A stretch of DNA of 64,000 nt from Balneolaceae bacterium (GTDB lineage Bacteria > Bacteroidota > Rhodothermia > Balneolales > Balneolaceae), in assembly GCA_017640665.1 (NCBI GenBank), contig JAEPQE010000004.1, forward strand, positions 62,001-126,000, in the 5' to 3' direction. Within the stretch, counting starts at the first letter, position 1. Each line of letters starts with the position of its first letter. Made by a program: the position numbers and the translations under genes. Positions 1-64,000 of the stretch are shown in pieces. The notes below the pieces were generated by a model. That model ran no database searches. It was not told where the DNA came from and saw only the letters and a list, made by a program, of their open reading frames with translations.

Positions 1-520
1 CTTCCGCTTTTTTGTTAAAATCATGAGCGTATCCTTTTCCTGATTGAGGAGCTGTATCTCTTCCATCGGTAAAGGCATGTACATACACGTTCTGAATCTC
101 GTGATCTTTGCAAAGCTTGAGCAAAGCAAATAGGTGTTGATTGTCACTATGAACTCCACCTTCAGAAAAAAGACCCATCAAATGAATCTTATTTTTCTTT
201 TTGGCTTGCTCTATTCCTCTTAGAAGTTCTGAATTCTCAAAGAAGCCACCATCACGGATATCTTTGTTTATTTTAGAAAGGGCCTGCCACACAATTCTTC
301 CTGCACCAATATTGAGATGGCCAACTTCAGAATTTCCAAATTGACCGTCAGGAAGCCCTACTTCTTCACCACTTGCTAATAGATGGGTGTGAGGGCAGGA
401 ATTAATTAAAGAGTCGTAGAAAGGTTTTTGCGCCTTGTCGATGGCGCTAACAGAAGGGTCGACAGCTATTCCGAACCCATCTAAAATTACTAAGAGAGCT
501 TTAGATACAGGTTCGGACAT
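1..520 (-). CDS. gpmI: 2,3-bisphosphoglycerate-independent phosphoglycerate mutase, N-terminal part (runs off window)
   Basis: This is the first ~173 residues of the cofactor-independent phosphoglycerate mutase, which interconverts 3- and 2-phosphoglycerate in cytoplasmic glycolysis. The ATG is the reverse complement of 518-520. The phosphatase-like metal and nucleophile motifs are visible: D14 in DGFG, the phosphoserine nucleophile S64 in GNSEVGH, then GGVHSDNQHL and FTDGRD of the inserted transferase domain. The C-terminal two thirds lie beyond base 1, so the gene is cut by the window edge and is not a pseudogene on this evidence. It is read on the same strand as rpsT, which lies 10 bases upstream, so the two may be cotranscribed. 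Identification is firm because several catalytic motifs occur in the family order. Confidence 0.93.
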   Translation of the reverse strand, partial: MSEPVSKALLVILDGFGIAVDPSVSAIDKAQKPFYDSLINSCPHTHLLASGEEVGLPDGQFGNSEVGHLNIGAGRIVWQALSKINKDIRDGGFFENSELLRGIEQAKKKNKIHLMGLFSEGGVHSDNQHLFALLKLCKDHEIQNVYVHAFTDGRDTAPQSGKGYAHDFNKKAE

Positions 521-530
521 AATGCCTTAA

Positions 531-782
531 TTATAAATTGTTGACGTACTTTGTAAGTTGAGCTTTTTTTCTGGCCGCGGTATTTTTATGAACCACACCT
601 TTAACACTCATTCTGTCAATAAATGAAACAGCCTCTTTTAAAGCAGTTTCAGCTTGAGCTTTGTCAGAAGTTGTGAACACTTTTTTTACTAACGTTCTCA
701 TTCTTGAGCGTCTGTTTTTGTTGTGCTCGTTTTTCTTGATGTTCTGACGTGTACGCTTAATTGCGGATTTATTACGTGCCAT
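531..782 (-). CDS. rpsT: 30S ribosomal protein S20
   Basis: An 83-residue, very basic protein of the usual S20 length. It begins MARNKSAIKRTRQNIKKNEH and keeps the family pattern of an N-terminal Lys/Arg helix, a central helix (ALKEAVSFIDRMSVKG) and the late segment VVHKNTAARKKAQLTKYVNNL-like end. S20 binds 16S rRNA at the foot of the small subunit and helps early assembly. It is read divergently from cmk, with a good Bacteroidota promoter in the gap, and the partial gpmI follows 10 bases downstream on the same strand. Confidence 0.96.
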   Translation of the reverse strand: MARNKSAIKRTRQNIKKNEHNKNRRSRMRTLVKKVFTTSDKAQAETALKEAVSFIDRMSVKGVVHKNTAARKKAQLTKYVNNL

Positions 783-832
783 GAATTTTTAACAGTCGAT
801 TGTTCGTTTTTGTCCAATTCTTTCGAAGACCA

Positions 833-864
833 CAAAATTAAGGCTTCCTAAAATCTTAAACAAG
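833..864 (-). promoter_or_regulatory. Bacteroidota-type promoter for rpsT
   Basis: On the minus strand a perfect -7 box TAATTTTG (833-840) is preceded, after 20 bases, by CTTG (861-864), close to the Bacteroidota housekeeping pattern TTTG-N19-TAnnTTTG. The predicted start of transcription is about 825, leaving a ~40-base leader before the rpsT ATG. The call rests on pattern match and position only. Confidence 0.55.
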
Positions 865-911
865 AAATGATTGAATAATTAAAGGAATAAGTTTAATTTA
901 ACTGTTCTGTT

Positions 912-1568
912 ATGATAGTGGTAATTGATGGGCCCGCAGGGTCGGGAAAAAGTTCAACAGCCAGGGCAGTAGCCGGGCGATTAGAAATTCAATTTTTGGA
1001 TTCCGGAGCTTTATACCGAGTAGCGACCTTAATCTACCTAAAGGCAGAAAAGAATAAAGAATTGTTCTTTGAACTCCTGAAAGAAAACAAGATCTCATTT
1101 CACTTTCAAGATGGAACTTTCATTGTGTATTTAAATGATACGAATGTATCGGATGAAATTCGCACTATGGAAGTCTCTGAACATGTAAGTGAAGTAGCAG
1201 CAATGCCTGAAGTCCGGTCTTATGTCAACATACTCATGCATAAAGCAGTTGAGAAAAATGTGTATGTGGCAGATGGTCGTGATTTGGGAACTGCGGTTTT
1301 CCCTGATGCAGCTTTGAAATTTTTCATGGTCGCTGATTTGGAAACACGTGCTCAACGCCGATTGGCAGAACTTCAAGCTAAAGGAAGTACTGCTTCATTG
1401 GAAGAAGTAATGAAAAACATTGCCGCTCGTGACGAGATCGATTCATCCAGAAGTGCTGATCCGCTTAAGCAAGCAGATGATGCCATTGAAATCGATACTT
1501 CTGCACTCAGTTTTGAGGAGCAGGTATCAATTATTTGTGATCAAATTAAACCTTTGATTGCTTCATAA
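912..1568 (+). CDS. cmk: (d)CMP kinase (cytidylate kinase)
   Basis: Phosphorylates CMP and dCMP with ATP in the cytoplasmic pyrimidine nucleotide pathway. The 218-residue length fits bacterial Cmk. The P-loop GPAGSGKSS is at residues 7-15 and the substrate-binding DSGALYR at 30-36. ADGRDLGTAVFPDA follows in the middle, and the C-terminal NMP-kinase signature RDEIDSSRSADPL runs into AIEIDTS. It sits 68 bases before rpsA on the same strand; a cmk-rpsA pair is a widespread bacterial arrangement, so cotranscription is likely. No convincing promoter was found directly upstream. Confidence 0.96.
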   Translation: MIVVIDGPAGSGKSSTARAVAGRLEIQFLDSGALYRVATLIYLKAEKNKELFFELLKENKISFHFQDGTFIVYLNDTNVSDEIRTMEVSEHVSEVAAMPEVRSYVNILMHKAVEKNVYVADGRDLGTAVFPDAALKFFMVADLETRAQRRLAELQAKGSTASLEEVMKNIAARDEIDSSRSADPLKQADDAIEIDTSALSFEEQVSIICDQIKPLIAS

Positions 1569-1636
1569 CTGAAACATTAACCTTATCCCATAATCGAAAG
1601 CCGGTTATGAGGTATCACTTTTAACACATATTTATA

Positions 1637-3682
1637 ATGTCAGAAGACGTAAAAAACGAACAAACCGAACAGGAAGAAGTCGCAACTCAAGAAGTTGTTG
1701 AAGAAACTACCGAAGAAACTGTTGAAGCCGAAGTTGCTGAAACTGAAGAATCCGAAGCTCCTGAAGAGACTACAGAAGAAAAGGAAGAAGAGACTGTAGC
1801 CGAAGAAACTGAAGATGCTGCCAGCGAAGAAGCAGCTAATGAAGAAACACTAACTCACGTATTCAGTGGTGATGTAGAAGGCGAAGTTTATACTTACGAC
1901 CAATTAGAAAGCCCATCCGACGAATATACAGCGGACGAATACAACGAGTTGATGGGTATGTATGAAAATACCCTGAATGAAATTGAAGAAAAGGAAATTG
2001 TAACCGGACGTGTTGTTTCTATAGATGAAAAATACGTTGTAATTGATATCGGATTTAAATCTGAAGGGATCATTGCGGTAAACGAATTTTCCTCATCTGT
2101 TCTGGAAAACATGGGGCCCGGCGATGAAGTGGATGTATTCCTTGATCGTGTTGAAGACAAGGAAGGTCAGCTTATTCTTTCCAGAAGAAAAGCAGACATC
2201 CTGCAAGCTTGGGAGAAAATTGAAGCTGCTCACGAAACTCAGGAAGTTGTTGAGGGGCTTATCAAACGCAGAATTAAAGGTGGAATGGTTGTTGACCTCT
2301 TTGGAATTGATGCTTTCTTACCTGGTTCGCAAATCGATGTACGCCCTGTACGTGATTTTGATGCTTATGTGAACAAGACTATGGAGTTTGCCGTAGTTAA
2401 ATTGAACATGGCTGCAGAAAACGTAGTTGTTTCTCACCGTGCGCTTATCGAGTCTGATCTTGAAGAGCAAAGAGAGCAAATTCTTGACACGATCGAATCA
2501 GGTCAGGTTCTCGAAGGTGCAGTTAAAAATATTACCGACTTCGGTGTGTTCATCGATCTTGGTGGTGTTGATGGACTTCTTCACATTACTGACCTATCCT
2601 GGGGACGTGTTGACAACCCGAACGAAATCGTTCAACTGGATCAACGCCTGAACGTTGCCGTTATTGATTTTGATGAGCGTAGCAAGCGTGTTTCTCTTGG
2701 ATTGAAGCAATTACAACCACACCCATGGGAAAGCATTCAGGAAAAATATCCTGAAAGCATGAAAGTTCAGGGACGTGTTGTTTCAATCGCTGATTATGGC
2801 GCGTTTATCGAGCTTGAAAAAGGTGTTGAAGGATTGATCCACATCTCTGAAATGAGCTGGACTCAACATATTAAGCACCCATCTCAATTAGTTGAGAAAG
2901 ACGATGTGGTAGAATGTATTGTATTGAACATCAACGAAGATGAGAAGAAAATTTCTCTTGGTGTTAAGCAACTTACTAAAGATCCATGGGCTGACATCCT
3001 TGAAAGATTCCCAATCGGGTCTAAGCACAAAGGTATTGTTCGCAACCTGACAAACTTTGGTGTTTTTGTTGAGCTGGAACCGGGTATCGATGGATTGATT
3101 CACGTATCTGACCTTAGCTGGGAAGATAAAGTGGAGCATCCAAACGAAGTAGTTTCTAAAGATCAGGAAATCGATGTGGTTATTCTTGGTGTTGATTTCG
3201 ACAACCGTCGAATCACATTAGGTCATAAGCAGGTTCTTGAGAATCCTTGGGAACAATATGCTCGTGAGTACGCTCCTGGTACCGAAGTTAAAGGTGAAGT
3301 TGTTAAAGTAACCGATCGTGGTGCTTTTGTGAAATTACCTCTTGGTGTAGAAGCATTCCTTAACCTGACGAAAGCAGTTGAGCCTGAGTTCAAAGAAGGA
3401 CAGGAAGTAGAAGCATTCATCTTTAAGTTTGATGAAGCCGGAAAGTCAATTGACTTAAGTCAGCTTGATTCAGATCAGAAGAAAGCCAAAACGGTTAAAA
3501 AGAAAGCAGACAAGAAAGCCAATATGGAAACAGGCGCACCTACTTTAGGTGAGATGTCCGGTCTTGGTGCTTTGAAAGAAAAAATGGAAGCGGAAGAAAA
3601 AGCCGCTGCTGAAGAAGCTTCAAAAAAATCAGCTAAGAAAGCTGAAGCAAAGAAAGAAGAAGAAGCTTCTGAAGAAGAGTAA
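1637..3682 (+). CDS. rpsA: 30S ribosomal protein S1, six S1 domains with acidic N-terminal extension
   Basis: S1 binds mRNA at the small-subunit platform and promotes initiation. The 681 residues are longer than the ~557 of E. coli S1. About 90 extra N-terminal residues are almost entirely Glu, Thr, Ala and Val, and the C-terminal ~70 residues alternate Lys- and Glu-rich stretches. Between them six S1/OB repeats are recognisable, starting near residues 118, 205, 290, 377, 462 and 549. Repeats 3-5 are most alike (GVFIDLGGVDGLLHITDLSW, GAFIELEKGVEGLIHISEMSW-type, GVFVELEPGIDGLIHVSDLSW). The gene follows cmk and ends at an obvious terminator. The acidic extension is real coding sequence in frame with the repeats. 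Confidence 0.96.
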   Translation: MSEDVKNEQTEQEEVATQEVVEETTEETVEAEVAETEESEAPEETTEEKEEETVAEETEDAASEEAANEETLTHVFSGDVEGEVYTYDQLESPSDEYTADEYNELMGMYENTLNEIEEKEIVTGRVVSIDEKYVVIDIGFKSEGIIAVNEFSSSVLENMGPGDEVDVFLDRVEDKEGQLILSRRKADILQAWEKIEAAHETQEVVEGLIKRRIKGGMVVDLFGIDAFLPGSQIDVRPVRDFDAYVNKTMEFAVVKLNMAAENVVVSHRALIESDLEEQREQILDTIESGQVLEGAVKNITDFGVFIDLGGVDGLLHITDLSWGRVDNPNEIVQLDQRLNVAVIDFDERSKRVSLGLKQLQPHPWESIQEKYPESMKVQGRVVSIADYGAFIELEKGVEGLIHISEMSWTQHIKHPSQLVEKDDVVECIVLNINEDEKKISLGVKQLTKDPWADILERFPIGSKHKGIVRNLTNFGVFVELEPGIDGLIHVSDLSWEDKVEHPNEVVSKDQEIDVVILGVDFDNRRITLGHKQVLENPWEQYAREYAPGTEVKGEVVKVTDRGAFVKLPLGVEAFLNLTKAVEPEFKEGQEVEAFIFKFDEAGKSIDLSQLDSDQKKAKTVKKKADKKANMETGAPTLGEMSGLGALKEKMEAEEKAAAEEASKKSAKKAEAKKEEEASEEE

Positions 3683-3705
3683 ACGCTTACTTTTCTGAAA
3701 AAATT

Positions 3706-3739
3706 AAAGCCCCATACTAGCAAGTGTGGGGCTTTTTTT
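3706..3739 (+). terminator. Rho-independent terminator after rpsA
   Basis: AAAGCCCCATAC (3706-3717) pairs with GTGTGGGGCTTT over a 12-bp stem with one G-T wobble, around a six-base loop. It is followed by an uninterrupted T run to 3739. It ends the cmk-rpsA transcription unit. Confidence 0.9.
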
Positions 3740-3748
3740 ATTCACCCA

Positions 3749-3776
3749 TCGTCAGCCGAGACAAGTTCAGAATGAC
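3749..3776 (-). repeat. Possible fragment of a dispersed intergenic repeat
   Basis: Read on the minus strand, this stretch is GTCATTCTGAACTTGTCTCG followed by GCTGACGA. It resembles the start of short dispersed intergenic repeats I associate with Bacteroidota genomes (CGTCATTCTGAACTTGTTTC-like). Only one copy is in the window, so the repeat status is inference. The rest of 3740-3913 holds nothing else recognisable. Confidence 0.3.
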
Positions 3777-3913
3777 CTGCTTTTCATTTAAATAATGTAT
3801 TACAGACTTTCTGAACACTGGTCATTTATTTATCTTCAATTCGAGAACTTAAAGCAGTCAAATGGATAGGAAAAGGTAGATCTGGTTAGAATGAAAAGGA
3901 GTTCTCAGATAAT

Positions 3914-4162
3914 CTATTTCAAATAAAAAAACACCGTCTTATTAACGGAGTCCTTCCGGCTTTTTACTTTTTTCCCGGTCTCTCTGTTAAATGCATAGAC
4001 AACATTGCGTGCTGAACTCAGCTCTTTTTCGTTCGAGTACTTGACCTGAATAGCATCTCCACCTGATTTTAATTTGCCTAACGCATCAAGAAGTGGAGCA
4101 TACTTCGAGCTTTTCTTTCTGGAACTCGAGATTTCATCCCGTGGAACCATTTTTATCTTCAT
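3914..4162 (-). CDS. Small basic hypothetical protein
   Basis: An 82-residue protein I do not recognise. It is rich in Lys, Arg and Ser (SSSRKKSSKYAPLLDALGKL near the start, ETGKKVKSRKDSVNKTVFFY near the end) and has no signal peptide or membrane segment. The mix of a basic start, an amphipathic DALGKLKSG helix and a strand-like IQVKYSNEKELSSARNVVYAF would suit a small nucleic-acid-binding fold, but no motif proves this. It stands alone between the rpsA terminator region and the MoxR gene. A second in-frame ATG lies four codons in. The ordinary composition and lack of any competing frame favour a real gene. Confidence 0.6.
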   Translation of the reverse strand: MKIKMVPRDEISSSRKKSSKYAPLLDALGKLKSGGDAIQVKYSNEKELSSARNVVYAFNRETGKKVKSRKDSVNKTVFFYLK

Positions 4163-4240
4163 AATATTATGAACTTAATTGATACCTGATTAAGTACAAT
4201 TAATGAAATTTTAACTATGAAAAGCAATTAGAAAAAAATT

Positions 4241-5242
4241 CTAAGGAACCTGAACGCTGGACATGATTTTTTCTACAATATCTTCCGAAGAAATATCTTC
4301 TGCCTCTGCTTCAAAAGTTGGGATTATTCTGTGCCTTAATACATCCATAGCAATAGTGCGCACATCTTCCGGAGTAACATAAGCCCGATGCTCCATAAAA
4401 GCCTGAGCACGAGCAGCTAGATTAAGATTGATGGTAGCTCTAGGAGAGCCCCCAAACCCAATTAAATCAACTAAATCATCTAACCCATAATTTTTTGGTT
4501 TTCGGGTAGCGAACACAAGATCGACAATGTATTTTTCTACTTTTTCGTCCATATAAATTTCGTTCACAACTTTACGGGCATCTAAAATTGTTTCTGGCTT
4601 AACAACCGGGCTAAGTTCTGTTTTTGGACCAGTTTTTGCCATTCTTCTCATGATCTCCATCTCCTCAGTTTCAGTTGGATAATCAATATTTAACTTCAAC
4701 ATAAACCGATCTACCTGTGCTTCAGGGAGAGGGTAAGTCCCTTCCTGTTCAACCGGGTTTTGAGTGGCAAGAACAAGAAAAGGTTCGTCCAGTTTAAAAG
4801 TGTCTTCGCCAATGGTTACCTGTTTCTCCTGCATTGCTTCCAGTAAAGCACTCTGCACTTTTGCCGGAGATCGATTGATTTCATCGGCCAGGATAATATT
4901 AGCAAAAATAGGACCTTTCTTAACGAAGAAATCACCTTCTTTCTGGTTATAAATAAGTGTACCAATCAAATCAGCCGGCAATAAATCCGGTGTAAACTGA
5001 ATTCGCTGGAAATCTGTACTAATCACTTTTGCGAGTGAAGAAACCGTTAAGGTCTTAGCTAGTCCCGGAACTCCTTCAAGCAAAACGTGCCCATTAGTAA
5101 GTAATCCAACAAGTAACCGGTCAATCATATACGTTTGACCAATAATAACTTTGTTTAATTCACCTCGGATGTCTTCAATAAATGCGCTGTGTTTTTCAAT
5201 TTTTTCCGCCAACACGTTCATATCAATTGCTTGTTCACTCAT
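4241..5242 (-). CDS. MoxR family AAA+ ATPase
   Basis: A 333-residue AAA+ protein of the MoxR/RavA clade, chaperone-like ATPases that usually help assemble or activate partner proteins carrying VWA domains. Walker A is EGVPGLAKT near residue 57. Walker B and the following conserved block read ADEINRSPAKVQSALLEAMQ. Sensor 1 is TQNPVEQEGTYPLPEAQ, with the arginine-finger region VDRFMLKL after it, and the C-terminal lid carries GGSPRATINL. MoxR genes normally lead an operon with DUF58 and VWA genes. Here the next gene downstream on the strand is an unrelated small protein, so the ATPase looks unlinked from its usual partners. A VWA protein does occur at 47567-48679 but is of a different type. Confidence 0.93.
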   Translation of the reverse strand: MSEQAIDMNVLAEKIEKHSAFIEDIRGELNKVIIGQTYMIDRLLVGLLTNGHVLLEGVPGLAKTLTVSSLAKVISTDFQRIQFTPDLLPADLIGTLIYNQKEGDFFVKKGPIFANIILADEINRSPAKVQSALLEAMQEKQVTIGEDTFKLDEPFLVLATQNPVEQEGTYPLPEAQVDRFMLKLNIDYPTETEEMEIMRRMAKTGPKTELSPVVKPETILDARKVVNEIYMDEKVEKYIVDLVFATRKPKNYGLDDLVDLIGFGGSPRATINLNLAARAQAFMEHRAYVTPEDVRTIAMDVLRHRIIPTFEAEAEDISSEDIVEKIMSSVQVP

Positions 5243-5333
5243 TTTCTAAAATCAATGTTATTATTTGAATGTGATATACTTAATTTCTGGTTCTATTCAG
5301 AAACCTAAAATATAATACTTGGCAGTTTAACAC

Positions 5334-6140
5334 ATGGACATTTTACAATCTTTTTTACTGGGGCTTATTCAGGGACTTACAGAATTCCTTCCTATTAGCA
5401 GTTCCGGTCATTTGGCCTTAGGTCGATTCTTCCTTGGGGCTGATACTGAGGTTGGGATTACATTCGAGGTGGTTGTTCATTTTGGTACACTGTGTAGTAT
5501 TGTGATTTACTACAAAAAAGAATTAGCAGATTTGATTAAAGCTGGATTTAGTTTTCTTGGCGCTCCATCAGAAAAGAAAGATGATCCTCAGGTTAAAATC
5601 ATATTTTTCATTCTTGTGAGCATGATTCCGGCTCTGATAGTAGGTTTTACTTTGAAAGACTATGTGGAAGAAATTTTCATGACTCCTGTTTTGGTATGCG
5701 GCATGTTGATTGTCACCGGATTCATTTTATTTATGACGAAGTTTACCAAAGACCCGGAAGGGGAGGTTACGCTTGGAAAGAGTTTTCTGATTGGTATTTC
5801 ACAAGCGTTTGCTATGATTCCTGGAATCAGCCGTTCAGGCTCAACTATCTCTACAGCGCTTTACTTGGGAATTAAGCGAGAGGATGCAGCTAATTTTTCT
5901 TTTTTGATGGTGATTCCGGTAATTGCAGGTGCCATGCTTTTGCAAATGGGAGAAGCTGTAGAAGCTGGAATCGATAGCTCAGAAATAATCAGCTTAGCAG
6001 TGGGCTTTTTCACCGCTTTTATTTCAGGATACTTTGCTTTGAAGTATTTGATCATCATCCTTAAGAAAAAAGGGTTTCACTATTTTGCTTATTACTGTTG
6101 GATTGTTGGTGCAGTAGGGCTCGGCTACTTTTTGATTTAA
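5334..6140 (+). CDS. uppP: Undecaprenyl-diphosphatase
   Basis: Integral membrane phosphatase (BacA/UppP family) that dephosphorylates undecaprenyl diphosphate and so recycles the lipid carrier for peptidoglycan and surface glycans; it also gives bacitracin tolerance. The 268-residue length is typical. Both signature blocks are present: the glutamate-rich motif QGLTE at residues 13-17 followed by FLPISSSGHL, and PGISRSGST in the second half. The rest is hydrophobic enough for about eight membrane segments. It is divergent from the MoxR gene, with a 91-base gap. The matching synthase, uppS, is also in this window at 42539-43360. Confidence 0.95.
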   Translation: MDILQSFLLGLIQGLTEFLPISSSGHLALGRFFLGADTEVGITFEVVVHFGTLCSIVIYYKKELADLIKAGFSFLGAPSEKKDDPQVKIIFFILVSMIPALIVGFTLKDYVEEIFMTPVLVCGMLIVTGFILFMTKFTKDPEGEVTLGKSFLIGISQAFAMIPGISRSGSTISTALYLGIKREDAANFSFLMVIPVIAGAMLLQMGEAVEAGIDSSEIISLAVGFFTAFISGYFALKYLIIILKKKGFHYFAYYCWIVGAVGLGYFLI

Positions 6141-6152
6141 ATTAATTTTGCT

Positions 6153-6746
6153 ATGAAATACTTATCCCTGCTTTTCTCATTATGCATTTTGAGTTCGTTT
6201 AATATCTATGCTCAGCACCAGAATCATACCTCGGAATATGCCGGGCAAGAGCATCGCGAGATCAAGAGTCTTTCGGAAGAAGATATAACTCAGCTTAAAG
6301 CAGGAAAGGGATGGGGGCTGGCAAAGGCTGCTGAACTGAATGGCGTTCCGGGACCCTCTCATATTTTAGAAATGGCTTCTGAAATCGATTTATCTGATAC
6401 TCAGTATGAACAAATACAATCGATCTTTGATGAGATGCAGCAACAGGCAATTAGTTTGGGAGAGAAGTTTATATCAAAAGAAAAGGAACTAAATAGTGCC
6501 TTTAAGGAGGGAGAAATCAATCCGGAAAGATTGAGAGAATTGACCTCAGAGATTGGGCTTATCCGAGGAGAATTAACCTTTACTCATCTTCAGGCTCATT
6601 TGAAATCTGCGGAAGTATTATCAGATGAACAAATCAAAATGTACAATACGTTGAGGGGATATGATCTGACTAGTGATCCATGCTCAGAAGTTCCCGAAGG
6701 TCATGATCCGGAAATGTGGAAACAGCATAACAATTGTTCCCGATAA
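6153..6746 (+). CDS. Spy/CpxP-like periplasmic protein (heavy-metal resistance/LTxxQ family)
   Basis: A 197-residue exported protein: MKYLSLLFSLCILSSFNIYA is a signal peptide, and a His-rich stretch (QHQNHTSEYAGQEH) follows cleavage. The remainder is predicted helical, with a degenerate LTxxQ-type motif (LSDTQYEQIQSIFDEM) and a second copy near the end (LSDEQIKMYNTLRGYD). This pattern is that of Spy, CpxP, ZraP and CnrX-type periplasmic chaperones or metal sensors. It lies 12 bases after uppP and is probably cotranscribed. The His residues near the mature start could bind metal, but that is inference. Two C-terminal cysteines (DPCSEV and NNCSR) could form a disulfide. Confidence 0.75.
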   Translation: MKYLSLLFSLCILSSFNIYAQHQNHTSEYAGQEHREIKSLSEEDITQLKAGKGWGLAKAAELNGVPGPSHILEMASEIDLSDTQYEQIQSIFDEMQQQAISLGEKFISKEKELNSAFKEGEINPERLRELTSEIGLIRGELTFTHLQAHLKSAEVLSDEQIKMYNTLRGYDLTSDPCSEVPEGHDPEMWKQHNNCSR

Positions 6747-6748
6747 AT

Positions 6749-7873
6749 TTACTTGTCATATTTAATTTCATACCCTTCACCCCGCCAGCGAATCTTTGAA
6801 TCAAAGAGTAAGCTTATGGGAAGCCAGACCATAGTGAGAGTACCATAAAGCCATTGTATGGGAAGGTATCTGAATAAATGTGTTTTCTTTAGCAAAATCC
6901 TTTTTTCTGCAAGGATGAAAGCGTCGCCAAGAAGTCTGATCAATACAATTGAAATGGTTGCTTCTAAGGCATAAAACCATCCTGTAATTTGAAAAAAGGA
7001 ATAAGCTGTTAAATAGCTAAAAGCCAGAATCAAAGGGATTCCATATTTCCAACCTCCCTCAAATCCACCGCCCAGCCATCGTCGTTGCTGGCTCCATAAA
7101 TGTTTTAGTGAAGGCACCGGATTTAGTAAAATAGTAGTCTCAGGTGTAACGTAGGATCTGAAATTATAAGACGAGGATTCAACCATCCTAAAGAGTGCAA
7201 GATCTTCAGCAACATCGAAAGCAACGTTTTCAAGTCCTCCTTTGTCTTCATAGATGCTCCTTCTGATTCCCATATTAGGACCAACGCAAATAAAAGAAGC
7301 GCCCCATCCGGCCATCCCGAAAGCAAATGGAAGAGTGTACCCCCAACTAATTCGCTCAAAGATTCCAATTAAAGAAGACGGTTTTACACTTAACATGCCG
7401 CCAATCATCCCGGTATTCTTATCTACCCGGGAAAGCATGTGCCGAGCCCAAAGAGGCGGTACTTCTCCGTCTGCATCTGTGATTAAAATCCATTCACTCT
7501 GAGAATTTTTAATACCCCAGGAAATTCCTCTTGCCTTTGCCTTCAAGCCAACTTCCGGAGCATTTTCCGTGGTAAGAGAAATAAAATGAGGATTTCGTTG
7601 CGCTGCATTTTCGATAATAGCGCCGGTTTGGTCAGTACTTTTATCGTCTACCAGAACGATCTGGAGTTTTTCTTTCGGATAGTCCAGTTTTTCAAGTGAT
7701 ACTATACATTTTGGTAGGTCAATTTCTTCATTTTTTGCAGAAATAATTACCGAAACAGTAGGTAGTTCTTCATCTTTAGCACTATAAGATTTTGGGAGCC
7801 TGAACATCCCTAAAGTCACCAAAACTAAAATTATATATATCCCACCGATTGAAAGAATGACGATATCAAGCAT
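6749..7873 (-). CDS. Membrane glycosyltransferase family 2
   Basis: A 374-residue inner-membrane enzyme with one N-terminal membrane segment, a cytoplasmic GT-A domain and about three C-terminal segments. The GT2 motifs are in order: VSVIISAKNEEIDLP, LVDDKSTDQT, the metal-binding DADGEVPP (DxD type), the acceptor-side VAEDLALF (ED motif) and QQRRW, the QxxRW of processive-type transferases. It therefore most likely transfers a sugar from a nucleotide donor to a lipid or growing glycan. The substrate cannot be told. It converges on the Spy-like gene with two bases between the stop codons. Downstream architecture gives no pathway clue. Confidence 0.88.
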   Translation of the reverse strand: MLDIVILSIGGIYIILVLVTLGMFRLPKSYSAKDEELPTVSVIISAKNEEIDLPKCIVSLEKLDYPKEKLQIVLVDDKSTDQTGAIIENAAQRNPHFISLTTENAPEVGLKAKARGISWGIKNSQSEWILITDADGEVPPLWARHMLSRVDKNTGMIGGMLSVKPSSLIGIFERISWGYTLPFAFGMAGWGASFICVGPNMGIRRSIYEDKGGLENVAFDVAEDLALFRMVESSSYNFRSYVTPETTILLNPVPSLKHLWSQQRRWLGGGFEGGWKYGIPLILAFSYLTAYSFFQITGWFYALEATISIVLIRLLGDAFILAEKRILLKKTHLFRYLPIQWLYGTLTMVWLPISLLFDSKIRWRGEGYEIKYDK

Positions 7874-7920
7874 TTAATACAACTTATGTTATGCTGTTGA
7901 AATTATCCTGACCAAAGATA

Positions 7921-9069
7921 CTAAAACATATAACCGGTTGTGATATAAACTCCGGTTCCTTCCTCAGAAAAACCTACATCCCCACGAATGATAAAGTCGG
8001 GAGTAAATAGCGAAGCTGTACCGGCAAAGCCAATAGTGTATTTCAGATCACTGGTTATCTCATCGAAAGTATTTCCATTCGAAAAAGTTCGGCCTACATC
8101 AAAGAAAAGAACGGCTCCAAGTTTGGTATCTACTGATGGAAATTCGACAAGCCAGGCTCTTAACTCATTATTTAGTATAGCTACATTGTCATCCAGGAAT
8201 CTTCTTGAAGGATACCCTCTGAGCGTTTCATCGTCGCCTGCATAAGCCAGCTTCCAGTAGGGAGTTTCTCCAGAGGTATGTTCTGCATAAAACCGATTGG
8301 CAAGTGTAATGTCTTTAATCAAATAGAAAGTGAAATAATGAAACATTTCATGTTTGATTACGAGATTGTTGAAAGTACCACCCCAGAGCTTATTTCCAAT
8401 CTCAAGTGTAGTCTCAATATATGCCCCGCTTGTGGGATTGAACTCATTATCCCGGCCTTCCCAAATCAAACCGGAACCAATCATAAAAGTCCGACCACCC
8501 CCAAATCCCCTTGGTTGCTCTCTGGTCATTAATTGATCTGATTTACTATCCCAAGGCGTTTCGTAATCCAGATTGAGAATGGCTAAAGCATCCAGTTGTT
8601 GATTCTTTTCATTAATAGATAGTGGGATTCGGAGAGTAGAATTAAACCCAACTGAGAAAGATTTAAACTGATAAAAATCAGGCATTCCATTTGGAGGATC
8701 CTCTTCAATTACCCGGTAGTTTGCAACACCATAATAAGGATCTTGAAAAAACCGGGAAACAAACACATTCGTTTTAAGCCTCATGTTAGTTCCGAATACG
8801 AAAGGCTTGTCGTAAAGAATATCAACCGAGGCAAGTCCTTTAGTGGAAAAGATAGCGGATAAGTTGGTGTAAGAATAGAAAGGGCGGGTATTATCTTTAT
8901 AGTTATAAAAACTAGCGATTCCACCTCCAATAAATCCAAGGTCTGTGTTGAAAGCCAGAGCGGGTAGAAAAGCCATTTGAGTAGAATCTGTTTCCTGGGA
9001 GGATTGAGCCTTAACAGAAACTCGTAATACCAGAATAAATAGAAGAAGAGTTAGTACTCTCTTTGTCAA
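7921..9069 (-). CDS. BamA/D15-type surface antigen family outer-membrane protein
   Basis: A predicted outer-membrane beta-barrel of ~382 residues from the TTG at 9067-9069. I chose this start because it yields a clean signal peptide, MTKRVLTLLLFILVLRVSVKA, and leaves 14 bases after the nhaD stop. An ATG at 9141 also exists but would overlap nhaD by 58 bases and spoil the signal sequence. The C-terminal half has D15/Omp85 features: LRGYPSRRFLDDNVAILNNE with the RGYP motif, a series of aromatic-alternating strands, and a terminal phenylalanine (ITTGYMF). No POTRA domains precede the barrel, so it is not BamA itself; Omp85-like short proteins of this kind are often of unknown function. Confidence 0.78.
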   Translation of the reverse strand: MTKRVLTLLLFILVLRVSVKAQSSQETDSTQMAFLPALAFNTDLGFIGGGIASFYNYKDNTRPFYSYTNLSAIFSTKGLASVDILYDKPFVFGTNMRLKTNVFVSRFFQDPYYGVANYRVIEEDPPNGMPDFYQFKSFSVGFNSTLRIPLSINEKNQQLDALAILNLDYETPWDSKSDQLMTREQPRGFGGGRTFMIGSGLIWEGRDNEFNPTSGAYIETTLEIGNKLWGGTFNNLVIKHEMFHYFTFYLIKDITLANRFYAEHTSGETPYWKLAYAGDDETLRGYPSRRFLDDNVAILNNELRAWLVEFPSVDTKLGAVLFFDVGRTFSNGNTFDEITSDLKYTIGFAGTASLFTPDFIIRGDVGFSEEGTGVYITTGYMF

Positions 9070-9083
9070 AAGAAGATGGTTTG

Positions 9084-10556
9084 TTAAATGAACAGAAAGG
9101 TAACGAGTAAGTAAATTGGAACCAAGATTCCGATAGACCAAATCAGGTAGGCACCAAAACTTGGCATTTTTACTCCGTTTTGTTCGGCAATAGATTTAAC
9201 CATGAAGTTAGGTGCATTTCCAATGTAGCTAAGCGCTCCAAAAAATACAGCACCAGACGAAATAGCGATTAAAGTTCGGCTCATTTCGTTCATAAGTATC
9301 TGTGCATCTCCACCAGCAGCATTAAAGAACACTAAATAAGTAGGGGCATTATCAAGGAATGCAGAGAGCATCCCTGTAATCCAGAAGAACATATAATTTA
9401 TAGGTTCACCTGAAGCATCAAAAACAGCGTTATTTACGAATTGTAATGCTCCTTCGCCATTATTCGCTGCCTTTAGCATCGCAATAGGAGCAATAATGGT
9501 GATGAAAATCCCGGCGAATAACTTGGCTACTTCCTGAATCGGAAACCAGTTGAATCCATTAGCGGCACGACTTGCTTTGGAAGTGATTATCCAGCTAAGC
9601 CACGTGATGAGAAGTAAGGCCCCATCACGAATAAGATTCTCGATATTAACATGAACATGATAAATCGTTAGTTCACCAACATGGACTAATCCTGAAAAAA
9701 GAACTGCGCCAACAATGGCCACGATCAACAAAAGGTTTTGACTTCCTTCAATTCCAAGTGGTTCTGAACCGTCATCAACAGGTGCGGTATTTGTTTCTTT
9801 ATTGTAGAGATGGCGATCCCAGAAATAATAGAGTATTAACAAGATCACTGCTACAAAAGTCATTTCCCAAAACAGATTGGTGGTTGTCCAGAAGAAATCA
9901 ACTCCCTGCAGAAAACCAAGAAATAAAGGAGGATCGCCCAGAGGGGTTAAAGAACCACCCACATTTGCTACAAGAAAAATGAAGAAGATTACGATATGCT
10001 TTTTACTACTTCGCCATTCATTGGCTCGAAGAATAGGGCGAATAAGTAACATGGCTGCTCCCGTAGTACCCATCCAGCTGGCCAGTATAGTACCTAACAA
10101 CAAAATTCCTGTATTAACTTCAGGGGTTCCTTTTAAGTATCCTTTTATTCTGATACCACCTGAAACAGTAAAAAGCGCCAGAAGCAATACAATAAATGGA
10201 ATGTATTCCAGTAGATAAGCATGCAGCACTTCATAAAGAGCCGCATCAAAACCAAAGGTGATAATCAAAGGAATTACCAGTAATAATCCCCAGGCTGCGG
10301 ATACTTTTCCGAAATTGTGATGCCACCAGTCTTCAGCAACAAGTGGAAATATAGCAATGGAAAGCAGGATGCCTGCAAAAGGTAGGGCCCAAAGTAAACT
10401 TAAATCACTTCCGTCTATGCCATGAGAACCGCCCGATTCAGCGGCAGAAGCTAATCCTGAGAGTAAGAGAAGCAGAACCAGTGTGGCGAAAAATTTTACT
10501 TTTCTAAAAAATGTACCTGTTGGTCTCAAATAAGCCTTATTATTTTGTTTGATCAT
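9084..10556 (-). CDS. nhaD: Na+/H+ antiporter, NhaD type
   Basis: A 490-residue polytopic membrane protein of the ion transporter superfamily that includes NhaD, ArsB and citrate carriers. An N-terminal signal-anchor-like segment is followed by about a dozen hydrophobic helices. The conserved half-helix region NVGGSLTPLGDPPLFLGFL and its inverted-repeat partner FLDNAPTYLVFFN plus GALSYIGNAPNFMVK are diagnostic of NhaD-type sodium:proton antiporters. It would export Na+ in exchange for protons, which fits a marine organism. The D15-type gene follows on the same strand and is likely cotranscribed. Substrate is inferred from family. Confidence 0.88.
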   Translation of the reverse strand: MIKQNNKAYLRPTGTFFRKVKFFATLVLLLLLSGLASAAESGGSHGIDGSDLSLLWALPFAGILLSIAIFPLVAEDWWHHNFGKVSAAWGLLLVIPLIITFGFDAALYEVLHAYLLEYIPFIVLLLALFTVSGGIRIKGYLKGTPEVNTGILLLGTILASWMGTTGAAMLLIRPILRANEWRSSKKHIVIFFIFLVANVGGSLTPLGDPPLFLGFLQGVDFFWTTTNLFWEMTFVAVILLILYYFWDRHLYNKETNTAPVDDGSEPLGIEGSQNLLLIVAIVGAVLFSGLVHVGELTIYHVHVNIENLIRDGALLLITWLSWIITSKASRAANGFNWFPIQEVAKLFAGIFITIIAPIAMLKAANNGEGALQFVNNAVFDASGEPINYMFFWITGMLSAFLDNAPTYLVFFNAAGGDAQILMNEMSRTLIAISSGAVFFGALSYIGNAPNFMVKSIAEQNGVKMPSFGAYLIWSIGILVPIYLLVTFLFI

Positions 10557-10693
10557 CGCATGGAAAATAATAGAAGAAAACTCGTTTCAAAAAACAGATT
10601 TAAATATTCAGAAAAAAACTGTGTTAAAATATTGTAAAGACATTATTGAATGATGCAAACATGCAAAGTGTTGCAGAAACCAAAAGGAGAATT

Positions 10694-10975
10694 ATGGAAT
10701 CACTATCAAAAGAAGAAATAGAACAAGCACTAACAAGTCTAAACGGCTGGGCTCACGATGATGATAAAGTCTGTAAGAAGTTCGAGTTTAATGATTTTAA
10801 AGAAGCAATGGGGTTTATTGTGAAAGTGGGGTTCGAAGCTGAGGCTTTGGGGCACCATCCGAATTTATACAACGTATACAATCAAGTTACTATCGGCTTG
10901 CAAACCCATGATGCAGGAAATAAAGTAACCAGTAAAGATATCGAGCTTGCCAAGGCGATTGAGTCTATACTTTGA
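10694..10975 (+). CDS. 4a-hydroxytetrahydrobiopterin dehydratase (pterin-4a-carbinolamine dehydratase)
   Basis: A 93-residue protein of the PCD/DCoH family, which dehydrates the 4a-hydroxypterin left by aromatic amino acid hydroxylases so that tetrahydrobiopterin can be recycled. The catalytic signature EALGHHPNLYNVYNQVTIGL, with the paired histidines and NVYN, is followed by LQTHDAGNKVTSKDIELA. I placed the start at 10694, not the in-frame ATG at 10646. AAGGAG lies a proper six or so bases ahead of 10694, and the shorter protein has the usual family length and N-terminal helix (SLSKEEIEQALTSLNGW). A FolE2/PTPS pair at 27907-29267 supports a pterin cofactor role. Confidence 0.9.
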   Translation: MESLSKEEIEQALTSLNGWAHDDDKVCKKFEFNDFKEAMGFIVKVGFEAEALGHHPNLYNVYNQVTIGLQTHDAGNKVTSKDIELAKAIESIL

Positions 10976-11050
10976 TTAGAGAAGGAGTGAAAAGTTCTGT
11001 ATATCAAGTGTAGCAATAAGATTCAAAAAGTATTATCTTTTCAGTCTTCT

Positions 11051-11077
11051 GTTGTTCGGGCAAAGTGCCTGAATAAC
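11051..11077 (+). promoter_or_regulatory. Stem-loop in the rpsF operon leader
   Basis: TTCGGGCA (11055-11062) pairs with TGCCTGAA (11066-11073) over eight bases with one G-U, around an AAG loop; GTT/AAC extends it outside a mismatch. It has no T tail and lies about 43 bases before rpsF. A leader hairpin here could serve autoregulation by S6/S18, known in other bacteria, but the known S6:S18 motif was not verified. Confidence 0.4.
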
Positions 11078-11119
11078 TGTTTTCAACTACGAAAACATCC
11101 ATAGAAAACACATACTACT

Positions 11120-11503
11120 ATGAGCAAAAATTTTTACGAATTAACGTATATCATAAATCCTGTTCTCGAAGAAGAACAATCCAAAGCCGCTGTAGAGAAA
11201 ATTAACAAGCTTATCACTGATAACGGTGGCGAAATTGATGAAGTTGAAGAGTGGGGTCTGCGTAAGTTTGCCTACGAAATCGACAAAAAAGGAAACGGTT
11301 ACTATGTAAATGCTTACTTCAGCGCTCCTGCTGAGGCAATTGCAGTTGTTGAGCGATTCATGCGAATCGAAGACGATTACATGCGTTACCTTACTTTAAA
11401 ATTTGATGCAAAAATGCTTCGCCACAGAGAACTGGTAAAAACTAACTCTGTGCCAAATATCTTCGCTGTTGAAGAAGAGGAAGCTGAAGAAGCAGAAGCT
11501 TAA
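11120..11503 (+). CDS. rpsF: 30S ribosomal protein S6
   Basis: S6 pairs with S18 on the central domain of 16S rRNA. The 127 residues show the ferredoxin-like S6 pattern: NFYELTYIINPVLEEEQ at the start, GEIDEVEEWGLRKFAYEIDK in the middle, and VVERFMRIEDDYMRYLTLKF towards the end. The C-terminus is a Glu/Ala tail (EEEEAEEAEA), as in many S6 proteins where the tail is modified or acidic. It is the first gene of the rpsF-rpsR-rplI operon, with 26 bases to rpsR. A hairpin stands in its leader. Confidence 0.97.
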   Translation: MSKNFYELTYIINPVLEEEQSKAAVEKINKLITDNGGEIDEVEEWGLRKFAYEIDKKGNGYYVNAYFSAPAEAIAVVERFMRIEDDYMRYLTLKFDAKMLRHRELVKTNSVPNIFAVEEEEAEEAEA

Positions 11504-11529
11504 ACTCATCACACTAAAGACATTCTATT

Positions 11530-11781
11530 ATGATTAAGAATCCATCACACCCGAAGAAAAGTATCCGTAAGGTTAAACAGTGTAAGTTTACCAAAGCCGG
11601 ACTTGAGTACATTGATTACAAAGACACTGAAACTTTGCAACGTTTCACTAACGATCAGGGAAAAATTCTTCCTCGTCGTGTAACAGGTACAAGTGCAAAG
11701 CACCAGCGCCAACTTACTACTGCAATCAAAAGAGCACGTTTTCTGGCCCTTATGCCATACGTTGCTGAGAACCTTCGATAA
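11530..11781 (+). CDS. rpsR: 30S ribosomal protein S18
   Basis: An 83-residue basic protein. After a Lys-rich start it has [20 protein letters not shown] and the S18 signature [19 protein letters not shown], closing with the [11 protein letters not shown] helix. It partners S6 in the small-subunit platform. Its position between rpsF and rplI is the standard bacterial order. Confidence 0.97.
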
Positions 11782-11798
11782 AAAAGGATATTGAGACA

Positions 11799-12245
11799 AT
11801 GAAAGTTATTCTAAAAGAAGACGTAGAAAAATTAGGACAAGCTGGTGAGCTTGTAGATGTGAAAGACGGATACGGTCGAAATTATCTGATTCCACAAGCC
11901 AAAGCCGTATTAGCAACTAAAGGTGCAATCGCTGAGGTTGAGCTTATGCAAAAGCGTGCTGCTCTTAAAGCGGAACTTACCGTACAAGAAGCAAAAGATC
12001 TTGCACGTTTGTTGGAAGCAACTTCGGTTACAATTCCAGTTACTACCGGTGAAGACGATAAAATTCATGGTACTGTAACAAACGTACAGGTTGCTGAAGC
12101 TCTTGAAGAAAGAGAAATTCTTGTTGACCGAAGAGATATCACCATCAACGAAGATGTGAAAACCCTTGGTGAGTACACTGCTACCGTGAGTTTAATTGGC
12201 GACTTGAAGCCAACGATTAAAATCTGGGTAGTTAAAGCCGAATAA
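11799..12245 (+). CDS. rplI: 50S ribosomal protein L9
   Basis: A 148-residue protein of the normal L9 length. The N-terminal RNA-binding domain has MKVILKEDVEKLGQAGELV and the signature GYGRNYLIPQAKAVLAT. A long connecting helix rich in Ala, Glu and Leu leads to the C-terminal domain (DDKIHGTVTNVQVAEAL, ending IKIWVVKAE). L9 binds 23S rRNA near the L1 stalk and affects frame maintenance. Last gene of the S6-S18-L9 operon; two stem-loops follow it, neither with a T run. Confidence 0.97.
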   Translation: MKVILKEDVEKLGQAGELVDVKDGYGRNYLIPQAKAVLATKGAIAEVELMQKRAALKAELTVQEAKDLARLLEATSVTIPVTTGEDDKIHGTVTNVQVAEALEEREILVDRRDITINEDVKTLGEYTATVSLIGDLKPTIKIWVVKAE

Positions 12246-12266
12246 TCTGAATGATCGGTTCGGATT

Positions 12267-12319
12267 AACGCTTATACAGGAGCGTTGGATGTTATAGAAA
12301 TGTTATTTCTATAGGTTTG
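12267..12319 (+). promoter_or_regulatory. Two adjacent inverted repeats with an overlapping -7-like box, upstream of the DsbD gene
   Basis: The first repeat is AACGCT/AGCGTT (12267-12272 and 12281-12286). The second is a perfect 9-bp repeat, TATAGAAAT-GTT-ATTTCTATA (12293-12313). TAGGTTTG (12312-12319), a perfect Bacteroidota -7 box, overlaps the end of the second repeat, although no TTG stands at the expected 19-base distance. The palindrome could be an operator or simply an mRNA hairpin after rplI. Confidence 0.35.
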
Positions 12320-12360
12320 ATGTTCCTGAATGTTGGTTTATCATTCATTCAAAAGTATTA

Positions 12361-14301
12361 ATGAAGAATCGATTCCAGATGAAATTATTTCAAAAGATTA
12401 CAGTGGGAATCATCGCAATGATGTTATTCCCACTTTTTGTTTACGGTCAGATCCCTGACCCAGTTAAATTCAATGTCACAGAAGCACCCGAACAGGTACT
12501 GGCAGGTGAGGTTTTTACCATTTCAGTAGAAGCTTCTATAGAAGGTGATTGGCATCTTTATTCTGTTCTGAATGATCCTGATGCGGGCCCTTTTCCTACA
12601 GAATTCTCTGCAAACTCTCCTAATTTTGTTTTTGCCGGAGATGTTACTGAGTCAGAAGCCGATATCGAATTCGATCCCAATTTTGAAGCTGAACTGGGAT
12701 GGCACAGTTCTTTTGCCAGTTTTGATATTCCGATTGCTATAAAAACGGAATTATCCGGGAGACAGAATCTGGATATCGAAGTGTTTTATCAAGTATGTGA
12801 TGACCGGGTTTGTCTTCCGCCAAAAACTAAATCTATTATTGTAGCTGTAGAAGTAGTAGGGGTTTCTGATAATCCGTATGAAGCAGCTATAGGTGGTATC
12901 GAAGAGGTTTCATCGGGAGAGGAAGTCTCCGGGTCGGGTTCTTCAGATTTATCTAAAGATGGAGTTTTCTCTTTCATCTGGATTGCACTACTTGCAGGAT
13001 TTGCTGCATTGCTGACTCCCTGCGTATTCCCAATGATTCCATTGACTGTTTCCTATTTCTCGAAACAGAGTGGAGAAAGCAAAGGAGTAGGCCAAGCACT
13101 CTTGTTCGGAATCGCTATAGTAATAACTTTTACTATTATTGGGGTGATTCTGGCAGCATTGGTAGGTGCAAATGGAGCTCAAAACTTTGCTGCAAGTCCA
13201 TTTGTTAATGCAATGATTGCTATCGTGTTGATTGCATTTGCACTTAGCTTACTAGGTATGTACGAGCTTCAACTTCCCCACCAGCTTACTAATTATCTAA
13301 ACAGAAAAAGTAATGAGAGCTCGGGCATAGTTGGGATAATTTTTATGGCTGTTACAATCAGTGCAGTCTCATTTTCATGTACAGCACCATTTGTTGGGGC
13401 AGTATTCGCCGCTACAGCCACAGGTGGAGAATGGATTTATCCAATTATAGGAATGATTGGGTTCTCGGCTGCATTTGCGAGTCCGTTTGTTTTGTTCGCT
13501 ATGTTTCCTCAATGGTTGGAATCTCTCCCAAAAAGTGGCTCATGGATGAATGTGGTGAAAGTGCTACTTGGGTTCATAGAATTAGCGGCTGCCATTAAAT
13601 TTATCTCAAATGTAGATTTAGTTCTTGGTTGGGGATTAGTGAGTCGACCGTTCGCTATTGCAGCCTGGATCGCAATTTTCTTAGTGGCCGGATTATACGT
13701 GCTGGGCATATTTGTTTTGAAACATGAAAAGAAGCCAGAGTATGTTACCACGGGTCGTTTATTACTTGCATTGCCATTTTTATTATTCAGCTTCTACTTA
13801 ATGCCTGGTTTGATGGGAGCTTCACTTGGGATCTGGGATTCCTGGTTGCCTCCTAAAATGCAAACCGATGTAAGTGTGGTTGGAACTATAGCTGCCATGG
13901 GTGGAGGCGGCTCAGGTTCTTCACTGACTGATGATGGCTGGACGGAAGATTATCAGACTGCATTGGATGAAGCGGAAGCAGAAGGTATTCCTGTCTTTAT
14001 CGACTTTACAGGCTATACCTGTACAAACTGTCGTGCAATGGAATCAAATGTATTCCCACTGGAAGAAGTTCGTGAACGTTTTGACCAAATGAAGCTTGTA
14101 AAACTCTACACCGATGGCGGTTCTGACGCTCAGGCTAACCAGCAATTACAATTCCGTCTTACAGGAAATATTGCACTCCCAACCTATGTAATTCTAGATC
14201 CAGGAAGTAAGCGAGTTATTGCTCAGGAGCTGGGGTACATTAACTCAGAAAAATTTGTTTCTTTTCTGGATAAAGGAATTAACGCTTACAAATCAAAATA
14301 G
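12361..14301 (+). CDS. dsbD: DsbD-type protein-disulfide reductase (thiol:disulfide interchange, CcdA-like membrane core)
   Basis: A 646-residue three-part protein that carries electrons from cytoplasmic thioredoxin across the membrane to periplasmic thiols. After a signal peptide (cleavage near VYGQ) comes a DsbD-alpha-like domain (about residues 30-165) with a cysteine pair in VCDDRVCLPPKT. A membrane core (about 200-470) holds the redox cysteines in LTPCVFPMIPLTV and SFSCTAPFVGAVF. A C-terminal thioredoxin domain has GYTCTNCRAM. All three cysteine pairs expected for a working DsbD are present. A second in-frame ATG at codon 7 could be the true start. It follows the ribosomal operon after a 115-base gap with inverted repeats, so it probably has its own promoter. 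Confidence 0.92.
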   Translation: MKNRFQMKLFQKITVGIIAMMLFPLFVYGQIPDPVKFNVTEAPEQVLAGEVFTISVEASIEGDWHLYSVLNDPDAGPFPTEFSANSPNFVFAGDVTESEADIEFDPNFEAELGWHSSFASFDIPIAIKTELSGRQNLDIEVFYQVCDDRVCLPPKTKSIIVAVEVVGVSDNPYEAAIGGIEEVSSGEEVSGSGSSDLSKDGVFSFIWIALLAGFAALLTPCVFPMIPLTVSYFSKQSGESKGVGQALLFGIAIVITFTIIGVILAALVGANGAQNFAASPFVNAMIAIVLIAFALSLLGMYELQLPHQLTNYLNRKSNESSGIVGIIFMAVTISAVSFSCTAPFVGAVFAATATGGEWIYPIIGMIGFSAAFASPFVLFAMFPQWLESLPKSGSWMNVVKVLLGFIELAAAIKFISNVDLVLGWGLVSRPFAIAAWIAIFLVAGLYVLGIFVLKHEKKPEYVTTGRLLLALPFLLFSFYLMPGLMGASLGIWDSWLPPKMQTDVSVVGTIAAMGGGGSGSSLTDDGWTEDYQTALDEAEAEGIPVFIDFTGYTCTNCRAMESNVFPLEEVRERFDQMKLVKLYTDGGSDAQANQQLQFRLTGNIALPTYVILDPGSKRVIAQELGYINSEKFVSFLDKGINAYKSK

Positions 14302-14336
14302 CTTATCGAATAGCGTTACTGTAATACTTTTGAGAA

Positions 14337-14458
14337 TGTCATTGCGAGGAGCATAGGAAAGTCATTTCTTGGAAGATATTTTTCGACGAGGCAATCTTTT
14401 GCTTTAAGCATAATTCAAGATATTGCGAAGGATGGCTCTGCGTCAACCTTCGCAATGT
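14337..14458. repeat. Palindromic intergenic repeat element
   Basis: The stretch opens with TGTCATTGCGAGGAGCATAG and closes with CAACCTTCGCAATG, so its ends form an imperfect inverted repeat (CATTGCGAGG against CCTTCGCAATG). Inside, GCAATCTTTTG faces CAAGATATTGC, and ATTGCGAAGG (14422-14431) pairs perfectly with CCTTCGCAAT (14447-14456). The wording matches short dispersed intergenic repeats I know from Bacteroidota and other bacteria. It has no coding content and fills most of the 14302-14491 gap. Confidence 0.6.
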
Positions 14459-14491
14459 TATTATGAGATAAAATCAGCATAGACAGTAACG

Positions 14492-17400
14492 GTGAGCAGA
14501 ACTCATTTCTTTATTTTTGTATTTCTAACGGTAGGTTTAACACTATTATCTGTTAGTAATACTGATGCTCAAACTACTATCCAGTCAGAAAAAATAATCA
14601 CTCCCTTTTCTGGTGATTCCAGCTATTTTTTAGGGGATTGGGTTCTTCCGGAAACCATCAGAATTTTTGTTCAAGATTCTTTGGTCGATTCATCACATTG
14701 GCAATTTGACGAATCCATAAGACTTTGGTCAATCAAGCCAGAATTCAGAAGCAGGTACCAGTCTGTAGAGAGAATTCGAATTGAGTTTGCTGCATACCCC
14801 TTTGCTGTTCGGAGAGTATTTCAAAATCGCGAAATCCTAAATCTGGATTCATCATATTATGGTGTTGAAAACGATTCTTTAAGTCAGGAATTAATTCAGG
14901 CATCTACGCAGTCAACCTTTGATGATTCTGAATTGAATCAACGGGGGAGTTTAAGCCGGGGTATCATCGTAGGAACGAATCAGGATTTTGCCCTTGAAAG
15001 TGGACTTCAGTTTGAATTAAGTGGTAAACTAACCGATGATGTCTCCATCAATGCATCTCTCACCGATAAAAGTATACCCATTCAACCGGATGGAGCTACT
15101 CAAAATATCAGAGAGTTTGACCGGGTTTTCATTCAGCTTCAATCACAAAACACTACGGTTGAGATGGGAGATGTAGATGTGAGTTTTGAGCAAAGTACCT
15201 TTGCACGACTAAATCGAAGACTCCAGGGTGCGGCGGGTTACACTTCAACAAAATACGGTGACTATAATGCGGCATTATCTGTAGTTCGGGGAACGTTCAA
15301 ATCTCTTTCTTTTGCCGGGCAGGATGGAGTGCAGGGGCCATATCGATTATCCGGAAGGGACGGAGAAGAGTTTGTGATTATTCTGGCAGGGACCGAAAGA
15401 ATCTATATTAATGGGCAACGCATAGAACGTGGGCAGGAAAATGACTATATAATAGATTACGGACTCGGAGAAGTTTTTTTCACCAATAATCTTCTCATCA
15501 AAGATGAAACCCGGATTTTGATTGAATACGAATACATTGATCAGAATTTTAACCGGACCTTAGTTGCAGCCGAAGCCGGAGAGGAGTTTCTGGGTGGAAG
15601 ATTCAGGCTGGGAGCGTCTGTAATCCGCCAGGCCGATGGGGATGAATTGCTTTCTCAACAATCGCTTACCGAAAGTGATATCGAGGTGCTTCGGGGAATT
15701 GGAGATAATCTCGATGCCGCTGTGGTTTCCGGAGAACGCCTCGCTGATGGTGAAAATGACAACAATATTCGTTATGCCAAATTGGATACCGTATTTAATG
15801 GAGAAACGTATGAAATTTTCAAAAATATTCCGGGATCATCGGAGTCCATTTACATCGTTCGTTTTTCGAAAGTAGAAGAGGGTACAGGGAGTTACCAACG
15901 GATTGGAAGTTCAGTAAATGGATTGCTCTATGAATGGGTGGGACCAAATCAAGGAGATTATGAACCATTCAGGAGACTACCGGCGCCTGAGCAACAACAG
16001 ATGGTGGCTCTGAATTCGTCATTTAGTTTGTCTGATAACATTGAACTTTATGGCGAGTGGGCTGCCAGTGGGTATGATCAGAATCGGTTTTCCACGCTGG
16101 ATGATGGAGACAATAATGACTTTTCGTATTTATCAGGAGTAAGGATTCATGAATTGAATTCTGGAATTGGTAGAATCTCAGCATCGGTTCAACGAAGGTA
16201 TTCGGGAGAACGTTTTGAGTATTTTGAACGAACCAAAGAAGTCGAATTTGACCGTAAATGGAATATCAGCCGCAATACTCAAACCCGTGAGGCTATCAAT
16301 GAAGCGAGCATCCAGGTACTACCTTCATCAAATACAAGTATAGCAGGTGAATATGGGTTCATTAATCAAACTGATTTTAGAGGTTATCGGCAAGGTGCTC
16401 AACTTCGAAGCACTGAAAAAGGATTTCTCCTGAATTATAACCAGGATTGGGTTCGCTCCGAAGATGAGTTGCTTAATCAGAAAGGAGAATGGTTTCGTCA
16501 AAAAGGATCGATAGGGAAAGAGATATTTGAAAAGTGGACTCCTTATATAGGTTTTGAACAGGAGAAGAGAGAAGAGCGATCTCTGCTTTCCGATTCATTA
16601 TTGAATACTTCTTTCTCATTCTATGAGGTTGGACCTGGAATAAGATTCAATTCCACGGCAATTGAGGTCGATGCAAGCTTTTTATACCGGGCTGAGAAGC
16701 GAATTCTTGATAATGAATTCCGGGATCAATCCAGCGCAATGGAACAGCGTCTTACTTTTAATTACCGACCTAATAATTATATAGGAACGCAAAACAAGAT
16801 CGCAGTACGTTCCAAGGATTTTACAAGAGAATTCGAAGAACAGGGTAGTGCCAATCGTCGTGGGTTATTAATACGTTCCGTAACTGATTATGAAACGGAA
16901 TCAGACTTTTTAAATGGGCAGTTTTTTTATGAAGCGAATACACAAAGAAGGGCACTTCTTCAGGAAGCCTATATCGAGGTGGGTCCTGAATTGGGGCAGT
17001 ACGTCTGGATTGATTTCAATGAAGACGGTGTGCAGCAGATTGATGAATTCTTCCCGGAGTTAAGTCCTAATGAAGGGATTTTTGTTCGGCAGTTTTTACC
17101 TTCAGATGAACTCTTTCCGGTTATTGATTTGAAGGCTCGTTTTCGAAATGAATTCAAACCATTCAAATTTTTGAGAGAGGATTCTGACTTAACTCGTGTG
17201 CTTTCAAATATGGAATTACGTTCAAGAATCGATATCGCAGAGAATTCAACTACCGAGAAGCTTCAGGATGTGTATCTGTTAAGACTCAATACCTTCAGGA
17301 ATGACTCATCAACCGTTCAGGGAAGATTGATTTGGGAAAAAGAACTGGATGTGTTCCCCGCCATACCTAAAACAGATGTACTTATTGGATATAACGAGAG

Positions 17401-17968
17401 CCACAGTCTAAATCAAAGAAGTACAGAGTCCGTGAAATTATTTTCTTCGGTGTTCTTTTTAAACAGCTCATATCAAATTGCAGAAAGAACCAGGCTTTCA
17501 ACGGACTTAACAAGTGGCTTCAACAGATCAGAAAGCAATCGCCTTTCCAGTAGAAACTTTGATATTCGGTCGACGACCATTTCTCCCGGAGTTCAAACAA
17601 CCCTTAACCGATCGTGGCAAACTTCATTTTCTGTTTCTTATGCTTCCAAATCAGATCAGGCTCCGGTTGTGCCGGTGAATGCCCGAATCTTAAAGATTAT
17701 AAATTCACACCGGGCCTTTCTATGGAGAAAACTTCAGGCTAATGCACGCATGGAACTCAGAAGTGCTTATGTTAAAGGAAGTTCGTCCTCATTAGGTACT
17801 TTCGAACTCACAGAGGGAACTGGTTCAGGAACTAATTTAATCTGGTCGTTTGCGGGGTCATACCGCGCGAGCGAACTAATTCGTATAAGTTTTAATTATG
17901 ATGGTAGAACTGTTAAAGAACGACAGGATATTCATACCCTTAAACTAGTGGTAAGTGCCGTTTTTTAA
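14492..17968 (+). CDS. Large SprA-like predicted outer-membrane beta-barrel protein of unknown function
   Basis: A 1158-residue exported protein, translated from GTG. The signal peptide ends near SNTDAQ. Residues ~149-260 contain a block (RGSLSRGIIVGTNQDFALES, then SGKLTDDVSINASLTDKSIP, then EFDRVFIQLQ) that strongly recalls the repeated barrel segment of the T9SS translocon protein SprA and its relatives. The rest is a long run of alternating-hydrophobicity strands with many aromatic and Arg residues, and the protein ends LKLVVSAVF with a C-terminal Phe, as barrels do. It is about half the length of SprA (over 2000 residues), so it is not SprA itself. No T9SS sorting domain is present. It stands alone between a repeat element and the exbB operon. 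Confidence 0.65.
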   Translation: MSRTHFFIFVFLTVGLTLLSVSNTDAQTTIQSEKIITPFSGDSSYFLGDWVLPETIRIFVQDSLVDSSHWQFDESIRLWSIKPEFRSRYQSVERIRIEFAAYPFAVRRVFQNREILNLDSSYYGVENDSLSQELIQASTQSTFDDSELNQRGSLSRGIIVGTNQDFALESGLQFELSGKLTDDVSINASLTDKSIPIQPDGATQNIREFDRVFIQLQSQNTTVEMGDVDVSFEQSTFARLNRRLQGAAGYTSTKYGDYNAALSVVRGTFKSLSFAGQDGVQGPYRLSGRDGEEFVIILAGTERIYINGQRIERGQENDYIIDYGLGEVFFTNNLLIKDETRILIEYEYIDQNFNRTLVAAEAGEEFLGGRFRLGASVIRQADGDELLSQQSLTESDIEVLRGIGDNLDAAVVSGERLADGENDNNIRYAKLDTVFNGETYEIFKNIPGSSESIYIVRFSKVEEGTGSYQRIGSSVNGLLYEWVGPNQGDYEPFRRLPAPEQQQMVALNSSFSLSDNIELYGEWAASGYDQNRFSTLDDGDNNDFSYLSGVRIHELNSGIGRISASVQRRYSGERFEYFERTKEVEFDRKWNISRNTQTREAINEASIQVLPSSNTSIAGEYGFINQTDFRGYRQGAQLRSTEKGFLLNYNQDWVRSEDELLNQKGEWFRQKGSIGKEIFEKWTPYIGFEQEKREERSLLSDSLLNTSFSFYEVGPGIRFNSTAIEVDASFLYRAEKRILDNEFRDQSSAMEQRLTFNYRPNNYIGTQNKIAVRSKDFTREFEEQGSANRRGLLIRSVTDYETESDFLNGQFFYEANTQRRALLQEAYIEVGPELGQYVWIDFNEDGVQQIDEFFPELSPNEGIFVRQFLPSDELFPVIDLKARFRNEFKPFKFLREDSDLTRVLSNMELRSRIDIAENSTTEKLQDVYLLRLNTFRNDSSTVQGRLIWEKELDVFPAIPKTDVLIGYNESHSLNQRSTESVKLFSSVFFLNSSYQIAERTRLSTDLTSGFNRSESNRLSSRNFDIRSTTISPGVQTTLNRSWQTSFSVSYASKSDQAPVVPVNARILKIINSHRAFLWRKLQANARMELRSAYVKGSSSSLGTFELTEGTGSGTNLIWSFAGSYRASELIRISFNYDGRTVKERQDIHTLKLVVSAVF

Positions 17969-18056
17969 TAAGAGGAGCCTCGTTAGCCTGAATTAAAAGC
18001 ATTAGGTAAAACGCTTGTTTTGTTTACGGAAAGTTAACTTTTTGCCATTTTCCAGC

Positions 18057-18086
18057 TTTGACATTTATTTCAAAATGACCTATCCT
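18057..18086 (+). promoter_or_regulatory. Candidate promoter of the exbB operon
   Basis: TTGACA (18058-18063) and TATCCT (18081-18086) are separated by exactly 17 bases, a good sigma-70-type pair; the upstream T also makes TTTG. Transcription would start near 18093, giving a ~44-base leader to the ATG at 18137. The -7 box deviates from TAnnTTTG, so confidence is modest. Confidence 0.4.
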
Positions 18087-18136
18087 TTCGCTTCACTAAT
18101 CTTAGACACTAACAATTAAAAATAATCGGAGTGAAC

Positions 18137-18865
18137 ATGACATCGTCGATTGCTCTATTTCTTTTACAAGCCCCTGCTCAACAAGATGGCTTTTTCAATC
18201 TCATAGTAGAGAAATTTAATGAAGGTAACGATGGAGGATGGATGTGGCCAGTACTGATCACATTGATTCTTGGTCTTGCTATTTTCCTTGAAAGAATTAT
18301 TACCCTTAATCTGGCCGACATCAATACACGTAAGTTTATTGTAGATGTACAGGAAGCGTTGCAAGAAGGTGGTGTAGAAGCTGCTGAGCAACTTTGCGCT
18401 CAAACCCGAGGTCCTGTGGCTTCTGTATTCCAGGCTGGTTTAATGCGTTCTCACGAAGGTATTGACGCCGCTGAAAAAGCTATTGCTGCTTATGGCTCTA
18501 TCGAAATGAGTTTCCTTGAAAGAGGACTTGTATGGTTATCACTATTTATTGCAATTGCTCCACTATTCGGCTTCCTCGGAACGGTAGTAGGTATGATCGC
18601 GGCATTCGATGATATTGAAGCTGCTGCTGATATCTCTCCAAGTATTGTAGCGGGTGGTATTAAAACAGCACTTCTTACAACAGCCGGTGGTCTTATTGCA
18701 GGTATTATCCTCCAAATCGGATACAATTACTGTGTATCTAAAATCGACCGCTTGATTGCAGAAATGGAAGAAAGCTCAATTACACTTATTGACTCAATCA
18801 TTTTATTGCAGGAAGGTAAGCCGCTTGTTCCAGCTGTAGAAGCAGCAGATAACTCAGAAGAATAA
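18137..18865 (+). CDS. exbB: MotA/TolQ/ExbB family proton channel protein
   Basis: A 242-residue inner-membrane subunit of the proton-driven ExbB/TolQ motor. The first membrane segment is WMWPVLITLILGLAIFLE. The family signature follows in the second half: LVWLSLFIAIAPLFGFLGTV, then GMIAAFDDIEAAADISPSIV, then GIKTALLTTAGGLIAGI. The channel-lining TM3 Thr/Ala pattern is intact. I set the start at the ATG 18137, because GGAG at 18128-18131 sits five bases before it; the GTG at 18131 overlaps that ribosome site. It is the first gene of a four-gene operon with a small membrane protein and two ExbD genes, and probably powers TonB-dependent transport or a Tol-like system. Confidence 0.93.
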   Translation: MTSSIALFLLQAPAQQDGFFNLIVEKFNEGNDGGWMWPVLITLILGLAIFLERIITLNLADINTRKFIVDVQEALQEGGVEAAEQLCAQTRGPVASVFQAGLMRSHEGIDAAEKAIAAYGSIEMSFLERGLVWLSLFIAIAPLFGFLGTVVGMIAAFDDIEAAADISPSIVAGGIKTALLTTAGGLIAGIILQIGYNYCVSKIDRLIAEMEESSITLIDSIILLQEGKPLVPAVEAADNSEE

Positions 18866-18889
18866 TCAATAACCTAAACAGGAGATAAT

Positions 18890-19171
18890 ATGATTGTTCA
18901 AATAGCCGTTATTGGAGCAATGGGCTTAATTGGGCTTGGCATTCTTACTATGATAATTTCTGGTATCAAGAGTGCTACCCAAGGCAAGCAGGATGTTAAG
19001 AGAATTGCGATTATGGCAGTTCCGTTTGTTGTATTTGCAATTTCATATTTTGCAGTACAAAGCACCGACGACCCTTTTGCCACAGCTGGTGTTTTAACGA
19101 TGGGAATCATGCTTGGAATTATGGTTCTTGGAGTTTTATTTACCGGCTTGCGTGGTACATTTAAATTTTAA
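18890..19171 (+). CDS. Small three-helix membrane protein between exbB and exbD
   Basis: A 93-residue protein I cannot assign to a known family. It has three hydrophobic segments (VIGAMGLIGLGILTMIISGI; IAIMAVPFVVFAISYFAV; VLTMGIMLGIMVLGVLFTGL) joined by short loops, one basic (KSATQGKQDVKR) and one acidic (QSTDDPFA). AGGAG lies a few bases before its ATG. The 24-base gap to exbB and 12-base gap to the first exbD make cotranscription very likely. The helix count and position suggest an accessory subunit of the ExbB/ExbD motor. That role is inference from context. Confidence 0.8.
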   Translation: MIVQIAVIGAMGLIGLGILTMIISGIKSATQGKQDVKRIAIMAVPFVVFAISYFAVQSTDDPFATAGVLTMGIMLGIMVLGVLFTGLRGTFKF

Positions 19172-19183
19172 AGGAGCATACTT

Positions 19184-19726
19184 ATGCTACTAAAGAAACG
19201 CCAAAGAGAAGGAGCTGAGATCAATGGATCATCTATGGCCGATATCGCTTTCCTTCTGCTTATTTTCTTTCTAGTAACCACCACTATTAATGTGGATACG
19301 GGAATTGGAATGGTGCTTCCTCCACCGTTAGACCCGGAAGTGGAACCACCTCCAATTCGTGAAAGAAACCTGATGAATATCCTTGTGAATGCTCAGGGCT
19401 TAATTCTTATGGATGAGCAACCAGTTGGCATTGCAGAGGTGAAAGATAAACTTATCGAGTTTATTGATAACCCAACCAATAACGACCAACTCTCCATCTC
19501 ACCGGATGCAGCTATTGTTTCTCTTAAAACTCAACGCGAGACTCCCTACAATATTTATATTGATATGTTGGATGAAGTAATGTCTGCGTATAAAGATTTG
19601 AGAGACGCTGCTTCACGTGCGAATTATGGTGTGGAATATGCTCAATTGAAAGAGAATAGCCCTCAACAAGAGCAGATAAAGGATATGTATCCAAAGAAAA
19701 TTTCAATCGCAGAACCGGATAATTAA
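19184..19726 (+). CDS. exbD: ExbD/TolR family biopolymer transport protein (first copy)
   Basis: A 180-residue single-pass protein with ExbD topology: a short cytoplasmic start, then the family segment INGSSMADIAFLLLIFFLVTTTI carrying the protonatable Asp (MADIAFLLL), then a periplasmic domain. A proline-rich stretch (LPPPLDPEVEPPPIRERN) follows the membrane helix, and the C-terminus is longer than usual. It pairs with ExbB to form the proton path. It starts 12 bases after the small membrane gene and is followed two bases later by a second, divergent ExbD copy. Confidence 0.92.
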   Translation: MLLKKRQREGAEINGSSMADIAFLLLIFFLVTTTINVDTGIGMVLPPPLDPEVEPPPIRERNLMNILVNAQGLILMDEQPVGIAEVKDKLIEFIDNPTNNDQLSISPDAAIVSLKTQRETPYNIYIDMLDEVMSAYKDLRDAASRANYGVEYAQLKENSPQQEQIKDMYPKKISIAEPDN

Positions 19727-19728
19727 TT

Positions 19729-20175
19729 ATGGCTCACTTTAAAAAGAAACAAGCCGGAACTAAACAAGAAGTGCCTACTTCAGCAATGCCTGATGTAGTA
19801 TTCATGTTGTTGTTCTTCTTTATGGTTACCACGGTTCTTCGCGAAGTTACGCTAAAAGTTAAGCTCGACTTAACAAGGGCAAATAACATCGAAAAGATTG
19901 AAGAAAAGCGATTGGTATCCTATATATACATGGGACCTGAACGACTCCCAGGTAATCAACTCGGTGAGGATAAAGTTCAAATCGATGATTCTATAGTTGA
20001 TGATATAGGAGCGATTCGAAATATCATGTACGATAAATTACTCGAAGAACCACGATTAATCGTTTCGCTTCGTGTAGATCAAAACTCTGAGTTTGGTTTG
20101 TTAACGGATGTTCAGAAAGAACTTCAACAAGCCGGAACATTCAGAATTAATTATTCTACCAAGCGCGAAGACTAA
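19729..20175 (+). CDS. exbD: ExbD/TolR family biopolymer transport protein (second copy)
   Basis: A 148-residue paralogue of the preceding gene, with the membrane segment TSAMPDVVFMLLFFFMVTTVL, again with the key Asp (MPDVVFMLL). Its periplasmic part (VKLDLTRANNIEKIEEKRLV onward) differs from the first copy, so the two are not a recent duplication. Two ExbD proteins behind one ExbB are common in Bacteroidota and may form mixed dimers. A strong terminator follows. Confidence 0.92.
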   Translation: MAHFKKKQAGTKQEVPTSAMPDVVFMLLFFFMVTTVLREVTLKVKLDLTRANNIEKIEEKRLVSYIYMGPERLPGNQLGEDKVQIDDSIVDDIGAIRNIMYDKLLEEPRLIVSLRVDQNSEFGLLTDVQKELQQAGTFRINYSTKRED

Positions 20176-20197
20176 ACGTTCGGTTTAATAAAATTTG

Positions 20198-20229
20198 AAC
20201 CAGCGCATCAATCATGCGCTGGTTTTTTT
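20198..20229 (+). terminator. Rho-independent terminator after the exbB-exbD operon
   Basis: AACCAGCGCAT (20198-20208) pairs perfectly with ATGCGCTGGTT around the five-base loop CAATC, followed by a T run to 20229. It separates the exbB operon from thiL, which starts 15 bases later. Confidence 0.92.
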
Positions 20230-20243
20230 ATTTATAGAAAAAT

Positions 20244-21272
20244 ATGTCAGACGAGTTTATCACCATACAAAGCATTGGGCGGAAAGGCCTGCTAAAAGAA
20301 ATCTCAGAGTTTAGGGGAGAATCAAGAAAGAATACTGTCAAAGGTCTAGGAGATGATGCCGCAGTAATTAAGGAAAAAGATGGTTCACTATCTCTACTTA
20401 CCACCGATACTTTTGTGGAAGGAGTTGACTTCGATCCAACCTATACTCCATTCACTCATTTTGGCTATAAAATTATCTCGGCAAGCGTAAGTGATATTTA
20501 TGCCATGAACGGGAATCCAAACTCGGTACTAGTAAATTTAGCGCTGCCAAACCGGATGTCTGTGCAAATGGTAAAAGATCTATACCGTGGAATTGACAAT
20601 GCTTGCAAAAAATATGAGTTGGAATTAGTTGGTGGAGACCTTACCGGAAATCACTCCAACGCAGTAATTTCCGTAAGCGTGTATGGTAAAGCTGACGAAG
20701 ATACCGTCACCTATAGAAAAGGCGCTAGCATAGGCGATGCTATATGTGTCACCGGAGATGTAGGTGCAGCTATTGCAGGACTCAGAATTCTGATGCGCGA
20801 GAAAAGATTCTGGGAACAACATGGCGATAACGCCATCCAACCCGATCTGGAAGACTATAAATTTGTAGTACAACGCCAGTTGATGCCCGAAGCAAGAAAA
20901 GATCTAATTGAGGCACTTACTGCTCAGAAACTGGTTCCAACGTCCATGATTGATATTACAAAAGGAGTTATTAACGAAGTTACTGAGCTTTGCTCAGCCT
21001 CAGATCTTGGAGCCTATTTATATCAGGCTGCGTTGCCAATTGCTATTGAAACCCGTCATGTAGCAGATGAAATGGAAGAAGGTGTTGATAAGTACGCTCT
21101 GTTTGGAGGGGAAGATCTGGAGCTTTTATTTACATTAAGTGAGAAACAAGTAGAGCAATTTATAGAACATTTTAAGGACTTCGCAGTTATAGGCAGGATG
21201 ACCCCCAAAGATGAAGGGTTGAAAATGCAAACCGCAGAAGGTGATGTACTCAACTTTGATGATTTGTCATAA
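20244..21272 (+). CDS. thiL: Thiamine-monophosphate kinase
   Basis: Phosphorylates thiamine monophosphate to the active cofactor thiamine diphosphate in the cytoplasm. The 342 residues show the PurM-like ThiL fold: GLGDDAAVI near residue 36, LLTTDTFVEGVDFD, ASVSDIYAMNGNPNSVLVN, VGGDLTGNHSNAVISVSVYG, CVTGDVGAAIAGL, and the C-terminal FGGEDLELLFTL. The metal-binding aspartates of these motifs are retained. It starts just after the exbB operon terminator, so its promoter must lie within or upstream of that hairpin, or it depends on read-through. No other thiamine gene is near. Confidence 0.94.
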   Translation: MSDEFITIQSIGRKGLLKEISEFRGESRKNTVKGLGDDAAVIKEKDGSLSLLTTDTFVEGVDFDPTYTPFTHFGYKIISASVSDIYAMNGNPNSVLVNLALPNRMSVQMVKDLYRGIDNACKKYELELVGGDLTGNHSNAVISVSVYGKADEDTVTYRKGASIGDAICVTGDVGAAIAGLRILMREKRFWEQHGDNAIQPDLEDYKFVVQRQLMPEARKDLIEALTAQKLVPTSMIDITKGVINEVTELCSASDLGAYLYQAALPIAIETRHVADEMEEGVDKYALFGGEDLELLFTLSEKQVEQFIEHFKDFAVIGRMTPKDEGLKMQTAEGDVLNFDDLS

Positions 21273-21281
21273 GAAAGTTAG

Positions 21282-21296
21282 TGGCACGTTTTTTGC
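21282..21296 (+). promoter_or_regulatory. Candidate sigma-54 (RpoN) promoter upstream of ftsH
   Basis: TGGCACG (21282-21288), four T bases, then TTGC (21293-21296) match the sigma-54 -24/-12 consensus TGGCACG-N4-TTGCW at every core position, with GG and GC exactly ten bases apart; only the last base (C for A/T) differs. Transcription would start near 21308, about 66 bases before the ftsH ATG. An alternative reading is a weak TGGCA/TGCCA hairpin. Confidence 0.5.
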
Positions 21297-21373
21297 CAAC
21301 TGTATGTTATAAGAGCGAGCTAGAGAAAAGAATGTTATTCGCTATATTCAAAAGAATTTTAAGATAAGTATTA

Positions 21374-23467
21374 ATGGCCGATAAAAAGCCCACTCCAAAA
21401 AAGCAGATTAAATCTCCCTTGGGAAATGGAAAAGGAAATAATCCTAAATTTCCAACCTGGGGATTCCTGGTAATTATTTTAGCCCTCATCTTTGTTCAGA
21501 TTATGTTTCTGAACCCTGAAGCTGGTAATGACATCAAGTACAGTAAATTTCTGGGTGATGTAAAAAGTGGATACGTTGAGGAAATTATAATTAAAAACGG
21601 CGTAAACATCTATGGCAAGTATAATGATAAAGCCATTTCAGATGGAATTATTCAGCGACCGGTTCAGGATGACAATCCTCTGAATCTTTCATCAGGGAGC
21701 TCAGAAGAGTTCAGGGCATTTATTACAACTATGCTTCCTGGAGACGAAATCCGTCCTATTCTTGACGAGCATAATGTAGAATATGAAGTCCGTATAGAAG
21801 AAGAATGGTTTAGTGGTGTATTTATGTGGCTGATAATGATTGCGCTGGCCATCGGATTTTGGGTGTTCATTTTCAGAAGGATGAATCCCGGACAACAGGT
21901 TCTTAATATTGGTAAGAATAAAGCAGCACTTTACGACCAACAGACCGATACAAAAGTCACTTTCAAAGATGTAGCCGGACTCGAAGAAGCAAAAGAAGAA
22001 GTTAAAGAGATTGTAGATTTTCTTCAGAAGCCGGATAAATTCACCAATCTGGGAGGTAAGATTCCAAAAGGAGCACTTCTGGTGGGAGCGCCCGGTACGG
22101 GTAAAACACTTCTTGCTAAAGCTGTAGCCGGAGAAGCTGGGGTTCCATTCTTCTCACTCTCAGGTTCCGATTTTGTTGAAATGTTTGTTGGAGTTGGTGC
22201 AGCCCGTGTTCGTGACTTATTTAAAACAGCCAAAGAAAAAGCTCCGTGTATCGTATTTATTGATGAGATCGACGCTATCGGGCGTTCTCGTGGTAAAGGG
22301 CAAATGCCGGGTTCTAATGATGAGCGTGAGAATACGCTAAACTCGTTATTGGTTGAGATGGATGGATTTGCTACCGATTCAGGTGTAATCATTCTTGCAG
22401 CAACTAACCGTCCTGATGTTCTGGATAACGCCCTTTTACGTCCTGGTAGGTTTGATCGACAAATTAGTATTGATAAGCCTGATATTAATGGCAGGGAGCA
22501 GATTTTTAAAGTTCATCTGAAGCCACTTAAGCTCAACAAGGAAGTAGATCCTAAAAAACTCTCTGCACAAACTCCCGGATTTGCCGGAGCAGAAATTGCC
22601 AATGTGTGTAATGAAGCTGCTCTGATAGCCGCCAGAAACAATAAGAAGTCAGTAGACATGGAAGATTTCCAAAGTGCCATTGACCGTGTAATTGGTGGGC
22701 TTGAGAAGAAGAATAAGATTATCTCCCCGGAAGAAAAGAAAATTGTCGCTTATCATGAGGCAGGTCATGCAGTGGCAGGCTGGTTCCTTGAGCACGCCGA
22801 CCCGTTGGTTAAAGTTTCCATCGTACCAAGAGGACTTGCAGCACTTGGCTATGCACAGTATTTGCCAAAGGAACAGTTCCTGCATCAAACCGAGCAGCTG
22901 ATGGATCAGATGTGTATGACACTAGGAGGTCGTGCCGCAGAGGAAATCATCTTTGGAAAAATATCTACCGGCGCATTGAGTGATCTGGAACGCATCACCA
23001 AAATGGCTTACAGTATTGTTACGGTTTATGGTATGAATGATAAGATTGGGAATGTGTCTTTCTATGATTCCAAACAAAATGATTACACATTTAATAAGCC
23101 ATACTCTGATGCAACAGCCACCATCATTGATGAAGAGGTTAAAAAGATTATAGATGAAGCCTACCAGCGTACGCTTAAGCTTTTAAAAGAGAAAAAGAGT
23201 GAGTTGGAAACACTGGCTAAAGAACTTTTAGAGAAAGAAATCCTGTTCCAGTCTGATCTTGAAAAACTGATTGGAAAACGACCTTTTGATAAACAAACTA
23301 CCTACGAAGCCTTCACAAACGGAGAAAAAAAGAAGAAAAAGGAAACAACTGAGGAAGTAGAAAAAGAAGAAGAAGTTACCGAAGAAGTAAAACAAGATGA
23401 GACAGTAGATAATGAAGTTCAATCTGAAACCGGTAAGGAAGAAGCTGAGGAACCTGAAAAAAGCTAA
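21374..23467 (+). CDS. ftsH: ATP-dependent zinc metalloprotease FtsH
   Basis: A membrane-anchored hexameric AAA+ protease that degrades misfolded membrane proteins and selected regulators. The 697 residues include two membrane segments (about 28-46 and 143-166) flanking a periplasmic domain. The AAA domain has Walker A GAPGTGKT at 238-245, Walker [12 protein letters not shown], and the second region of homology [20 protein letters not shown]-type. The zinc site HEAGH is at 461-465, with the third ligand Asp near 537 (GALSDLERI). The C-terminus is a long Lys/Glu tail, longer than in E. coli FtsH. The gene stands alone, behind a near-consensus sigma-54 site. Confidence 0.96.
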
Positions 23468-23481
23468 ATAAGAGAGTCTGT

Positions 23482-23569
23482 TAACATTTATTTAATCTGT
23501 GGGTAACAGAAGCATAAAGCTCAGATAACAGAACAATAAACCAGGGATAACAGTAAAGCAAAAAGCGTG
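23482..23569 (+). promoter_or_regulatory. Array of 11-bp-phased TAA/TAACAG boxes upstream of the TonB receptor
   Basis: TAA triplets occur at 23482, 23493, 23504, 23515, 23526, 23537 and 23548, each exactly 11 bases from the last. Every other unit carries the fuller box TAACA(G/T) (23482, 23504, 23526, 23548), so the array also reads as four 22-bp direct repeats. Such phasing on one face of the helix is typical of OmpR/PhoB-family response regulator sites; TTAACA units at 11-bp spacing are the known Bacillus PhoP pattern. The regulator here is not identified. Confidence 0.55.
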
Positions 23570-23572
23570 TTG

Positions 23573-23580
23573 TAATTTTG
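23573..23580 (+). promoter_or_regulatory. -7 box of the TonB receptor promoter, lacking a -33 element
   Basis: TAATTTTG is a perfect TAnnTTTG box, 45 bases before the GTG start. No TTG stands 19-21 bases upstream; instead the last TAACAG box begins 25 bases before it. That geometry suits an activator-dependent promoter in which the bound regulator replaces the -33 contact. Confidence 0.5.
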
Positions 23581-23625
23581 TATCGCAATGAATAAACGCG
23601 AACAAAATAAATAATCAGCACACTC

Positions 23626-26322
23626 GTGATCAAATTCAAAAACGCACTTTTTCTATGTTCCGCGCTATTAATCTCATCTAATTTATTTGCGCAGGACGGT
23701 AGAATTGTTGGAACCATAGTTGATGCCGAAACCGGGGAAACCCTGATCGGTGTGAATGTAGTAATAGAAGGTACCATACAAGGTACAGCAACTGATATCG
23801 ATGGGAATTATACCATCCGAAGAGTCGCAGCAGGAACTTATGATCTGGTAATTACTTATCTCTCCTATGCCTCACAAACCATTACCGGTGTAGTGGTTGA
23901 TAAAGGGGAGACCGTACGCTTAGATGTAGCTTTGCAGCCGGAATCTGAATTTTTGGATGAGATTGTGGTTACAGCCGAAGCAGTCCAAAGCGGGGAAGCG
24001 GGATTACTGGCAGTTCAAAAGAAGTCTGTTCCTGTACAGGATGGAATCTCTTCTGAGGAAATATCGAAAACCGGAGACGGAAATGTAGGATCTGCAATGA
24101 AGCGTGTTTCCGGGGTTTCCGTAGTTGGAGGAAAGGATGTTTATGTACGCGGTCTAGGTAACCGATACAGTAATATTCAATTAAACGGGGCACCTGTCCC
24201 ATCAACTAATCCGAATAAAAAAGAAGCCCCAGTTGATATTCTTTCCAGTGGGATTGTAGATAATATTTTAGTTCAGAAAACCTTCACTCCCGATCAATTC
24301 GGAGAGTTTTCCGGTGGATCGGTTAAAATTATTACCAAGGAATTCCCTGATTCCAATAATCTTACAATTACGTACTCCACAGAAGTAAATTCGATTTCTA
24401 CATTTAATAATTATCTCGGGTATTCAGGCGGGGGTACAGACTATTTAGGTTTTGACGATGGTTACAGATCTCTTCCAGAAGATGTTAAAGACAGTGATAT
24501 CACATCAGATGCTGAAGCTGCTACTATTTTACGTGATTTGAATTCATCCTGGACTTCAAAAAATATTACTTCTCTTCCAAGCCAAAAGATAAGTGTTAGC
24601 TATAGCAATCAACTGAATGAAGACAAAATGCCAATTGGCGTGGTATCTAATTTTAGCTATAAATATGCTACTGAGGCCCAAGTAAATGAAACGCTACGAT
24701 ACATCAATAACTATAACGAAGGTACTAATACTACTTTATTAGGGTCAGATTATGTAAGGAATACCGGGACAGAATCAACAAGTTTAAGTACAATGGTGAA
24801 TGTGTTTGCGAAACCGTCGTCAGTTACAAAAATTGGGTTGAAGAATCTGTATTCAAACTCTTCAAGTAATAAGTTTTCTGAGATTGAAGGGAGTTATTAC
24901 AATTTTGGAAATGATAACAGGCAAACAGTTTTGGAATTCGATAGAAGAGCTATCTTTTCCACTTCTTTAAATTTTGAAACCTATTTCAGTAATTTTCTTT
25001 CATCTAAACTTGAAGCGAACCTAACCTATTCCAAAGCGGTAAGGGATTTACCTGATCGCAGAACTACTCAATATGTCAGGACAGATGAAAATGATCTCGA
25101 AGTGATCTTCCCGTTTCGGGGTAATACTCATTTCTTTTCTTTTCAGGATGACAATAACTATTCGGGAGGATTTGATTACGAGTTAAAACCTTTTGACAGA
25201 TTTGATGTTAAAGTAGGAGCATTCGGTTTATATAAAGACCGTTCCTTTGAATCGTTTAAGCTAGTGTATCAGGATTTAGGAAATAATTTTCCTGAAGAAG
25301 ATAAATCGCTTTCACCTGAAGAAATCTTCACTTCAGAAAACATCAGCGCTGGAAACCTTGATCTGATTGAGAGTTCAAGTTCAAGAGATTCTTACGACGG
25401 AGAGCAAGAATTAGCTGCAGGATATTTTTCATTTAACTGGTCGCCCTCAGAGAAATGGAATATTGTAACTGGTTTGCGTGCTGAAAACTCTGCTCAATAT
25501 ATTAATGAAGAAGCACTGATCGATGAGTTGGATATTCTTCCTGCCTTCAACCTCACTTTTCGACCATCAGAAGCTACAAACCTTAGGGCAGCTTTTTCAA
25601 TTACACTGGCAAGACCGGAATTCCGTGAGCTTTCTAATTTCAACTTCCAGGATTTTGTAGGTGGAAGAACCGTATATGGTAATCCCAATCTTGAAAGAAC
25701 GAGAATCTTCAATTATGATTTGAGATGGGAAACCTATCCGAATACGGGAGAACTATTCGCGGTAAGTGCTTTCTATAAGAAATTTGAAAATCCAATCGAG
25801 CTGTTTTATAGAATCACTCAAAACAATGAAGTTCGATATGATAATGTAGATGAAGCACAGCTTTATGGTATTGAATTAGAGGGTAGAAAGAGTATCACAG
25901 ATCAGTTAAAGCTAAACTCTAATCTTTCTTACATAATTTCAGAAGTAAACTATGCAGATGGTGCATCAGTAGGTCGCCAGGCAAATGCTGAGCGAGCAAT
26001 GTTTGGACAATCGCCCTACACTTTTAATGCAAATGCATTCTATGTATTTCCAAAGATGGATGCAGAAGCAACAATTTCGTTTAACACCTTTGGGAAGCGA
26101 ATTTCTGCGGTAGGAAATAATGAACAGCCCGATGACGAATTCGAGCAGCCCTTCAATAAGCTTGATGTTAGTTTTACCAAGAACTTAGGCAGAGCATCTG
26201 TATCAGCAAGCATAGAAAACATTTTAAACGACAATATCATCTACAAACAGGGTGATGTAATAACAAATCAATACGAGATCGGCACAACCTTTTCGGTGAG
26301 CTTCAATTTTTCATTTAACTAA
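23626..26322 (+). CDS. TonB-dependent outer-membrane receptor with carboxypeptidase-regulatory-like domain
   Basis: An 898-residue outer-membrane transporter, translated from GTG, with a signal peptide ending ISSNLFAQ. Residues ~25-110 form a CarboxypepD_reg-like domain (GRIVGTIVDAETGETLIGVN, then GTATDIDGNYTIRRVAAG). The plug domain follows, including DVYVRGLGNRYSNIQLNGAP and FGEFSGGSVKIITKEFP, then a ~650-residue barrel ending FSVSFNFSFN. It would take up a bound substrate using energy from TonB and ExbB/ExbD. It is not a SusC type, since no SusD partner follows; instead a beta-solenoid-like lipoprotein lies 25 bases downstream. Substrate is unknown. The upstream box array suggests two-component control. 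Confidence 0.93.
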   Translation: MIKFKNALFLCSALLISSNLFAQDGRIVGTIVDAETGETLIGVNVVIEGTIQGTATDIDGNYTIRRVAAGTYDLVITYLSYASQTITGVVVDKGETVRLDVALQPESEFLDEIVVTAEAVQSGEAGLLAVQKKSVPVQDGISSEEISKTGDGNVGSAMKRVSGVSVVGGKDVYVRGLGNRYSNIQLNGAPVPSTNPNKKEAPVDILSSGIVDNILVQKTFTPDQFGEFSGGSVKIITKEFPDSNNLTITYSTEVNSISTFNNYLGYSGGGTDYLGFDDGYRSLPEDVKDSDITSDAEAATILRDLNSSWTSKNITSLPSQKISVSYSNQLNEDKMPIGVVSNFSYKYATEAQVNETLRYINNYNEGTNTTLLGSDYVRNTGTESTSLSTMVNVFAKPSSVTKIGLKNLYSNSSSNKFSEIEGSYYNFGNDNRQTVLEFDRRAIFSTSLNFETYFSNFLSSKLEANLTYSKAVRDLPDRRTTQYVRTDENDLEVIFPFRGNTHFFSFQDDNNYSGGFDYELKPFDRFDVKVGAFGLYKDRSFESFKLVYQDLGNNFPEEDKSLSPEEIFTSENISAGNLDLIESSSSRDSYDGEQELAAGYFSFNWSPSEKWNIVTGLRAENSAQYINEEALIDELDILPAFNLTFRPSEATNLRAAFSITLARPEFRELSNFNFQDFVGGRTVYGNPNLERTRIFNYDLRWETYPNTGELFAVSAFYKKFENPIELFYRITQNNEVRYDNVDEAQLYGIELEGRKSITDQLKLNSNLSYIISEVNYADGASVGRQANAERAMFGQSPYTFNANAFYVFPKMDAEATISFNTFGKRISAVGNNEQPDDEFEQPFNKLDVSFTKNLGRASVSASIENILNDNIIYKQGDVITNQYEIGTTFSVSFNFSFN

Positions 26323-26347
26323 ACACCTAAATAAATCAACAAGAACA

Positions 26348-27643
26348 ATGAAATTTAATCTCAAATTACTTTCACTATACACGCTTGCGCTCACCGTCGT
26401 TTTTACTTCATGCGATAACAGTACAGGTGGTGACAGTGATGGTGATATTCCCGAAATATATGCATCTCTGCCAGGTACTCTTATAGATGAAGATACAAAC
26501 TGGGATACCGATCAAACGCTAACGGGTCAGTATTATGTACTCCCGGGAGTTACTCTTACAATTGATGCCGGAGTAACCGTTAGTTTCACTTATCACAACA
26601 ACAACATTGATGATGTTGGGGCAATTATCACACTTCCTGCAGATCCTGAGAATTTTGATACACCTCGTGCAAGTGGAAGATTGGTCGCGGAAGGTACTGC
26701 GAGCAATCCGATTGTATTTACTTCCGGAAGAGACACAAAACAACCAGGGGACTGGGGTGGAATTGTACTTGCAGGAGAAGGGGTAAATAACATTGAGGGT
26801 GGAAAAGGAGAGGTTGAGGGTCTACCCGATGCCATCCAGTATGGAGGCACAAATAATGCTGATGACAGTGGTATACTTAAATACGTTCGAATCGAATACG
26901 TTGGGTTTTCATTCGTAGAAGGCTCTGAGCTTAATGGACTGAGCATGTATTCTGTTGGTAGCGGAACAACTCTTGAATATATCCAGGTATACAAATGTAC
27001 TGATGATGGATTCGAATGGTTTGGCGGAGCAGTAAATGCTAAGTATCTGATTTCAGCATTCAACGACGATGATTCTTTTGATATGGATGAAGGCTGGAAC
27101 GGAAAAGGGCAGTATTGGTTGGCAGTTCAAACTGCCGGGGCTGACAATGGTTTTGAATCAGACGGTAGAAAAACGTTGGGATCCGGAAATGCGACTTCTC
27201 CAACTCTTTACAATGTAACTTTGGTTGGATTGAAGCAGGATGGATCGACAAAAGATGAAGAAGATAAAAATTACGGAATGCGCCTTAGAGAGGAATTTGA
27301 AGGTGAGCTTGAAAACTTCATCATTTCTGATTTTGACGATTTGAGTTTCAAAATTGAAGACGACACTCGTAGCAATTTTTCACAGAGCCTGACTATCAAT
27401 AATACCATTGTCTGGAACAACGGTGGTTTCGCTAATGCAACCGACTCTACCGATTTCGGAGCGGTTACCTTAGATCAGGATCCGGGATACACTGATGCAG
27501 CTACATACGATTTTCGTCCTACTTCAACGGTTCTAGGTTCGACTCCTCCAAACGATGGATTCTTTAATACTTCTGCAAATTTTGTAGGTGCTTTTGGAAC
27601 AACAAACTGGGCAACTGGCGCCTGGGTTCGTTGGAACGACTAA
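26348..27643 (+). CDS. Surface or periplasmic lipoprotein with beta-solenoid-like repeats, partner of the TonB receptor
   Basis: A 431-residue lipoprotein: the signal peptide ends in the lipobox TSC with Cys22, followed by a Gly/Asp/Ser linker. The body recalls a right-handed parallel beta-helix: GQYYVLPGVTLTIDAGVTVS, then GDWGGIVLAGEG, then GILKYVRIEYVGFSF, then TTLEYIQVYKCTDDGFEWFG. I recall related Bacteroidota proteins, often misnamed 'multidrug transporter', that sit beside TonB-dependent receptors. Nothing in the sequence suggests transport by itself. The 25-base gap to the receptor implies one operon, so it may capture substrate at the surface. Many acidic loops could bind calcium. It ends at a terminator. 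Confidence 0.75.
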   Translation: MKFNLKLLSLYTLALTVVFTSCDNSTGGDSDGDIPEIYASLPGTLIDEDTNWDTDQTLTGQYYVLPGVTLTIDAGVTVSFTYHNNNIDDVGAIITLPADPENFDTPRASGRLVAEGTASNPIVFTSGRDTKQPGDWGGIVLAGEGVNNIEGGKGEVEGLPDAIQYGGTNNADDSGILKYVRIEYVGFSFVEGSELNGLSMYSVGSGTTLEYIQVYKCTDDGFEWFGGAVNAKYLISAFNDDDSFDMDEGWNGKGQYWLAVQTAGADNGFESDGRKTLGSGNATSPTLYNVTLVGLKQDGSTKDEEDKNYGMRLREEFEGELENFIISDFDDLSFKIEDDTRSNFSQSLTINNTIVWNNGGFANATDSTDFGAVTLDQDPGYTDAATYDFRPTSTVLGSTPPNDGFFNTSANFVGAFGTTNWATGAWVRWND

Positions 27644-27711
27644 GAAATATCGAAATATAAATTCCCACAAAGAAACGTCTCACTTCATTGTGAGGTGTGC
27701 TGATCACAAGG

Positions 27712-27743
27712 GGGGCTCCATGGATTTGGAGCTCCTCTTTTTT
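27712..27743 (+). terminator. Rho-independent terminator after the receptor-lipoprotein operon
   Basis: GGGCTCCA (27713-27720) pairs with TGGAGCTC (27727-27734) with one G-T wobble around a six-base loop, followed after CTC by six T bases. A weaker CTCAC/GTGAG hairpin lies just upstream. Between here and 27850 I see nothing else. Confidence 0.75.
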
Positions 27744-27849
27744 CCATAGCTTATTTATTGGTATGTCTGAATAGTAGTGTGCTTTAGTTTAGCTAAGAAA
27801 AATATCTTTTTGTTGTTTTGTGTTTTCGTGGCTAAAATAAAGCAAAGAA

Positions 27850-27879
27850 TTGGAACCGAAGCACAGTATTTTAGGTTTG
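27850..27879 (+). promoter_or_regulatory. Bacteroidota-type promoter for the PTPS/folE2 pair
   Basis: TTG (27850-27852), a spacer of exactly 19 bases, then a perfect -7 box TAGGTTTG (27872-27879). This is the best match to TTTG-N19-TAnnTTTG in the window. Transcription would begin about 27886, some 20 bases before the start codon. Confidence 0.65.
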
Positions 27880-27906
27880 GAGAAATCCAACTAATCTGAC
27901 CATATT

Positions 27907-28341
27907 TTGATATTTGTAACCCGAAAAACTCACTTTAACGCCGCACACCGACTCAATAATCCGGATAAATCCGAGGAGTGGAATCAGAAAACCTATGGGA
28001 AATGCAATTATCCTAACTGGCACGGTCATAACTATGTAATTGAAGTAACGGTAGCTGGTGAACCTGATTCTGAAACGGGTTATGTGATTGATTTAGGTCA
28101 ACTCAAGAAAATCATTAAAGAGAGAATTACAGATCCCTGTGATCATAGAAACCTGAATCTTGATGTTCTTTTTTTAGATGGGATTATCCCAACTTCCGAG
28201 AATTTGGTCAAAGCTTTTTTTGAACAATTGAAGAAAGACGTTGAAGAATCTGCATCTGAAGGAAGTGTCCTCTATTCGGTGAAGTTATTCGAGACCGAAC
28301 GAAACATTGCCGAATATTGTCCTTATCGCTGGACTAAATAA
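27907..28341 (+). CDS. 6-pyruvoyl-tetrahydropterin synthase / QueD family protein
   Basis: A 144-residue protein of the PTPS/QueD (COG0720) family, which converts dihydroneopterin triphosphate. Zinc ligands are H14 (NAAHRL) and H39/H41 (HGHNY), and the catalytic cysteine is C33. The spacing C33-x5-HGH is, as I recall, that of PTPS-II enzymes that make 6-pyruvoyl-tetrahydropterin for biopterin. QueD enzymes of queuosine synthesis have Cx3HGH. The start is TTG at 27907, since the next in-frame candidates would cut the first strand and its histidine. It is followed 26 bases later by folE2. The family call is firm; the choice between biopterin and queuosine is inference from one motif. Confidence 0.88.
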   Translation: MIFVTRKTHFNAAHRLNNPDKSEEWNQKTYGKCNYPNWHGHNYVIEVTVAGEPDSETGYVIDLGQLKKIIKERITDPCDHRNLNLDVLFLDGIIPTSENLVKAFFEQLKKDVEESASEGSVLYSVKLFETERNIAEYCPYRWTK

Positions 28342-28367
28342 ATTATTTAATACTGATTTTTTCCGAT

Positions 28368-29267
28368 ATGATTTCCAATCAAACCCGTAGGTTTTACGAT
28401 CCTACATTTACTATTACTCCTGAATACAAAGAATCTTTACCTGATTTACAAAACGGACCTGTCTCACTAATTGAAGGAGCAAACGTCCCTATCCAACAGG
28501 TAGGAATTTCTAATTTTAAGCTTCCGCTTCAACTGAAAAAAAGAGATGGAAAGCCTATCACTCTAGAAGTTTCTGTGGATGGCTACGTGAGTCTTGATGC
28601 TAATAAAAAGGGCATCAACATGAGCAGGATTATGCGAACCTTCTACAGGTTTAAAGATCGTGTGTTCTCTTTAGATATGCTCGAAGAAGTGCTAAGAGCA
28701 TATAAAACAGATTTGGAGTCACAGGAAGCTTTTTTACGGCTTTCTTTTTCGTACCCCATGATTCAGGAAAGCCTGCGCTCGGGGATGGAAGGCTATCAGT
28801 ATTACGACGTCTCGATGGAAGGTCACCTGGATAACTATGATCAATTTTATAAACACATGCATCTCAAGTTTGTGTATAGCAGTGCATGTCCCTGTTCTTA
28901 TGAGTTGGCTGAACACGCCAGGGAAGATCGGGGTGTTGCCGCAATTCCTCATAGTCAGCGAAGCGAAGCAGAAGTTACAGTTGCTCTACGCGACGAGTTT
29001 TTTGTAGAAGACTTAGTCCAGATTTGCAGAACTGCGCTAAAGACAGAAACTCAGGTTATGGTGAAACGGGAAGACGAGCAGGCTTTTGCGGAGCTTAATG
29101 GCGCTTATCAGAAGTTTGTGGAAGATGCTGCCCGGTTACTTTATGAAGAGCTGGATACCTACAACAGCATCAGGGATTTTGTAGTGCGATGCGCACATCT
29201 TGAAAGCTTACATAGCCATGATGCAGTGAGTAGAATCAGTAAAGGATTACCTAATGGGTTGAGATAA
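28368..29267 (+). CDS. folE2: GTP cyclohydrolase I, FolE2 (type IB)
   Basis: Makes 7,8-dihydroneopterin triphosphate from GTP, the first step for folate, biopterin and queuosine. The 299-residue sequence carries the FolE2 marks: NMSRIMRTFY in the first third, the metal/active-site segment SSACPCSYELAEHA, PHSQRSEAEVTV, and the C-terminal CAHLESLHSHDAV. FolE2 differs from FolE in accepting metals other than zinc. It is in the same operon as the PTPS-family gene, whose substrate is its product. No folK, folP or queC/E genes are adjacent, which fits biopterin at least as well as folate or queuosine. Confidence 0.94.
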   Translation: MISNQTRRFYDPTFTITPEYKESLPDLQNGPVSLIEGANVPIQQVGISNFKLPLQLKKRDGKPITLEVSVDGYVSLDANKKGINMSRIMRTFYRFKDRVFSLDMLEEVLRAYKTDLESQEAFLRLSFSYPMIQESLRSGMEGYQYYDVSMEGHLDNYDQFYKHMHLKFVYSSACPCSYELAEHAREDRGVAAIPHSQRSEAEVTVALRDEFFVEDLVQICRTALKTETQVMVKREDEQAFAELNGAYQKFVEDAARLLYEELDTYNSIRDFVVRCAHLESLHSHDAVSRISKGLPNGLR

Positions 29268-29309
29268 TGTCTGTGAAACTAAGCTAAGAAGTCTTCGTTT
29301 GTAAGGGGT

Positions 29310-30182
29310 ATGAAACGAAGCTTTTTTCAATTCATCATTTACACTCTTGCTTTCATAACGTTTGTATTCGTTGGTTGTGTAAATGATAGTGGTCCTGATC
29401 CTTCTAACCCGGACGAAATAGAAGAGTTTATTGTAGAAACCTACAAATCAAAGCTAGGGTTGGAGGTGCCTTTTCCCACATATACCTATACCGAACAAAA
29501 TTCAAGATATACAAGTACGGTTTACTTGAATAATACGCTTCATAGACTTTACGTCTTTGAAAATGGATCGGTATCCCTTGAAACTTCTTTTCCAATTATG
29601 CCAATGGGAGAAATTAAAGTGTTAAACATTATTGTAGACTACCCGCAGCTCGAAATCGATGATAGTTTCAATTCACAATGGAATTCAGCAATACACTCAA
29701 TTAATCAGGATCACATAGAGTATTCAGAAGAAAATAATCTGGATGCCCCTATAGTTCAATTTAGCGCTATGAATATTTATGTAGCGCCTTCAGAAATTCC
29801 CGACCCAATACCTTTTGATGGTCTCAAGTCTATTGCAGACAGTTATGATATTAACAGAAGTTCGTACGACTTGATAGCATTAATCGACCTGGATCAGGAA
29901 AATCCGAGCGGTGGTTTTGCGGTTAGAAAAAATGATTGGGTGAAAATCGGATGGTTCTATTCCCCAGATGATGGGCTAGAACTTGATCCCGAAAAATTTC
30001 GAGGTATTGCTTACGCTGTATACCACCATGAAATAGGGCATCTGTTTGGGTGGGATCACGAATGGAGCGATGCAGAAGTTGGACAAATACTGATTACAGA
30101 GCCCGCATTATTTGGATGGACAGATTCAGATAATGATGGAGTTATAGAAATTAATGATTCTGATCCTTATGGGATACAGTGA
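29310..30182 (+). CDS. Metzincin-like zinc-metalloprotease lipoprotein
   Basis: A 290-residue lipoprotein, with a signal peptide followed by the lipobox VGC. The most telling feature is HHEIGHLFGWDHEW near residue 247, matching the metzincin zinc motif HExxHxxGxxH. That implies a zinc endopeptidase with Glu as the base. The first ~100 residues look like an N-terminal propeptide or domain, and the C-terminus ends in an Asp-rich DSDNDGVIEINDSDPYG segment resembling a thrombospondin type 3 calcium loop. I cannot place it in a named peptidase family. It is read alone, 42 bases after folE2, with no obvious terminator between them. Confidence 0.7.
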   Translation: MKRSFFQFIIYTLAFITFVFVGCVNDSGPDPSNPDEIEEFIVETYKSKLGLEVPFPTYTYTEQNSRYTSTVYLNNTLHRLYVFENGSVSLETSFPIMPMGEIKVLNIIVDYPQLEIDDSFNSQWNSAIHSINQDHIEYSEENNLDAPIVQFSAMNIYVAPSEIPDPIPFDGLKSIADSYDINRSSYDLIALIDLDQENPSGGFAVRKNDWVKIGWFYSPDDGLELDPEKFRGIAYAVYHHEIGHLFGWDHEWSDAEVGQILITEPALFGWTDSDNDGVIEINDSDPYGIQ

Positions 30183-30258
30183 GAATCTGAACCAAACCTT
30201 CTTTCCGATTCAAATAGTATGATACATTTCTGTATCGAACCTATTTTCGCTATTGGAA

Positions 30259-31113
30259 TTATTCTTCCGCAAAAACAATAGCAATCTTAGTACGGTCTTG
30301 ACTTAGCGCTATTCTGGATATTAGCCCGGCTTTCTCGAAAATCGGTTTAGGAGCTATAAATCCATGACCTTCTTTCCACATCATTAAACCATTTCCTTGT
30401 CCTATTAAAAAGGAGGAAGCATCAATCCAGAACATGTCTTCTGATCCTTCAGGGGTGGCAGTTAATGTTCGTATTTTTCTGGTCTCCGGATTGAAGGTTT
30501 TTACAATCCATTGAGTCGGATCGTTTTTGTCAATAAAGCTGACCTCATTACGCTCCGGAACTTTATGAATGGATCTCCCGGGATTAGTTGCGATTACGGT
30601 TCTGGAATTCTCTTCGAGATCAAACTCAACAAAAGTAAACGTATCTCCCAAAACAAAGGTGTAAAGAGTGTGCTCATCAAACCAGGAGTGGTAGCCTATC
30701 ACTTCATCAGGTACAATTACTTCTGGCTGGCCTTCGGCTAAGGGGAATTTCCAGAGCAATTGTTCGCCGTTAGGTTTCAACCAAACTGAAGAAAAGTAAT
30801 CGCTATCAGGCATAACCGTAGGAGAGTATTTTCCTCCCTCAGAACTAGTAAACCAGATGCTGTTGTTTTGTTCATAGTCGAAGAGCTGAATATCTGTTGA
30901 CTCTCCACGTTGCGAAGAAAAAAGTAACGCAGGCATATTCGGGACAAAGGAAGGTTGGTTATCATACCCGGGATTATTAGAGATGTTTTCCAGATTTGTT
31001 ACAGAGAACCCATCTTCGGTAAGCTCAAAATCACCAAGGTATACCTCTGGGTTAGATTGAGCTTGAGTGGGTACGGTTATAAGTAATAGTATAACTATAG
31101 TAAGGTATCTCAT
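30259..31113 (-). CDS. Exported TolB-like beta-propeller protein of unknown function
   Basis: A 284-residue exported protein with the signal peptide MRYLTIVILLLITVPTQAQ. I start it at the ATG 31111-31113, because a longer frame (to 31164) only adds residues before that signal peptide and overlaps the next gene. The body has PD40/TolB-type repeats: NPGYDNQPSFVPNMPALLFS, then SSEGGKYSPTVMPDSDYFSS, then a later TATPEGSEDMFWIDASSFL. These are the strands of a propeller. Its ATG overlaps the stop of the upstream lipoprotein gene by one base (TAATG), so the two are translationally coupled. Confidence 0.75.
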   Translation of the reverse strand: MRYLTIVILLLITVPTQAQSNPEVYLGDFELTEDGFSVTNLENISNNPGYDNQPSFVPNMPALLFSSQRGESTDIQLFDYEQNNSIWFTSSEGGKYSPTVMPDSDYFSSVWLKPNGEQLLWKFPLAEGQPEVIVPDEVIGYHSWFDEHTLYTFVLGDTFTFVEFDLEENSRTVIATNPGRSIHKVPERNEVSFIDKNDPTQWIVKTFNPETRKIRTLTATPEGSEDMFWIDASSFLIGQGNGLMMWKEGHGFIAPKPIFEKAGLISRIALSQDRTKIAIVFAEE

Positions 31114-31547
31114 TATGATTGATTTGTAACTCGTTTCATTCTTGAAAAAGGGTAGCCACCACATCCTGTAGTTGGCACTTCTCGGTTTGCCTTATTTACC
31201 AGCTTCGCCGAATCTAATGCTGCTTCATTGTAAGCACTCATACAAAATCCCCACTTGAAATCATTCATATCTTCAAACTCCATCCAGTCGATGCGCGAAT
31301 ACAATAAAGGATCATATATATTCATAGAATCATTTTGGCCTACAAAGTACTGTTCCTGAATGTTCCACTCCTTAATATGAATCCTAGTATGATCTCCCAT
31401 CGCAAAAAGAGAATCAGAAATGGTATATGAAATTTCATAATCATCCTCGAAACTGCCAAGTAAAAAGCCGGGGATGGAAGAAGCTTCATTTTGAGAAGGG
31501 GTGCAAAAAAGTATGAGTGGTAAGAGCGATAATAAGGTTTTCTTCAT
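31113..31547 (-). CDS. Small putative lipoprotein of unknown function
   Basis: A 144-residue protein with a short hydrophobic start (MKKTLLSLLPLILFC) ending in a lipobox-like LILFC, so Cys15 is probably lipidated. The mature part is acidic and rich in aromatic residues (SRIDWMEFEDMNDFKWGF) and closes with TTGCGGYPFSRMKRV. I recognise no family. It is coupled to the downstream propeller gene through TAATG, which suggests the two act together at the membrane. Confidence 0.65.
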   Translation of the reverse strand: MKKTLLSLLPLILFCTPSQNEASSIPGFLLGSFEDDYEISYTISDSLFAMGDHTRIHIKEWNIQEQYFVGQNDSMNIYDPLLYSRIDWMEFEDMNDFKWGFCMSAYNEAALDSAKLVNKANREVPTTGCGGYPFSRMKRVTNQS

Positions 31548-31635
31548 GCCATAAGGTAGGAAATCAAATGCAAAAAAATCCCCGCATATTGCTATACAGG
31601 GAGAAAATGAAACATTCGATACTTTTCATCCTTAT

Positions 31636-32391
31636 TTACTTCAAACTATTATCAGCAAAATGGTGCATCGCATCTCTAATGAACTTAGCCAAACCGGGTT
31701 TATAGTTATCATAAAACTCAGTAAAACGAAGATCACTAACATACATATCTGCTAAGCCTTTATAGACCGCGGCATTTGTTTTGTAGAAGCGCTCGTTATT
31801 TGTGTGATGTCTCCTGATAAGCGCTTGTACTTTATCAGAATCAACAGGCTGATCCATTAACAAAGCAAGTTCTTTAGCTACGTTTTCCTGTTCTTCTTTG
31901 ACTTCATTGAAATCCGATTTGCTCATCTTTTTGATATTCTGATAGGACTCAGCTACTACTTCCTGATCATACTTCTCATCAATTTCTTTTTTCCATGCCG
32001 AGATTTCCTCTTCCGAAAATCCTTCATACAATTCTTTATCGGTTACCATGGTCTTCTCCTTTTTTATTTGTTTGATTGTTTTGTCGATGGTAACTAGTAG
32101 CTCATCAAGTCGCGCTTTACGTTTCTGTAGTTCATTTTTTTGAAACTCAAGTGCTTTCCCGAGATCGAAATCAGGCTCATCCAGAATGTGAAGGATCTTT
32201 TTTAAAGAGAATCCTAATTCTTTGAAAAACAGAATTTGTTGCAGACGATAAAGCTCATCCTTACCATAATACCGGTAACCTGAGCGTGCACGTTCGGCAG
32301 GTTTTAGTAATCCTATTTTATCATAGTGTTGCAGAGTGCGAACGGTGACTCCTGAAATTCTGGCAACCAGACTTACTGTGTATTTTTCCAT
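31636..32391 (-). CDS. MerR family transcriptional regulator with TipAS ligand-binding domain
   Basis: A 251-residue activator. Residues ~4-72 form the MerR winged helix-turn-helix (SLVARISGVTVRTLQHYDKI, then GYRYYGKDEL). A coiled coil follows (about 75-115, KNELQKRKARLDELL). The C-terminal ~125 residues are a TipAS domain (EEISAWKKEIDEKY, with the late signature FYDNYKPGLAKFIRDAMHHF), which binds thiopeptide or other antimicrobials in Streptomyces TipA. Its own promoter shows the overlong spacer of MerR targets. It is divergent from a membrane-anchored cupin gene, and both may be regulated together. The ligand is unknown. Confidence 0.92.
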   Translation of the reverse strand: MEKYTVSLVARISGVTVRTLQHYDKIGLLKPAERARSGYRYYGKDELYRLQQILFFKELGFSLKKILHILDEPDFDLGKALEFQKNELQKRKARLDELLVTIDKTIKQIKKEKTMVTDKELYEGFSEEEISAWKKEIDEKYDQEVVAESYQNIKKMSKSDFNEVKEEQENVAKELALLMDQPVDSDKVQALIRRHHTNNERFYKTNAAVYKGLADMYVSDLRFTEFYDNYKPGLAKFIRDAMHHFADNSLK

Positions 32392-32402
32392 CGCTTTTCT
32401 CT

Positions 32403-32436
32403 TAAAGTTAGGCCATTACGTAAGGGGAGAGTCAAA
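32403..32436 (-). promoter_or_regulatory. MerR-type promoter/operator of the TipAS regulator gene
   Basis: On the minus strand TTGACT (32430-32435) and TAACTT (32405-32410) are separated by 19 bases, CTCCCCTTACGTAATGGCC, centred on the palindrome TTACGTAA (32416-32423). In Bacteroidota terms TTTG and TAACTTTA lie 22 bases apart instead of 19. An overlong spacer with an operator inside is the hallmark of MerR-activated promoters, so autoregulation is likely. Confidence 0.6.
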
Positions 32437-32498
32437 TAAAAATTTAGAATCTTTTTTTTAATATTCTCAACAAATAACAAACAACGAATAATCAAACT

Positions 32499-32966
32499 AT
32501 GAAAAACTCACTTTACATCATTTCCACTCTTGTACTCATGCTTACATCTGGCTGGATTGGTTGGGAGGGACGGATGCTACTATCTGATTTAGAGACAAAA
32601 GTGATTACTAAAGAAGCCGCTACTAAAGTCAATGAAGATTGGGGGAACATTATTATATACACCGATGAGGCATCAGCTTCTACTTATGGAACAGAAAACA
32701 CATTAACCGCTGTAGCTGAAATTAAGCCCGGAATGGAAATTCATCCCCCTCATCAACACACAGCAGAAGAGTTTTTGTATGTAATTGAAGGTGAAGGTAC
32801 ATGGAGCATTAACGGAGTAGAATCAGAAGCGAAAGCGGGAGACATCATGTACTCAAGACCCTGGGACTTACATGGAATTACAAATACAGGCGATAAACCC
32901 CTTCGCTTTTTTGTAATGAAATGGGATAACAAAGGAGTTAAAGTTCCGGTACTTAAAGAAGAGTAA
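32499..32966 (+). CDS. Membrane-anchored cupin domain protein
   Basis: A 155-residue protein: one N-terminal signal-anchor segment (LYIISTLVLMLTSGWIGWEG), then a single cupin barrel. Cupin motif 1 reads GMEIHPPHQHTAEEFLYVIEGEG, with the His-x-His and Glu metal ligands; motif 2 is GDIMYSRPWDLHGITN, with the fourth histidine. A full metal site is therefore present. It is divergent from the MerR/TipAS gene across a 107-base gap that carries the regulator's operator. This suggests that expression responds to the same signal. Substrate unknown. Confidence 0.85.
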   Translation: MKNSLYIISTLVLMLTSGWIGWEGRMLLSDLETKVITKEAATKVNEDWGNIIIYTDEASASTYGTENTLTAVAEIKPGMEIHPPHQHTAEEFLYVIEGEGTWSINGVESEAKAGDIMYSRPWDLHGITNTGDKPLRFFVMKWDNKGVKVPVLKEE

Positions 32967-33031
32967 AAGAAGTTATGATGTGTTAACATCTACTCCGTAT
33001 CTTATAGCCCAATTTAACACATAGATATTTT

Positions 33032-35593
33032 ATGCAACTGAGCCGTACCCTGTTAGCACTTCTTTTCGCCACAATAAGTTTTTCAACCTTAACCCATGCC
33101 CAGCTTTTCGAAGATTTTGAAACGGGAACTAAAGGGAGCTATTCCGGAGCCACCGTAACCTTAGCTACTGGTGATTGGTTTTTGGATGATGCCCTTCTTG
33201 GAAATTTATCTAACGATAAATTTAACGGAGACCAGGGAGTCCGTATGGATCGCCGGGATGGAAAAACAGGTAACATCTACATGCAGTTCGATAAGCCTAA
33301 CGGAGCAGATGAAGTCTCTTTTCATCTCGCACATTATGGGAATCAACCTGAAGCTGCAGCGCTTCAGGTTCAGTACTCGACAGATGGCGGTTCGAATTGG
33401 ATTGATATTGGAGATGAAATACCTGCTCCATTTGAACTGACAGAATACAGCATCCCGGTTCAGGTAGATGGAAATATTCGCTTCAAGTTCGTCCAGTCTT
33501 CTGGAACCGACCGAATGAATATTGATGATATTCGGATTACGGATTTTATTGAGCCTCAGGAAGAACCCGGTATATTGGTTGAAATTAACGAAGAATTAGT
33601 CGATTCAGGGGCAACTATTACATTTGAGACTACTTTAACAGGAAACACTCGCGATAAACAAGTGCAGTTAAAGAATATTGGAAGCGACACACTTAGAATA
33701 AGTAACATTATCCCTCCAACAGCACCTTTTACGGTTTCCGAGCTTCAGGATTCGGTATTGGCTTTTAATGAAACTACAATGGTTACTCTTTCATTTACTC
33801 CCCAATCTGAGGGAAGTTTTACCAACGAAGGAGGATTTGAAATTCAATCTAACACTGGAGTGTTCAAAGCATCTTTAAGTGGAGAGGCTGTTGAAGCAGG
33901 CGGTGTTATTCCAATTTCAACAGCGCGGGATTTACCTCAGGGTGAAACAGTTACCTTAACAGGATGGGTAACTGTAGCCGAAGAATTCGAAGGACCGGTG
34001 TATTTTCAGGATGAAACTGGTGGGATTGCATGGTTTAACTTTGGATTGATGAGAGATAGTCAGGATGGCTTTACTCTGGATGTACAACGTGGGGATTCTA
34101 TTGTAATCACAGGAGAGTTGGGCAGCTTTAATGACTTGATCCAAATTGTTGGGGATGATGTCCAGTACGAGTTCTTTCCAGATGGAAACAGAGAAATCGA
34201 ACCTTTGCCTGTGACAGTTTCTGCATTGAATTCTGGAAGTTATGAAGGGCAACTCGTTTCCATGAATGTAGAGATTGACCATAGTGGAGTGTTTCAATCC
34301 AGCGAATATGATATTACAGACGCAACCGGCTCAGGGGTTCTGTATATAAATGATGACACAGAAATAGTTGGAGCTACAGCACCTGAAGGAGAAACAACCA
34401 TAGTTGGAGTAGTGGGTATTTTTTCCGGAACCTATCAGTTATTACCCCGTGACCTGGAAGATATTGATGCCGAAGCTATTGAAATTCCGGGAGAGGATAT
34501 TTCCAAAGACGAAACATTCGAGATCGTGACCTGGAATATCGAATGGTTTGGTTCGGCTGGGAACGGTCCTGAAGACGACGAAATCCAGCTGATGAATGTA
34601 ATCGAAGTAATCGACAGTATAGATGCGGACGTGTTTGCTCTCCAGGAAATCGCAAATCAAACTATGTTCAATCGGTTGATTGATTCTTTAGAGATCTATG
34701 AAGGGGTCTTGGCGAGCTTTTCCCAGTCGCAGAAAACAGCATATCTATACAAAACAAGTACAATTAATGTGCTGGATTCAGGTTTGCTTACCACCGGCCA
34801 GGAAAGCTTTGACTGGGCGAATGGACGATTTCCTCTTGAACTTAACTTTGAAGCAGTTGTTGGCCAGGAAGTACGTGAAATACGGGCATATAACATTCAC
34901 GCAAAAGCCTTGGGAGAACAAGAGGATTATGTGCGCCGAAGAGATGCTTCTATTTCTTTAAAAAATTATTTGGATCAAAATGAGGACAACAGCAATGTGA
35001 TTGTAATTGGAGATTACAATGATGAACTTGAAGCGTCTTCGGTAGGTGGACAAGATTCGCCCTACAAAAACTTTGTGGATGATGAAGAATACACCGTTTT
35101 AACTAAAAGCCTTGAAGATCGTGGATTTACTTCCTACAGTAGTTTTTCGATGATTGATCATATTACCATTTCTTCAGAATTAGTTGACGAATATTTTGAA
35201 GGTACAGAGCGTGTTGAAAACCCCTCTTACATCGGAAGTTATCTAAGCCAGACTTCAGACCACTATCCCGTCTGGGTTCGTTTTCAGTGGGGAATGGCCA
35301 CTTCAACCGAGGAGCCAAACACTACAGTAACGGGAATACGATTAGATCAGAATTACCCGAATCCATTTAACCCAAGTACTACCATTTCTTACTCATTGGA
35401 TGCTACAACAAATGTAACTCTGGAAGTTTTTGACATGATGGGACGTAAAGTATCCACATTAGTTCAAGGTCGGCAAATAGCAGGTGAACAAACTATCAAT
35501 TTCGATGCTTCTGCTTTAGCAAGTGGAGTATATATATACCGATTGGCGACCGGAGGAGAAGTCCTTACTAAAAAGATGATATTGCTGAAATAG
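33032..35593 (+). CDS. Secreted endonuclease/exonuclease/phosphatase-family protein with T9SS sorting domain
   Basis: An 853-residue exported protein. After the signal peptide (ends near THAQ) comes a jelly-roll-like domain (DWFLDDALLGNLSN, KVQLKNIG-type Ig region near 215-285). An OB-fold/DUF5689-like segment follows (about 290-480, GETVTLTGWVTVAEEFEGPV). The catalytic EEP domain lies at ~490-760: VTWNIEWFG, FALQEIANQ, GDYNDELEA and SDHYPVWV give the Asn, Glu, Asp and His of DNase I-like enzymes. The last ~80 residues carry NYPNPFNPSTTISYSL and end KKMILLK, the T9SS type A sorting signal. It probably degrades extracellular DNA for nutrients. It stands between the cupin gene and nadE on the same strand. 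Confidence 0.88.
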   Translation: MQLSRTLLALLFATISFSTLTHAQLFEDFETGTKGSYSGATVTLATGDWFLDDALLGNLSNDKFNGDQGVRMDRRDGKTGNIYMQFDKPNGADEVSFHLAHYGNQPEAAALQVQYSTDGGSNWIDIGDEIPAPFELTEYSIPVQVDGNIRFKFVQSSGTDRMNIDDIRITDFIEPQEEPGILVEINEELVDSGATITFETTLTGNTRDKQVQLKNIGSDTLRISNIIPPTAPFTVSELQDSVLAFNETTMVTLSFTPQSEGSFTNEGGFEIQSNTGVFKASLSGEAVEAGGVIPISTARDLPQGETVTLTGWVTVAEEFEGPVYFQDETGGIAWFNFGLMRDSQDGFTLDVQRGDSIVITGELGSFNDLIQIVGDDVQYEFFPDGNREIEPLPVTVSALNSGSYEGQLVSMNVEIDHSGVFQSSEYDITDATGSGVLYINDDTEIVGATAPEGETTIVGVVGIFSGTYQLLPRDLEDIDAEAIEIPGEDISKDETFEIVTWNIEWFGSAGNGPEDDEIQLMNVIEVIDSIDADVFALQEIANQTMFNRLIDSLEIYEGVLASFSQSQKTAYLYKTSTINVLDSGLLTTGQESFDWANGRFPLELNFEAVVGQEVREIRAYNIHAKALGEQEDYVRRRDASISLKNYLDQNEDNSNVIVIGDYNDELEASSVGGQDSPYKNFVDDEEYTVLTKSLEDRGFTSYSSFSMIDHITISSELVDEYFEGTERVENPSYIGSYLSQTSDHYPVWVRFQWGMATSTEEPNTTVTGIRLDQNYPNPFNPSTTISYSLDATTNVTLEVFDMMGRKVSTLVQGRQIAGEQTINFDASALASGVYIYRLATGGEVLTKKMILLK

Positions 35594-35650
35594 AGGGTCA
35601 AAAAAGGGGGGCGAACTAAGTGCCTTTGTGCCTTACTACCTTTTCTTTCT

Positions 35651-35658
35651 TATCTTTG
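35651..35658 (+). promoter_or_regulatory. -7 box immediately before nadE (short-leader promoter)
   Basis: TATCTTTG is a perfect TAnnTTTG box only four bases before the nadE ATG at 35663, with TTTG 22 bases upstream (35625-35628). If used, transcription would start at or next to the start codon, giving a nearly leaderless mRNA. Confidence 0.4.
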
Positions 35659-35662
35659 ATAC

Positions 35663-37375
35663 ATGAACATCCGTCTCGAACAACTTAACCCAACTATTGG
35701 GGATCTTTCCGGAAATCAACAGCTTATTCTGGATGCCATCAGAAAGGCAGAAGATGATAAGATAGATCTTCTTTTACTTCCTGAACTGGTAGTATGTGGT
35801 TATCCTCCAATGGATTTGATGGAGCGCAAAGTGTTTCGTGAAATGTGCTATCAGGTTAACCAGGACGTAATTAAATCTACTGGAGAATCAGTAGTTATTT
35901 TTGGCTCGATTACTGAAAATCATACCGGAGTTGGGCGGGTTTGCTTCAACTCTGCAATTGTAGCACAAAATGGGAAAGAGATTTCAAGAGTTCACAAAGC
36001 CTTGCTACCAACCTATGATGTTTTTGATGACCTCCGCTATTTCGAGCCGGGAACAGAATTTGAGCCAACCATAATTAATGGAATTCCTTTTGGGATTACT
36101 GTTTGCGAAGATATCTGGTTTAATGATAACGAGATTCAATATCATACCTACTCTACCAATCCAGCGGAGATTCTAGCCAAAAAAGGGGCTAAGGCAATTA
36201 TCAATATTTCGGCCTCTCCTTTTTCGAAGAATAAGCCGGTTTCACGGGTTGGAATGCTTCAGAAACATGCCCGTGAACTTGGTTTACCTTTGTTTTATGT
36301 AAATCAGGTTGGGGCGAATACTGAGTTGGTTTTTGATGGTGATTCTTTGGCACTCGACCAAACTGGCTTTATTGTAACTCGTGATGAGCGCTTTAAATCT
36401 ACTTTTGTAGATGTAGAGTACGATTCCGAAAATCAAACTCTGGATGCAGGCAGGTATGCCGACATTCAACGAACGATTCCAAATCAAACTAAAACGATGT
36501 TTGATGCTTTGGTGCTGGGTGTTCGGGATTACCTCAGAAAATCAAAACTCGGGAATCAGGTGATTCTTGGATTGAGTGGAGGTATTGATTCTGCCCTGGT
36601 TTGTGCGATTGCAGTGGAAGCTGTCGGAGCTGAAAATGTACTAGCTGTCACTATGCCTTCAGAATTCTCAAGTGAAGGGAGTGTAAGTGACTCAGAAAAA
36701 CTGACTCAGAATTTGGGGATTGAATTAAAGGAAATTCCGATAAAACCTGTATTCGACTCATTTCTTGAGCAACTTGATCCTCTTTTTAAGGATACCAAGT
36801 TCAATGTAGCGGAAGAGAACCTGCAAAGTCGTACTAGGGGTGATATTCTTATGGCCATATCGAACAAGTTTGGACATATACTTCTTAATACAGGCAACAA
36901 GTCTGAAACAGCAGTAGGGTATTGCACGCTTTACGGTGATATGGCTGGCGGACTTGGTGTAATTTCTGATCTTTATAAAACGGAAGTCTATGCAATGTGT
37001 CGCTGGCTTAATGAAGAATATTATAAGAAGGAAGTGATTCCGGAGGCGATCATCACTAAAGAACCAAGCGCGGAATTGCGTCCGGATCAAAAAGATTCAG
37101 ATTCTTTACCGGACTACGGAACTTTAGATACCATTTTGAAATACTACCTGGAAGATCAGTTGTCGAGAGAGGAAATCCTTGCAAAAGGGATGGATGAAGA
37201 AATAACCGAGCGCATACTTCGTCTTGTTGACAGGAATGAGCACAAGCGCTATCAGGCGGCTCCCGGATTGAAGGTTTCTGCGAAAGCATTTGGAGTCGGA
37301 AGGCGGTGGCCAATAGTACAGCAATGGACAGGCCAGGAAATCAAGTCGCAACAAAGACAAAAATTAACAAACTGA
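35663..37375 (+). CDS. nadE: Glutamine-dependent NAD+ synthetase
   Basis: Amidates nicotinic acid adenine dinucleotide to NAD+ using ammonia released from glutamine by its own N-terminal domain. In 570 residues, the nitrilase-like glutaminase (1-~270) has the Glu-Lys-Cys triad regions LPELVVCGYPPMDL, HKALLPTYDVFDD and GITVCEDIWF. The synthetase domain (about 285-560) has the PP-loop LGLSGGIDSALV near residue 305 and GNKSETAVGYCTLYGDMAGG. This is the complete fused form; no separate glutaminase is needed. The upstream -7 box is very close to the ATG. Confidence 0.95.
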   Translation: MNIRLEQLNPTIGDLSGNQQLILDAIRKAEDDKIDLLLLPELVVCGYPPMDLMERKVFREMCYQVNQDVIKSTGESVVIFGSITENHTGVGRVCFNSAIVAQNGKEISRVHKALLPTYDVFDDLRYFEPGTEFEPTIINGIPFGITVCEDIWFNDNEIQYHTYSTNPAEILAKKGAKAIINISASPFSKNKPVSRVGMLQKHARELGLPLFYVNQVGANTELVFDGDSLALDQTGFIVTRDERFKSTFVDVEYDSENQTLDAGRYADIQRTIPNQTKTMFDALVLGVRDYLRKSKLGNQVILGLSGGIDSALVCAIAVEAVGAENVLAVTMPSEFSSEGSVSDSEKLTQNLGIELKEIPIKPVFDSFLEQLDPLFKDTKFNVAEENLQSRTRGDILMAISNKFGHILLNTGNKSETAVGYCTLYGDMAGGLGVISDLYKTEVYAMCRWLNEEYYKKEVIPEAIITKEPSAELRPDQKDSDSLPDYGTLDTILKYYLEDQLSREEILAKGMDEEITERILRLVDRNEHKRYQAAPGLKVSAKAFGVGRRWPIVQQWTGQEIKSQQRQKLTN

Positions 37376-37499
37376 CACAGAAATTAGGTTTGTAAATGCT
37401 TTTTTTGATGTAGGTCCGTTACAGCTGCGTTTGTGCAGTTCAATTCCTAATTAAGGCTGATAATTATTACATTAACTAAAATTTAATCTACAGAAAAAT

Positions 37500-39491
37500 A
37501 TGATCAGGAAGATACTATGTACTGTTTTTGCCCTTAGCTTTACGGGCACAGTGTTAGTAACGGCGCAGGATTCAACTGCTTCAGTTAAAACTAAGGATAT
37601 GCCCCTCCGGCTGTTACCTTATGCAAACCCGATGCAGGGAGTTAGTCAGGATGAAACGATAACGGAAACACCAACTCTTGCTGATCTGGATAGTTTCCAA
37701 AAAGATATTATCAGTCGTATATCAGATGTATACAGAATGTATGTAATGGCACTAGATGCTCAGGTAGATCAGGATGCAATATTAGCCGAAACCTACATCA
37801 ATGATGCTGTTGAAGCTTCTCAGGAACTTTTGGATGATTATCCGGAAATCAGGTCTGATCGCCGTTTTGCTGAGTTATCCCGCGCCGTTGTAGGAGAATA
37901 TCGCCAGTTTTATGGGATTACAGATTCTGAAAATGAACCACAGGGAGAAGTTTTTGCTATTCAGGAAGACTTCCTTGAAGATGAAAATTTGTTAGATGAA
38001 GATTTTGAGTTTCCTAAAGATGCAGACATCCGGAAAACAGCAGTCCCTTTAATTCAAAATTCGCAAGTAAATCGTCATTTAGTTTATTACACGTTACGCC
38101 GACCGGAAGTAATGGAAACCTGGAGAGAGCGAGCTGAGATTTACAAGCCGATGATGGATAAAATCTTTGCGGAAGAAGGTTTACCTCCCGAGTTGGTTTA
38201 TCTTTCCTTTATCGAAAGTGGAATCAACCCAACTGCGAGGAGTTGGGCAGCAGCCGTTGGAATGTGGCAATTTATCGCAGCAACAGGGCGTGTTTATGGG
38301 TTAGAAATTAACTGGTGGGTAGACGAACGAAGGGATCCAGAAAAAGCAACACGAGCTGCAGCACGACACCTTAAAGATCTGCATAATATTTGGGGTGATT
38401 GGCATTTAGCGATGGCGAACTATAACATCAGCCCAAGAGGGTTAAACCGGGCAATCCGCAGGGCTGGCGGCGTAAAAGATTATTGGGCAGCTTATCCATA
38501 TTTGCCTCGCGAAACCAGAGGCTATGTTCCGGGATTCATTGCTACAACTATGATTAATATGAGTCCTGAAGAATTTGGTTTCAAGAAGAACTATGGCCAA
38601 AAACCATATTCTTATGATTTGGTAGAAGTTGATGGCTTGATGCCACTGGATGAGATGGCGAAGATTATTGGGATCAGCACTGATGAACTCAAATCTTACA
38701 ATCCTGAGTTGTTGAGATGGGCGACTCCTCCCGGAAATAAATATCCACTTAAAATTCCTTCGGGAAAGAAAGCTGATTTTTTAGCAGCTTATGACGATAT
38801 CCCCAAAGAAAGTGCAAACCAAAGTATCACAATGCATACCGTTCGAAGCGGGGAGTCTATTGGCTTAATTGCCCGAAAGTATGGAACTACAGTAAGCGGT
38901 ATTTATGCCAGTAATGAGAATTTATCGAATGTGATTTACCCAGGCCAGGTGTTAGCTGTTCCATTGCCTGCGGGAAGTGCATCACAGATTTCAGCAAACC
39001 GACCAACCAATCAGCAGAGCGGTACTACTACAAGTCGATCTTCGTCGAGCTCAAATGTGAGTATTCCGGCTAATTCAACCAAAATAACTTATAAAGTTAA
39101 AACCGGAGATACTATTGGGCATATTGCAGAATGGTATGATGTTCGTGCCTGGAATATCAGAACATGGAATGGAATTGGTAACACAATTAGGGTAGGTCAA
39201 AGTATTACAGTATATGTTCCGAATGCTCAAAAAGGACATTATGAGCAGGTAGATGATCTTTCATTTAGAGAGAAACAGGATATCGAAAGTCGTCAACGAA
39301 GAGGGGAAAATATTTTTCTAGCCTCGGCAACTAACACTTCTAATGATGGAGCAGTTACTTACACCGTGAAAAATAATGACACATTAAGTGAGATTGCAGA
39401 ATCATTTGGAGTATCTACTTCTCAGTTGAGAAGGCTCAACAATTTGAGTGGGTCAAGAATCTTTGTAGGTCAGTCGTTAAAAATAAAATAA
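37500..39491 (+). CDS. MltD-like membrane-bound or periplasmic lytic transglycosylase with three LysM domains
   Basis: A 663-residue exported murein hydrolase. The SLT domain (about 215-350) has the catalytic Glu in YLSFIESGINPTARSWAAAV, followed by GMWQFIAATGRVYGL and MANYNISPRGLNRAI. An intermediate region leads to three LysM peptidoglycan-binding repeats near residues 440-485, 530-575 and 617-663 (MHTVRSGESIGLIARKYG; YKVKTGDTIGHIAEWYD; YTVKNNDTLSEIAESFG). A Ser-rich linker separates repeats one and two. The protein cleaves glycan strands to allow growth or division. CtpA starts eight bases downstream, and in other bacteria such proteases control murein hydrolase levels, so the pairing may be functional. 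Confidence 0.92.
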   Translation: MIRKILCTVFALSFTGTVLVTAQDSTASVKTKDMPLRLLPYANPMQGVSQDETITETPTLADLDSFQKDIISRISDVYRMYVMALDAQVDQDAILAETYINDAVEASQELLDDYPEIRSDRRFAELSRAVVGEYRQFYGITDSENEPQGEVFAIQEDFLEDENLLDEDFEFPKDADIRKTAVPLIQNSQVNRHLVYYTLRRPEVMETWRERAEIYKPMMDKIFAEEGLPPELVYLSFIESGINPTARSWAAAVGMWQFIAATGRVYGLEINWWVDERRDPEKATRAAARHLKDLHNIWGDWHLAMANYNISPRGLNRAIRRAGGVKDYWAAYPYLPRETRGYVPGFIATTMINMSPEEFGFKKNYGQKPYSYDLVEVDGLMPLDEMAKIIGISTDELKSYNPELLRWATPPGNKYPLKIPSGKKADFLAAYDDIPKESANQSITMHTVRSGESIGLIARKYGTTVSGIYASNENLSNVIYPGQVLAVPLPAGSASQISANRPTNQQSGTTTSRSSSSSNVSIPANSTKITYKVKTGDTIGHIAEWYDVRAWNIRTWNGIGNTIRVGQSITVYVPNAQKGHYEQVDDLSFREKQDIESRQRRGENIFLASATNTSNDGAVTYTVKNNDTLSEIAESFGVSTSQLRRLNNLSGSRIFVGQSLKIK

Positions 39492-39498
39492 GTTCATT

Positions 39499-41139
39499 AT
39501 GAGGAAGATTTTTTCAAAAGCAGGATTGCTGGTTCTGCTGGCAATTCTTGGAATTAGTACTGTAGCGTTCCAGGTAACCGATATTTACTTCCTCATAAAG
39601 AAGAATTTCTCAATTTTTAGTAAAGCCTACGAAAATGTAGCTCTGGAATATGTTGATGAAGTAGATCCGGAGGTACTCATGCGGAATGGGATGGAAGCTA
39701 TGCTCGAAACGCTCGACCCTTATACGGTATTCTACAATGAATCTCAAAATGAGCAGGCTGAGATTTTTTCCCGAAGTAATTATGCGGGTGTAGGAATCGA
39801 TGCCGGTTTCAGGGATGGAGAAGTGGTAGTGGTCGCACCCACCGAAGGAGGCCCTGCCGATCAAAAAGGCGTACGTGCCGGAGATGTGATTGTCGCTATT
39901 GACGGCGTATCTACAGAAGGATTGCTCCCCGAAGAAGTACAAAATCTTACGATGGGCGAAATCGGCTCATCCCTTACTCTTACCATAAACCGTTTTGGAC
40001 TGGATCAGCCCATAGACTTTGAGCTCACAAGAGCGAGTATTGAGATTAAAAACGTAACACACACTACGCACCTTGGTGATAATTCGGAATTCGGATATAT
40101 CCGTTTGGCCCAATTTGGAATGAATTCTGCCAATGAAATTAGAACAGCGATCGAAGAGCTATCTGCTGATAATGCATTAAACGGGTTAGTGTTAGATTTG
40201 CGTGATAATCCCGGCGGGATTCTTCAGGAAGCTGTAGCAATAGTAGATAAATTTGTTGAACCGGGAATTACTGTTGTTGAAACCAGAGGGCGAATTCAGG
40301 AATATAATGCGGCTTATGAAACCCGTGAACCAGTGATGTTCGATAAACCAGTTATCGTTTTGATGAACGCCGGTAGTGCGAGTGCATCAGAAGTGGTCGC
40401 AGGTGCATTACAGGATTTAGACCGCGCCGTAATTTTAGGAGAAACCAGTTTTGGGAAAGGGCTTGTTCAAATCGTGAAGCCAATGCCCTACAATACCTCT
40501 ATGAAGATCACAATTTCAAGATATTACACACCAAGCGGAAGGAGTATTCAGTCGTTGGCGTACACACATCAGGCGAGAAACGCTTCTATTTCGAGGCAGG
40601 AAACAGCGAACAGAGTGTTCAAAACCCGAAATGGCCGGGATGTAAAAGAAGGAAGGGGCATCGAACCTGATGTTCAATCGGGGACTTCTATTCCTGGCTT
40701 ACTTGAAATCTCCCTTATGCAGGAAGGCGTTTACTTCGATTTTGCTACCCAATTCGAATCCCAAAATAGTTCTTTTGAGTCAGAACAAATGCCTGATCAG
40801 GTATTTGAAGATTTCAGAGTGTTTCTGGACGAATCCGGTTTTGACTATAAAACGGATTCCGAATTACTCCTGGAAGAGCTTGAAGCCAAGCATAACAATG
40901 ATGAGGTAAAGGCAAGTATTGAATCTATTCGGGAAGTTATTCAAAAAGAAAAAGAACAGAATTTCAAAGACAGCGAGCAGGAGATTAGAAAAGCCTTGTA
41001 CCTGGAATTAATATCCCGATATCAGGGGCAGACACTTCAGCGGGAAGCATCACTACGGCTTGATGATCAGTTAGAAGAGGCTATTAATTTGCTAACTAAC
41101 TCTGATCAGGTTTCTTCTATTTTGAATGGCAGGGGATAA
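39499..41139 (+). CDS. ctpA: S41 family C-terminal processing peptidase
   Basis: A 546-residue periplasmic serine protease of the CtpA/Prc family. It has an N-terminal signal anchor and then a PDZ domain (near 95-175, GVGIDAGFRDGEVVVVAPTE-type start, ending DVIVAIDGV). The S41 catalytic core has LRDNPGGIL, the nucleophile Ser in MNAGSASASEVVAGAL, and the general-base Lys in LGETSFGKGLVQI. A C-terminal helical extension (about 400-546) is longer than in typical CtpA. It trims or degrades periplasmic proteins. It lies 7 bases after the transglycosylase gene and overlaps the PHP gene by one base (TAATG), so all three are coexpressed. Confidence 0.93.
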   Translation: MRKIFSKAGLLVLLAILGISTVAFQVTDIYFLIKKNFSIFSKAYENVALEYVDEVDPEVLMRNGMEAMLETLDPYTVFYNESQNEQAEIFSRSNYAGVGIDAGFRDGEVVVVAPTEGGPADQKGVRAGDVIVAIDGVSTEGLLPEEVQNLTMGEIGSSLTLTINRFGLDQPIDFELTRASIEIKNVTHTTHLGDNSEFGYIRLAQFGMNSANEIRTAIEELSADNALNGLVLDLRDNPGGILQEAVAIVDKFVEPGITVVETRGRIQEYNAAYETREPVMFDKPVIVLMNAGSASASEVVAGALQDLDRAVILGETSFGKGLVQIVKPMPYNTSMKITISRYYTPSGRSIQSLAYTHQARNASISRQETANRVFKTRNGRDVKEGRGIEPDVQSGTSIPGLLEISLMQEGVYFDFATQFESQNSSFESEQMPDQVFEDFRVFLDESGFDYKTDSELLLEELEAKHNNDEVKASIESIREVIQKEKEQNFKDSEQEIRKALYLELISRYQGQTLQREASLRLDDQLEEAINLLTNSDQVSSILNGRG

Positions 41140-41990
41140 TGCTCCCTAAGGCTGATCTTCATATTCATACTACCTGCTCTGATGGAAGACTTAAGCCAGA
41201 GGAGGCAGTTGAAATAGCACATGAAAGAAAGCTTACTGCTCTTTCGATTACAGATCATGACAGCTTTGAAGGCTATTTTAAAGCGATTGATAAAGCCAAT
41301 GAATTAGGTATTGAACTGGTACCAGGTGTTGAGATTACCTGCTCGTTCAAAAAAAGAGAGGCGCATATTCTCGCATATTATTTTGATGTTTCCACTCAAT
41401 ACTTCGCCGATTTCCTGAAATCTCAGCGTGTTGCGAGAAGAGATCGGATAAAAGGCATCATACATACTATTAACGAGAATGGGCTTGAGGTGACTTATGA
41501 TGAAGTACGGGCAGAGGCTAATGGAGCTAATATAGGTCGCCCTCATTTAGCAAAAGTTTTGGTAGAGAAAGGGTATGCCAGGAACCACAACGATGCGTTC
41601 ATTCGTTATTTAAGTACAGAACGTCTTGGCGAAATTGAAAACACTTATCCAGATTACAAAGAAGTTATCGAAATTGTAAGAAATATCGGTGGAGCAACCG
41701 TCCTGGCCCATCCTGCAAAACATTACACTACTAAGGAAATTGATGAGTTTATTGAGGCTGGTATAGATGGGCTGGAATGTATCCATCCAAGTCATAACTT
41801 TGAGCTTCAAAAGAAATACACAAAGGTTGTTGAGGAAAACGCATTGCTACTTACTGGCGGAAGTGATTATCATGGAGGCAGGGAAATGGCAGCCCGCCAT
41901 TTAGGAGTGGTTTGTGTCGCTGCAAAACATGTCGAAAAAATGAAGCGAATGACCGATCAAAGAAAGAACATGGTAGAATTGAAGAAATAA
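41139..41990 (+). CDS. PHP-domain phosphoesterase (RNase AM/TrpH-like)
   Basis: A 283-residue cytoplasmic metal-dependent phosphoesterase of the PHP superfamily, TrpH/YciV type. The metal-binding motifs occur in order: ADLHIHTTCSDG, SITDHDSFEGY, VPGVEITC, NIGRPHLAKVLVEKGY and VLAHPAKHY, ending GGSDYHGG. In E. coli the relative RNase AM (YciV) hydrolyses 3',5'-bisphosphonucleotides and the 5' ends of RNA; the exact substrate here is inferred from family. It is translationally coupled to ctpA and is followed one base later by ribH. Confidence 0.88.
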   Translation: MLPKADLHIHTTCSDGRLKPEEAVEIAHERKLTALSITDHDSFEGYFKAIDKANELGIELVPGVEITCSFKKREAHILAYYFDVSTQYFADFLKSQRVARRDRIKGIIHTINENGLEVTYDEVRAEANGANIGRPHLAKVLVEKGYARNHNDAFIRYLSTERLGEIENTYPDYKEVIEIVRNIGGATVLAHPAKHYTTKEIDEFIEAGIDGLECIHPSHNFELQKKYTKVVEENALLLTGGSDYHGGREMAARHLGVVCVAAKHVEKMKRMTDQRKNMVELKK

Positions 41991-41991
41991 T

Positions 41992-42465
41992 ATGAGTGTA
42001 AATATTGTAGATGAAAAGACCGGAGTAAAAGGAGCAAAAATCGGAATTGTTGTTTCTCGATGGAATTCAAATATCACCGAAAAAATGCTGAACGGCGCGC
42101 TCAGCGCTTTAAAGGGTAATGGAGTAAAAGACGAGGATGTGCTTGTTGTCCGATGCCCGGGTTCTTTCGAGATTCCGCTTGCTGTTCAGAATATTCTTGA
42201 ACACAAAGAAGTTGAAGGAGTTATTGCACTGGGAGTAGTCATTCGGGGCGGCACTCCTCACTTCGAATATGTGTGTGATGCCGTAACATCAGGTGTATTA
42301 GAACTCAATTTAAAATATCAAAAACCGGTAGCTTTTGGGGTGCTCACAACCGATGATGTTAAACAAGCCATGGACAGGGCAGGCGAGAAAGGGAATAAAG
42401 GTGGGGAGGCTGCGTTAGCATTGCTTGAAATGATAAACATCAAGCGAAATCTATCTGCTAAATAA
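41992..42465 (+). CDS. ribH: 6,7-dimethyl-8-ribityllumazine synthase
   Basis: Condenses the ribityl-pyrimidinedione with dihydroxybutanone phosphate, the step before riboflavin. The 157-residue length is standard. Key parts are VVSRWNSNITEKMLNGAL (pyrimidine site), RCPGSFEIPLAVQ, and ALGVVIRGGTPHFEYVCDAV, where the His is the catalytic base, with FGVLTTDDVKQAMDRAG (phosphate site). It sits between the PHP gene (one base gap) and uppS (73-base gap). Other riboflavin genes are not in the window. Confidence 0.95.
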   Translation: MSVNIVDEKTGVKGAKIGIVVSRWNSNITEKMLNGALSALKGNGVKDEDVLVVRCPGSFEIPLAVQNILEHKEVEGVIALGVVIRGGTPHFEYVCDAVTSGVLELNLKYQKPVAFGVLTTDDVKQAMDRAGEKGNKGGEAALALLEMINIKRNLSAK

Positions 42466-42538
42466 GCATACTTTACCTTGATTAAGGAAGCATAAAGCTC
42501 TAATTTTGGGAGCTTGAATATCAGCCAAAAAACCTCTT

Positions 42539-43360
42539 TTGAAAGAGCTTACGCTAACAAATACTACCCAAACCGATAAAGACAAGGAAACCCAACTTCT
42601 TCTTAAAGAAAACGGAGAGATTCCTGAGCATATAGCCATTATTATGGATGGCAATGGCAGGTGGGCAAAGAGTAAAGGAAGCATCAGGCTTCACGGGCAC
42701 AAAGTTGGAGTCGATTCAGTTCGCGACATTACAGAGGCTTGTGCTCAGCTTGGTGTTCAGTATCTTACTCTCTATGCGTTCTCTACAGAGAATTGGGGGA
42801 GGCCTTCGGCAGAAGTTCGGGGCTTAATGAGACTTTTGGTTTCTTCACTCAGGAAAGAAGCAGACAATCTGCATGAGAATAATATCCAGTTGGTAACTAT
42901 TGGTCAAATGGATCGCTTTCCGCAAGATTGTCAATTGCAATTACAGGAAGCAATAGATCTTACTAAGGATAATACCCGGCTACAGCTTTGTTTGGCATTA
43001 AGCTATTCAGGGCGATGGGATATAACTCAGGCTGTGAAAAAAATTGCAAGCCATGTAAAAAATGGAAGACTAGATCCTGAGTTAATTAACGATCAGATGA
43101 TCAGCGATCACCTATCAACAGCAGATATTCCAGACCCTGATTTAATCATTCGAACCAGTGGCGAGTATAGAATCAGTAATTTTCTTCTCTGGCAACTGGC
43201 TTATTCAGAATTATATATTACGCAACAATATTGGCCTGATTTTAGACGTAATGAACTCTATGAAGCAATAGCTTCCTTTCAAAAACGGGACAGAAGGTTT
43301 GGAAAAATTGGACTGACAAAAGACGAAAAGGACGACTCCTCCCGTTTACTCAAAAAATGA
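42539..43360 (+). CDS. uppS: Undecaprenyl diphosphate synthase (isoprenyl transferase)
   Basis: A cis-prenyltransferase that extends farnesyl diphosphate to the C55 carrier lipid precursor. In 273 residues the five UPPS regions are seen: AIIMDGNGRWAKSKG with the catalytic Asp, RLHGHKVGVDSVRDI, LTLYAFSTENWGRPSAEV, the central RLQLCLALSYSGRWDI, and IIRTSGEYRISNFLLWQLAYSE. The start is a TTG at 42539, because the only later Met lies within the catalytic motif. It overlaps bamA by four bases (ATGA), so lipid-carrier synthesis and outer-membrane assembly genes are coupled, a common arrangement. Confidence 0.94.
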   Translation: MKELTLTNTTQTDKDKETQLLLKENGEIPEHIAIIMDGNGRWAKSKGSIRLHGHKVGVDSVRDITEACAQLGVQYLTLYAFSTENWGRPSAEVRGLMRLLVSSLRKEADNLHENNIQLVTIGQMDRFPQDCQLQLQEAIDLTKDNTRLQLCLALSYSGRWDITQAVKKIASHVKNGRLDPELINDQMISDHLSTADIPDPDLIIRTSGEYRISNFLLWQLAYSELYITQQYWPDFRRNELYEAIASFQKRDRRFGKIGLTKDEKDDSSRLLKK

Positions 43361-45843
43361 AAAATTTATCATCTGCTAAATCACGCGTGTTCACATTGTC
43401 GAAACGAATTTTACTTACGCTCTTTTTATTACTTGGAACGGGCATTCTACTTGAAGGGGCGAAAGCTCAGGACTTTGAAATTACAGACCCTACTCTGGAA
43501 ATTCCCCAGGAGTACACCATTTCTAATCTTGAGGTACGAGGAAACGAATATACACGTGAGCAGTTTATTGTTAACGCCAGCTCCTTAAACCCCGGTACAA
43601 CCATTAACTACCCGGGTGATGATATTCCTGAGGCTATTAAAAGATTATATCGGGTAGGTTTGTTTTCTGATGTAAAGGTTTTCATATCTGAGAAAACTAC
43701 CTCTACTATAAGTCTGATTATTGAGGTTACTGAGCAACCCAGAATGCTCAGATATGAGGTCGAAGGGGTGAAAAGAAGCGAACGAAGAGATTTGAAGGAT
43801 GAAATACGGCTTGTGGCAGGAACTGCCATTACCGATGCAAACATTGCTCAGGCTAAAAAAACCATTGATAACTTCTACAGAGAAAAAGGGCTTTGGTTCA
43901 CAGAAGTTGAAACAAGTGTGAGACCTTCGGACGTTGAAAATCGTTCTATTCTTACTTTCAATGTAAAGAGAGGAAAGAAACTCGAAGTAAAAGATATTCA
44001 ATTTCGGGGGGCAGATTCGTTTTCAGAAAAGAAACTTCGTAAAAAAATAAAACCGCTGAAAGAAGATGCCTGGTGGAAGTTTCTTGGCAAGAAGACATTT
44101 AATGAAGCGGATTTTGAAGAAGGAAAAGAAAAAGTTCTCACCTTTTACAGGAATAATGGTTTTTCTGATGTTCGTATAGTTTCAGATTCGGTTTGGGTTT
44201 TTGATTATGGTGGAGACAAGAGGGGAATTAAGGTTCGGGTAAATATTGAGGAAGGGCCGCAATATAAAATTCGGAATATTACCTGGGATGGGAATACCGT
44301 TTATACTAACGAGCAATTGTCATTATCTCTCGGTTTTGAAAAAGGCGATGTCTTCAACGAAACTAAATACGAAGAGAATCTGAATTTTAATAAGAGCTCT
44401 ACTGATATAAACAGCCTGTACCAAAACATTGGCTATTTGTTCTTCCAGATTGTTCCAACAATTACTAAAGTTGGAGAAGATTCTTTGGACATGCATTTTG
44501 ACCTTTATGAGGATGAAATTGCTACGATAAGGAGAGTTTCATTCTCAGGGAATACGAATACACACGATGATGTTGTAAGAAGAACGCTGAGAACTATTCC
44601 GGGAAATACCTACAGTCGCCAAGCGATTGTTCGATCAATTCGTGAACTAAGTACACTAGGCTATTTTGATCCTCAGAACATCACTCCTGACATAATTCCA
44701 ATTCCTCAGAATAAAGAAGTTGATATTTCTTTTGTTTTAGATGAATCTCAAAGCACGAGTAATTTTGAGTTTTCAGGAGGTTATGGTGGCCGGACAATCG
44801 GAGCTATTATTTCTGCCCGGTTAAACTTCAATAATTTCTCGCTTCAAAGAGCTCTCGAAGGTGACTTCACTCCTTTCCCTTCTGGTGATGGTCAGACGCT
44901 ATCGTTGGGAGTTCAGGTAACAGGGACCGGCTATCAAAGTTATAGCTTTGGGTTTGTTGAACCTTGGTTGAACGGAAAACCAACTTCTCTGGGCGTTAAT
45001 GTATCTTATAATTTTATTCGTTATCGAGGATTTGATGAACGTAATCGACTGTTCTCAGCTAGTGTTTCTTTAGGAAAACGACTAAAGTGGCCGGATGATT
45101 ACTTCTCAACAAGAACCGTATTGGGCTACCAGTTATACGATGTAGCTGGGTCGGCGAGTTTTCTGGCAGAAGGAACCTCCAGCATTATCTCACTTAAACA
45201 AGTAGTAGAAAGGAATTCTCTGGATAATTTTATTTCACCAAACAGCGGATCTAAATTTACTCTTTCCGGAGAATTGGCACCTCCACTTCCAGGATTTTCA
45301 GAATTCTATAAAATCAAAACCAACTTCCAGTATCACGTACCTCTTGTAGATAAATTGGTGCTAACTAGTCAGGCTGATTATGGATTTATTGGATATCTGA
45401 CTAAAGACAGACGAAGTAATTTCCAGAAGTTCCTGGTTGGTGGTACACAGCTTCAGCAACGCCAGAGCTTCTTATATGATAACATAGATTTGAGGGGGTA
45501 TCCTGGTGGAAATAACGGAAGTATTGCTCCATTCGAAGATGGCCGGCAAGTTGGCGGTCGCATATACGCGAAGTATTCTATGGAGCTAAGATATCCTGCG
45601 GTTAGTACAGAACAATTACAGTTGATTCCTTACGTTTTCTTTGATGCGGGTAATTCTTACGCAGAATTTTCGGATTTTGACCCGTTCAATCTTAAGAGAT
45701 CAATTGGGTTTGGAACTCGTTTATTCCTACCGGTACTTGGATTGGTTGACCTGAGTTATGGTTATCGCCTAGATGGAATTAATGGTACTAATGTAGGACC
45801 GGGTGAATGGGAATTCTTATTTAATATTGGAGCACCGTTCTAA
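43357..45843 (+). CDS. bamA: Outer membrane protein assembly factor BamA
   Basis: An 828-residue Omp85 protein that folds and inserts outer-membrane barrels. After a signal peptide come five POTRA domains (about 50-430; for example NLEVRGNEYTREQFIVNASS and IRRVSFSGNTNTHDDVVRRT). A 16-strand barrel follows, with the L6-loop motif LRGYPGGNNGSIAPFEDG instead of the commoner VRGF form, and the protein ends WEFLFNIGAPF with a C-terminal Phe. It overlaps uppS at its start and abuts the first skp gene at its end (45843 shared), forming a uppS-bamA-skp unit. Confidence 0.95.
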   Translation: MKNLSSAKSRVFTLSKRILLTLFLLLGTGILLEGAKAQDFEITDPTLEIPQEYTISNLEVRGNEYTREQFIVNASSLNPGTTINYPGDDIPEAIKRLYRVGLFSDVKVFISEKTTSTISLIIEVTEQPRMLRYEVEGVKRSERRDLKDEIRLVAGTAITDANIAQAKKTIDNFYREKGLWFTEVETSVRPSDVENRSILTFNVKRGKKLEVKDIQFRGADSFSEKKLRKKIKPLKEDAWWKFLGKKTFNEADFEEGKEKVLTFYRNNGFSDVRIVSDSVWVFDYGGDKRGIKVRVNIEEGPQYKIRNITWDGNTVYTNEQLSLSLGFEKGDVFNETKYEENLNFNKSSTDINSLYQNIGYLFFQIVPTITKVGEDSLDMHFDLYEDEIATIRRVSFSGNTNTHDDVVRRTLRTIPGNTYSRQAIVRSIRELSTLGYFDPQNITPDIIPIPQNKEVDISFVLDESQSTSNFEFSGGYGGRTIGAIISARLNFNNFSLQRALEGDFTPFPSGDGQTLSLGVQVTGTGYQSYSFGFVEPWLNGKPTSLGVNVSYNFIRYRGFDERNRLFSASVSLGKRLKWPDDYFSTRTVLGYQLYDVAGSASFLAEGTSSIISLKQVVERNSLDNFISPNSGSKFTLSGELAPPLPGFSEFYKIKTNFQYHVPLVDKLVLTSQADYGFIGYLTKDRRSNFQKFLVGGTQLQQRQSFLYDNIDLRGYPGGNNGSIAPFEDGRQVGGRIYAKYSMELRYPAVSTEQLQLIPYVFFDAGNSYAEFSDFDPFNLKRSIGFGTRLFLPVLGLVDLSYGYRLDGINGTNVGPGEWEFLFNIGAPF

Positions 45844-46373
45844 TGAGGAAAACTGCTTTTATATTCACATTACTTCTTTCTGTTGGAGTGGTCGGAGAAA
45901 TTTTCGCTCAGGATCAAAAAATAGGCTATTTCGAGTCTGAAGTTATTTTAGCTCAAATCCCTGAGTATAATGGGATAGAACAACGCCTGCAACTTCTAAG
46001 TGATGGCTGGCAACAGGAATTGGATGAGTTAGATGCAGAAATCGAAGCACTTGAAGAAGACTATAAAGCTAAAGAGATTTTATATACTGAAGAAATCCGT
46101 CAGCAAAAAAGAAATGAGATTCGACAAAAGAAACAGGCTCGAGATGCGTTTCTTAATCAGAAATTTGGCCCACAAGGCGAATACTTCCAAAATCAAAGGG
46201 ATTTACTGGAACCTATTCAACGCCAAATATTCACGGCTTTAAGAGCTGTGGCACAAAAACAGGGATTTGATTTCGTTTTTGATCGGTCGGGAGATATTTA
46301 CATGGTATATGCCCGGGGAGAATGGAATCTGAATGAAGCTATTTTACTTGAACTTGGAATCGAAGTAGAATAA
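45843..46373 (+). CDS. OmpH/Skp family periplasmic chaperone (first of three)
   Basis: A 176-residue exported protein with the signal peptide ending GEIFAQD. It has the Skp start KIGYFESEVILAQIPEYN, a long charged coiled coil (LDELDAEIEALEEDYKAKEI, with KRNEIRQKKQARDAFL) and the C-terminal return strand GFDFVFDRSGDIYMVYA. Skp holds unfolded outer-membrane proteins as a trimer and delivers them to BamA, here the adjacent gene. It shares one base with the bamA stop. Confidence 0.9.
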   Translation: MRKTAFIFTLLLSVGVVGEIFAQDQKIGYFESEVILAQIPEYNGIEQRLQLLSDGWQQELDELDAEIEALEEDYKAKEILYTEEIRQQKRNEIRQKKQARDAFLNQKFGPQGEYFQNQRDLLEPIQRQIFTALRAVAQKQGFDFVFDRSGDIYMVYARGEWNLNEAILLELGIEVE

Positions 46374-46422
46374 GTAATTTAAATTAATAAGCGGTAATTT
46401 CCGCCAAAGCAAAAGAAAAGAC

Positions 46423-46941
46423 ATGAAGAAGTATTACATCGCAGTTTTATTGGCTGCCATTGTTAGCATTTCTGCAAACGCTCAAATAAAAATCGGGTAT
46501 ATGAATCCTTCAGAGGTACTATCTCAGCTAGATGAGGTTGCCGCTGTGGAAGAAGAAATCCAGACGCTTATTGAAACCCGGGATGCAGATTTAATAGCTA
46601 AGTCAACTCAGCTGCAACAAGATCTTGCTACTTATGAAGAAGGAATGGCTGTTCTTTCAGCAGAAGCCAGAGCAACAAAAGAACAGGAATTGCTGGACAG
46701 AAATACAGAATTGGAAGACGAAAGAGAAAATTATCTCAATGAAATCAGGCAAAAAAGACTTCAGCTGATGTCTCCGATTCTCGACGAAATGGATGCGGCT
46801 ATTAAAACCGTAGCAACAGAAATGGGATTGGATCTTGTATTAAACGAAAACACTTCTTATGGAGATGCGATAGTTTTTTACTCCGCTGAAGAACGGTTAA
46901 ATATAACTTCACAAGTCCTTGCAATTTTAAAGGCAGAATAA
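46423..46941 (+). CDS. OmpH/Skp family periplasmic chaperone (second of three)
   Basis: 172 residues, signal peptide ending SISANAQ. The mature protein starts KIGYMNPSEVLSQLDEVAAV, continues with a coiled coil (ATKEQELLDRNTELEDEREN) and ends with the Skp strand MGLDLVLNENTSYGDAIVFY. Overall it is more acidic than the first copy. It follows after 49 bases, which still suits a shared transcript. Confidence 0.92.
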   Translation: MKKYYIAVLLAAIVSISANAQIKIGYMNPSEVLSQLDEVAAVEEEIQTLIETRDADLIAKSTQLQQDLATYEEGMAVLSAEARATKEQELLDRNTELEDERENYLNEIRQKRLQLMSPILDEMDAAIKTVATEMGLDLVLNENTSYGDAIVFYSAEERLNITSQVLAILKAE

Positions 46942-46957
46942 AGTAATTGACAAACCT

Positions 46958-47518
46958 ATGAACAAAAAAATGATACAACGTATACAAACACTTTTCATCA
47001 CAGCCCTTTTAGTTGTTGGTGCCAGTACTGCTGTTCAGGCACAAACGGAAGAATTAAAAATTGGGTATGTAAGTCCACAGGCTATTCTTCAGAGCATGCC
47101 CGAAATGCAAGCAGTTAGGCAACGTCTTCAAAACTTTACTGCACGTAAGCAGCAGGAATTAACGCAAAAAGAGCAAACGTTTCAGGCAGAAGTAGCTGCT
47201 TATCAACAAAAAGTAGGGGTTATCTCCTCAGAAGCTCAGGCTCAGGAAGAGCAACGACTTGGCCAACTACAGAACGATTTGGTTCAGGCACAGCAAACAG
47301 CCGAGCAGGAGCTTCAGGCAAAAAGAACAGAATTACTTGGCCCACTGCTAGAGCAAATAGGTAATGCCATCGATACTGTAGCAGAAAGAATGGGGCTTGG
47401 TTATGTACTTAATACAACTACAAGCACCGGAGACTTAGTTATTCTTTATGCTTCTGATGATTTTCAGTCTAAGTATGATATTACCCAAGCGGTAATGGAC
47501 GAACTTGGAATGTTTTAA
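46958..47518 (+). CDS. OmpH/Skp family periplasmic chaperone (third of three)
   Basis: 186 residues, signal peptide ending STAVQAQ. It keeps LKIGYVSPQAILQSMPEMQA and the C-terminal GYVLNTTTSTGDLVILYASD, but its coiled coil is strikingly Gln-rich (FQAEVAAYQQKVGVISSEAQ, then QNDLVQAQQTAEQELQAK), unlike its two neighbours. The lengths are similar, so the helical tentacles should be comparable. It is the last gene of the uppS-bamA-skp unit and ends at a terminator. Confidence 0.92.
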   Translation: MNKKMIQRIQTLFITALLVVGASTAVQAQTEELKIGYVSPQAILQSMPEMQAVRQRLQNFTARKQQELTQKEQTFQAEVAAYQQKVGVISSEAQAQEEQRLGQLQNDLVQAQQTAEQELQAKRTELLGPLLEQIGNAIDTVAERMGLGYVLNTTTSTGDLVILYASDDFQSKYDITQAVMDELGMF

Positions 47519-47537
47519 ATTGTCTAAAGTTTTTTAT

Positions 47538-47568
47538 AAGCCTGTTCAGAAATGTACAGGCTTTTTTT
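47538..47568 (+). terminator. Rho-independent terminator after the skp cluster
   Basis: AAGCCTGT (47538-47545) pairs with ACAGGCTT (47556-47563) around a ten-base loop, with a T run to 47568. Its end touches the stop of the convergent VWA gene. Confidence 0.85.
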
Positions 47569-48679
47569 ATTTCACGTTCTTTTTTCGGTTCTGGATATAA
47601 TCTTCAAAAATGTACCCACCCAGATCATCAAGTGATGCAAAGTATGCTTTCCCTTTATTAGCCTCGGTCAACTCTCTTACAAAGCTTTGCAAATAGGGAT
47701 CGCTGGCAATCATAAAGGTCGTAATATTGATTTTATCTCTACGGCATTTAACAGCTTCATCAAGAACCTTGTTTACAATTTTGCGATCCAGACCAAAGCT
47801 ATTCTTATAAAGCTTTCCATTTTCAAACATACAGGATGGCTTGCCATCGGTAATCATAAAAATTTGCTTGTTTGCATATTTACGGCGTTGCAGAATATGC
47901 CGTGCAACTTCAAGTCCTTGTCTGGTATTGGTATGATAGGGGCCAACTTTCAGATAAGGGAGATCTTCTACCGAAATCTGCCAGGCTTCATTCCCAAAAG
48001 CTACGATGTCAAGTGAGTCTTTAGCGTAGTTTGTCATAATTAACTCAGAAAGAGCCATGGCTACTTTTTTGGCTGGTGTAATACGATCTTCCCCATATAA
48101 AATCATGGAATGGCTTAGATCAATCAAAAGAACGGTGGCCACAGAGGTATAATGATCGGTCTCATAAACCTGAAGATCGTCTTCCTGGAGTTCAAACTTA
48201 TCTAGTGAACTATGCCTGAGCATGTTAAGCATAGTATTCACACTATCAATCTGGCCAACATCATCATTTTTATTCCATCTTCTAGTTTCAGGTTGTCTTT
48301 CAAGTCCTCTTCCTGAGTGCTGAGTTTTATGACTTCCTATACCTCCTTTTTCAAGGTTTTTGAAAACTTCTTCCAACGATTTTTTTCGAAGACTACGCTC
48401 AGCCTTTTTTGTCATAATCAGCTGGTTACTATCCGTACCATGATCAAGGTAACCTCTCTCTTTTAATTCTTTGATGAAATCTCCGATCGAATAATCGTTT
48501 TCAAACTGATCTGTGATATTATATTCTTTATCGAGTTCGGTTAGCCAGCGTAGAGATTGAGAAACGTTTCCGCTCGCAATGGTAAGGAGTTGTTGAAATA
48601 AGTCCCATAGTGTGTCGAATGAGTTTTTTCCCTGTTTTGGTTTAAAACGCTTATCCCATTCGAAATACTTGAAATTCAT
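47567..48679 (-). CDS. VWA domain-containing protein
   Basis: A 370-residue cytoplasmic protein without signal peptide or membrane segments. The first half is helical and charged (KKAERSLRKKSLEEVFKNLE). The second half is a von Willebrand A domain with the MIDAS motif DLSHSM near residue 187, then IVAFGNEAWQI and MITDGKPSC. This architecture is that of VWA proteins working with a Mg-chelatase/AAA ATPase of the ChlI type. No such ATPase gene is adjacent; the genes on both sides are unrelated. A role as a metal-dependent adaptor is inferred from family. Confidence 0.86.
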   Translation of the reverse strand: MNFKYFEWDKRFKPKQGKNSFDTLWDLFQQLLTIASGNVSQSLRWLTELDKEYNITDQFENDYSIGDFIKELKERGYLDHGTDSNQLIMTKKAERSLRKKSLEEVFKNLEKGGIGSHKTQHSGRGLERQPETRRWNKNDDVGQIDSVNTMLNMLRHSSLDKFELQEDDLQVYETDHYTSVATVLLIDLSHSMILYGEDRITPAKKVAMALSELIMTNYAKDSLDIVAFGNEAWQISVEDLPYLKVGPYHTNTRQGLEVARHILQRRKYANKQIFMITDGKPSCMFENGKLYKNSFGLDRKIVNKVLDEAVKCRRDKINITTFMIASDPYLQSFVRELTEANKGKAYFASLDDLGGYIFEDYIQNRKKNVK

Positions 48680-48757
48680 AGACTATTGATTTATAAAAAG
48701 AATATAAGTTTTGGCTAAACAGTTCCATTATAAAGAAATGAAATCCTATCTTTTGGA

Positions 48758-49372
48758 ATGAGCAGAACTGAGTTTGAAGAACAGTTATGGAGCGAAGGAT
48801 TTCAGCGTATTATGGGACTTGATGAGGTTGGACGTGGTTGCCTTGCAGGACCTGTAGTTGCGGCAGGGGTAATTTTTAAACCCGGAACCGAGATTGAAGG
48901 GATCAGAGATAGTAAAACTATACCTGAACATGAAAGGGAACAACTTGCGGAATTAATACAAGAAAAAGCACTATTCTGGACAGTTTTGGAGGGGAGTATT
49001 CAGGAAATTGAGCAGCTGAATATTTTATGGGCATCATTAGCTACTATGCAAAAATGTGCAGAAACTAAAGGTGCTGATCCTGATTATTTACTTGTGGATG
49101 GAAACAGGTATGTAACTTCACTTATTCCTTACACTTGTTTAGTAAAGGGAGATGATCGTTCAATGAGTATAGGAGCGGCTTCAATTTTAGCCAAAGTATA
49201 TCGGGATAGCCTGATGAAAGAATTGTCAGGGAAATATCCTGAATTTGGATGGGAAACAAATGTAGGCTACCCAACTCCACATCATAAAAAAGCTTTAAAA
49301 GAGTATGGGTTTACTAAGTATCATAGGTTAGGGTTTTCGTTGGGAACAGAAAAAAAGTATAGCAAAAGCTAA
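48758..49372 (+). CDS. rnhB: Ribonuclease HII
   Basis: Removes ribonucleotides from DNA and RNA primers in hybrids. The 204-residue sequence has the catalytic motif GLDEVGRGCLAGPVVAAGV (Asp-Glu pair), then IEGIRDSKTIPEHERE, LLVDGNRYV with the third Asp, and SIGAASILAKVYRDSLM with the fourth. The end overlaps the stop of convergent rodA by four bases. A near -7 box, TATCTTTT, lies just before the ATG. Confidence 0.95.
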   Translation: MSRTEFEEQLWSEGFQRIMGLDEVGRGCLAGPVVAAGVIFKPGTEIEGIRDSKTIPEHEREQLAELIQEKALFWTVLEGSIQEIEQLNILWASLATMQKCAETKGADPDYLLVDGNRYVTSLIPYTCLVKGDDRSMSIGAASILAKVYRDSLMKELSGKYPEFGWETNVGYPTPHHKKALKEYGFTKYHRLGFSLGTEKKYSKS

Positions 49373-50619
49373 CGGTAAATACTGAACTCGCGTTTGTGAA
49401 AATCCATATTTAGGCAAATCGCCAGCATAAGCGTGTTGGTGAGGAATGCTGAACCTCCGTAGCTTACAAAAGGAAGCGGGATACCAATTACCGGAAGCAA
49501 TGCGGTTGCACTTCCAACATTGATAAAAAAGTGAATAAAGAAAACAGCTGTTACACTTACTGTCACCAATTGAGCAAAAGGGTGTTTATGATTTCCCGCC
49601 ATATTTAAAAGCCTGATGAACAGGAATCCGAAGATGAAAATAACCAATCCTGCTCCTATAAAGCCAAATTCTTCGCCGATTACACAAAACACAAAATCGG
49701 TCCATTGTTCAGGAAGAAATCGTAATTGAGTCTGAGTTCCCTCAAGAAATCCTTTGCCAGTTAAGCCCCCGGAACCAATAGCCGTTTTTGCCTGAATTAC
49801 ATTCCAACCTGCCCCGGTAGGATCAAAAGAAGGATTTGTAAACGCGGTTATTCTTGCAATTTGATGGGGTTGTAGCACCTGGCTCAATGCAAGCTGAACA
49901 CCTATCACAGTAAGAATTCCTGATATAAATGAAGTTATTGTAAGCCAGGTACGTCGTTGAATAAAGAAGATCAACCCTGTTAGAATCAGGGCGGCGATAA
50001 GACCAAATTGCCATCCTAAAACAGTCAGGTATAAGATAATGGCAGGAGATATGATGAAAAGCGATACTCCGTAAGGTAAGCCTGACCAGAAGAGCATTAC
50101 AGGTATTAATGCAAAGAAAATGATGGCAGTACCAAAATCATTCTGAGCAATAACTAATGCAGTTGGTACTAAAATGATAAGTACAGAGATCAAGGCGTAA
50201 CGAATATTTTCAGCAGAAATATTTCTTCGGCTGGTCAAGTAATTCGCCACAGCGAGTATCGTAGCTATTTTCATAAACTCGCTGCTTTGAAAACCAAATG
50301 GTCCAATCCTGAACCAACTTTTTGCCCCATTGATCTCAGCCCCAAAGAACAAAGTAAGAATCATAAGAATGACGCCTACGAAGTAAAACACAAATGAAAG
50401 CTGTAGTAATGATCTTGGAGAAACAAACTGAACCCCGATCATTAAAAGAAGACCAATTACAACAAAACCTAATTGCTTAAAAAAGTTGGCTTGAATGTAG
50501 TCAGGTAAAAACTCAGAAACAGGACCTTGGGTAGCACTATAAATCGCAGTTAAACCAATTATGGTAAGCACAAACCATGCGAATGCAGTAGACCAGTTAA
50601 AATCGCGGGCATTACTCAT
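49369..50619 (-). CDS. rodA: Rod shape-determining protein RodA (SEDS peptidoglycan polymerase)
   Basis: A 416-residue SEDS family protein with about ten membrane segments that polymerises glycan strands with PBP2. Recognisable parts are GAKSWFRIGPFGFQSSEFMK, VIAQNDFGTAIIFFALIPV, the periplasmic-loop segment QAKTAIGSGGLTGKGFLEGT, and the final signature LLPVIGIPLPFVSYGGSAFL. Its ATG overlaps the PBP2 stop (ATGA), so the two are made together. Last gene of the mreB-mreC-mreD-pbp2-rodA operon. Confidence 0.95.
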   Translation of the reverse strand: MSNARDFNWSTAFAWFVLTIIGLTAIYSATQGPVSEFLPDYIQANFFKQLGFVVIGLLLMIGVQFVSPRSLLQLSFVFYFVGVILMILTLFFGAEINGAKSWFRIGPFGFQSSEFMKIATILAVANYLTSRRNISAENIRYALISVLIILVPTALVIAQNDFGTAIIFFALIPVMLFWSGLPYGVSLFIISPAIILYLTVLGWQFGLIAALILTGLIFFIQRRTWLTITSFISGILTVIGVQLALSQVLQPHQIARITAFTNPSFDPTGAGWNVIQAKTAIGSGGLTGKGFLEGTQTQLRFLPEQWTDFVFCVIGEEFGFIGAGLVIFIFGFLFIRLLNMAGNHKHPFAQLVTVSVTAVFFIHFFINVGSATALLPVIGIPLPFVSYGGSAFLTNTLMLAICLNMDFHKREFSIYR

Positions 50620-52454
50620 TCGGCTTCCCTCTGCGAATTATCCTCTTTCGGAACCCAATTCATTACATGGTTATAGGTATAAGGACGATTGACTTCTCCT
50701 GTGAGATACTTTTCTAAGATAAGTGAAGCAATTGGTGCAGCCGAAGTAGATGCGAAGCCGGCATTTTCCAGAAAAACAGTTACTACAATTTGAGGGTCAT
50801 CGAAGGGAGCGAATGAAGTAAACCAACCGTGGCTGAATCCGTGTGGATTTTCGGCGGTACCAGTTTTTCCGGCTATATCAATTATATTCGTTTTAGCATA
50901 AAAGCGACCACTTCCTTCCTGAACGACACGCCTCATTCCGATTTTCACCAAATCCAAATATTCTGGCTTTACCCAACTGATTTTCTCATGAACTTCAGGG
51001 GTAATTTGAACTTCGCCGTTACTTTGCTGGATAGATTGTACCAGATGAGGTCTGATCCGATATCCTCCGTTTGCTATCGAACTTGTCATTTGTGCAATCT
51101 GAAGAGGAGATACCGAAATTACGCCTTGCCCAATACCGAGATTTATTAAATCGCCTAATCCCCATTGGCGTTTCCCAAACCTTCTGTCCATATAAGCACT
51201 ATCCGGAATGATGCCAGTAGTTGAACTTGGTAAGTCAATGGATGTTGGTACTCCAAGACCAAAATCCTTTACTAACTTACTCCAGTTATTTAGATCACCC
51301 TGCGAACTTATACGATCCATCAATGCATAAAAGTAAGTATTACTAGAGTACGCAATAGCCTTTTCGAGGTCATAATCACCAAGTTCAGCAATGTCTCTGT
51401 ATAAACGGCCTCTCCTATAGCCGCCTGTATTTCGTACCACAGTTTCAGGGGTGATATATCCAAGATGCAGTCCGATAATTCCCATTAACGGCTTGAAGGT
51501 AGAACCGGGAGGTTGGCGGCTCGAAATAGCCCGATTAAAAAGTGGCCGGGTTGAATCGGAATTTATTTCTACCCAATAATCACGGTCTAGGCGTCCTGCG
51601 AGTCTTTCGACATCATAATTAGGTGAACTAACTAACGATAGGATCTCACCTGTGTGAGGATTCATCACGACAACTGCTCCGATTTTATCCTGCATCAATT
51701 CTTCAACATAAGCCTGCAGCTCAGAATCAATTGTAGTAATAATATTACCACCCTGAGTTGGGTTTCTTCCTGAGCGCTCTCCTTCATAATTCCCTAAAGA
51801 TTGTCCGTAGGCGTTTACTTTCAAAAACTCTACCCCAAGGTCACCACGGAGAGCATCTTCATAGACCATTTCAAGCCCGCTTTTTCCAATCTTATCACCT
51901 AAACGAAGATCTTCGGAGGATTCATAATCATTACGGTCTGCTTCACGTAAATAACCAAAAATATGGGAAGCTTTCATATTCGTTGGGTAGTGCCGTTTAC
52001 TTTCAATTTGATGCCCGATGCCGGGGAGTTGCCAGATATTTTCCTGGATTAGTGAGAAGGTCTCGAAATCAACATCGGTTAACAGAGGGGAGGTTCTGTA
52101 CCACGAATAGCGTTGAGCTTCATCAATTCTGGTAGTAATTACACTATCTTCAACCTGAAGAAGTTCTGTTAGCAAGGGAATCTTATCTTCATCAAAATTC
52201 GAGGGTGTAACAGTAATCGAAAAAATAGGTTCGTTGTCGGTTATCAGTACTCCATTTCGGTCATAAATCAATCCCCTTGCAGGACTTACAAATTCCTGGC
52301 GGATTGAATTCTCTTCTCCTAAACTGGCATAGGTTTCATATTGGATGATCTGTAAATAGAATACACGCCCAAAAACAATAAGGCATAACCCTAACATAAT
52401 CACTTGCAGTGATCTAATAGATGTTCTTGTTCTATTGGGCTGGCTCTTATACAC
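50616..52454 (-). CDS. mrdA: Penicillin-binding protein 2 (class B PBP, elongasome transpeptidase)
   Basis: A 612-residue class B PBP. One N-terminal membrane segment (VIMLGLCLIVFGRVFYLQII) is followed by a pedestal domain (about 40-250). In the transpeptidase domain SxxK is in QPPGSTFKPLMG, SxN in AYSSNTYFYAL, and KTG in DIAGKTGTAENPHGFSHGWF. It cross-links peptides in lateral wall growth, with RodA as glycan polymerase. It is separated from mreD by two bases and overlaps rodA by four. Confidence 0.95.
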   Translation of the reverse strand: MYKSQPNRTRTSIRSLQVIMLGLCLIVFGRVFYLQIIQYETYASLGEENSIRQEFVSPARGLIYDRNGVLITDNEPIFSITVTPSNFDEDKIPLLTELLQVEDSVITTRIDEAQRYSWYRTSPLLTDVDFETFSLIQENIWQLPGIGHQIESKRHYPTNMKASHIFGYLREADRNDYESSEDLRLGDKIGKSGLEMVYEDALRGDLGVEFLKVNAYGQSLGNYEGERSGRNPTQGGNIITTIDSELQAYVEELMQDKIGAVVVMNPHTGEILSLVSSPNYDVERLAGRLDRDYWVEINSDSTRPLFNRAISSRQPPGSTFKPLMGIIGLHLGYITPETVVRNTGGYRRGRLYRDIAELGDYDLEKAIAYSSNTYFYALMDRISSQGDLNNWSKLVKDFGLGVPTSIDLPSSTTGIIPDSAYMDRRFGKRQWGLGDLINLGIGQGVISVSPLQIAQMTSSIANGGYRIRPHLVQSIQQSNGEVQITPEVHEKISWVKPEYLDLVKIGMRRVVQEGSGRFYAKTNIIDIAGKTGTAENPHGFSHGWFTSFAPFDDPQIVVTVFLENAGFASTSAAPIASLILEKYLTGEVNRPYTYNHVMNWVPKEDNSQREAE

Positions 52455-52456
52455 CT

Positions 52457-52927
52457 CTATTTAATTCTGAATATGAAAATTAAAGCTCCTACGGTTGAAG
52501 TATAGATCGCGTTCCCAATTACAAACCAAACAGGGTTATAACTTGTGGCGTATGCACCAAAGAAACTACTCAAACCAATAAAAATTATATTATGAAGCAG
52601 GGCTGCGAACAGAATGAAAAGAAATATTTGCCAAAGTAAAGACTGAGTTTCAGACCTACGTTTTATAAAATTATAACTCAGAAAAACTAATAATGTTTTG
52701 GAAAACATATACATCCCCCAAAAATCAAAGAATGCGTCCTGAAGCAAACCTAAAAAAGCGGCTATGAATAAGAGTTGTGGACGGCTGTAACGAGCCACCA
52801 ACCACAACAAATAAAAGGTAATCGGGTCTGCAGTTATCCCAAAAATGGGAAGATGCTGGAAGAACAGTACCTGTGCCACCACAAAAATAAAACCCAAGCC
52901 GATATCTTTTATTACTTGACTATTCAT
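52457..52927 (-). CDS. mreD: Rod shape-determining protein MreD
   Basis: A 156-residue protein with five or six membrane segments and little conserved motif. The identification rests on small size, all-helical membrane character (AAFLGLLQDAFFDFWGMYMF is the typical GxxxD-type segment) and its position between mreC and pbp2. It overlaps mreC by four bases. It links MreB filaments to the wall synthases. Confidence 0.9.
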   Translation of the reverse strand: MNSQVIKDIGLGFIFVVAQVLFFQHLPIFGITADPITFYLLWLVARYSRPQLLFIAAFLGLLQDAFFDFWGMYMFSKTLLVFLSYNFIKRRSETQSLLWQIFLFILFAALLHNIIFIGLSSFFGAYATSYNPVWFVIGNAIYTSTVGALIFIFRIK

Positions 52928-53766
52928 CGGAATAACTCATTATAGCCTTGTTCCAGATTTTCAATTGATGAATCAGGTTCAAAAATTATAACGAAGCCTT
53001 CAGCTACATTAAAGAGTGATGCAAAGGGCTGCAAGAAGATACGCTGAGTATCTTTTCCTGGTTCCTCTTCGGTACGAATAACTTTACCAATAGGAATGCC
53101 TGCCGGAAATTCATTACCAAAACCCGAGGTCTCAATCACAAATCCAGAATCGATAGGGACTGTTTTTGGCACAAAGTCCATAACAAGTTCAGACATATTT
53201 TCCCCTGACCAACTTACTATTCCGGTAGAGCGGGTTTCCGATACACGAGCGCTTACCCTGAAAAGATTATTATAATAAGGCATTACCTGAGAATAATATC
53301 CACTAGTGAGCACAACCTTACCAATCAAACCATCAGAGGTAATTACCGGCATGCCTTTTGTGATGTCTTCTCTGAAACCTGCATCAATTGTAAAACTGTT
53401 ATTTAGTCCAGTTAACTCTTTGCTTACAAAGGTGACAGGCTTTAATCCATATTCACTTTCCTCTTTGAACTCCAGTAAGTTTCTAAGCTCTCTGTTTTCT
53501 TGTTCAATTGCACGTAAACGACTCAATTCATCCTGCAAGAGAATATTTTGTCGCTGTAGGTATGTATTAGTATTCAGAGCTTGTCGATAAACCCTGATAT
53601 TCGAAAGAGGTTCTTCTAACAAGCTTACAATGGTTATTGAAAACTGACGGAGGTTGTTAATGCCATCCTGATGGCGATTTATAGCAATAGAGAGTGCACA
53701 AACGAGAAGAAGGGCAGTTAATATGTAATCGGTAGCATTCTCAACTTTAAAAACTCTAAATCGCAT
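52924..53766 (-). CDS. mreC: Rod shape-determining protein MreC
   Basis: A 280-residue bitopic protein: a short cytoplasmic start, one membrane segment (YILTALLLVCALSIAIN), a coiled coil (about 60-95, LQRQNILLQDELSRLRAIEQ), and a periplasmic beta-domain with VITSDGLIGKVVLTSGYYSQ and ETSGFGNEFPAGIPIGKVI. MreC bridges MreB to PBP2 and activates wall synthesis. It follows mreB after six bases and overlaps mreD. Confidence 0.94.
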   Translation of the reverse strand: MRFRVFKVENATDYILTALLLVCALSIAINRHQDGINNLRQFSITIVSLLEEPLSNIRVYRQALNTNTYLQRQNILLQDELSRLRAIEQENRELRNLLEFKEESEYGLKPVTFVSKELTGLNNSFTIDAGFREDITKGMPVITSDGLIGKVVLTSGYYSQVMPYYNNLFRVSARVSETRSTGIVSWSGENMSELVMDFVPKTVPIDSGFVIETSGFGNEFPAGIPIGKVIRTEEEPGKDTQRIFLQPFASLFNVAEGFVIIFEPDSSIENLEQGYNELFR

Positions 53767-53772
53767 TCAAGA

Positions 53773-54846
53773 TTATCTATTGGACTCAATTACAGGACGG
53801 TAGTATTCCAGATTTTCTAAAATTGCACCGGTTCCACGAACAACCGCAGTAAGCGGATCTTCGGCAATATGAACCGGAAGATCAGTTGTTTCCATAATCA
53901 GTTTGTCGAGATTCTTAAGCAGGGCTCCACCACCGGTAAGCATAATTCCACGGTCCAGGATATCAGCAGAAAGCTCAGGAGGTGTTTGCTCCAACGATTT
54001 TGTAATCGACTCAACAATGGTGTTTACAGATTCAGCCATTGCTTCACGTGCATCTTTTGAAGTAATATGACGGGTTCTCGGAACTCCATTAACAAGATCA
54101 CGTCCTTTGGTTATCATTTCCAGCTCTTCATCTAATGGTGCAGCAGAACCAATCTCACATTTAATTTTCTCAGCAGTTCGCTCACCAATTAATAGATTAT
54201 GATTTCTTCTGAAATAATTGATGATGTCATCATTCAATTCATCTCCACCAAGGCGTACAGACTGAGCATAAACGATCCCCGAAAGGGCAATTACAGCAAT
54301 CTCAGTGGTTCCGCCACCGATATCAACAATCATATTTCCAACCGGCTCATGAACATCTAGCCCAATTCCAATGGCAGCAGCCATAGGCTCATCAACCAAA
54401 TGTACTTCTTTAGCACCAGCATGTTCAGCACTGTCACGAACTGCGCGTCGTTCTACTTCAGTAATTCCACTTGGTACACAAATTACCATCTGTCTGGTAG
54501 TAGAATACCATTTTTTCTTGACCTTATAGATCATCCCCTTAATCATCTGCTCTGCTACTTCGAAGTCAGCAATTACGCCGTCCCGAAGAGGTCTTACGGT
54601 TCTGATTTTCCGGTGTGTTTTTTCGTGCATCAACCGCGCTTCATGTCCTGTAGCAACCGGGGTATTCTGTTGATTAAGTGCTACAATTGACGGTTCATTT
54701 AAAACTATTCCCTCTCCACGAGAGTATATCAAAGTGTTCGCTGTCCCTAAATCGATAGCAATATCAGTATAAAGAAAATCGAAAAGCCCTTTTTTTGGGG
54801 GTGTTTTCGATGATTTAGGGGATGGAATTCCAAACCTGTCGGACAT
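53773..54846 (-). CDS. mreB: Rod shape-determining actin-like protein MreB
   Basis: A 357-residue bacterial actin. Nucleotide-binding motifs are AIDLGTANTLIYSRGEGIVL (phosphate 1), NMIVDIGGGTTEIAVIALSG (phosphate 2) and ILDRGIMLTGGGALLKNLD (adenosine). MreB filaments orient the elongasome and give the rod shape. The N-terminus (about 25 residues, rich in Ser, Pro and Lys) is longer than in E. coli. First gene of the five-gene operon; its leader (54847-54955) has no clear promoter. Confidence 0.96.
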   Translation of the reverse strand: MSDRFGIPSPKSSKTPPKKGLFDFLYTDIAIDLGTANTLIYSRGEGIVLNEPSIVALNQQNTPVATGHEARLMHEKTHRKIRTVRPLRDGVIADFEVAEQMIKGMIYKVKKKWYSTTRQMVICVPSGITEVERRAVRDSAEHAGAKEVHLVDEPMAAAIGIGLDVHEPVGNMIVDIGGGTTEIAVIALSGIVYAQSVRLGGDELNDDIINYFRRNHNLLIGERTAEKIKCEIGSAAPLDEELEMITKGRDLVNGVPRTRHITSKDAREAMAESVNTIVESITKSLEQTPPELSADILDRGIMLTGGGALLKNLDKLIMETTDLPVHIAEDPLTAVVRGTGAILENLEYYRPVIESNR

Positions 54847-54955
54847 TTTAGCTAGTTAGTAGGTTGATATTAGTGCTGATGAAATTTCGGATGGAAAATA
54901 CAATATTGAGACCCTTTTTGCGAATGATTAAATGCACAATAAATCAAATGAAAAA

Positions 54956-56530
54956 TTAGTGTTTAAAATGACGTTTTCCTGTAAAAATCATAGTCATGTC
55001 ATGTTCATTTGCTTTCGCAATTACTTCTTCATCACGGATACTTCCCCCGGGTTGAATTACTGCCGTTACTCCCGCCTCAGCGGCAGCCTCCACACCATCC
55101 GAAAATGGGAAGAATGCATCAGAAGCGATAGCTGAACCCTCAAGAGGTAAGCCTTCTTTTTTTGCTTTTGCTACTGCTATTTCTGAAGAATCTACACGGC
55201 TGGTTTGCCCTGATCCTATTCCCAGGGTTCTGCCGTCTTTCGCATACACAATAGCATTCGATTTTACATGGCGTACAACTTTCCATGAAAACAATAAATC
55301 CTGCATTTCGGCTTCAGATGGTTTCCTTGATGTTACCACCTTAAACTCTGACTCGTCAAAAGGTTCCGTATCGGAGTCCTGTTTCAGAAGCCCCCCGAAA
55401 ATAGAACGAAAGGTGGTTCCAGAGCCAGCATTAGATGTTTCTTTGATTCTGATTAGCCTGCGATTCTTTTTCTGAATGAGCAATTCTTTCGCCTCTTCTG
55501 AGAACGAAGGAGCAATAATGATTTCGGTAAAAATCTTGTCTATCGATTGAGCAGTCTCAACATCAAGTTCCTGGTTTACTACAACAATTCCACCAAAAGG
55601 AGATACCGTATCTGTACTGAAGGCTCTTTCATAAGCCTCATTCAAAGACTCTCCAATGCCAACTCCACAAGGAATCGTGTGCTTGATGATGGCACATGCA
55701 GGTTTGCCGGTTTTGAAATCGGAAATTATGTTCAGAGCTGCATCAACATCCAGATAATTATTGTAACTCAATTGTTTGCCATGGAAACAATCAATAGCAT
55801 CCTGTTGATTTCCATATACAGCAGCTTTCTGATGAGGGTTTTCGCCGTATCTTAATTCCTGAGAAAGAGGGAGTGAGATGTTAAACTGTGTGGAAGGCTC
55901 ATCATCAACAATGCTATCAAAGTAATTTGAAATCGCAGAATCGTAATCGGCTGTATGTGCGAAGGCATCTTTAGCGAGCTTTTTTCTGGTTTTGAAACTG
56001 ATACCCTCACCAGATTCAACTTCCTGAATAAACGCATCATACTGATTTGGGGATGATAAAATGCATACATGAGCAAAGTTTTTAGCGGCAGCACGAATCA
56101 TAGTAGGTCCGCCGATATCGATAAATTCTGTAGCCTCAGCGGGAGTGATATCAGGTTTTAAAATGGTTTCTTTAAATGGATAGAGGTTCACCACAACTAA
56201 CTCAATGGGTTCAATTCCAAGCTTATCGAGTTCGTCATTATCCGGGGCATGACTGGTCCTCGCTAAAATTCCGCCATGAATATGAGGGTGTAAGGTTTTA
56301 ACTCTTCCATCGAGACATTCGGGAAATCCGGTGACTTCAGAGGCATCTGTTACTTCAATACCAGCCTCTGCGATAGCTTTGGCTGTGCCTCCTGTTGAGA
56401 TTAGTTCAACACCTGCTTTATCAAGTGCAGTTGCCAATTCTATTAATTTCGATTTATCTGAAACAGATAATAATGCTCGTTTTATAGTTAAAGGAGTTTT
56501 GGGAAGTGAGGAGAGCGGTTTTAAAGCCAT
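54956..56530 (-). CDS. purH: Bifunctional AICAR formyltransferase / IMP cyclohydrolase
   Basis: Performs the last two steps of IMP synthesis. The 524 residues divide into the N-terminal IMP cyclohydrolase/MGS-like domain (about 15-210; RALLSVSDKSKLIELATALD, then ELISTGGTAKAIAEAG, then LDGRVKTLHPHIHGGILAR) and the AICAR transformylase domain (ELRYGENPHQKAAVYG, CAIIKHTIPCGVG with the catalytic Lys-His, and a late GIGSGQTSRVDSSEIAVAK, ending near DEEVIAKANEHDM). Both active sites look complete. It follows purN by two bases, so the two purine genes are one operon. Confidence 0.97.
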   Translation of the reverse strand: MALKPLSSLPKTPLTIKRALLSVSDKSKLIELATALDKAGVELISTGGTAKAIAEAGIEVTDASEVTGFPECLDGRVKTLHPHIHGGILARTSHAPDNDELDKLGIEPIELVVVNLYPFKETILKPDITPAEATEFIDIGGPTMIRAAAKNFAHVCILSSPNQYDAFIQEVESGEGISFKTRKKLAKDAFAHTADYDSAISNYFDSIVDDEPSTQFNISLPLSQELRYGENPHQKAAVYGNQQDAIDCFHGKQLSYNNYLDVDAALNIISDFKTGKPACAIIKHTIPCGVGIGESLNEAYERAFSTDTVSPFGGIVVVNQELDVETAQSIDKIFTEIIIAPSFSEEAKELLIQKKNRRLIRIKETSNAGSGTTFRSIFGGLLKQDSDTEPFDESEFKVVTSRKPSEAEMQDLLFSWKVVRHVKSNAIVYAKDGRTLGIGSGQTSRVDSSEIAVAKAKKEGLPLEGSAIASDAFFPFSDGVEAAAEAGVTAVIQPGGSIRDEEVIAKANEHDMTMIFTGKRHFKH

Positions 56531-56532
56531 TG

Positions 56533-57120
56533 TCAGTTAAGAGTTTTTAAATAGTCAGAAATTACTATTGGATAGAGTTCATGTTCCTTTTCAAGAATTC
56601 TTGCAGCTAGTTCCTCGGGAGTATCATTATCGAGAACGGGGACTTCAATTTGATCAAGTATCGGCCCTTCATCATATTTTTCAGAAACCAAATGAATGGT
56701 ACAACCTGAAACTGTATCCCCGGATTCAATTACTGCTTTATGAACATTCAATCCATAGAACCCCTTTCCGCCATACTTAGGAAGAAGGGAAGGATGAATA
56801 TTGAGAATCCGGTTTTGGTAAGCCTGAATTACACTTGAAGGAATCTTTCTTAGAAAACCAGCTAAAACGATAATGTCTGCATCCCATTCGAAAAGTTGTT
56901 CCAGTAAAGTATTTGAATACTCTTCGATGGAGTTAAAATCTTTCACAGATAAAATGGCTGTGGGAATAGAATTATTGGAAGCCCGTTCCAGTGCTTTAAT
57001 CCCTTCTTTGTTTGAGATAAGTCCGGTAATACGGGCATGGAGTTTGCCAGTCTGAATTGCATCAATAATTGATTGAAAGTTTGAGCCTGAACCCGAGGCA
57101 AAAACAACAATATTCTTCAA
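56533..57120 (-). CDS. purN: Phosphoribosylglycinamide formyltransferase
   Basis: Transfers a formyl group from 10-formyl-THF to glycinamide ribonucleotide in purine synthesis. The 195-residue protein has FASGSGSNFQSIIDAI for the phosphoribosyl site, IIVLAGFLRKIPSSVI for the folate site, and the active-site run RILNIHPSLLPKYGGKGFYG, where Asn and His are catalytic; the Asp is in GDTVSGCTIHLVSEKYDEGP. First gene of the purN-purH pair, with a -7-like box (TATCTTTG on the minus strand, 57157-57164) upstream. Confidence 0.96.
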   Translation of the reverse strand: MKNIVVFASGSGSNFQSIIDAIQTGKLHARITGLISNKEGIKALERASNNSIPTAILSVKDFNSIEEYSNTLLEQLFEWDADIIVLAGFLRKIPSSVIQAYQNRILNIHPSLLPKYGGKGFYGLNVHKAVIESGDTVSGCTIHLVSEKYDEGPILDQIEVPVLDNDTPEELAARILEKEHELYPIVISDYLKTLN

Positions 57121-57156
57121 AAGAACCTGATCTTAAAGTGTTGCTGAAGTGCTTGC

Positions 57157-57164
57157 CAAAGATA
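57157..57164 (-). promoter_or_regulatory. -7-like box upstream of purN
   Basis: TATCTTTG on the minus strand matches TAnnTTTG and lies ~37 bases before the purN ATG. No TTG is seen at the expected -33 distance, so this is a weak call. Confidence 0.3.
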
Positions 57165-57196
57165 GGAAAACTTTCGGTGTATCGGCAGCCGTAGTT

Positions 57197-58294
57197 TTAA
57201 GTAATTTGAGGTGGAGAAGGCTGCGGGGGAGGGGCTTCAATACGGAATACCTGATAATTATTGAAGCTCCATGATACTTGATTGATAGTAATCTTGATTA
57301 CAGTTGCGATTGGTATAGCGATAAGCATCCCAAGAATCCCGGCGGTTTCAGCACCTACAAGAATAATAAATAGGATCGCAACGGGGTGCATGTCTGCGGA
57401 TCTGGAGAACAAAAAGGGTTGAAATACAAGGTTGTCTAACATCTGCACTGCAAATATTGCAAGCATACAAACCAAAACAAGGGAGAAATCTCCAGTTTCA
57501 ATAATGGAGATAATAATGGAAAGAAGATAACCTATGATTGGTCCGAAATAAGGGATAGTGTTGGCAATACCAACCGAAATTCCAACTGAAAGTGAGTTAT
57601 CAAGTCCCGCTATACTCAGTGTAGACCAGGATGTGAATGCAACCAGGATACTTTGCAAAAGTACGCTTCTAAAATAAAGCCCTAATCTTTTTTCGATTTT
57701 ATCAATCAAAGTGAGTGAAGTCTCAAAATACTTGTTGGGTATTAGTGTGAGTATATCTCTACGGATTTTAGTCCCGTCCTTCAAAAAGAAGAAAGCAGCG
57801 AATGGAACAACTAACACAGCAGAGAAAATATTAGTAAAAACACCAACTACATCACTTAAAACGGTAGATAACCTTCCAAAGTCAAATAATTCAATAATTA
57901 CAGCTGAGACTTTGTCCTCGAGAAAATTATCAGGAATAAATTCGTATTGACTTGTGAGTCGTGCCTCAATATTACTGGCAATTCTCTGGATATTCTCGAT
58001 ACTCAGACTATTAGCCAACTCGACCATTTCTGCGACAAAAATTGGAATTACGTTGGTAGAGATATAGACTACAAATAGTATTACAGCAGAAAGGGTGAGT
58101 GTAATTCCCAGTGTTCGATTTAGTCCCATTCGTTGAAGACGGTTCACAACCGGATCAAGGATATAGCTCAAAATCATGGCTAAAACCAGATAAGCAACAA
58201 GGATGCTGTAGTTATATAAAATCAAACCGACCACACCAAGAGCAGTTGCTCCAATAGCAAAACGTACAACCCGTTCAAGTGTGATGTTTTTCAT
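57197..58294 (-). CDS. AI-2E family transporter (YdgG/PerM-like membrane protein)
   Basis: A 365-residue protein with about eight membrane segments. Marks of the family are YLVLAMILSYILDPVVNRL near the start, FFLKDGTKIRRDILTLIPN in the middle, the GLDNSLSVGISVGIANTIPY and FGPIIGYLLSIIISI segments, and DMHPVAILFIILVGAETAGI. The AI-2 exporter name comes from a few members; most are of unproven substrate, and some are Na+/H+ antiporters. It precedes the purine genes' strand after a 76-base gap and ends in a proline-rich tail (EAPPPQPSPPQIT). Confidence 0.88.
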   Translation of the reverse strand: MKNITLERVVRFAIGATALGVVGLILYNYSILVAYLVLAMILSYILDPVVNRLQRMGLNRTLGITLTLSAVILFVVYISTNVIPIFVAEMVELANSLSIENIQRIASNIEARLTSQYEFIPDNFLEDKVSAVIIELFDFGRLSTVLSDVVGVFTNIFSAVLVVPFAAFFFLKDGTKIRRDILTLIPNKYFETSLTLIDKIEKRLGLYFRSVLLQSILVAFTSWSTLSIAGLDNSLSVGISVGIANTIPYFGPIIGYLLSIIISIIETGDFSLVLVCMLAIFAVQMLDNLVFQPFLFSRSADMHPVAILFIILVGAETAGILGMLIAIPIATVIKITINQVSWSFNNYQVFRIEAPPPQPSPPQIT

Positions 58295-58344
58295 GCCCCA
58301 ATGGTATTTGAATCAATAGCTTTAAGCAAGAAAAAAATGACTAA

Positions 58345-58377
58345 CAAAATTAAAATTTGCTACAGGGTGAGTACAAA
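58345..58377 (-). promoter_or_regulatory. Candidate promoter for the AI-2E family gene
   Basis: On the minus strand a perfect -7 box TAATTTTG (58345-58352) is preceded by TTTG (58374-58377) after 21 bases. Transcription would start near 58338, ~44 bases before the ATG. The spacer is two bases over the usual 19. Confidence 0.42.
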
Positions 58378-58416
58378 ATTACATTAAACGAGATAAAAGG
58401 TATGTAAGGGGGTATA

Positions 58417-61400
58417 ATGAAGGTTATAGTTAGTATTATAATTAGCATTTTATTTTGTATTCAGGTTTACGCTCAGGAAACCAACAAGAAGGTAAGCTCG
58501 ACTACTTTTGTAGTAACCAGTTCCGGCGATGAACCCGATTCGGATTTAGAAGATGGTATTTTTGATCCCCCAACTCTTCGGTCTGCAATTGAGAATGCGA
58601 ATCTAACAAGTGGATTGGATGAAATTACATTCGCAGGTATCTCTTCAGTAAATGTAGCCAGTCAGCTTCCGGTAATAACAAATCCGGTAATCATAAACGG
58701 TGCTCTCCCAAACAAGGCTAAGGTAGTTATTGATGGAGGAGGGGTAGTTACTGATTTCCTTCCAGGGTTTGTAATTGGACCTCAAGGTGGTGGAAGTGAG
58801 ATTTCGAATCTGGCGATCATTAAATTTTCTTTGGGTGCAGTCTTGCTTAACTCTGACAATAATGAGATTTCAAATAGCTACATAGGTACTGCAGATGGCG
58901 TATTAGCTGAACCAAATGGAGACCAGTTTGTTCCCCAAAGTACACCAGCTATTCATATAAAAGGGGAAGGAAACCTTATTTCCAGTAACCTTATTTCCGG
59001 GAATTTTGGTTATGGTATTCGTTTCGAACCGGCTACCGATTCATCAGAGATTACAATCCAGGATAACATTATTGGGTTGGATTCAACAGGCTCTGGGTAT
59101 ATGGGTAATTCATTTGGAGGTATCTTGCTCAATCAGGGTACAGGAGTAATTAATGGAAACATAATATCAGATAATGATGGATTTGGGATTCAAATAGATG
59201 GAGGTATAGGTTCCGAACAATACAAATTGGAGATATCAGGAAATCTTATTGGTGTAAATATAACCGGTACAATTGAAAGGGGAAATGAATTTGCCGGAAT
59301 CAGGACAGAACGTGGATATGTTGTTATTGAGGATAATATTATTAGCCATAACGAGTATGGAATTTTGAGTTATGGTGAGCGTATTCAGGTTATCAATAAT
59401 TATATAGGGTTGGATGCAACAGGCTCAAAAGATTTTGGAAACGAAAAATCAGGGATTGTTATCTATGGAAACAGAGCCGAAATTGGAGGAAGTGGGCTTT
59501 CTCAAAGAAATATTATTTCGGGTAATGACAATGAAGGGATCCTAATCTACTCTAGTGATAATATAATTCGTAACAACTTTATAGGTATAAATGCCTCGGG
59601 AAATACAGCCCTAGGGAATATGTATGAAGGCATTAAGTTAGAAAATGGTTCATTTTTAAATGTAATAGAAGAAAATGTTATTTCTGGGAACGGGAGGGAT
59701 GGCTTAGAGCTGGTTGGATCAAATAATCTGACTTCAATATGGGGAAATTTAATAGGCACCGATTCAACAGGAACTGAAGTAATTGGGAATTTGGAGAATG
59801 GTATTCAAGTGACGGATGCTTATGATATTGAGATCGGCGGATTACAGGCAGAAGATGGCAACGTGATCTCAGGAAATGGGTTGTATGGAATTCAGTCTTT
59901 TTTACTTACTACCAAACCAGATACTCTAGGGGAATTAAGTATTAGTAATAATAACATAGGCGTTGATCATACCGGTAAAGTAGCAATGGGCAACACTTTA
60001 GCAGGAATTTTACTTCCAAATTGGAATTCAACATTGGAGAAGAATGTAATCGGAGCCAATTCAGGCGCTATTATTGTAGAAGGGAAAAAGAATAGGATAC
60101 TTAGCAACTTTATCGGAGTAGATGTCACCGGAACAAATCAGATTGGAAACCTTAGTAATGGTATAGTTATTAAAGCTGATTCGAATATTGTAGGAGATCC
60201 TTTTGACCAAACTAGCGGTAACATAATATCAGCAAGTCAATATTCAGGTATCTTAGTATTTGGGGGTTCGGATTTCAACTCAATTGCTTACAACTATATT
60301 GGAGTAGATGTCACCGGAACCAAAGATTTCGGAAATGGCCGTGATGGAATAACCTTTGGTGCAAATAGTTCCAGAAATCTGATACAAGGGAATCTGATAA
60401 GTGGAAATACTGAAAATGGAATAGAACTCAACTCAAATAATAGCAACTTTGGTATTATTTCCAACCGTATTGGAACAGACGCATCAGGACAAAATCCTAT
60501 ATCTAATTTATTATCGGGCATCTACATTAAAAAGGGAGATAATATTGATATTGGTGAACCAATAGCTGGTAATGGAAATCTGATATCAGGAAATAATGGG
60601 TATGGTATTGAGTTGGTTGATAATAATTCTGAAAATATTCAGAAAGGGATTTCAATCAAGAACAATTTCATCGGAACAAAATTAAACGCAGGCGAAAGCT
60701 TAAAGAATCACAAAGGAGGAATTAAACTAAGTGAAGTAAGAAAAGTAACGGTTGGAGGAGAATTAACTACACTCGAAAGCAATATAATTGCCGGAAACGA
60801 TACTGTAGGAATTTATATTTTGGATAGATCAGTTGAAATTGGTGCACCATTCGATTCTATAAAGATTCTGGGAAATTATATTGGATTAGATAATAACTTG
60901 AATCCGGTTCCAAATACTGGTCCGGGGATTTTTGTTGATAATTCATTCGAAGGTGGAGTTATACATATTGGGAAAGATTCCTTGGCTAACCGAAATATCA
61001 TTGCGTTTAATGAAGGGACAGGAATTGGGGTTCTCGGGAAAAGAATAGTATTTATGGAATTCAACCAGATCTATAATAATAAATACCTTGCTATTGATTT
61101 GAATTATGATGGGGTAACACCAAATGATGGTATTGATTCAGATGAGGGAGCAAATTTCAGTCTTAACTTCCCGGAAATAGGAAATGCTACATATAATAAA
61201 AAAGATGAAATACTCACTGTTCATACTACTTTTCAATCCGAGCCTGGAGGATTTCTCTATTATTTTGACTACTACTACAACCAACAATGTGACGAAAGCG
61301 GATTTGGTGAAGCAGAGTATTATCTAGAAAGCGTTGAAATAACTACAAATATCCAGGGTTTTACTGAAAATTCGATTAATAAGTCACTTCCCTTTTCAAG

Positions 61401-62190
61401 TATAAGCCATCTTGATGGCATCTATATCACTACAAATACCTACACAAATACCATTGGAAATTCAGAATTGTCAGAATGCTTTTACATTGCACTGAAAGGT
61501 AGTGGCGGTAACTTGCCAGATTTGGTTCTTACAAAAACAGATAGTCTGGAAACCGTAGAAGGATCTGATGTAGCAGCAATGTTTACATACCAGATTCATG
61601 TAAAGAATGAAGGGTTTGAAACGGCTATGAATGTTATAGTTACTGATACCATACCTGAGGATCTGGTAGCTGGGGAAATCTCAGTTTCTGAAGGTGATGT
61701 CACTATTCAGGAAAATATACTTACCGTAGAGGTAGATTCATTAAAGGCAGGTGATTCAATAATGGTTTTTATTCCTGTTGAATCAATGGTTTCAGGAGAA
61801 ATTATAAACTCAGCGCATGTAGCTACGGATAGTGAGGAGGTCTCAACTTTAAATAATCATGATTCAGATACTACTACCGTTAACATACTTATAAATAATG
61901 AAGAATCACTGTTCTCAGGTTTGCCAAAAGAATTCGACCTTAGCCAGAATTATCCCAATCCCTTCAACCCAAGCACAACCATTAGTTATGCAGTACCAAG
62001 GCAAGCTTATATTGAGATTAGTGTATTTAATTTATTAGGAATGAAAGTGGCAACTTTGGTAGAGAGGGCACATCGTCCCGGAACATATTCGGTAATCTGG
62101 GACGCAGGTGGCTTTGCGAGCGATGTGTACTTTTTCAGGCTCAAAACCGGTGACTTTGTAGAAACAAAAAAAATGACTTTGATCAAGTAA
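58417..62190 (+). CDS. Giant right-handed beta-helix repeat protein with T9SS type A sorting domain
   Basis: A 1257-residue surface or secreted protein. After the signal peptide (ending VYAQE) comes a CSLREAI-like region (PPTLRSAIENANLTSGLDEI). About 800 residues of parallel beta-helix follow, with a recurring unit of the form N-x-IGxDxTG...GNxxxGI at 50-70-residue intervals, twelve copies between ~58882 and 60900. A DUF11-like domain follows (about 1035-1155, DLVLTKTDSLETVEGSDVAA). The C-terminus has NYPNPFNPSTTISYAV and ends KKMTLIK, the T9SS type A signal. No catalytic motif of polysaccharide lyases or pectinases was seen, so adhesion or glycan binding is as likely as enzymatic action. Codon use is A/T-rich like its neighbours. 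Confidence 0.88.
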   Translation: MKVIVSIIISILFCIQVYAQETNKKVSSTTFVVTSSGDEPDSDLEDGIFDPPTLRSAIENANLTSGLDEITFAGISSVNVASQLPVITNPVIINGALPNKAKVVIDGGGVVTDFLPGFVIGPQGGGSEISNLAIIKFSLGAVLLNSDNNEISNSYIGTADGVLAEPNGDQFVPQSTPAIHIKGEGNLISSNLISGNFGYGIRFEPATDSSEITIQDNIIGLDSTGSGYMGNSFGGILLNQGTGVINGNIISDNDGFGIQIDGGIGSEQYKLEISGNLIGVNITGTIERGNEFAGIRTERGYVVIEDNIISHNEYGILSYGERIQVINNYIGLDATGSKDFGNEKSGIVIYGNRAEIGGSGLSQRNIISGNDNEGILIYSSDNIIRNNFIGINASGNTALGNMYEGIKLENGSFLNVIEENVISGNGRDGLELVGSNNLTSIWGNLIGTDSTGTEVIGNLENGIQVTDAYDIEIGGLQAEDGNVISGNGLYGIQSFLLTTKPDTLGELSISNNNIGVDHTGKVAMGNTLAGILLPNWNSTLEKNVIGANSGAIIVEGKKNRILSNFIGVDVTGTNQIGNLSNGIVIKADSNIVGDPFDQTSGNIISASQYSGILVFGGSDFNSIAYNYIGVDVTGTKDFGNGRDGITFGANSSRNLIQGNLISGNTENGIELNSNNSNFGIISNRIGTDASGQNPISNLLSGIYIKKGDNIDIGEPIAGNGNLISGNNGYGIELVDNNSENIQKGISIKNNFIGTKLNAGESLKNHKGGIKLSEVRKVTVGGELTTLESNIIAGNDTVGIYILDRSVEIGAPFDSIKILGNYIGLDNNLNPVPNTGPGIFVDNSFEGGVIHIGKDSLANRNIIAFNEGTGIGVLGKRIVFMEFNQIYNNKYLAIDLNYDGVTPNDGIDSDEGANFSLNFPEIGNATYNKKDEILTVHTTFQSEPGGFLYYFDYYYNQQCDESGFGEAEYYLESVEITTNIQGFTENSINKSLPFSSISHLDGIYITTNTYTNTIGNSELSECFYIALKGSGGNLPDLVLTKTDSLETVEGSDVAAMFTYQIHVKNEGFETAMNVIVTDTIPEDLVAGEISVSEGDVTIQENILTVEVDSLKAGDSIMVFIPVESMVSGEIINSAHVATDSEEVSTLNNHDSDTTTVNILINNEESLFSGLPKEFDLSQNYPNPFNPSTTISYAVPRQAYIEISVFNLLGMKVATLVERAHRPGTYSVIWDAGGFASDVYFFRLKTGDFVETKKMTLIK

Positions 62191-62197
62191 TTAAGAA

Positions 62198-62923
62198 CTA
62201 TTTTCTGATGTTCTCAATTTGAGAAAGGATTTCAGAAGGTTGAAACCCTTTTCGCAACAAGAAATCGAAGATTTTCTTCTTTCTTTTTGAAGTATCCACC
62301 CGTTCAAATTTTCTCTTATTCTTTTTGATTAGTTCCTTAATTGCTAATGATCTTTTATCAGTACTTATTTCCTTAAGCGCTACATCAATGTTTCTTTCTG
62401 AAATACCTCTCCTGAAAAGCTCAGCTCTGATTTTATTCGGTCCCCACTTATTGAACTCAAATTTGTCGTGAGCAAATTTAGACGCAAAAAACGCATTGTT
62501 TATATATTTCTTTTTAGTGAGTTCATCTAGTACTTCTTCGATAGAATGAGAAGGGAATCCTTTTTTACGCGCTTTATCCCTCAATTCATTTCTAGCATGA
62601 TCTCTTCTGCCAAGCAAGCGAATGCAATACTCCTTAATAGCCCATACATCTTCCTTTTGGAGAACCTCGTGGAGCAAAGAGGTGGTTAGCAGGGTTCCTT
62701 TTTTTAAGCCGAACCGGGTAAGCGTAGAATCTGAAACTCCAACCAGAAACTGGTTTTCAACAAACAAAGAAAACCTGTAGGTATTTTTTTTCTGAACTTT
62801 AATTTCAGAAATAGGAGAGGGAAGCAGCTTAGCTACTCCCTCATCATATCTTTTTTTATCAGGATTCTGCAACAGCAGTTTCTTTTTCTTCTGCTTTCTC
62901 TTCTGCCTCATCCTGAGGTACAA
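62198..62923 (-). CDS. recX: Regulatory protein RecX
   Basis: A 241-residue RecX homologue that modulates RecA filaments. The tandem three-helix units are recognisable: [20 protein letters not shown], then [20 protein letters not shown], then [18 protein letters not shown]. An N-terminal region with [17 protein letters not shown] precedes them. The listed start overlaps recA by 64 bases and encodes a very basic leader (QKRKQKKKK) that is just recA's Glu-rich tail read in another frame. A TTG at 62870-62872 would give a more normal 225-residue protein with a 14-base overlap. I give the longest form and consider the TTG quite possible. Confidence 0.88.
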
Positions 62924-63911
62924 TACCTCTCAGGCGATCGCGGACCATTTTCTCAATTTTGTCGCAAAGCGCCGAATCTTCTTCAAGGAACTGCATAGCA
63001 GCGTCAGCTCCCTGGCCAATAGGCTCGCCATCATAGCGAAACCAGCTTCCGCGTTTTTGGATAATGTCGTAGTCAACAGCTAAATCCAATACTTCAGCAA
63101 TTCTTGAGATTCCTTTTCCGTACATGATATTAAACTCAACCACTTTGAATGGAGGGGCTACCTTATTCTTGGCAACCTTTACTTTAGTTCTGTTTCCGAT
63201 GACTTCATCACCTTTTTTCAGTGCACCGATTCTTCGGATATCCAAACGTACCGAAGAGTAGAATTTAAGTGCGCGACCACCAGTAGTTGTTTCAGGATTT
63301 CCAAACATTACCCCGATTTTCTCACGAACCTGATTAATGAAAATGCACGAGGTTGCTGTTTTATTTACAATACCTGTGATTTTTCTCAGCGCCTGAGACA
63401 TCAAGCGAGCCTGGAGTCCCATGTGAGAATCACCCATCTCACCTTCAATTTCTGCACGGGGTACAAGTGCTGCAACAGAGTCAACTACAATAACATCAAG
63501 AGCTCCGGATCGGATCAGGGTTTCAGTTATTTCAAGTGCTTGTTCACCACTATCAGGCTGAGATACCAATAATTCTTCAGTGTTGATACCGAGCGCTCGT
63601 GCATATCGAGGGTCAAAGGCATGCTCCGCATCTATAAAGGCAGCGTATCCACCATTCTTTTGTGCTTGTGCAATTACCTGAAGTGCGAGTGTGGTTTTAC
63701 CACTGGCTTCAGGACCATAGATTTCTGTGATTCTACCTCTTGGTACACCTTGAACTCCCAGAGCATAATCAACCATAATGGAGCCGGTAGAAATTACTTC
63801 CACATCCTGATGGGCATCATCACCCAGCTTCATAATGGTTCCCTTTCCGTGTTGTTTTTCGATTTGACCTACTGCTATGTCGAGTGCTTTTAATTTATTT
63901 TCGTCAGCCAT
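62859..63911 (-). CDS. recA: Recombinase RecA
   Basis: A 350-residue RecA that forms ATP-dependent filaments on single-stranded DNA for recombination and SOS signalling. I start at the ATG 63909-63911 ([20 protein letters not shown]), which gives the normal N-terminus; a longer frame to 63968 adds 19 unrelated residues. Walker [10 protein letters not shown] begins at residue 66, Walker B is [14 protein letters not shown], loop L1 [17 protein letters not shown] and loop L2 region [20 protein letters not shown]-type. The C-terminus is the usual acidic tail ([12 protein letters not shown]). The recX gene overlaps its end. Confidence 0.97.
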
Positions 63912-64000
63912 GATTGTTACCGTGTTATTAAAATTTATTTCCCAAAAGTTAAGCAGGGAGGGTGTCAACCTGTGTCACTCTAAAATTCAAAAAGAATATA

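Follow-up and report, generated by a model that had tools for sequence, protein, structure and literature searches.

The intergenic region between ftsH and a two-gene operon encoding a TonB-dependent receptor and a lipoprotein very probably harbors a Pho-type operator and promoter, as deduced from the sequences of this locus and its orthologues. Within the window, i.e., the 64,000-nucleotide stretch of Balneolaceae DNA analyzed here, this region carries an array of seven half-sites in 11-bp phase followed by a -7 box. An earlier note had interpreted this layout as a binding site of an OmpR/PhoB-type response regulator with possible phosphate control of the receptor. This interpretation appears well supported because the array is conserved and the same arrays precede phosphate genes in relatives, the conserved spacing of 25 bp to the -7 box being consistent with it. 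A more comprehensive model, in which the Pho operator is combined with two features not mentioned in the note, a fold-back hairpin in the leader and a feedback RNA derived from the 3' end of the operon, is regarded as moderately probable.

The genome containing the window (G000; 3.80 Mb, 98.8% complete) was compared with relatives within the family, including Balneola and Fodinibius. Relevant features of the locus are as follows:

21374–23467, + strand: ftsH (Pfam Peptidase_M41/AAA/FtsH_ext), co-directional and upstream of the array
23481–23558, + strand: seven half-sites (T)TAA in exact 11-bp phase, alternate ones reading TAACA(G/T); Pho-box-like array
23559–23563, + strand: degenerate eighth half-site CAAAA, 14 bp before the -7 box; orthologous leaders keep (G)CAA(A/C)
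23564–23624, + strand: predicted fold-back hairpin (arms 23564–23586 and 23598–23624) holding the -7 box, its 3' arm abutting the start codon
23573–23580, + strand: -7 box TAATTTTG, 25 bp from the last TAACA
23614–23623, + strand: leader element ATCAGCACAC just before the start codon, complementary to the core of the 3'UTR RNA
23626–26322, + strand: TonB-dependent receptor with a CarboxypepD_reg-like domain, GTG start at 23626
26348–27643, + strand: lipoprotein whose family is common next to TonB receptors among Bacteroidota
27671–27743, + strand: 3'UTR RNA element consisting of a hairpin, the invariant core GTGTGCTGATCA and an intrinsic terminator (match to model R1, 76.7 bits)
27695–27704, + strand: core GTGTGCTGAT, exact complement of 23614–23623

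The half-site array in the window and in related genomes

The TAA trinucleotides noticed earlier at positions 23482, 23493, 23504, 23515, 23526, 23537 and 23548 were confirmed to follow each other in steps of exactly 11 bp, and the alternate units reported as TAACA(G/T) read TAACAT, TAACAG, TAACAG and TAACAG in this order. Likewise, the -7 box assigned to position 23573 was recovered (TAATTTTG, 23573–23580), and the reported lack of a -33 element held true, since TTG is absent 17–23 bp upstream of this box. Scanning of both strands identified this array as the only 11-bp TAA run of at least five units in the window. Dinucleotide-preserving shuffling of the region (20,000 rounds) gave runs of no more than four units (reached five times) compared with the seven observed, and the exact 22-bp triple TAACA occurs at a single site in the 3.80-Mb genome. 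The promoter element TAnnTTTG, which is also used in Bacteroides and Flavobacterium (PMC7366714), was counted 11 times in sense and four times in antisense orientation in the intergenic upstream DNA of the window and never in the reversed sequence. Based on these counts, it is considered a real and used promoter element here.

Orthologous receptors were gathered across the Balneolaceae, and 33 of their upstream regions were included in the array count. The earlier note had named a lack of 11-bp phasing in orthologous upstream regions as evidence against its proposal; instead, 30 of the 33 retained a TAA run of at least four units at this period, as compared with 2 of 3,300 shuffles. The longest run comprised five units in 25 regions, seven in two, four in three and three in the remaining three. 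Distances between TAA trinucleotides peaked at 11 (133 occurrences), 22 (102), 33 (71) and 44 bp (51), the background being about 8. The bases between the half-sites vary freely among species, and the array is kept though receptor identity falls to 35–40%. Furthermore, ftsH precedes the receptor gene in the same orientation in almost every orthologous locus, and in most of these loci the last strong TAACA lies 25 bp before TAnnTTTG, a less pronounced half-site, (G)CAA(A/C), being located at 14 bp. Pho boxes are characterized by two or more repeats that follow each other head to tail every 11 bp, by a fixed place before the core promoter instead of a -35/-33 element and by their occurrence before phosphate-starvation genes. 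Seven such repeats are present in the window and further ones in the orthologues, their distance to the core promoter of 25 bp (14 bp from the degenerate site) is kept in orthologues and in most Pho promoters of relatives, and in relatives the motif precedes phosphate-starvation genes.

A search for TAACA arrays before phosphate genes, as suggested in the earlier note, was positive in the relatives, where pstS, PstS-like, oprP, Na/Pi cotransporter and BtaA-like genes were retrieved. Boxes of the TTAACA-N5-TTAACA type were found before all four strong pstS genes (TIGR02136) of relatives, one unit of one of these boxes reading TTAATA; the box was absent before a weak fifth PstS match (L053). Scanning for triple boxes yielded 31 sites compared with 13 in the reversed control. 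These boxes precede a Na/Pi cotransporter gene (two species), a PstS-like gene and a BtaA-like gene, and furthermore the TonB receptor itself in several genera as well as a gene for a small conserved protein, while most other PF02690 paralogues of the relatives have no box. The gene for an oprP-like porin is also preceded by such a box. In most Pho promoters of relatives, TAnnTT follows the half-site at a distance of 25–26 bp.

Arrays were also located near relatives of the lipoprotein gene in Melioribacteraceae, Aquimarina, Sphingobacterium and Flavobacterium, and before a pstS gene in Tannerella. In total, 22 arrays were detected in 20 loci (five Balneolaceae), all in sense orientation, compared with one in the reversed control. 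Members of the lipoprotein family were found in Flavobacterium species, with TTAACA arrays in front of the respective genes (L255, L259), and the family may be homologous to Fjoh_0546 of F. johnsoniae or its relatives. For the lipoprotein encoded at 26348–27643, no Pfam match was obtained, and its AlphaFold model (mean pLDDT of 50) was set aside.

As a separate observation, a Pho-type box is located before the BtaA-like gene of locus L062 (site at 1501–1527), the gene being named from its sequence alone, without a family search. This suggests that the synthesis of phosphorus-free betaine lipids is under phosphate control in Balneolaceae.

The RNA element at the 3' end of the operon

The element at 27671–27743 follows all orthologous operons for which the 3' end is sequenced (two contigs end before this point), and its terminal position in the operon is kept even when the last gene is a different one. 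Searches against Rfam returned sub-threshold chance matches only; hence, it is not a listed family. An 18-nt block, TGTGAGGTGTGCTGATCA, is invariant in all 31 aligned elements, and the terminator stem covaries, with double changes in 10 of its 21 pairs and 59 double-change cells compared with 19.7 in shuffles. The location at the 3' end of an operon, an intrinsic terminator (31 aligned elements) and a core complementary to leaders are features by which small RNAs derived from 3'UTRs are recognized, and the element has the appearance of an autoregulatory RNA of this type.

In the Balneolaceae DNA examined, the leader element CAGCACA occurs within 45 nt before the start of four genes only, namely the receptor gene, two pstS genes and oprP. 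The extended motif WTCAGCACAC was found at 30 sites in three genomes, compared with seven in the control. Outside genes it is confined in these genomes to Pho leaders or, in inverted form, to the 3'UTR of the receptor operon; one apparent exception falls inside a short coding frame. Pairing between core and leader was predicted within the same genome in all 29 cases (-13.5 to -25.8 kcal/mol), often over the start codon. Covariation support for this pairing is missing because the core is invariant. Judged from these sequence matches, a functional pairing of the 3' RNA with the leader appears probable. According to the proposed mechanism, the RNA (27671–27743) would pair via GUGUGCUGAU with AUCAGCACAC at the start codon of the receptor gene, and in relatives also with the pstS and oprP leaders. 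Pairing would most likely repress translation and in this way provide negative feedback; for the sign of the effect, repression is assumed with slightly better than even confidence. In the pstS and oprP leaders, the start codon follows the pairing site only after tens of bases; simple blocking of the start codon therefore fits the receptor only.

The element is rather likely to represent a separate trans-acting RNA, which would presumably exist as a separately made species. Alternatively, it could be a mere terminator or mRNA-stability structure, or pair in cis with its own leader, no separate small RNA being involved. Its location at the operon end and the included intrinsic terminator agree with such a role, but the core is more conserved than the terminator stem and complements the pstS and oprP leaders in G012, where no second exact copy is present outside genes; this alternative is regarded as unlikely. 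As a trans-acting RNA, the element would resemble OppZ and CarZ of Vibrio cholerae (PMC7398697), which likewise are operon-end RNAs complementary to their own leader, with feedback being proposed in the present case. In contrast to OppZ and CarZ, the putative RNA described here is unrelated in sequence, belongs to a Bacteroidota host and matches other Pho leaders as well. With its strong conservation and its defined core and targets, it is a candidate small RNA in a group for which few regulatory RNAs have been characterized.

Two copies of the 3' element are present in a single species (locus L155, 1064–1135 and 5449–5521), one of them upstream of the receptor gene behind a different gene.

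The leader hairpin around the -7 box

The region between the last half-site and the start codon was folded as RNA for 34 orthologues and compared with 42 control leaders of the window. The mean z-score was -3.73 for the orthologues and -0.28 for the controls. In an alignment-free arm-swap test, own arms paired with -19.9 kcal/mol on average compared with -13.5 kcal/mol for swapped arms, and none of 20,000 permutations matched the value of the own arms. RNAalifold applied to a plain MAFFT alignment of the leaders gave no structure because the stem registers shift in diverged leaders; its place was taken by the arm-swap test together with counts tallied by 5' position. Of 28 arm positions, 24 retain pairs in which both partners vary among species, and 86% of the -7-box bases are paired with the 3' arm. 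Three pstS leaders have no such hairpin (z-scores of +0.7 to +0.9), the hairpin is weak or absent outside Balneolaceae, and comparison with Rfam resulted in sub-threshold chance matches only. An interpretation of the inverted repeat as DNA operator of a dimeric repressor was rejected, since both arms change together between species: pairing is kept while the sequence changes, and an operator would keep its sequence. Moreover, a role as ftsH terminator was dismissed, as it lacks a subsequent T-run and keeps a constant distance from the receptor start and not from ftsH.

In read-through RNA, a fraction of 0.36 of the start region is predicted to be unpaired, versus 0.67 in RNA initiated at the promoter. 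The start region is computed to be less open in read-through RNA in 33 of the 34 orthologues, and its openness changes stepwise when the 5' end is moved. Based on these folding predictions, silencing of read-through RNA by fold-back is the simplest reading of the hairpin and is held with somewhat more confidence than doubt. In this mechanism, RNA polymerase would start just after TAATTTTG, at approximately position 23584, and one transcript would comprise the receptor gene, the lipoprotein gene and the 3'UTR RNA. In RNA reading through from ftsH, its possible source, the arm containing the -7 box would fold onto the leader and hide the start codon, while RNA initiated at the Pho promoter would be devoid of the 5' arm and therefore be translated.

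Fold-back inhibition is known for the early RNA of the T4 lysozyme gene e and for the IS10 transposase, where the promoter is located in a hairpin arm and only read-through RNA hides the start. In contrast to these cases, a chromosomal nutrient receptor behind ftsH is concerned here, and the -7 box of an activated promoter lies within the arm. It is unusual that, as in this locus, a promoter element itself forms one arm of a hairpin predicted to block translation.

It is also conceivable, albeit quite improbable, that the promoter is Pho-controlled with transcription starting upstream of the hairpin, so that the leader would act as a riboswitch- or thermometer-like switch in its own transcript. 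The strong conservation of the hairpin with compensating changes across orthologues would suit such a switch. However, TAnnTTTG is conserved 25 bp past the last half-site and shared with the hairpin-less pstS promoters, the -7 box itself resides inside the 5' arm, and no Rfam family was matched. Returning to the fold-back reading, the start-site hairpin together with a 3' RNA matching the start site indicates that the operon is probably self-regulated at the RNA level too. A Balneolaceae-wide circuit, in which a PhoB promoter placed in a start-hiding hairpin and a small RNA representing a novel family would establish negative feedback within the Pho regulon, is proposed tentatively, its probability being estimated at a little less than even.

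In two loci of genus g5 (L014, L170), the leader hairpin relies on other bases and apparently includes the GTG start codon itself in a pairing (CACGTG), which would be an alternative way of hiding the start. Independently of the receptor locus, a strong predicted hairpin (z-score of -6.5) containing TAGGTTTG was noticed at window positions 12250–12375, just upstream of a dsbD-like gene at 12361.

Candidate regulator and relation to known Pho systems

Under phosphate starvation, a PhoB-type response regulator of the OmpR family is proposed to bind head to tail to the 11-bp TTAACA-like half-sites, where the promoter-proximal subunits would stand in for the missing -33 contact. The phosphate signal, the regulator and the start site of the promoter are in this respect presumptive. 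The best PhoB-like response regulator of the window genome (G000:C1:965233-965895) reached 234 bits compared with the TIGR02154 cut-off of 296, is 80–83% identical across genera and adjoins a histidine-kinase-like gene; we infer that it may be the regulator acting on the array. In the same genome, no match to PstS (TIGR02136), PhoU (TIGR02135), the Na/Pi cotransporter (PF02690) or PiT (PF01384) was obtained, while the search controls were positive. Support from a regulon in the own genome is absent because these usual phosphate importers are missing. Strict double boxes elsewhere in G000 were near the control level (13 compared with 8), and the other triple and double TAACA matches, apart from this site and C1:190774-190844, were discarded as background-like.

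The Bacillus PhoP box reads TTAACA. Known Pho boxes consist of 11-nt direct repeats, the cyanobacterial SphR unit being CTTAACCT with a 3-bp linker (PMC4415409, PMC1906773). As in the PhoB/PhoP operators of E. coli, cyanobacteria and Bacillus, the repeats of the present array are arranged head to tail at 11 bp and replace the -35/-33 element, and the TTAAC core is that of cyanobacterial Pho boxes (PMC1906773, PMC4415409). In contrast to these, the present array is longer, with up to seven phased units, and is combined with the Bacteroidota -7 box instead of a sigma-70 -10 element. No description of a Pho box for Bacteroidota was found in the open-access literature searched, which reports phosphate-responsive genes and no operator. 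For promoters of the Bacteroidota type, the array provides a concrete, testable consensus of the Pho box together with a promoter geometry.

In Flavobacterium johnsoniae, a TonB receptor and a beta-helix lipoprotein encoded in the phoBR cluster are among the loci most strongly induced by phosphate depletion (PMC8115612). In the FI/FII/FIII lipoprotein loci of this species, the gene for a beta-helix-type lipoprotein comes after that for a TonB receptor (PMC8115612). This gene order corresponds to that of the Balneolaceae pair, which is located behind ftsH whereas the F. johnsoniae pair resides in the phoBR cluster. No promoter or Pho-box description was found in the text of that publication. 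These data bear on the possibility that the array is bound by another OmpR-family regulator recognizing a TAACA-like half-site and not by a phosphate regulator. The genome encodes many response regulators with PhoB-like domains, and arrays also occur before genes without a known phosphate role, encoding small secreted and small helix-turn-helix-like proteins. However, the identifiable genes behind the relatives' arrays are mostly phosphate-related, and the similar receptor/lipoprotein pairs of Flavobacterium are phosphate-induced (PMC8115612), which renders a different regulator rather improbable. An origin of the array from chance or an old tandem duplication, for which a resemblance of the units to a diverged 22-bp repeat could be quoted, is hardly credible, since Tandem Repeats Finder reported no array and the phasing persists though the intervening bases differ between species, the comparison of orthologues already contradicting it.

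Triple TAACA boxes were also observed in four genomes before the gene for one and the same small helix-turn-helix-like protein of approximately 90–100 amino acids (L063, L066, L073 and L077; site at 1501–1527). Furthermore, a second phased TAACA array of the window genome (G000:C1:190774-190844; L116:4774-4845) precedes a gene for a small secreted protein, and the same gene, together with its boxes, recurs in G011, G023 and G026.
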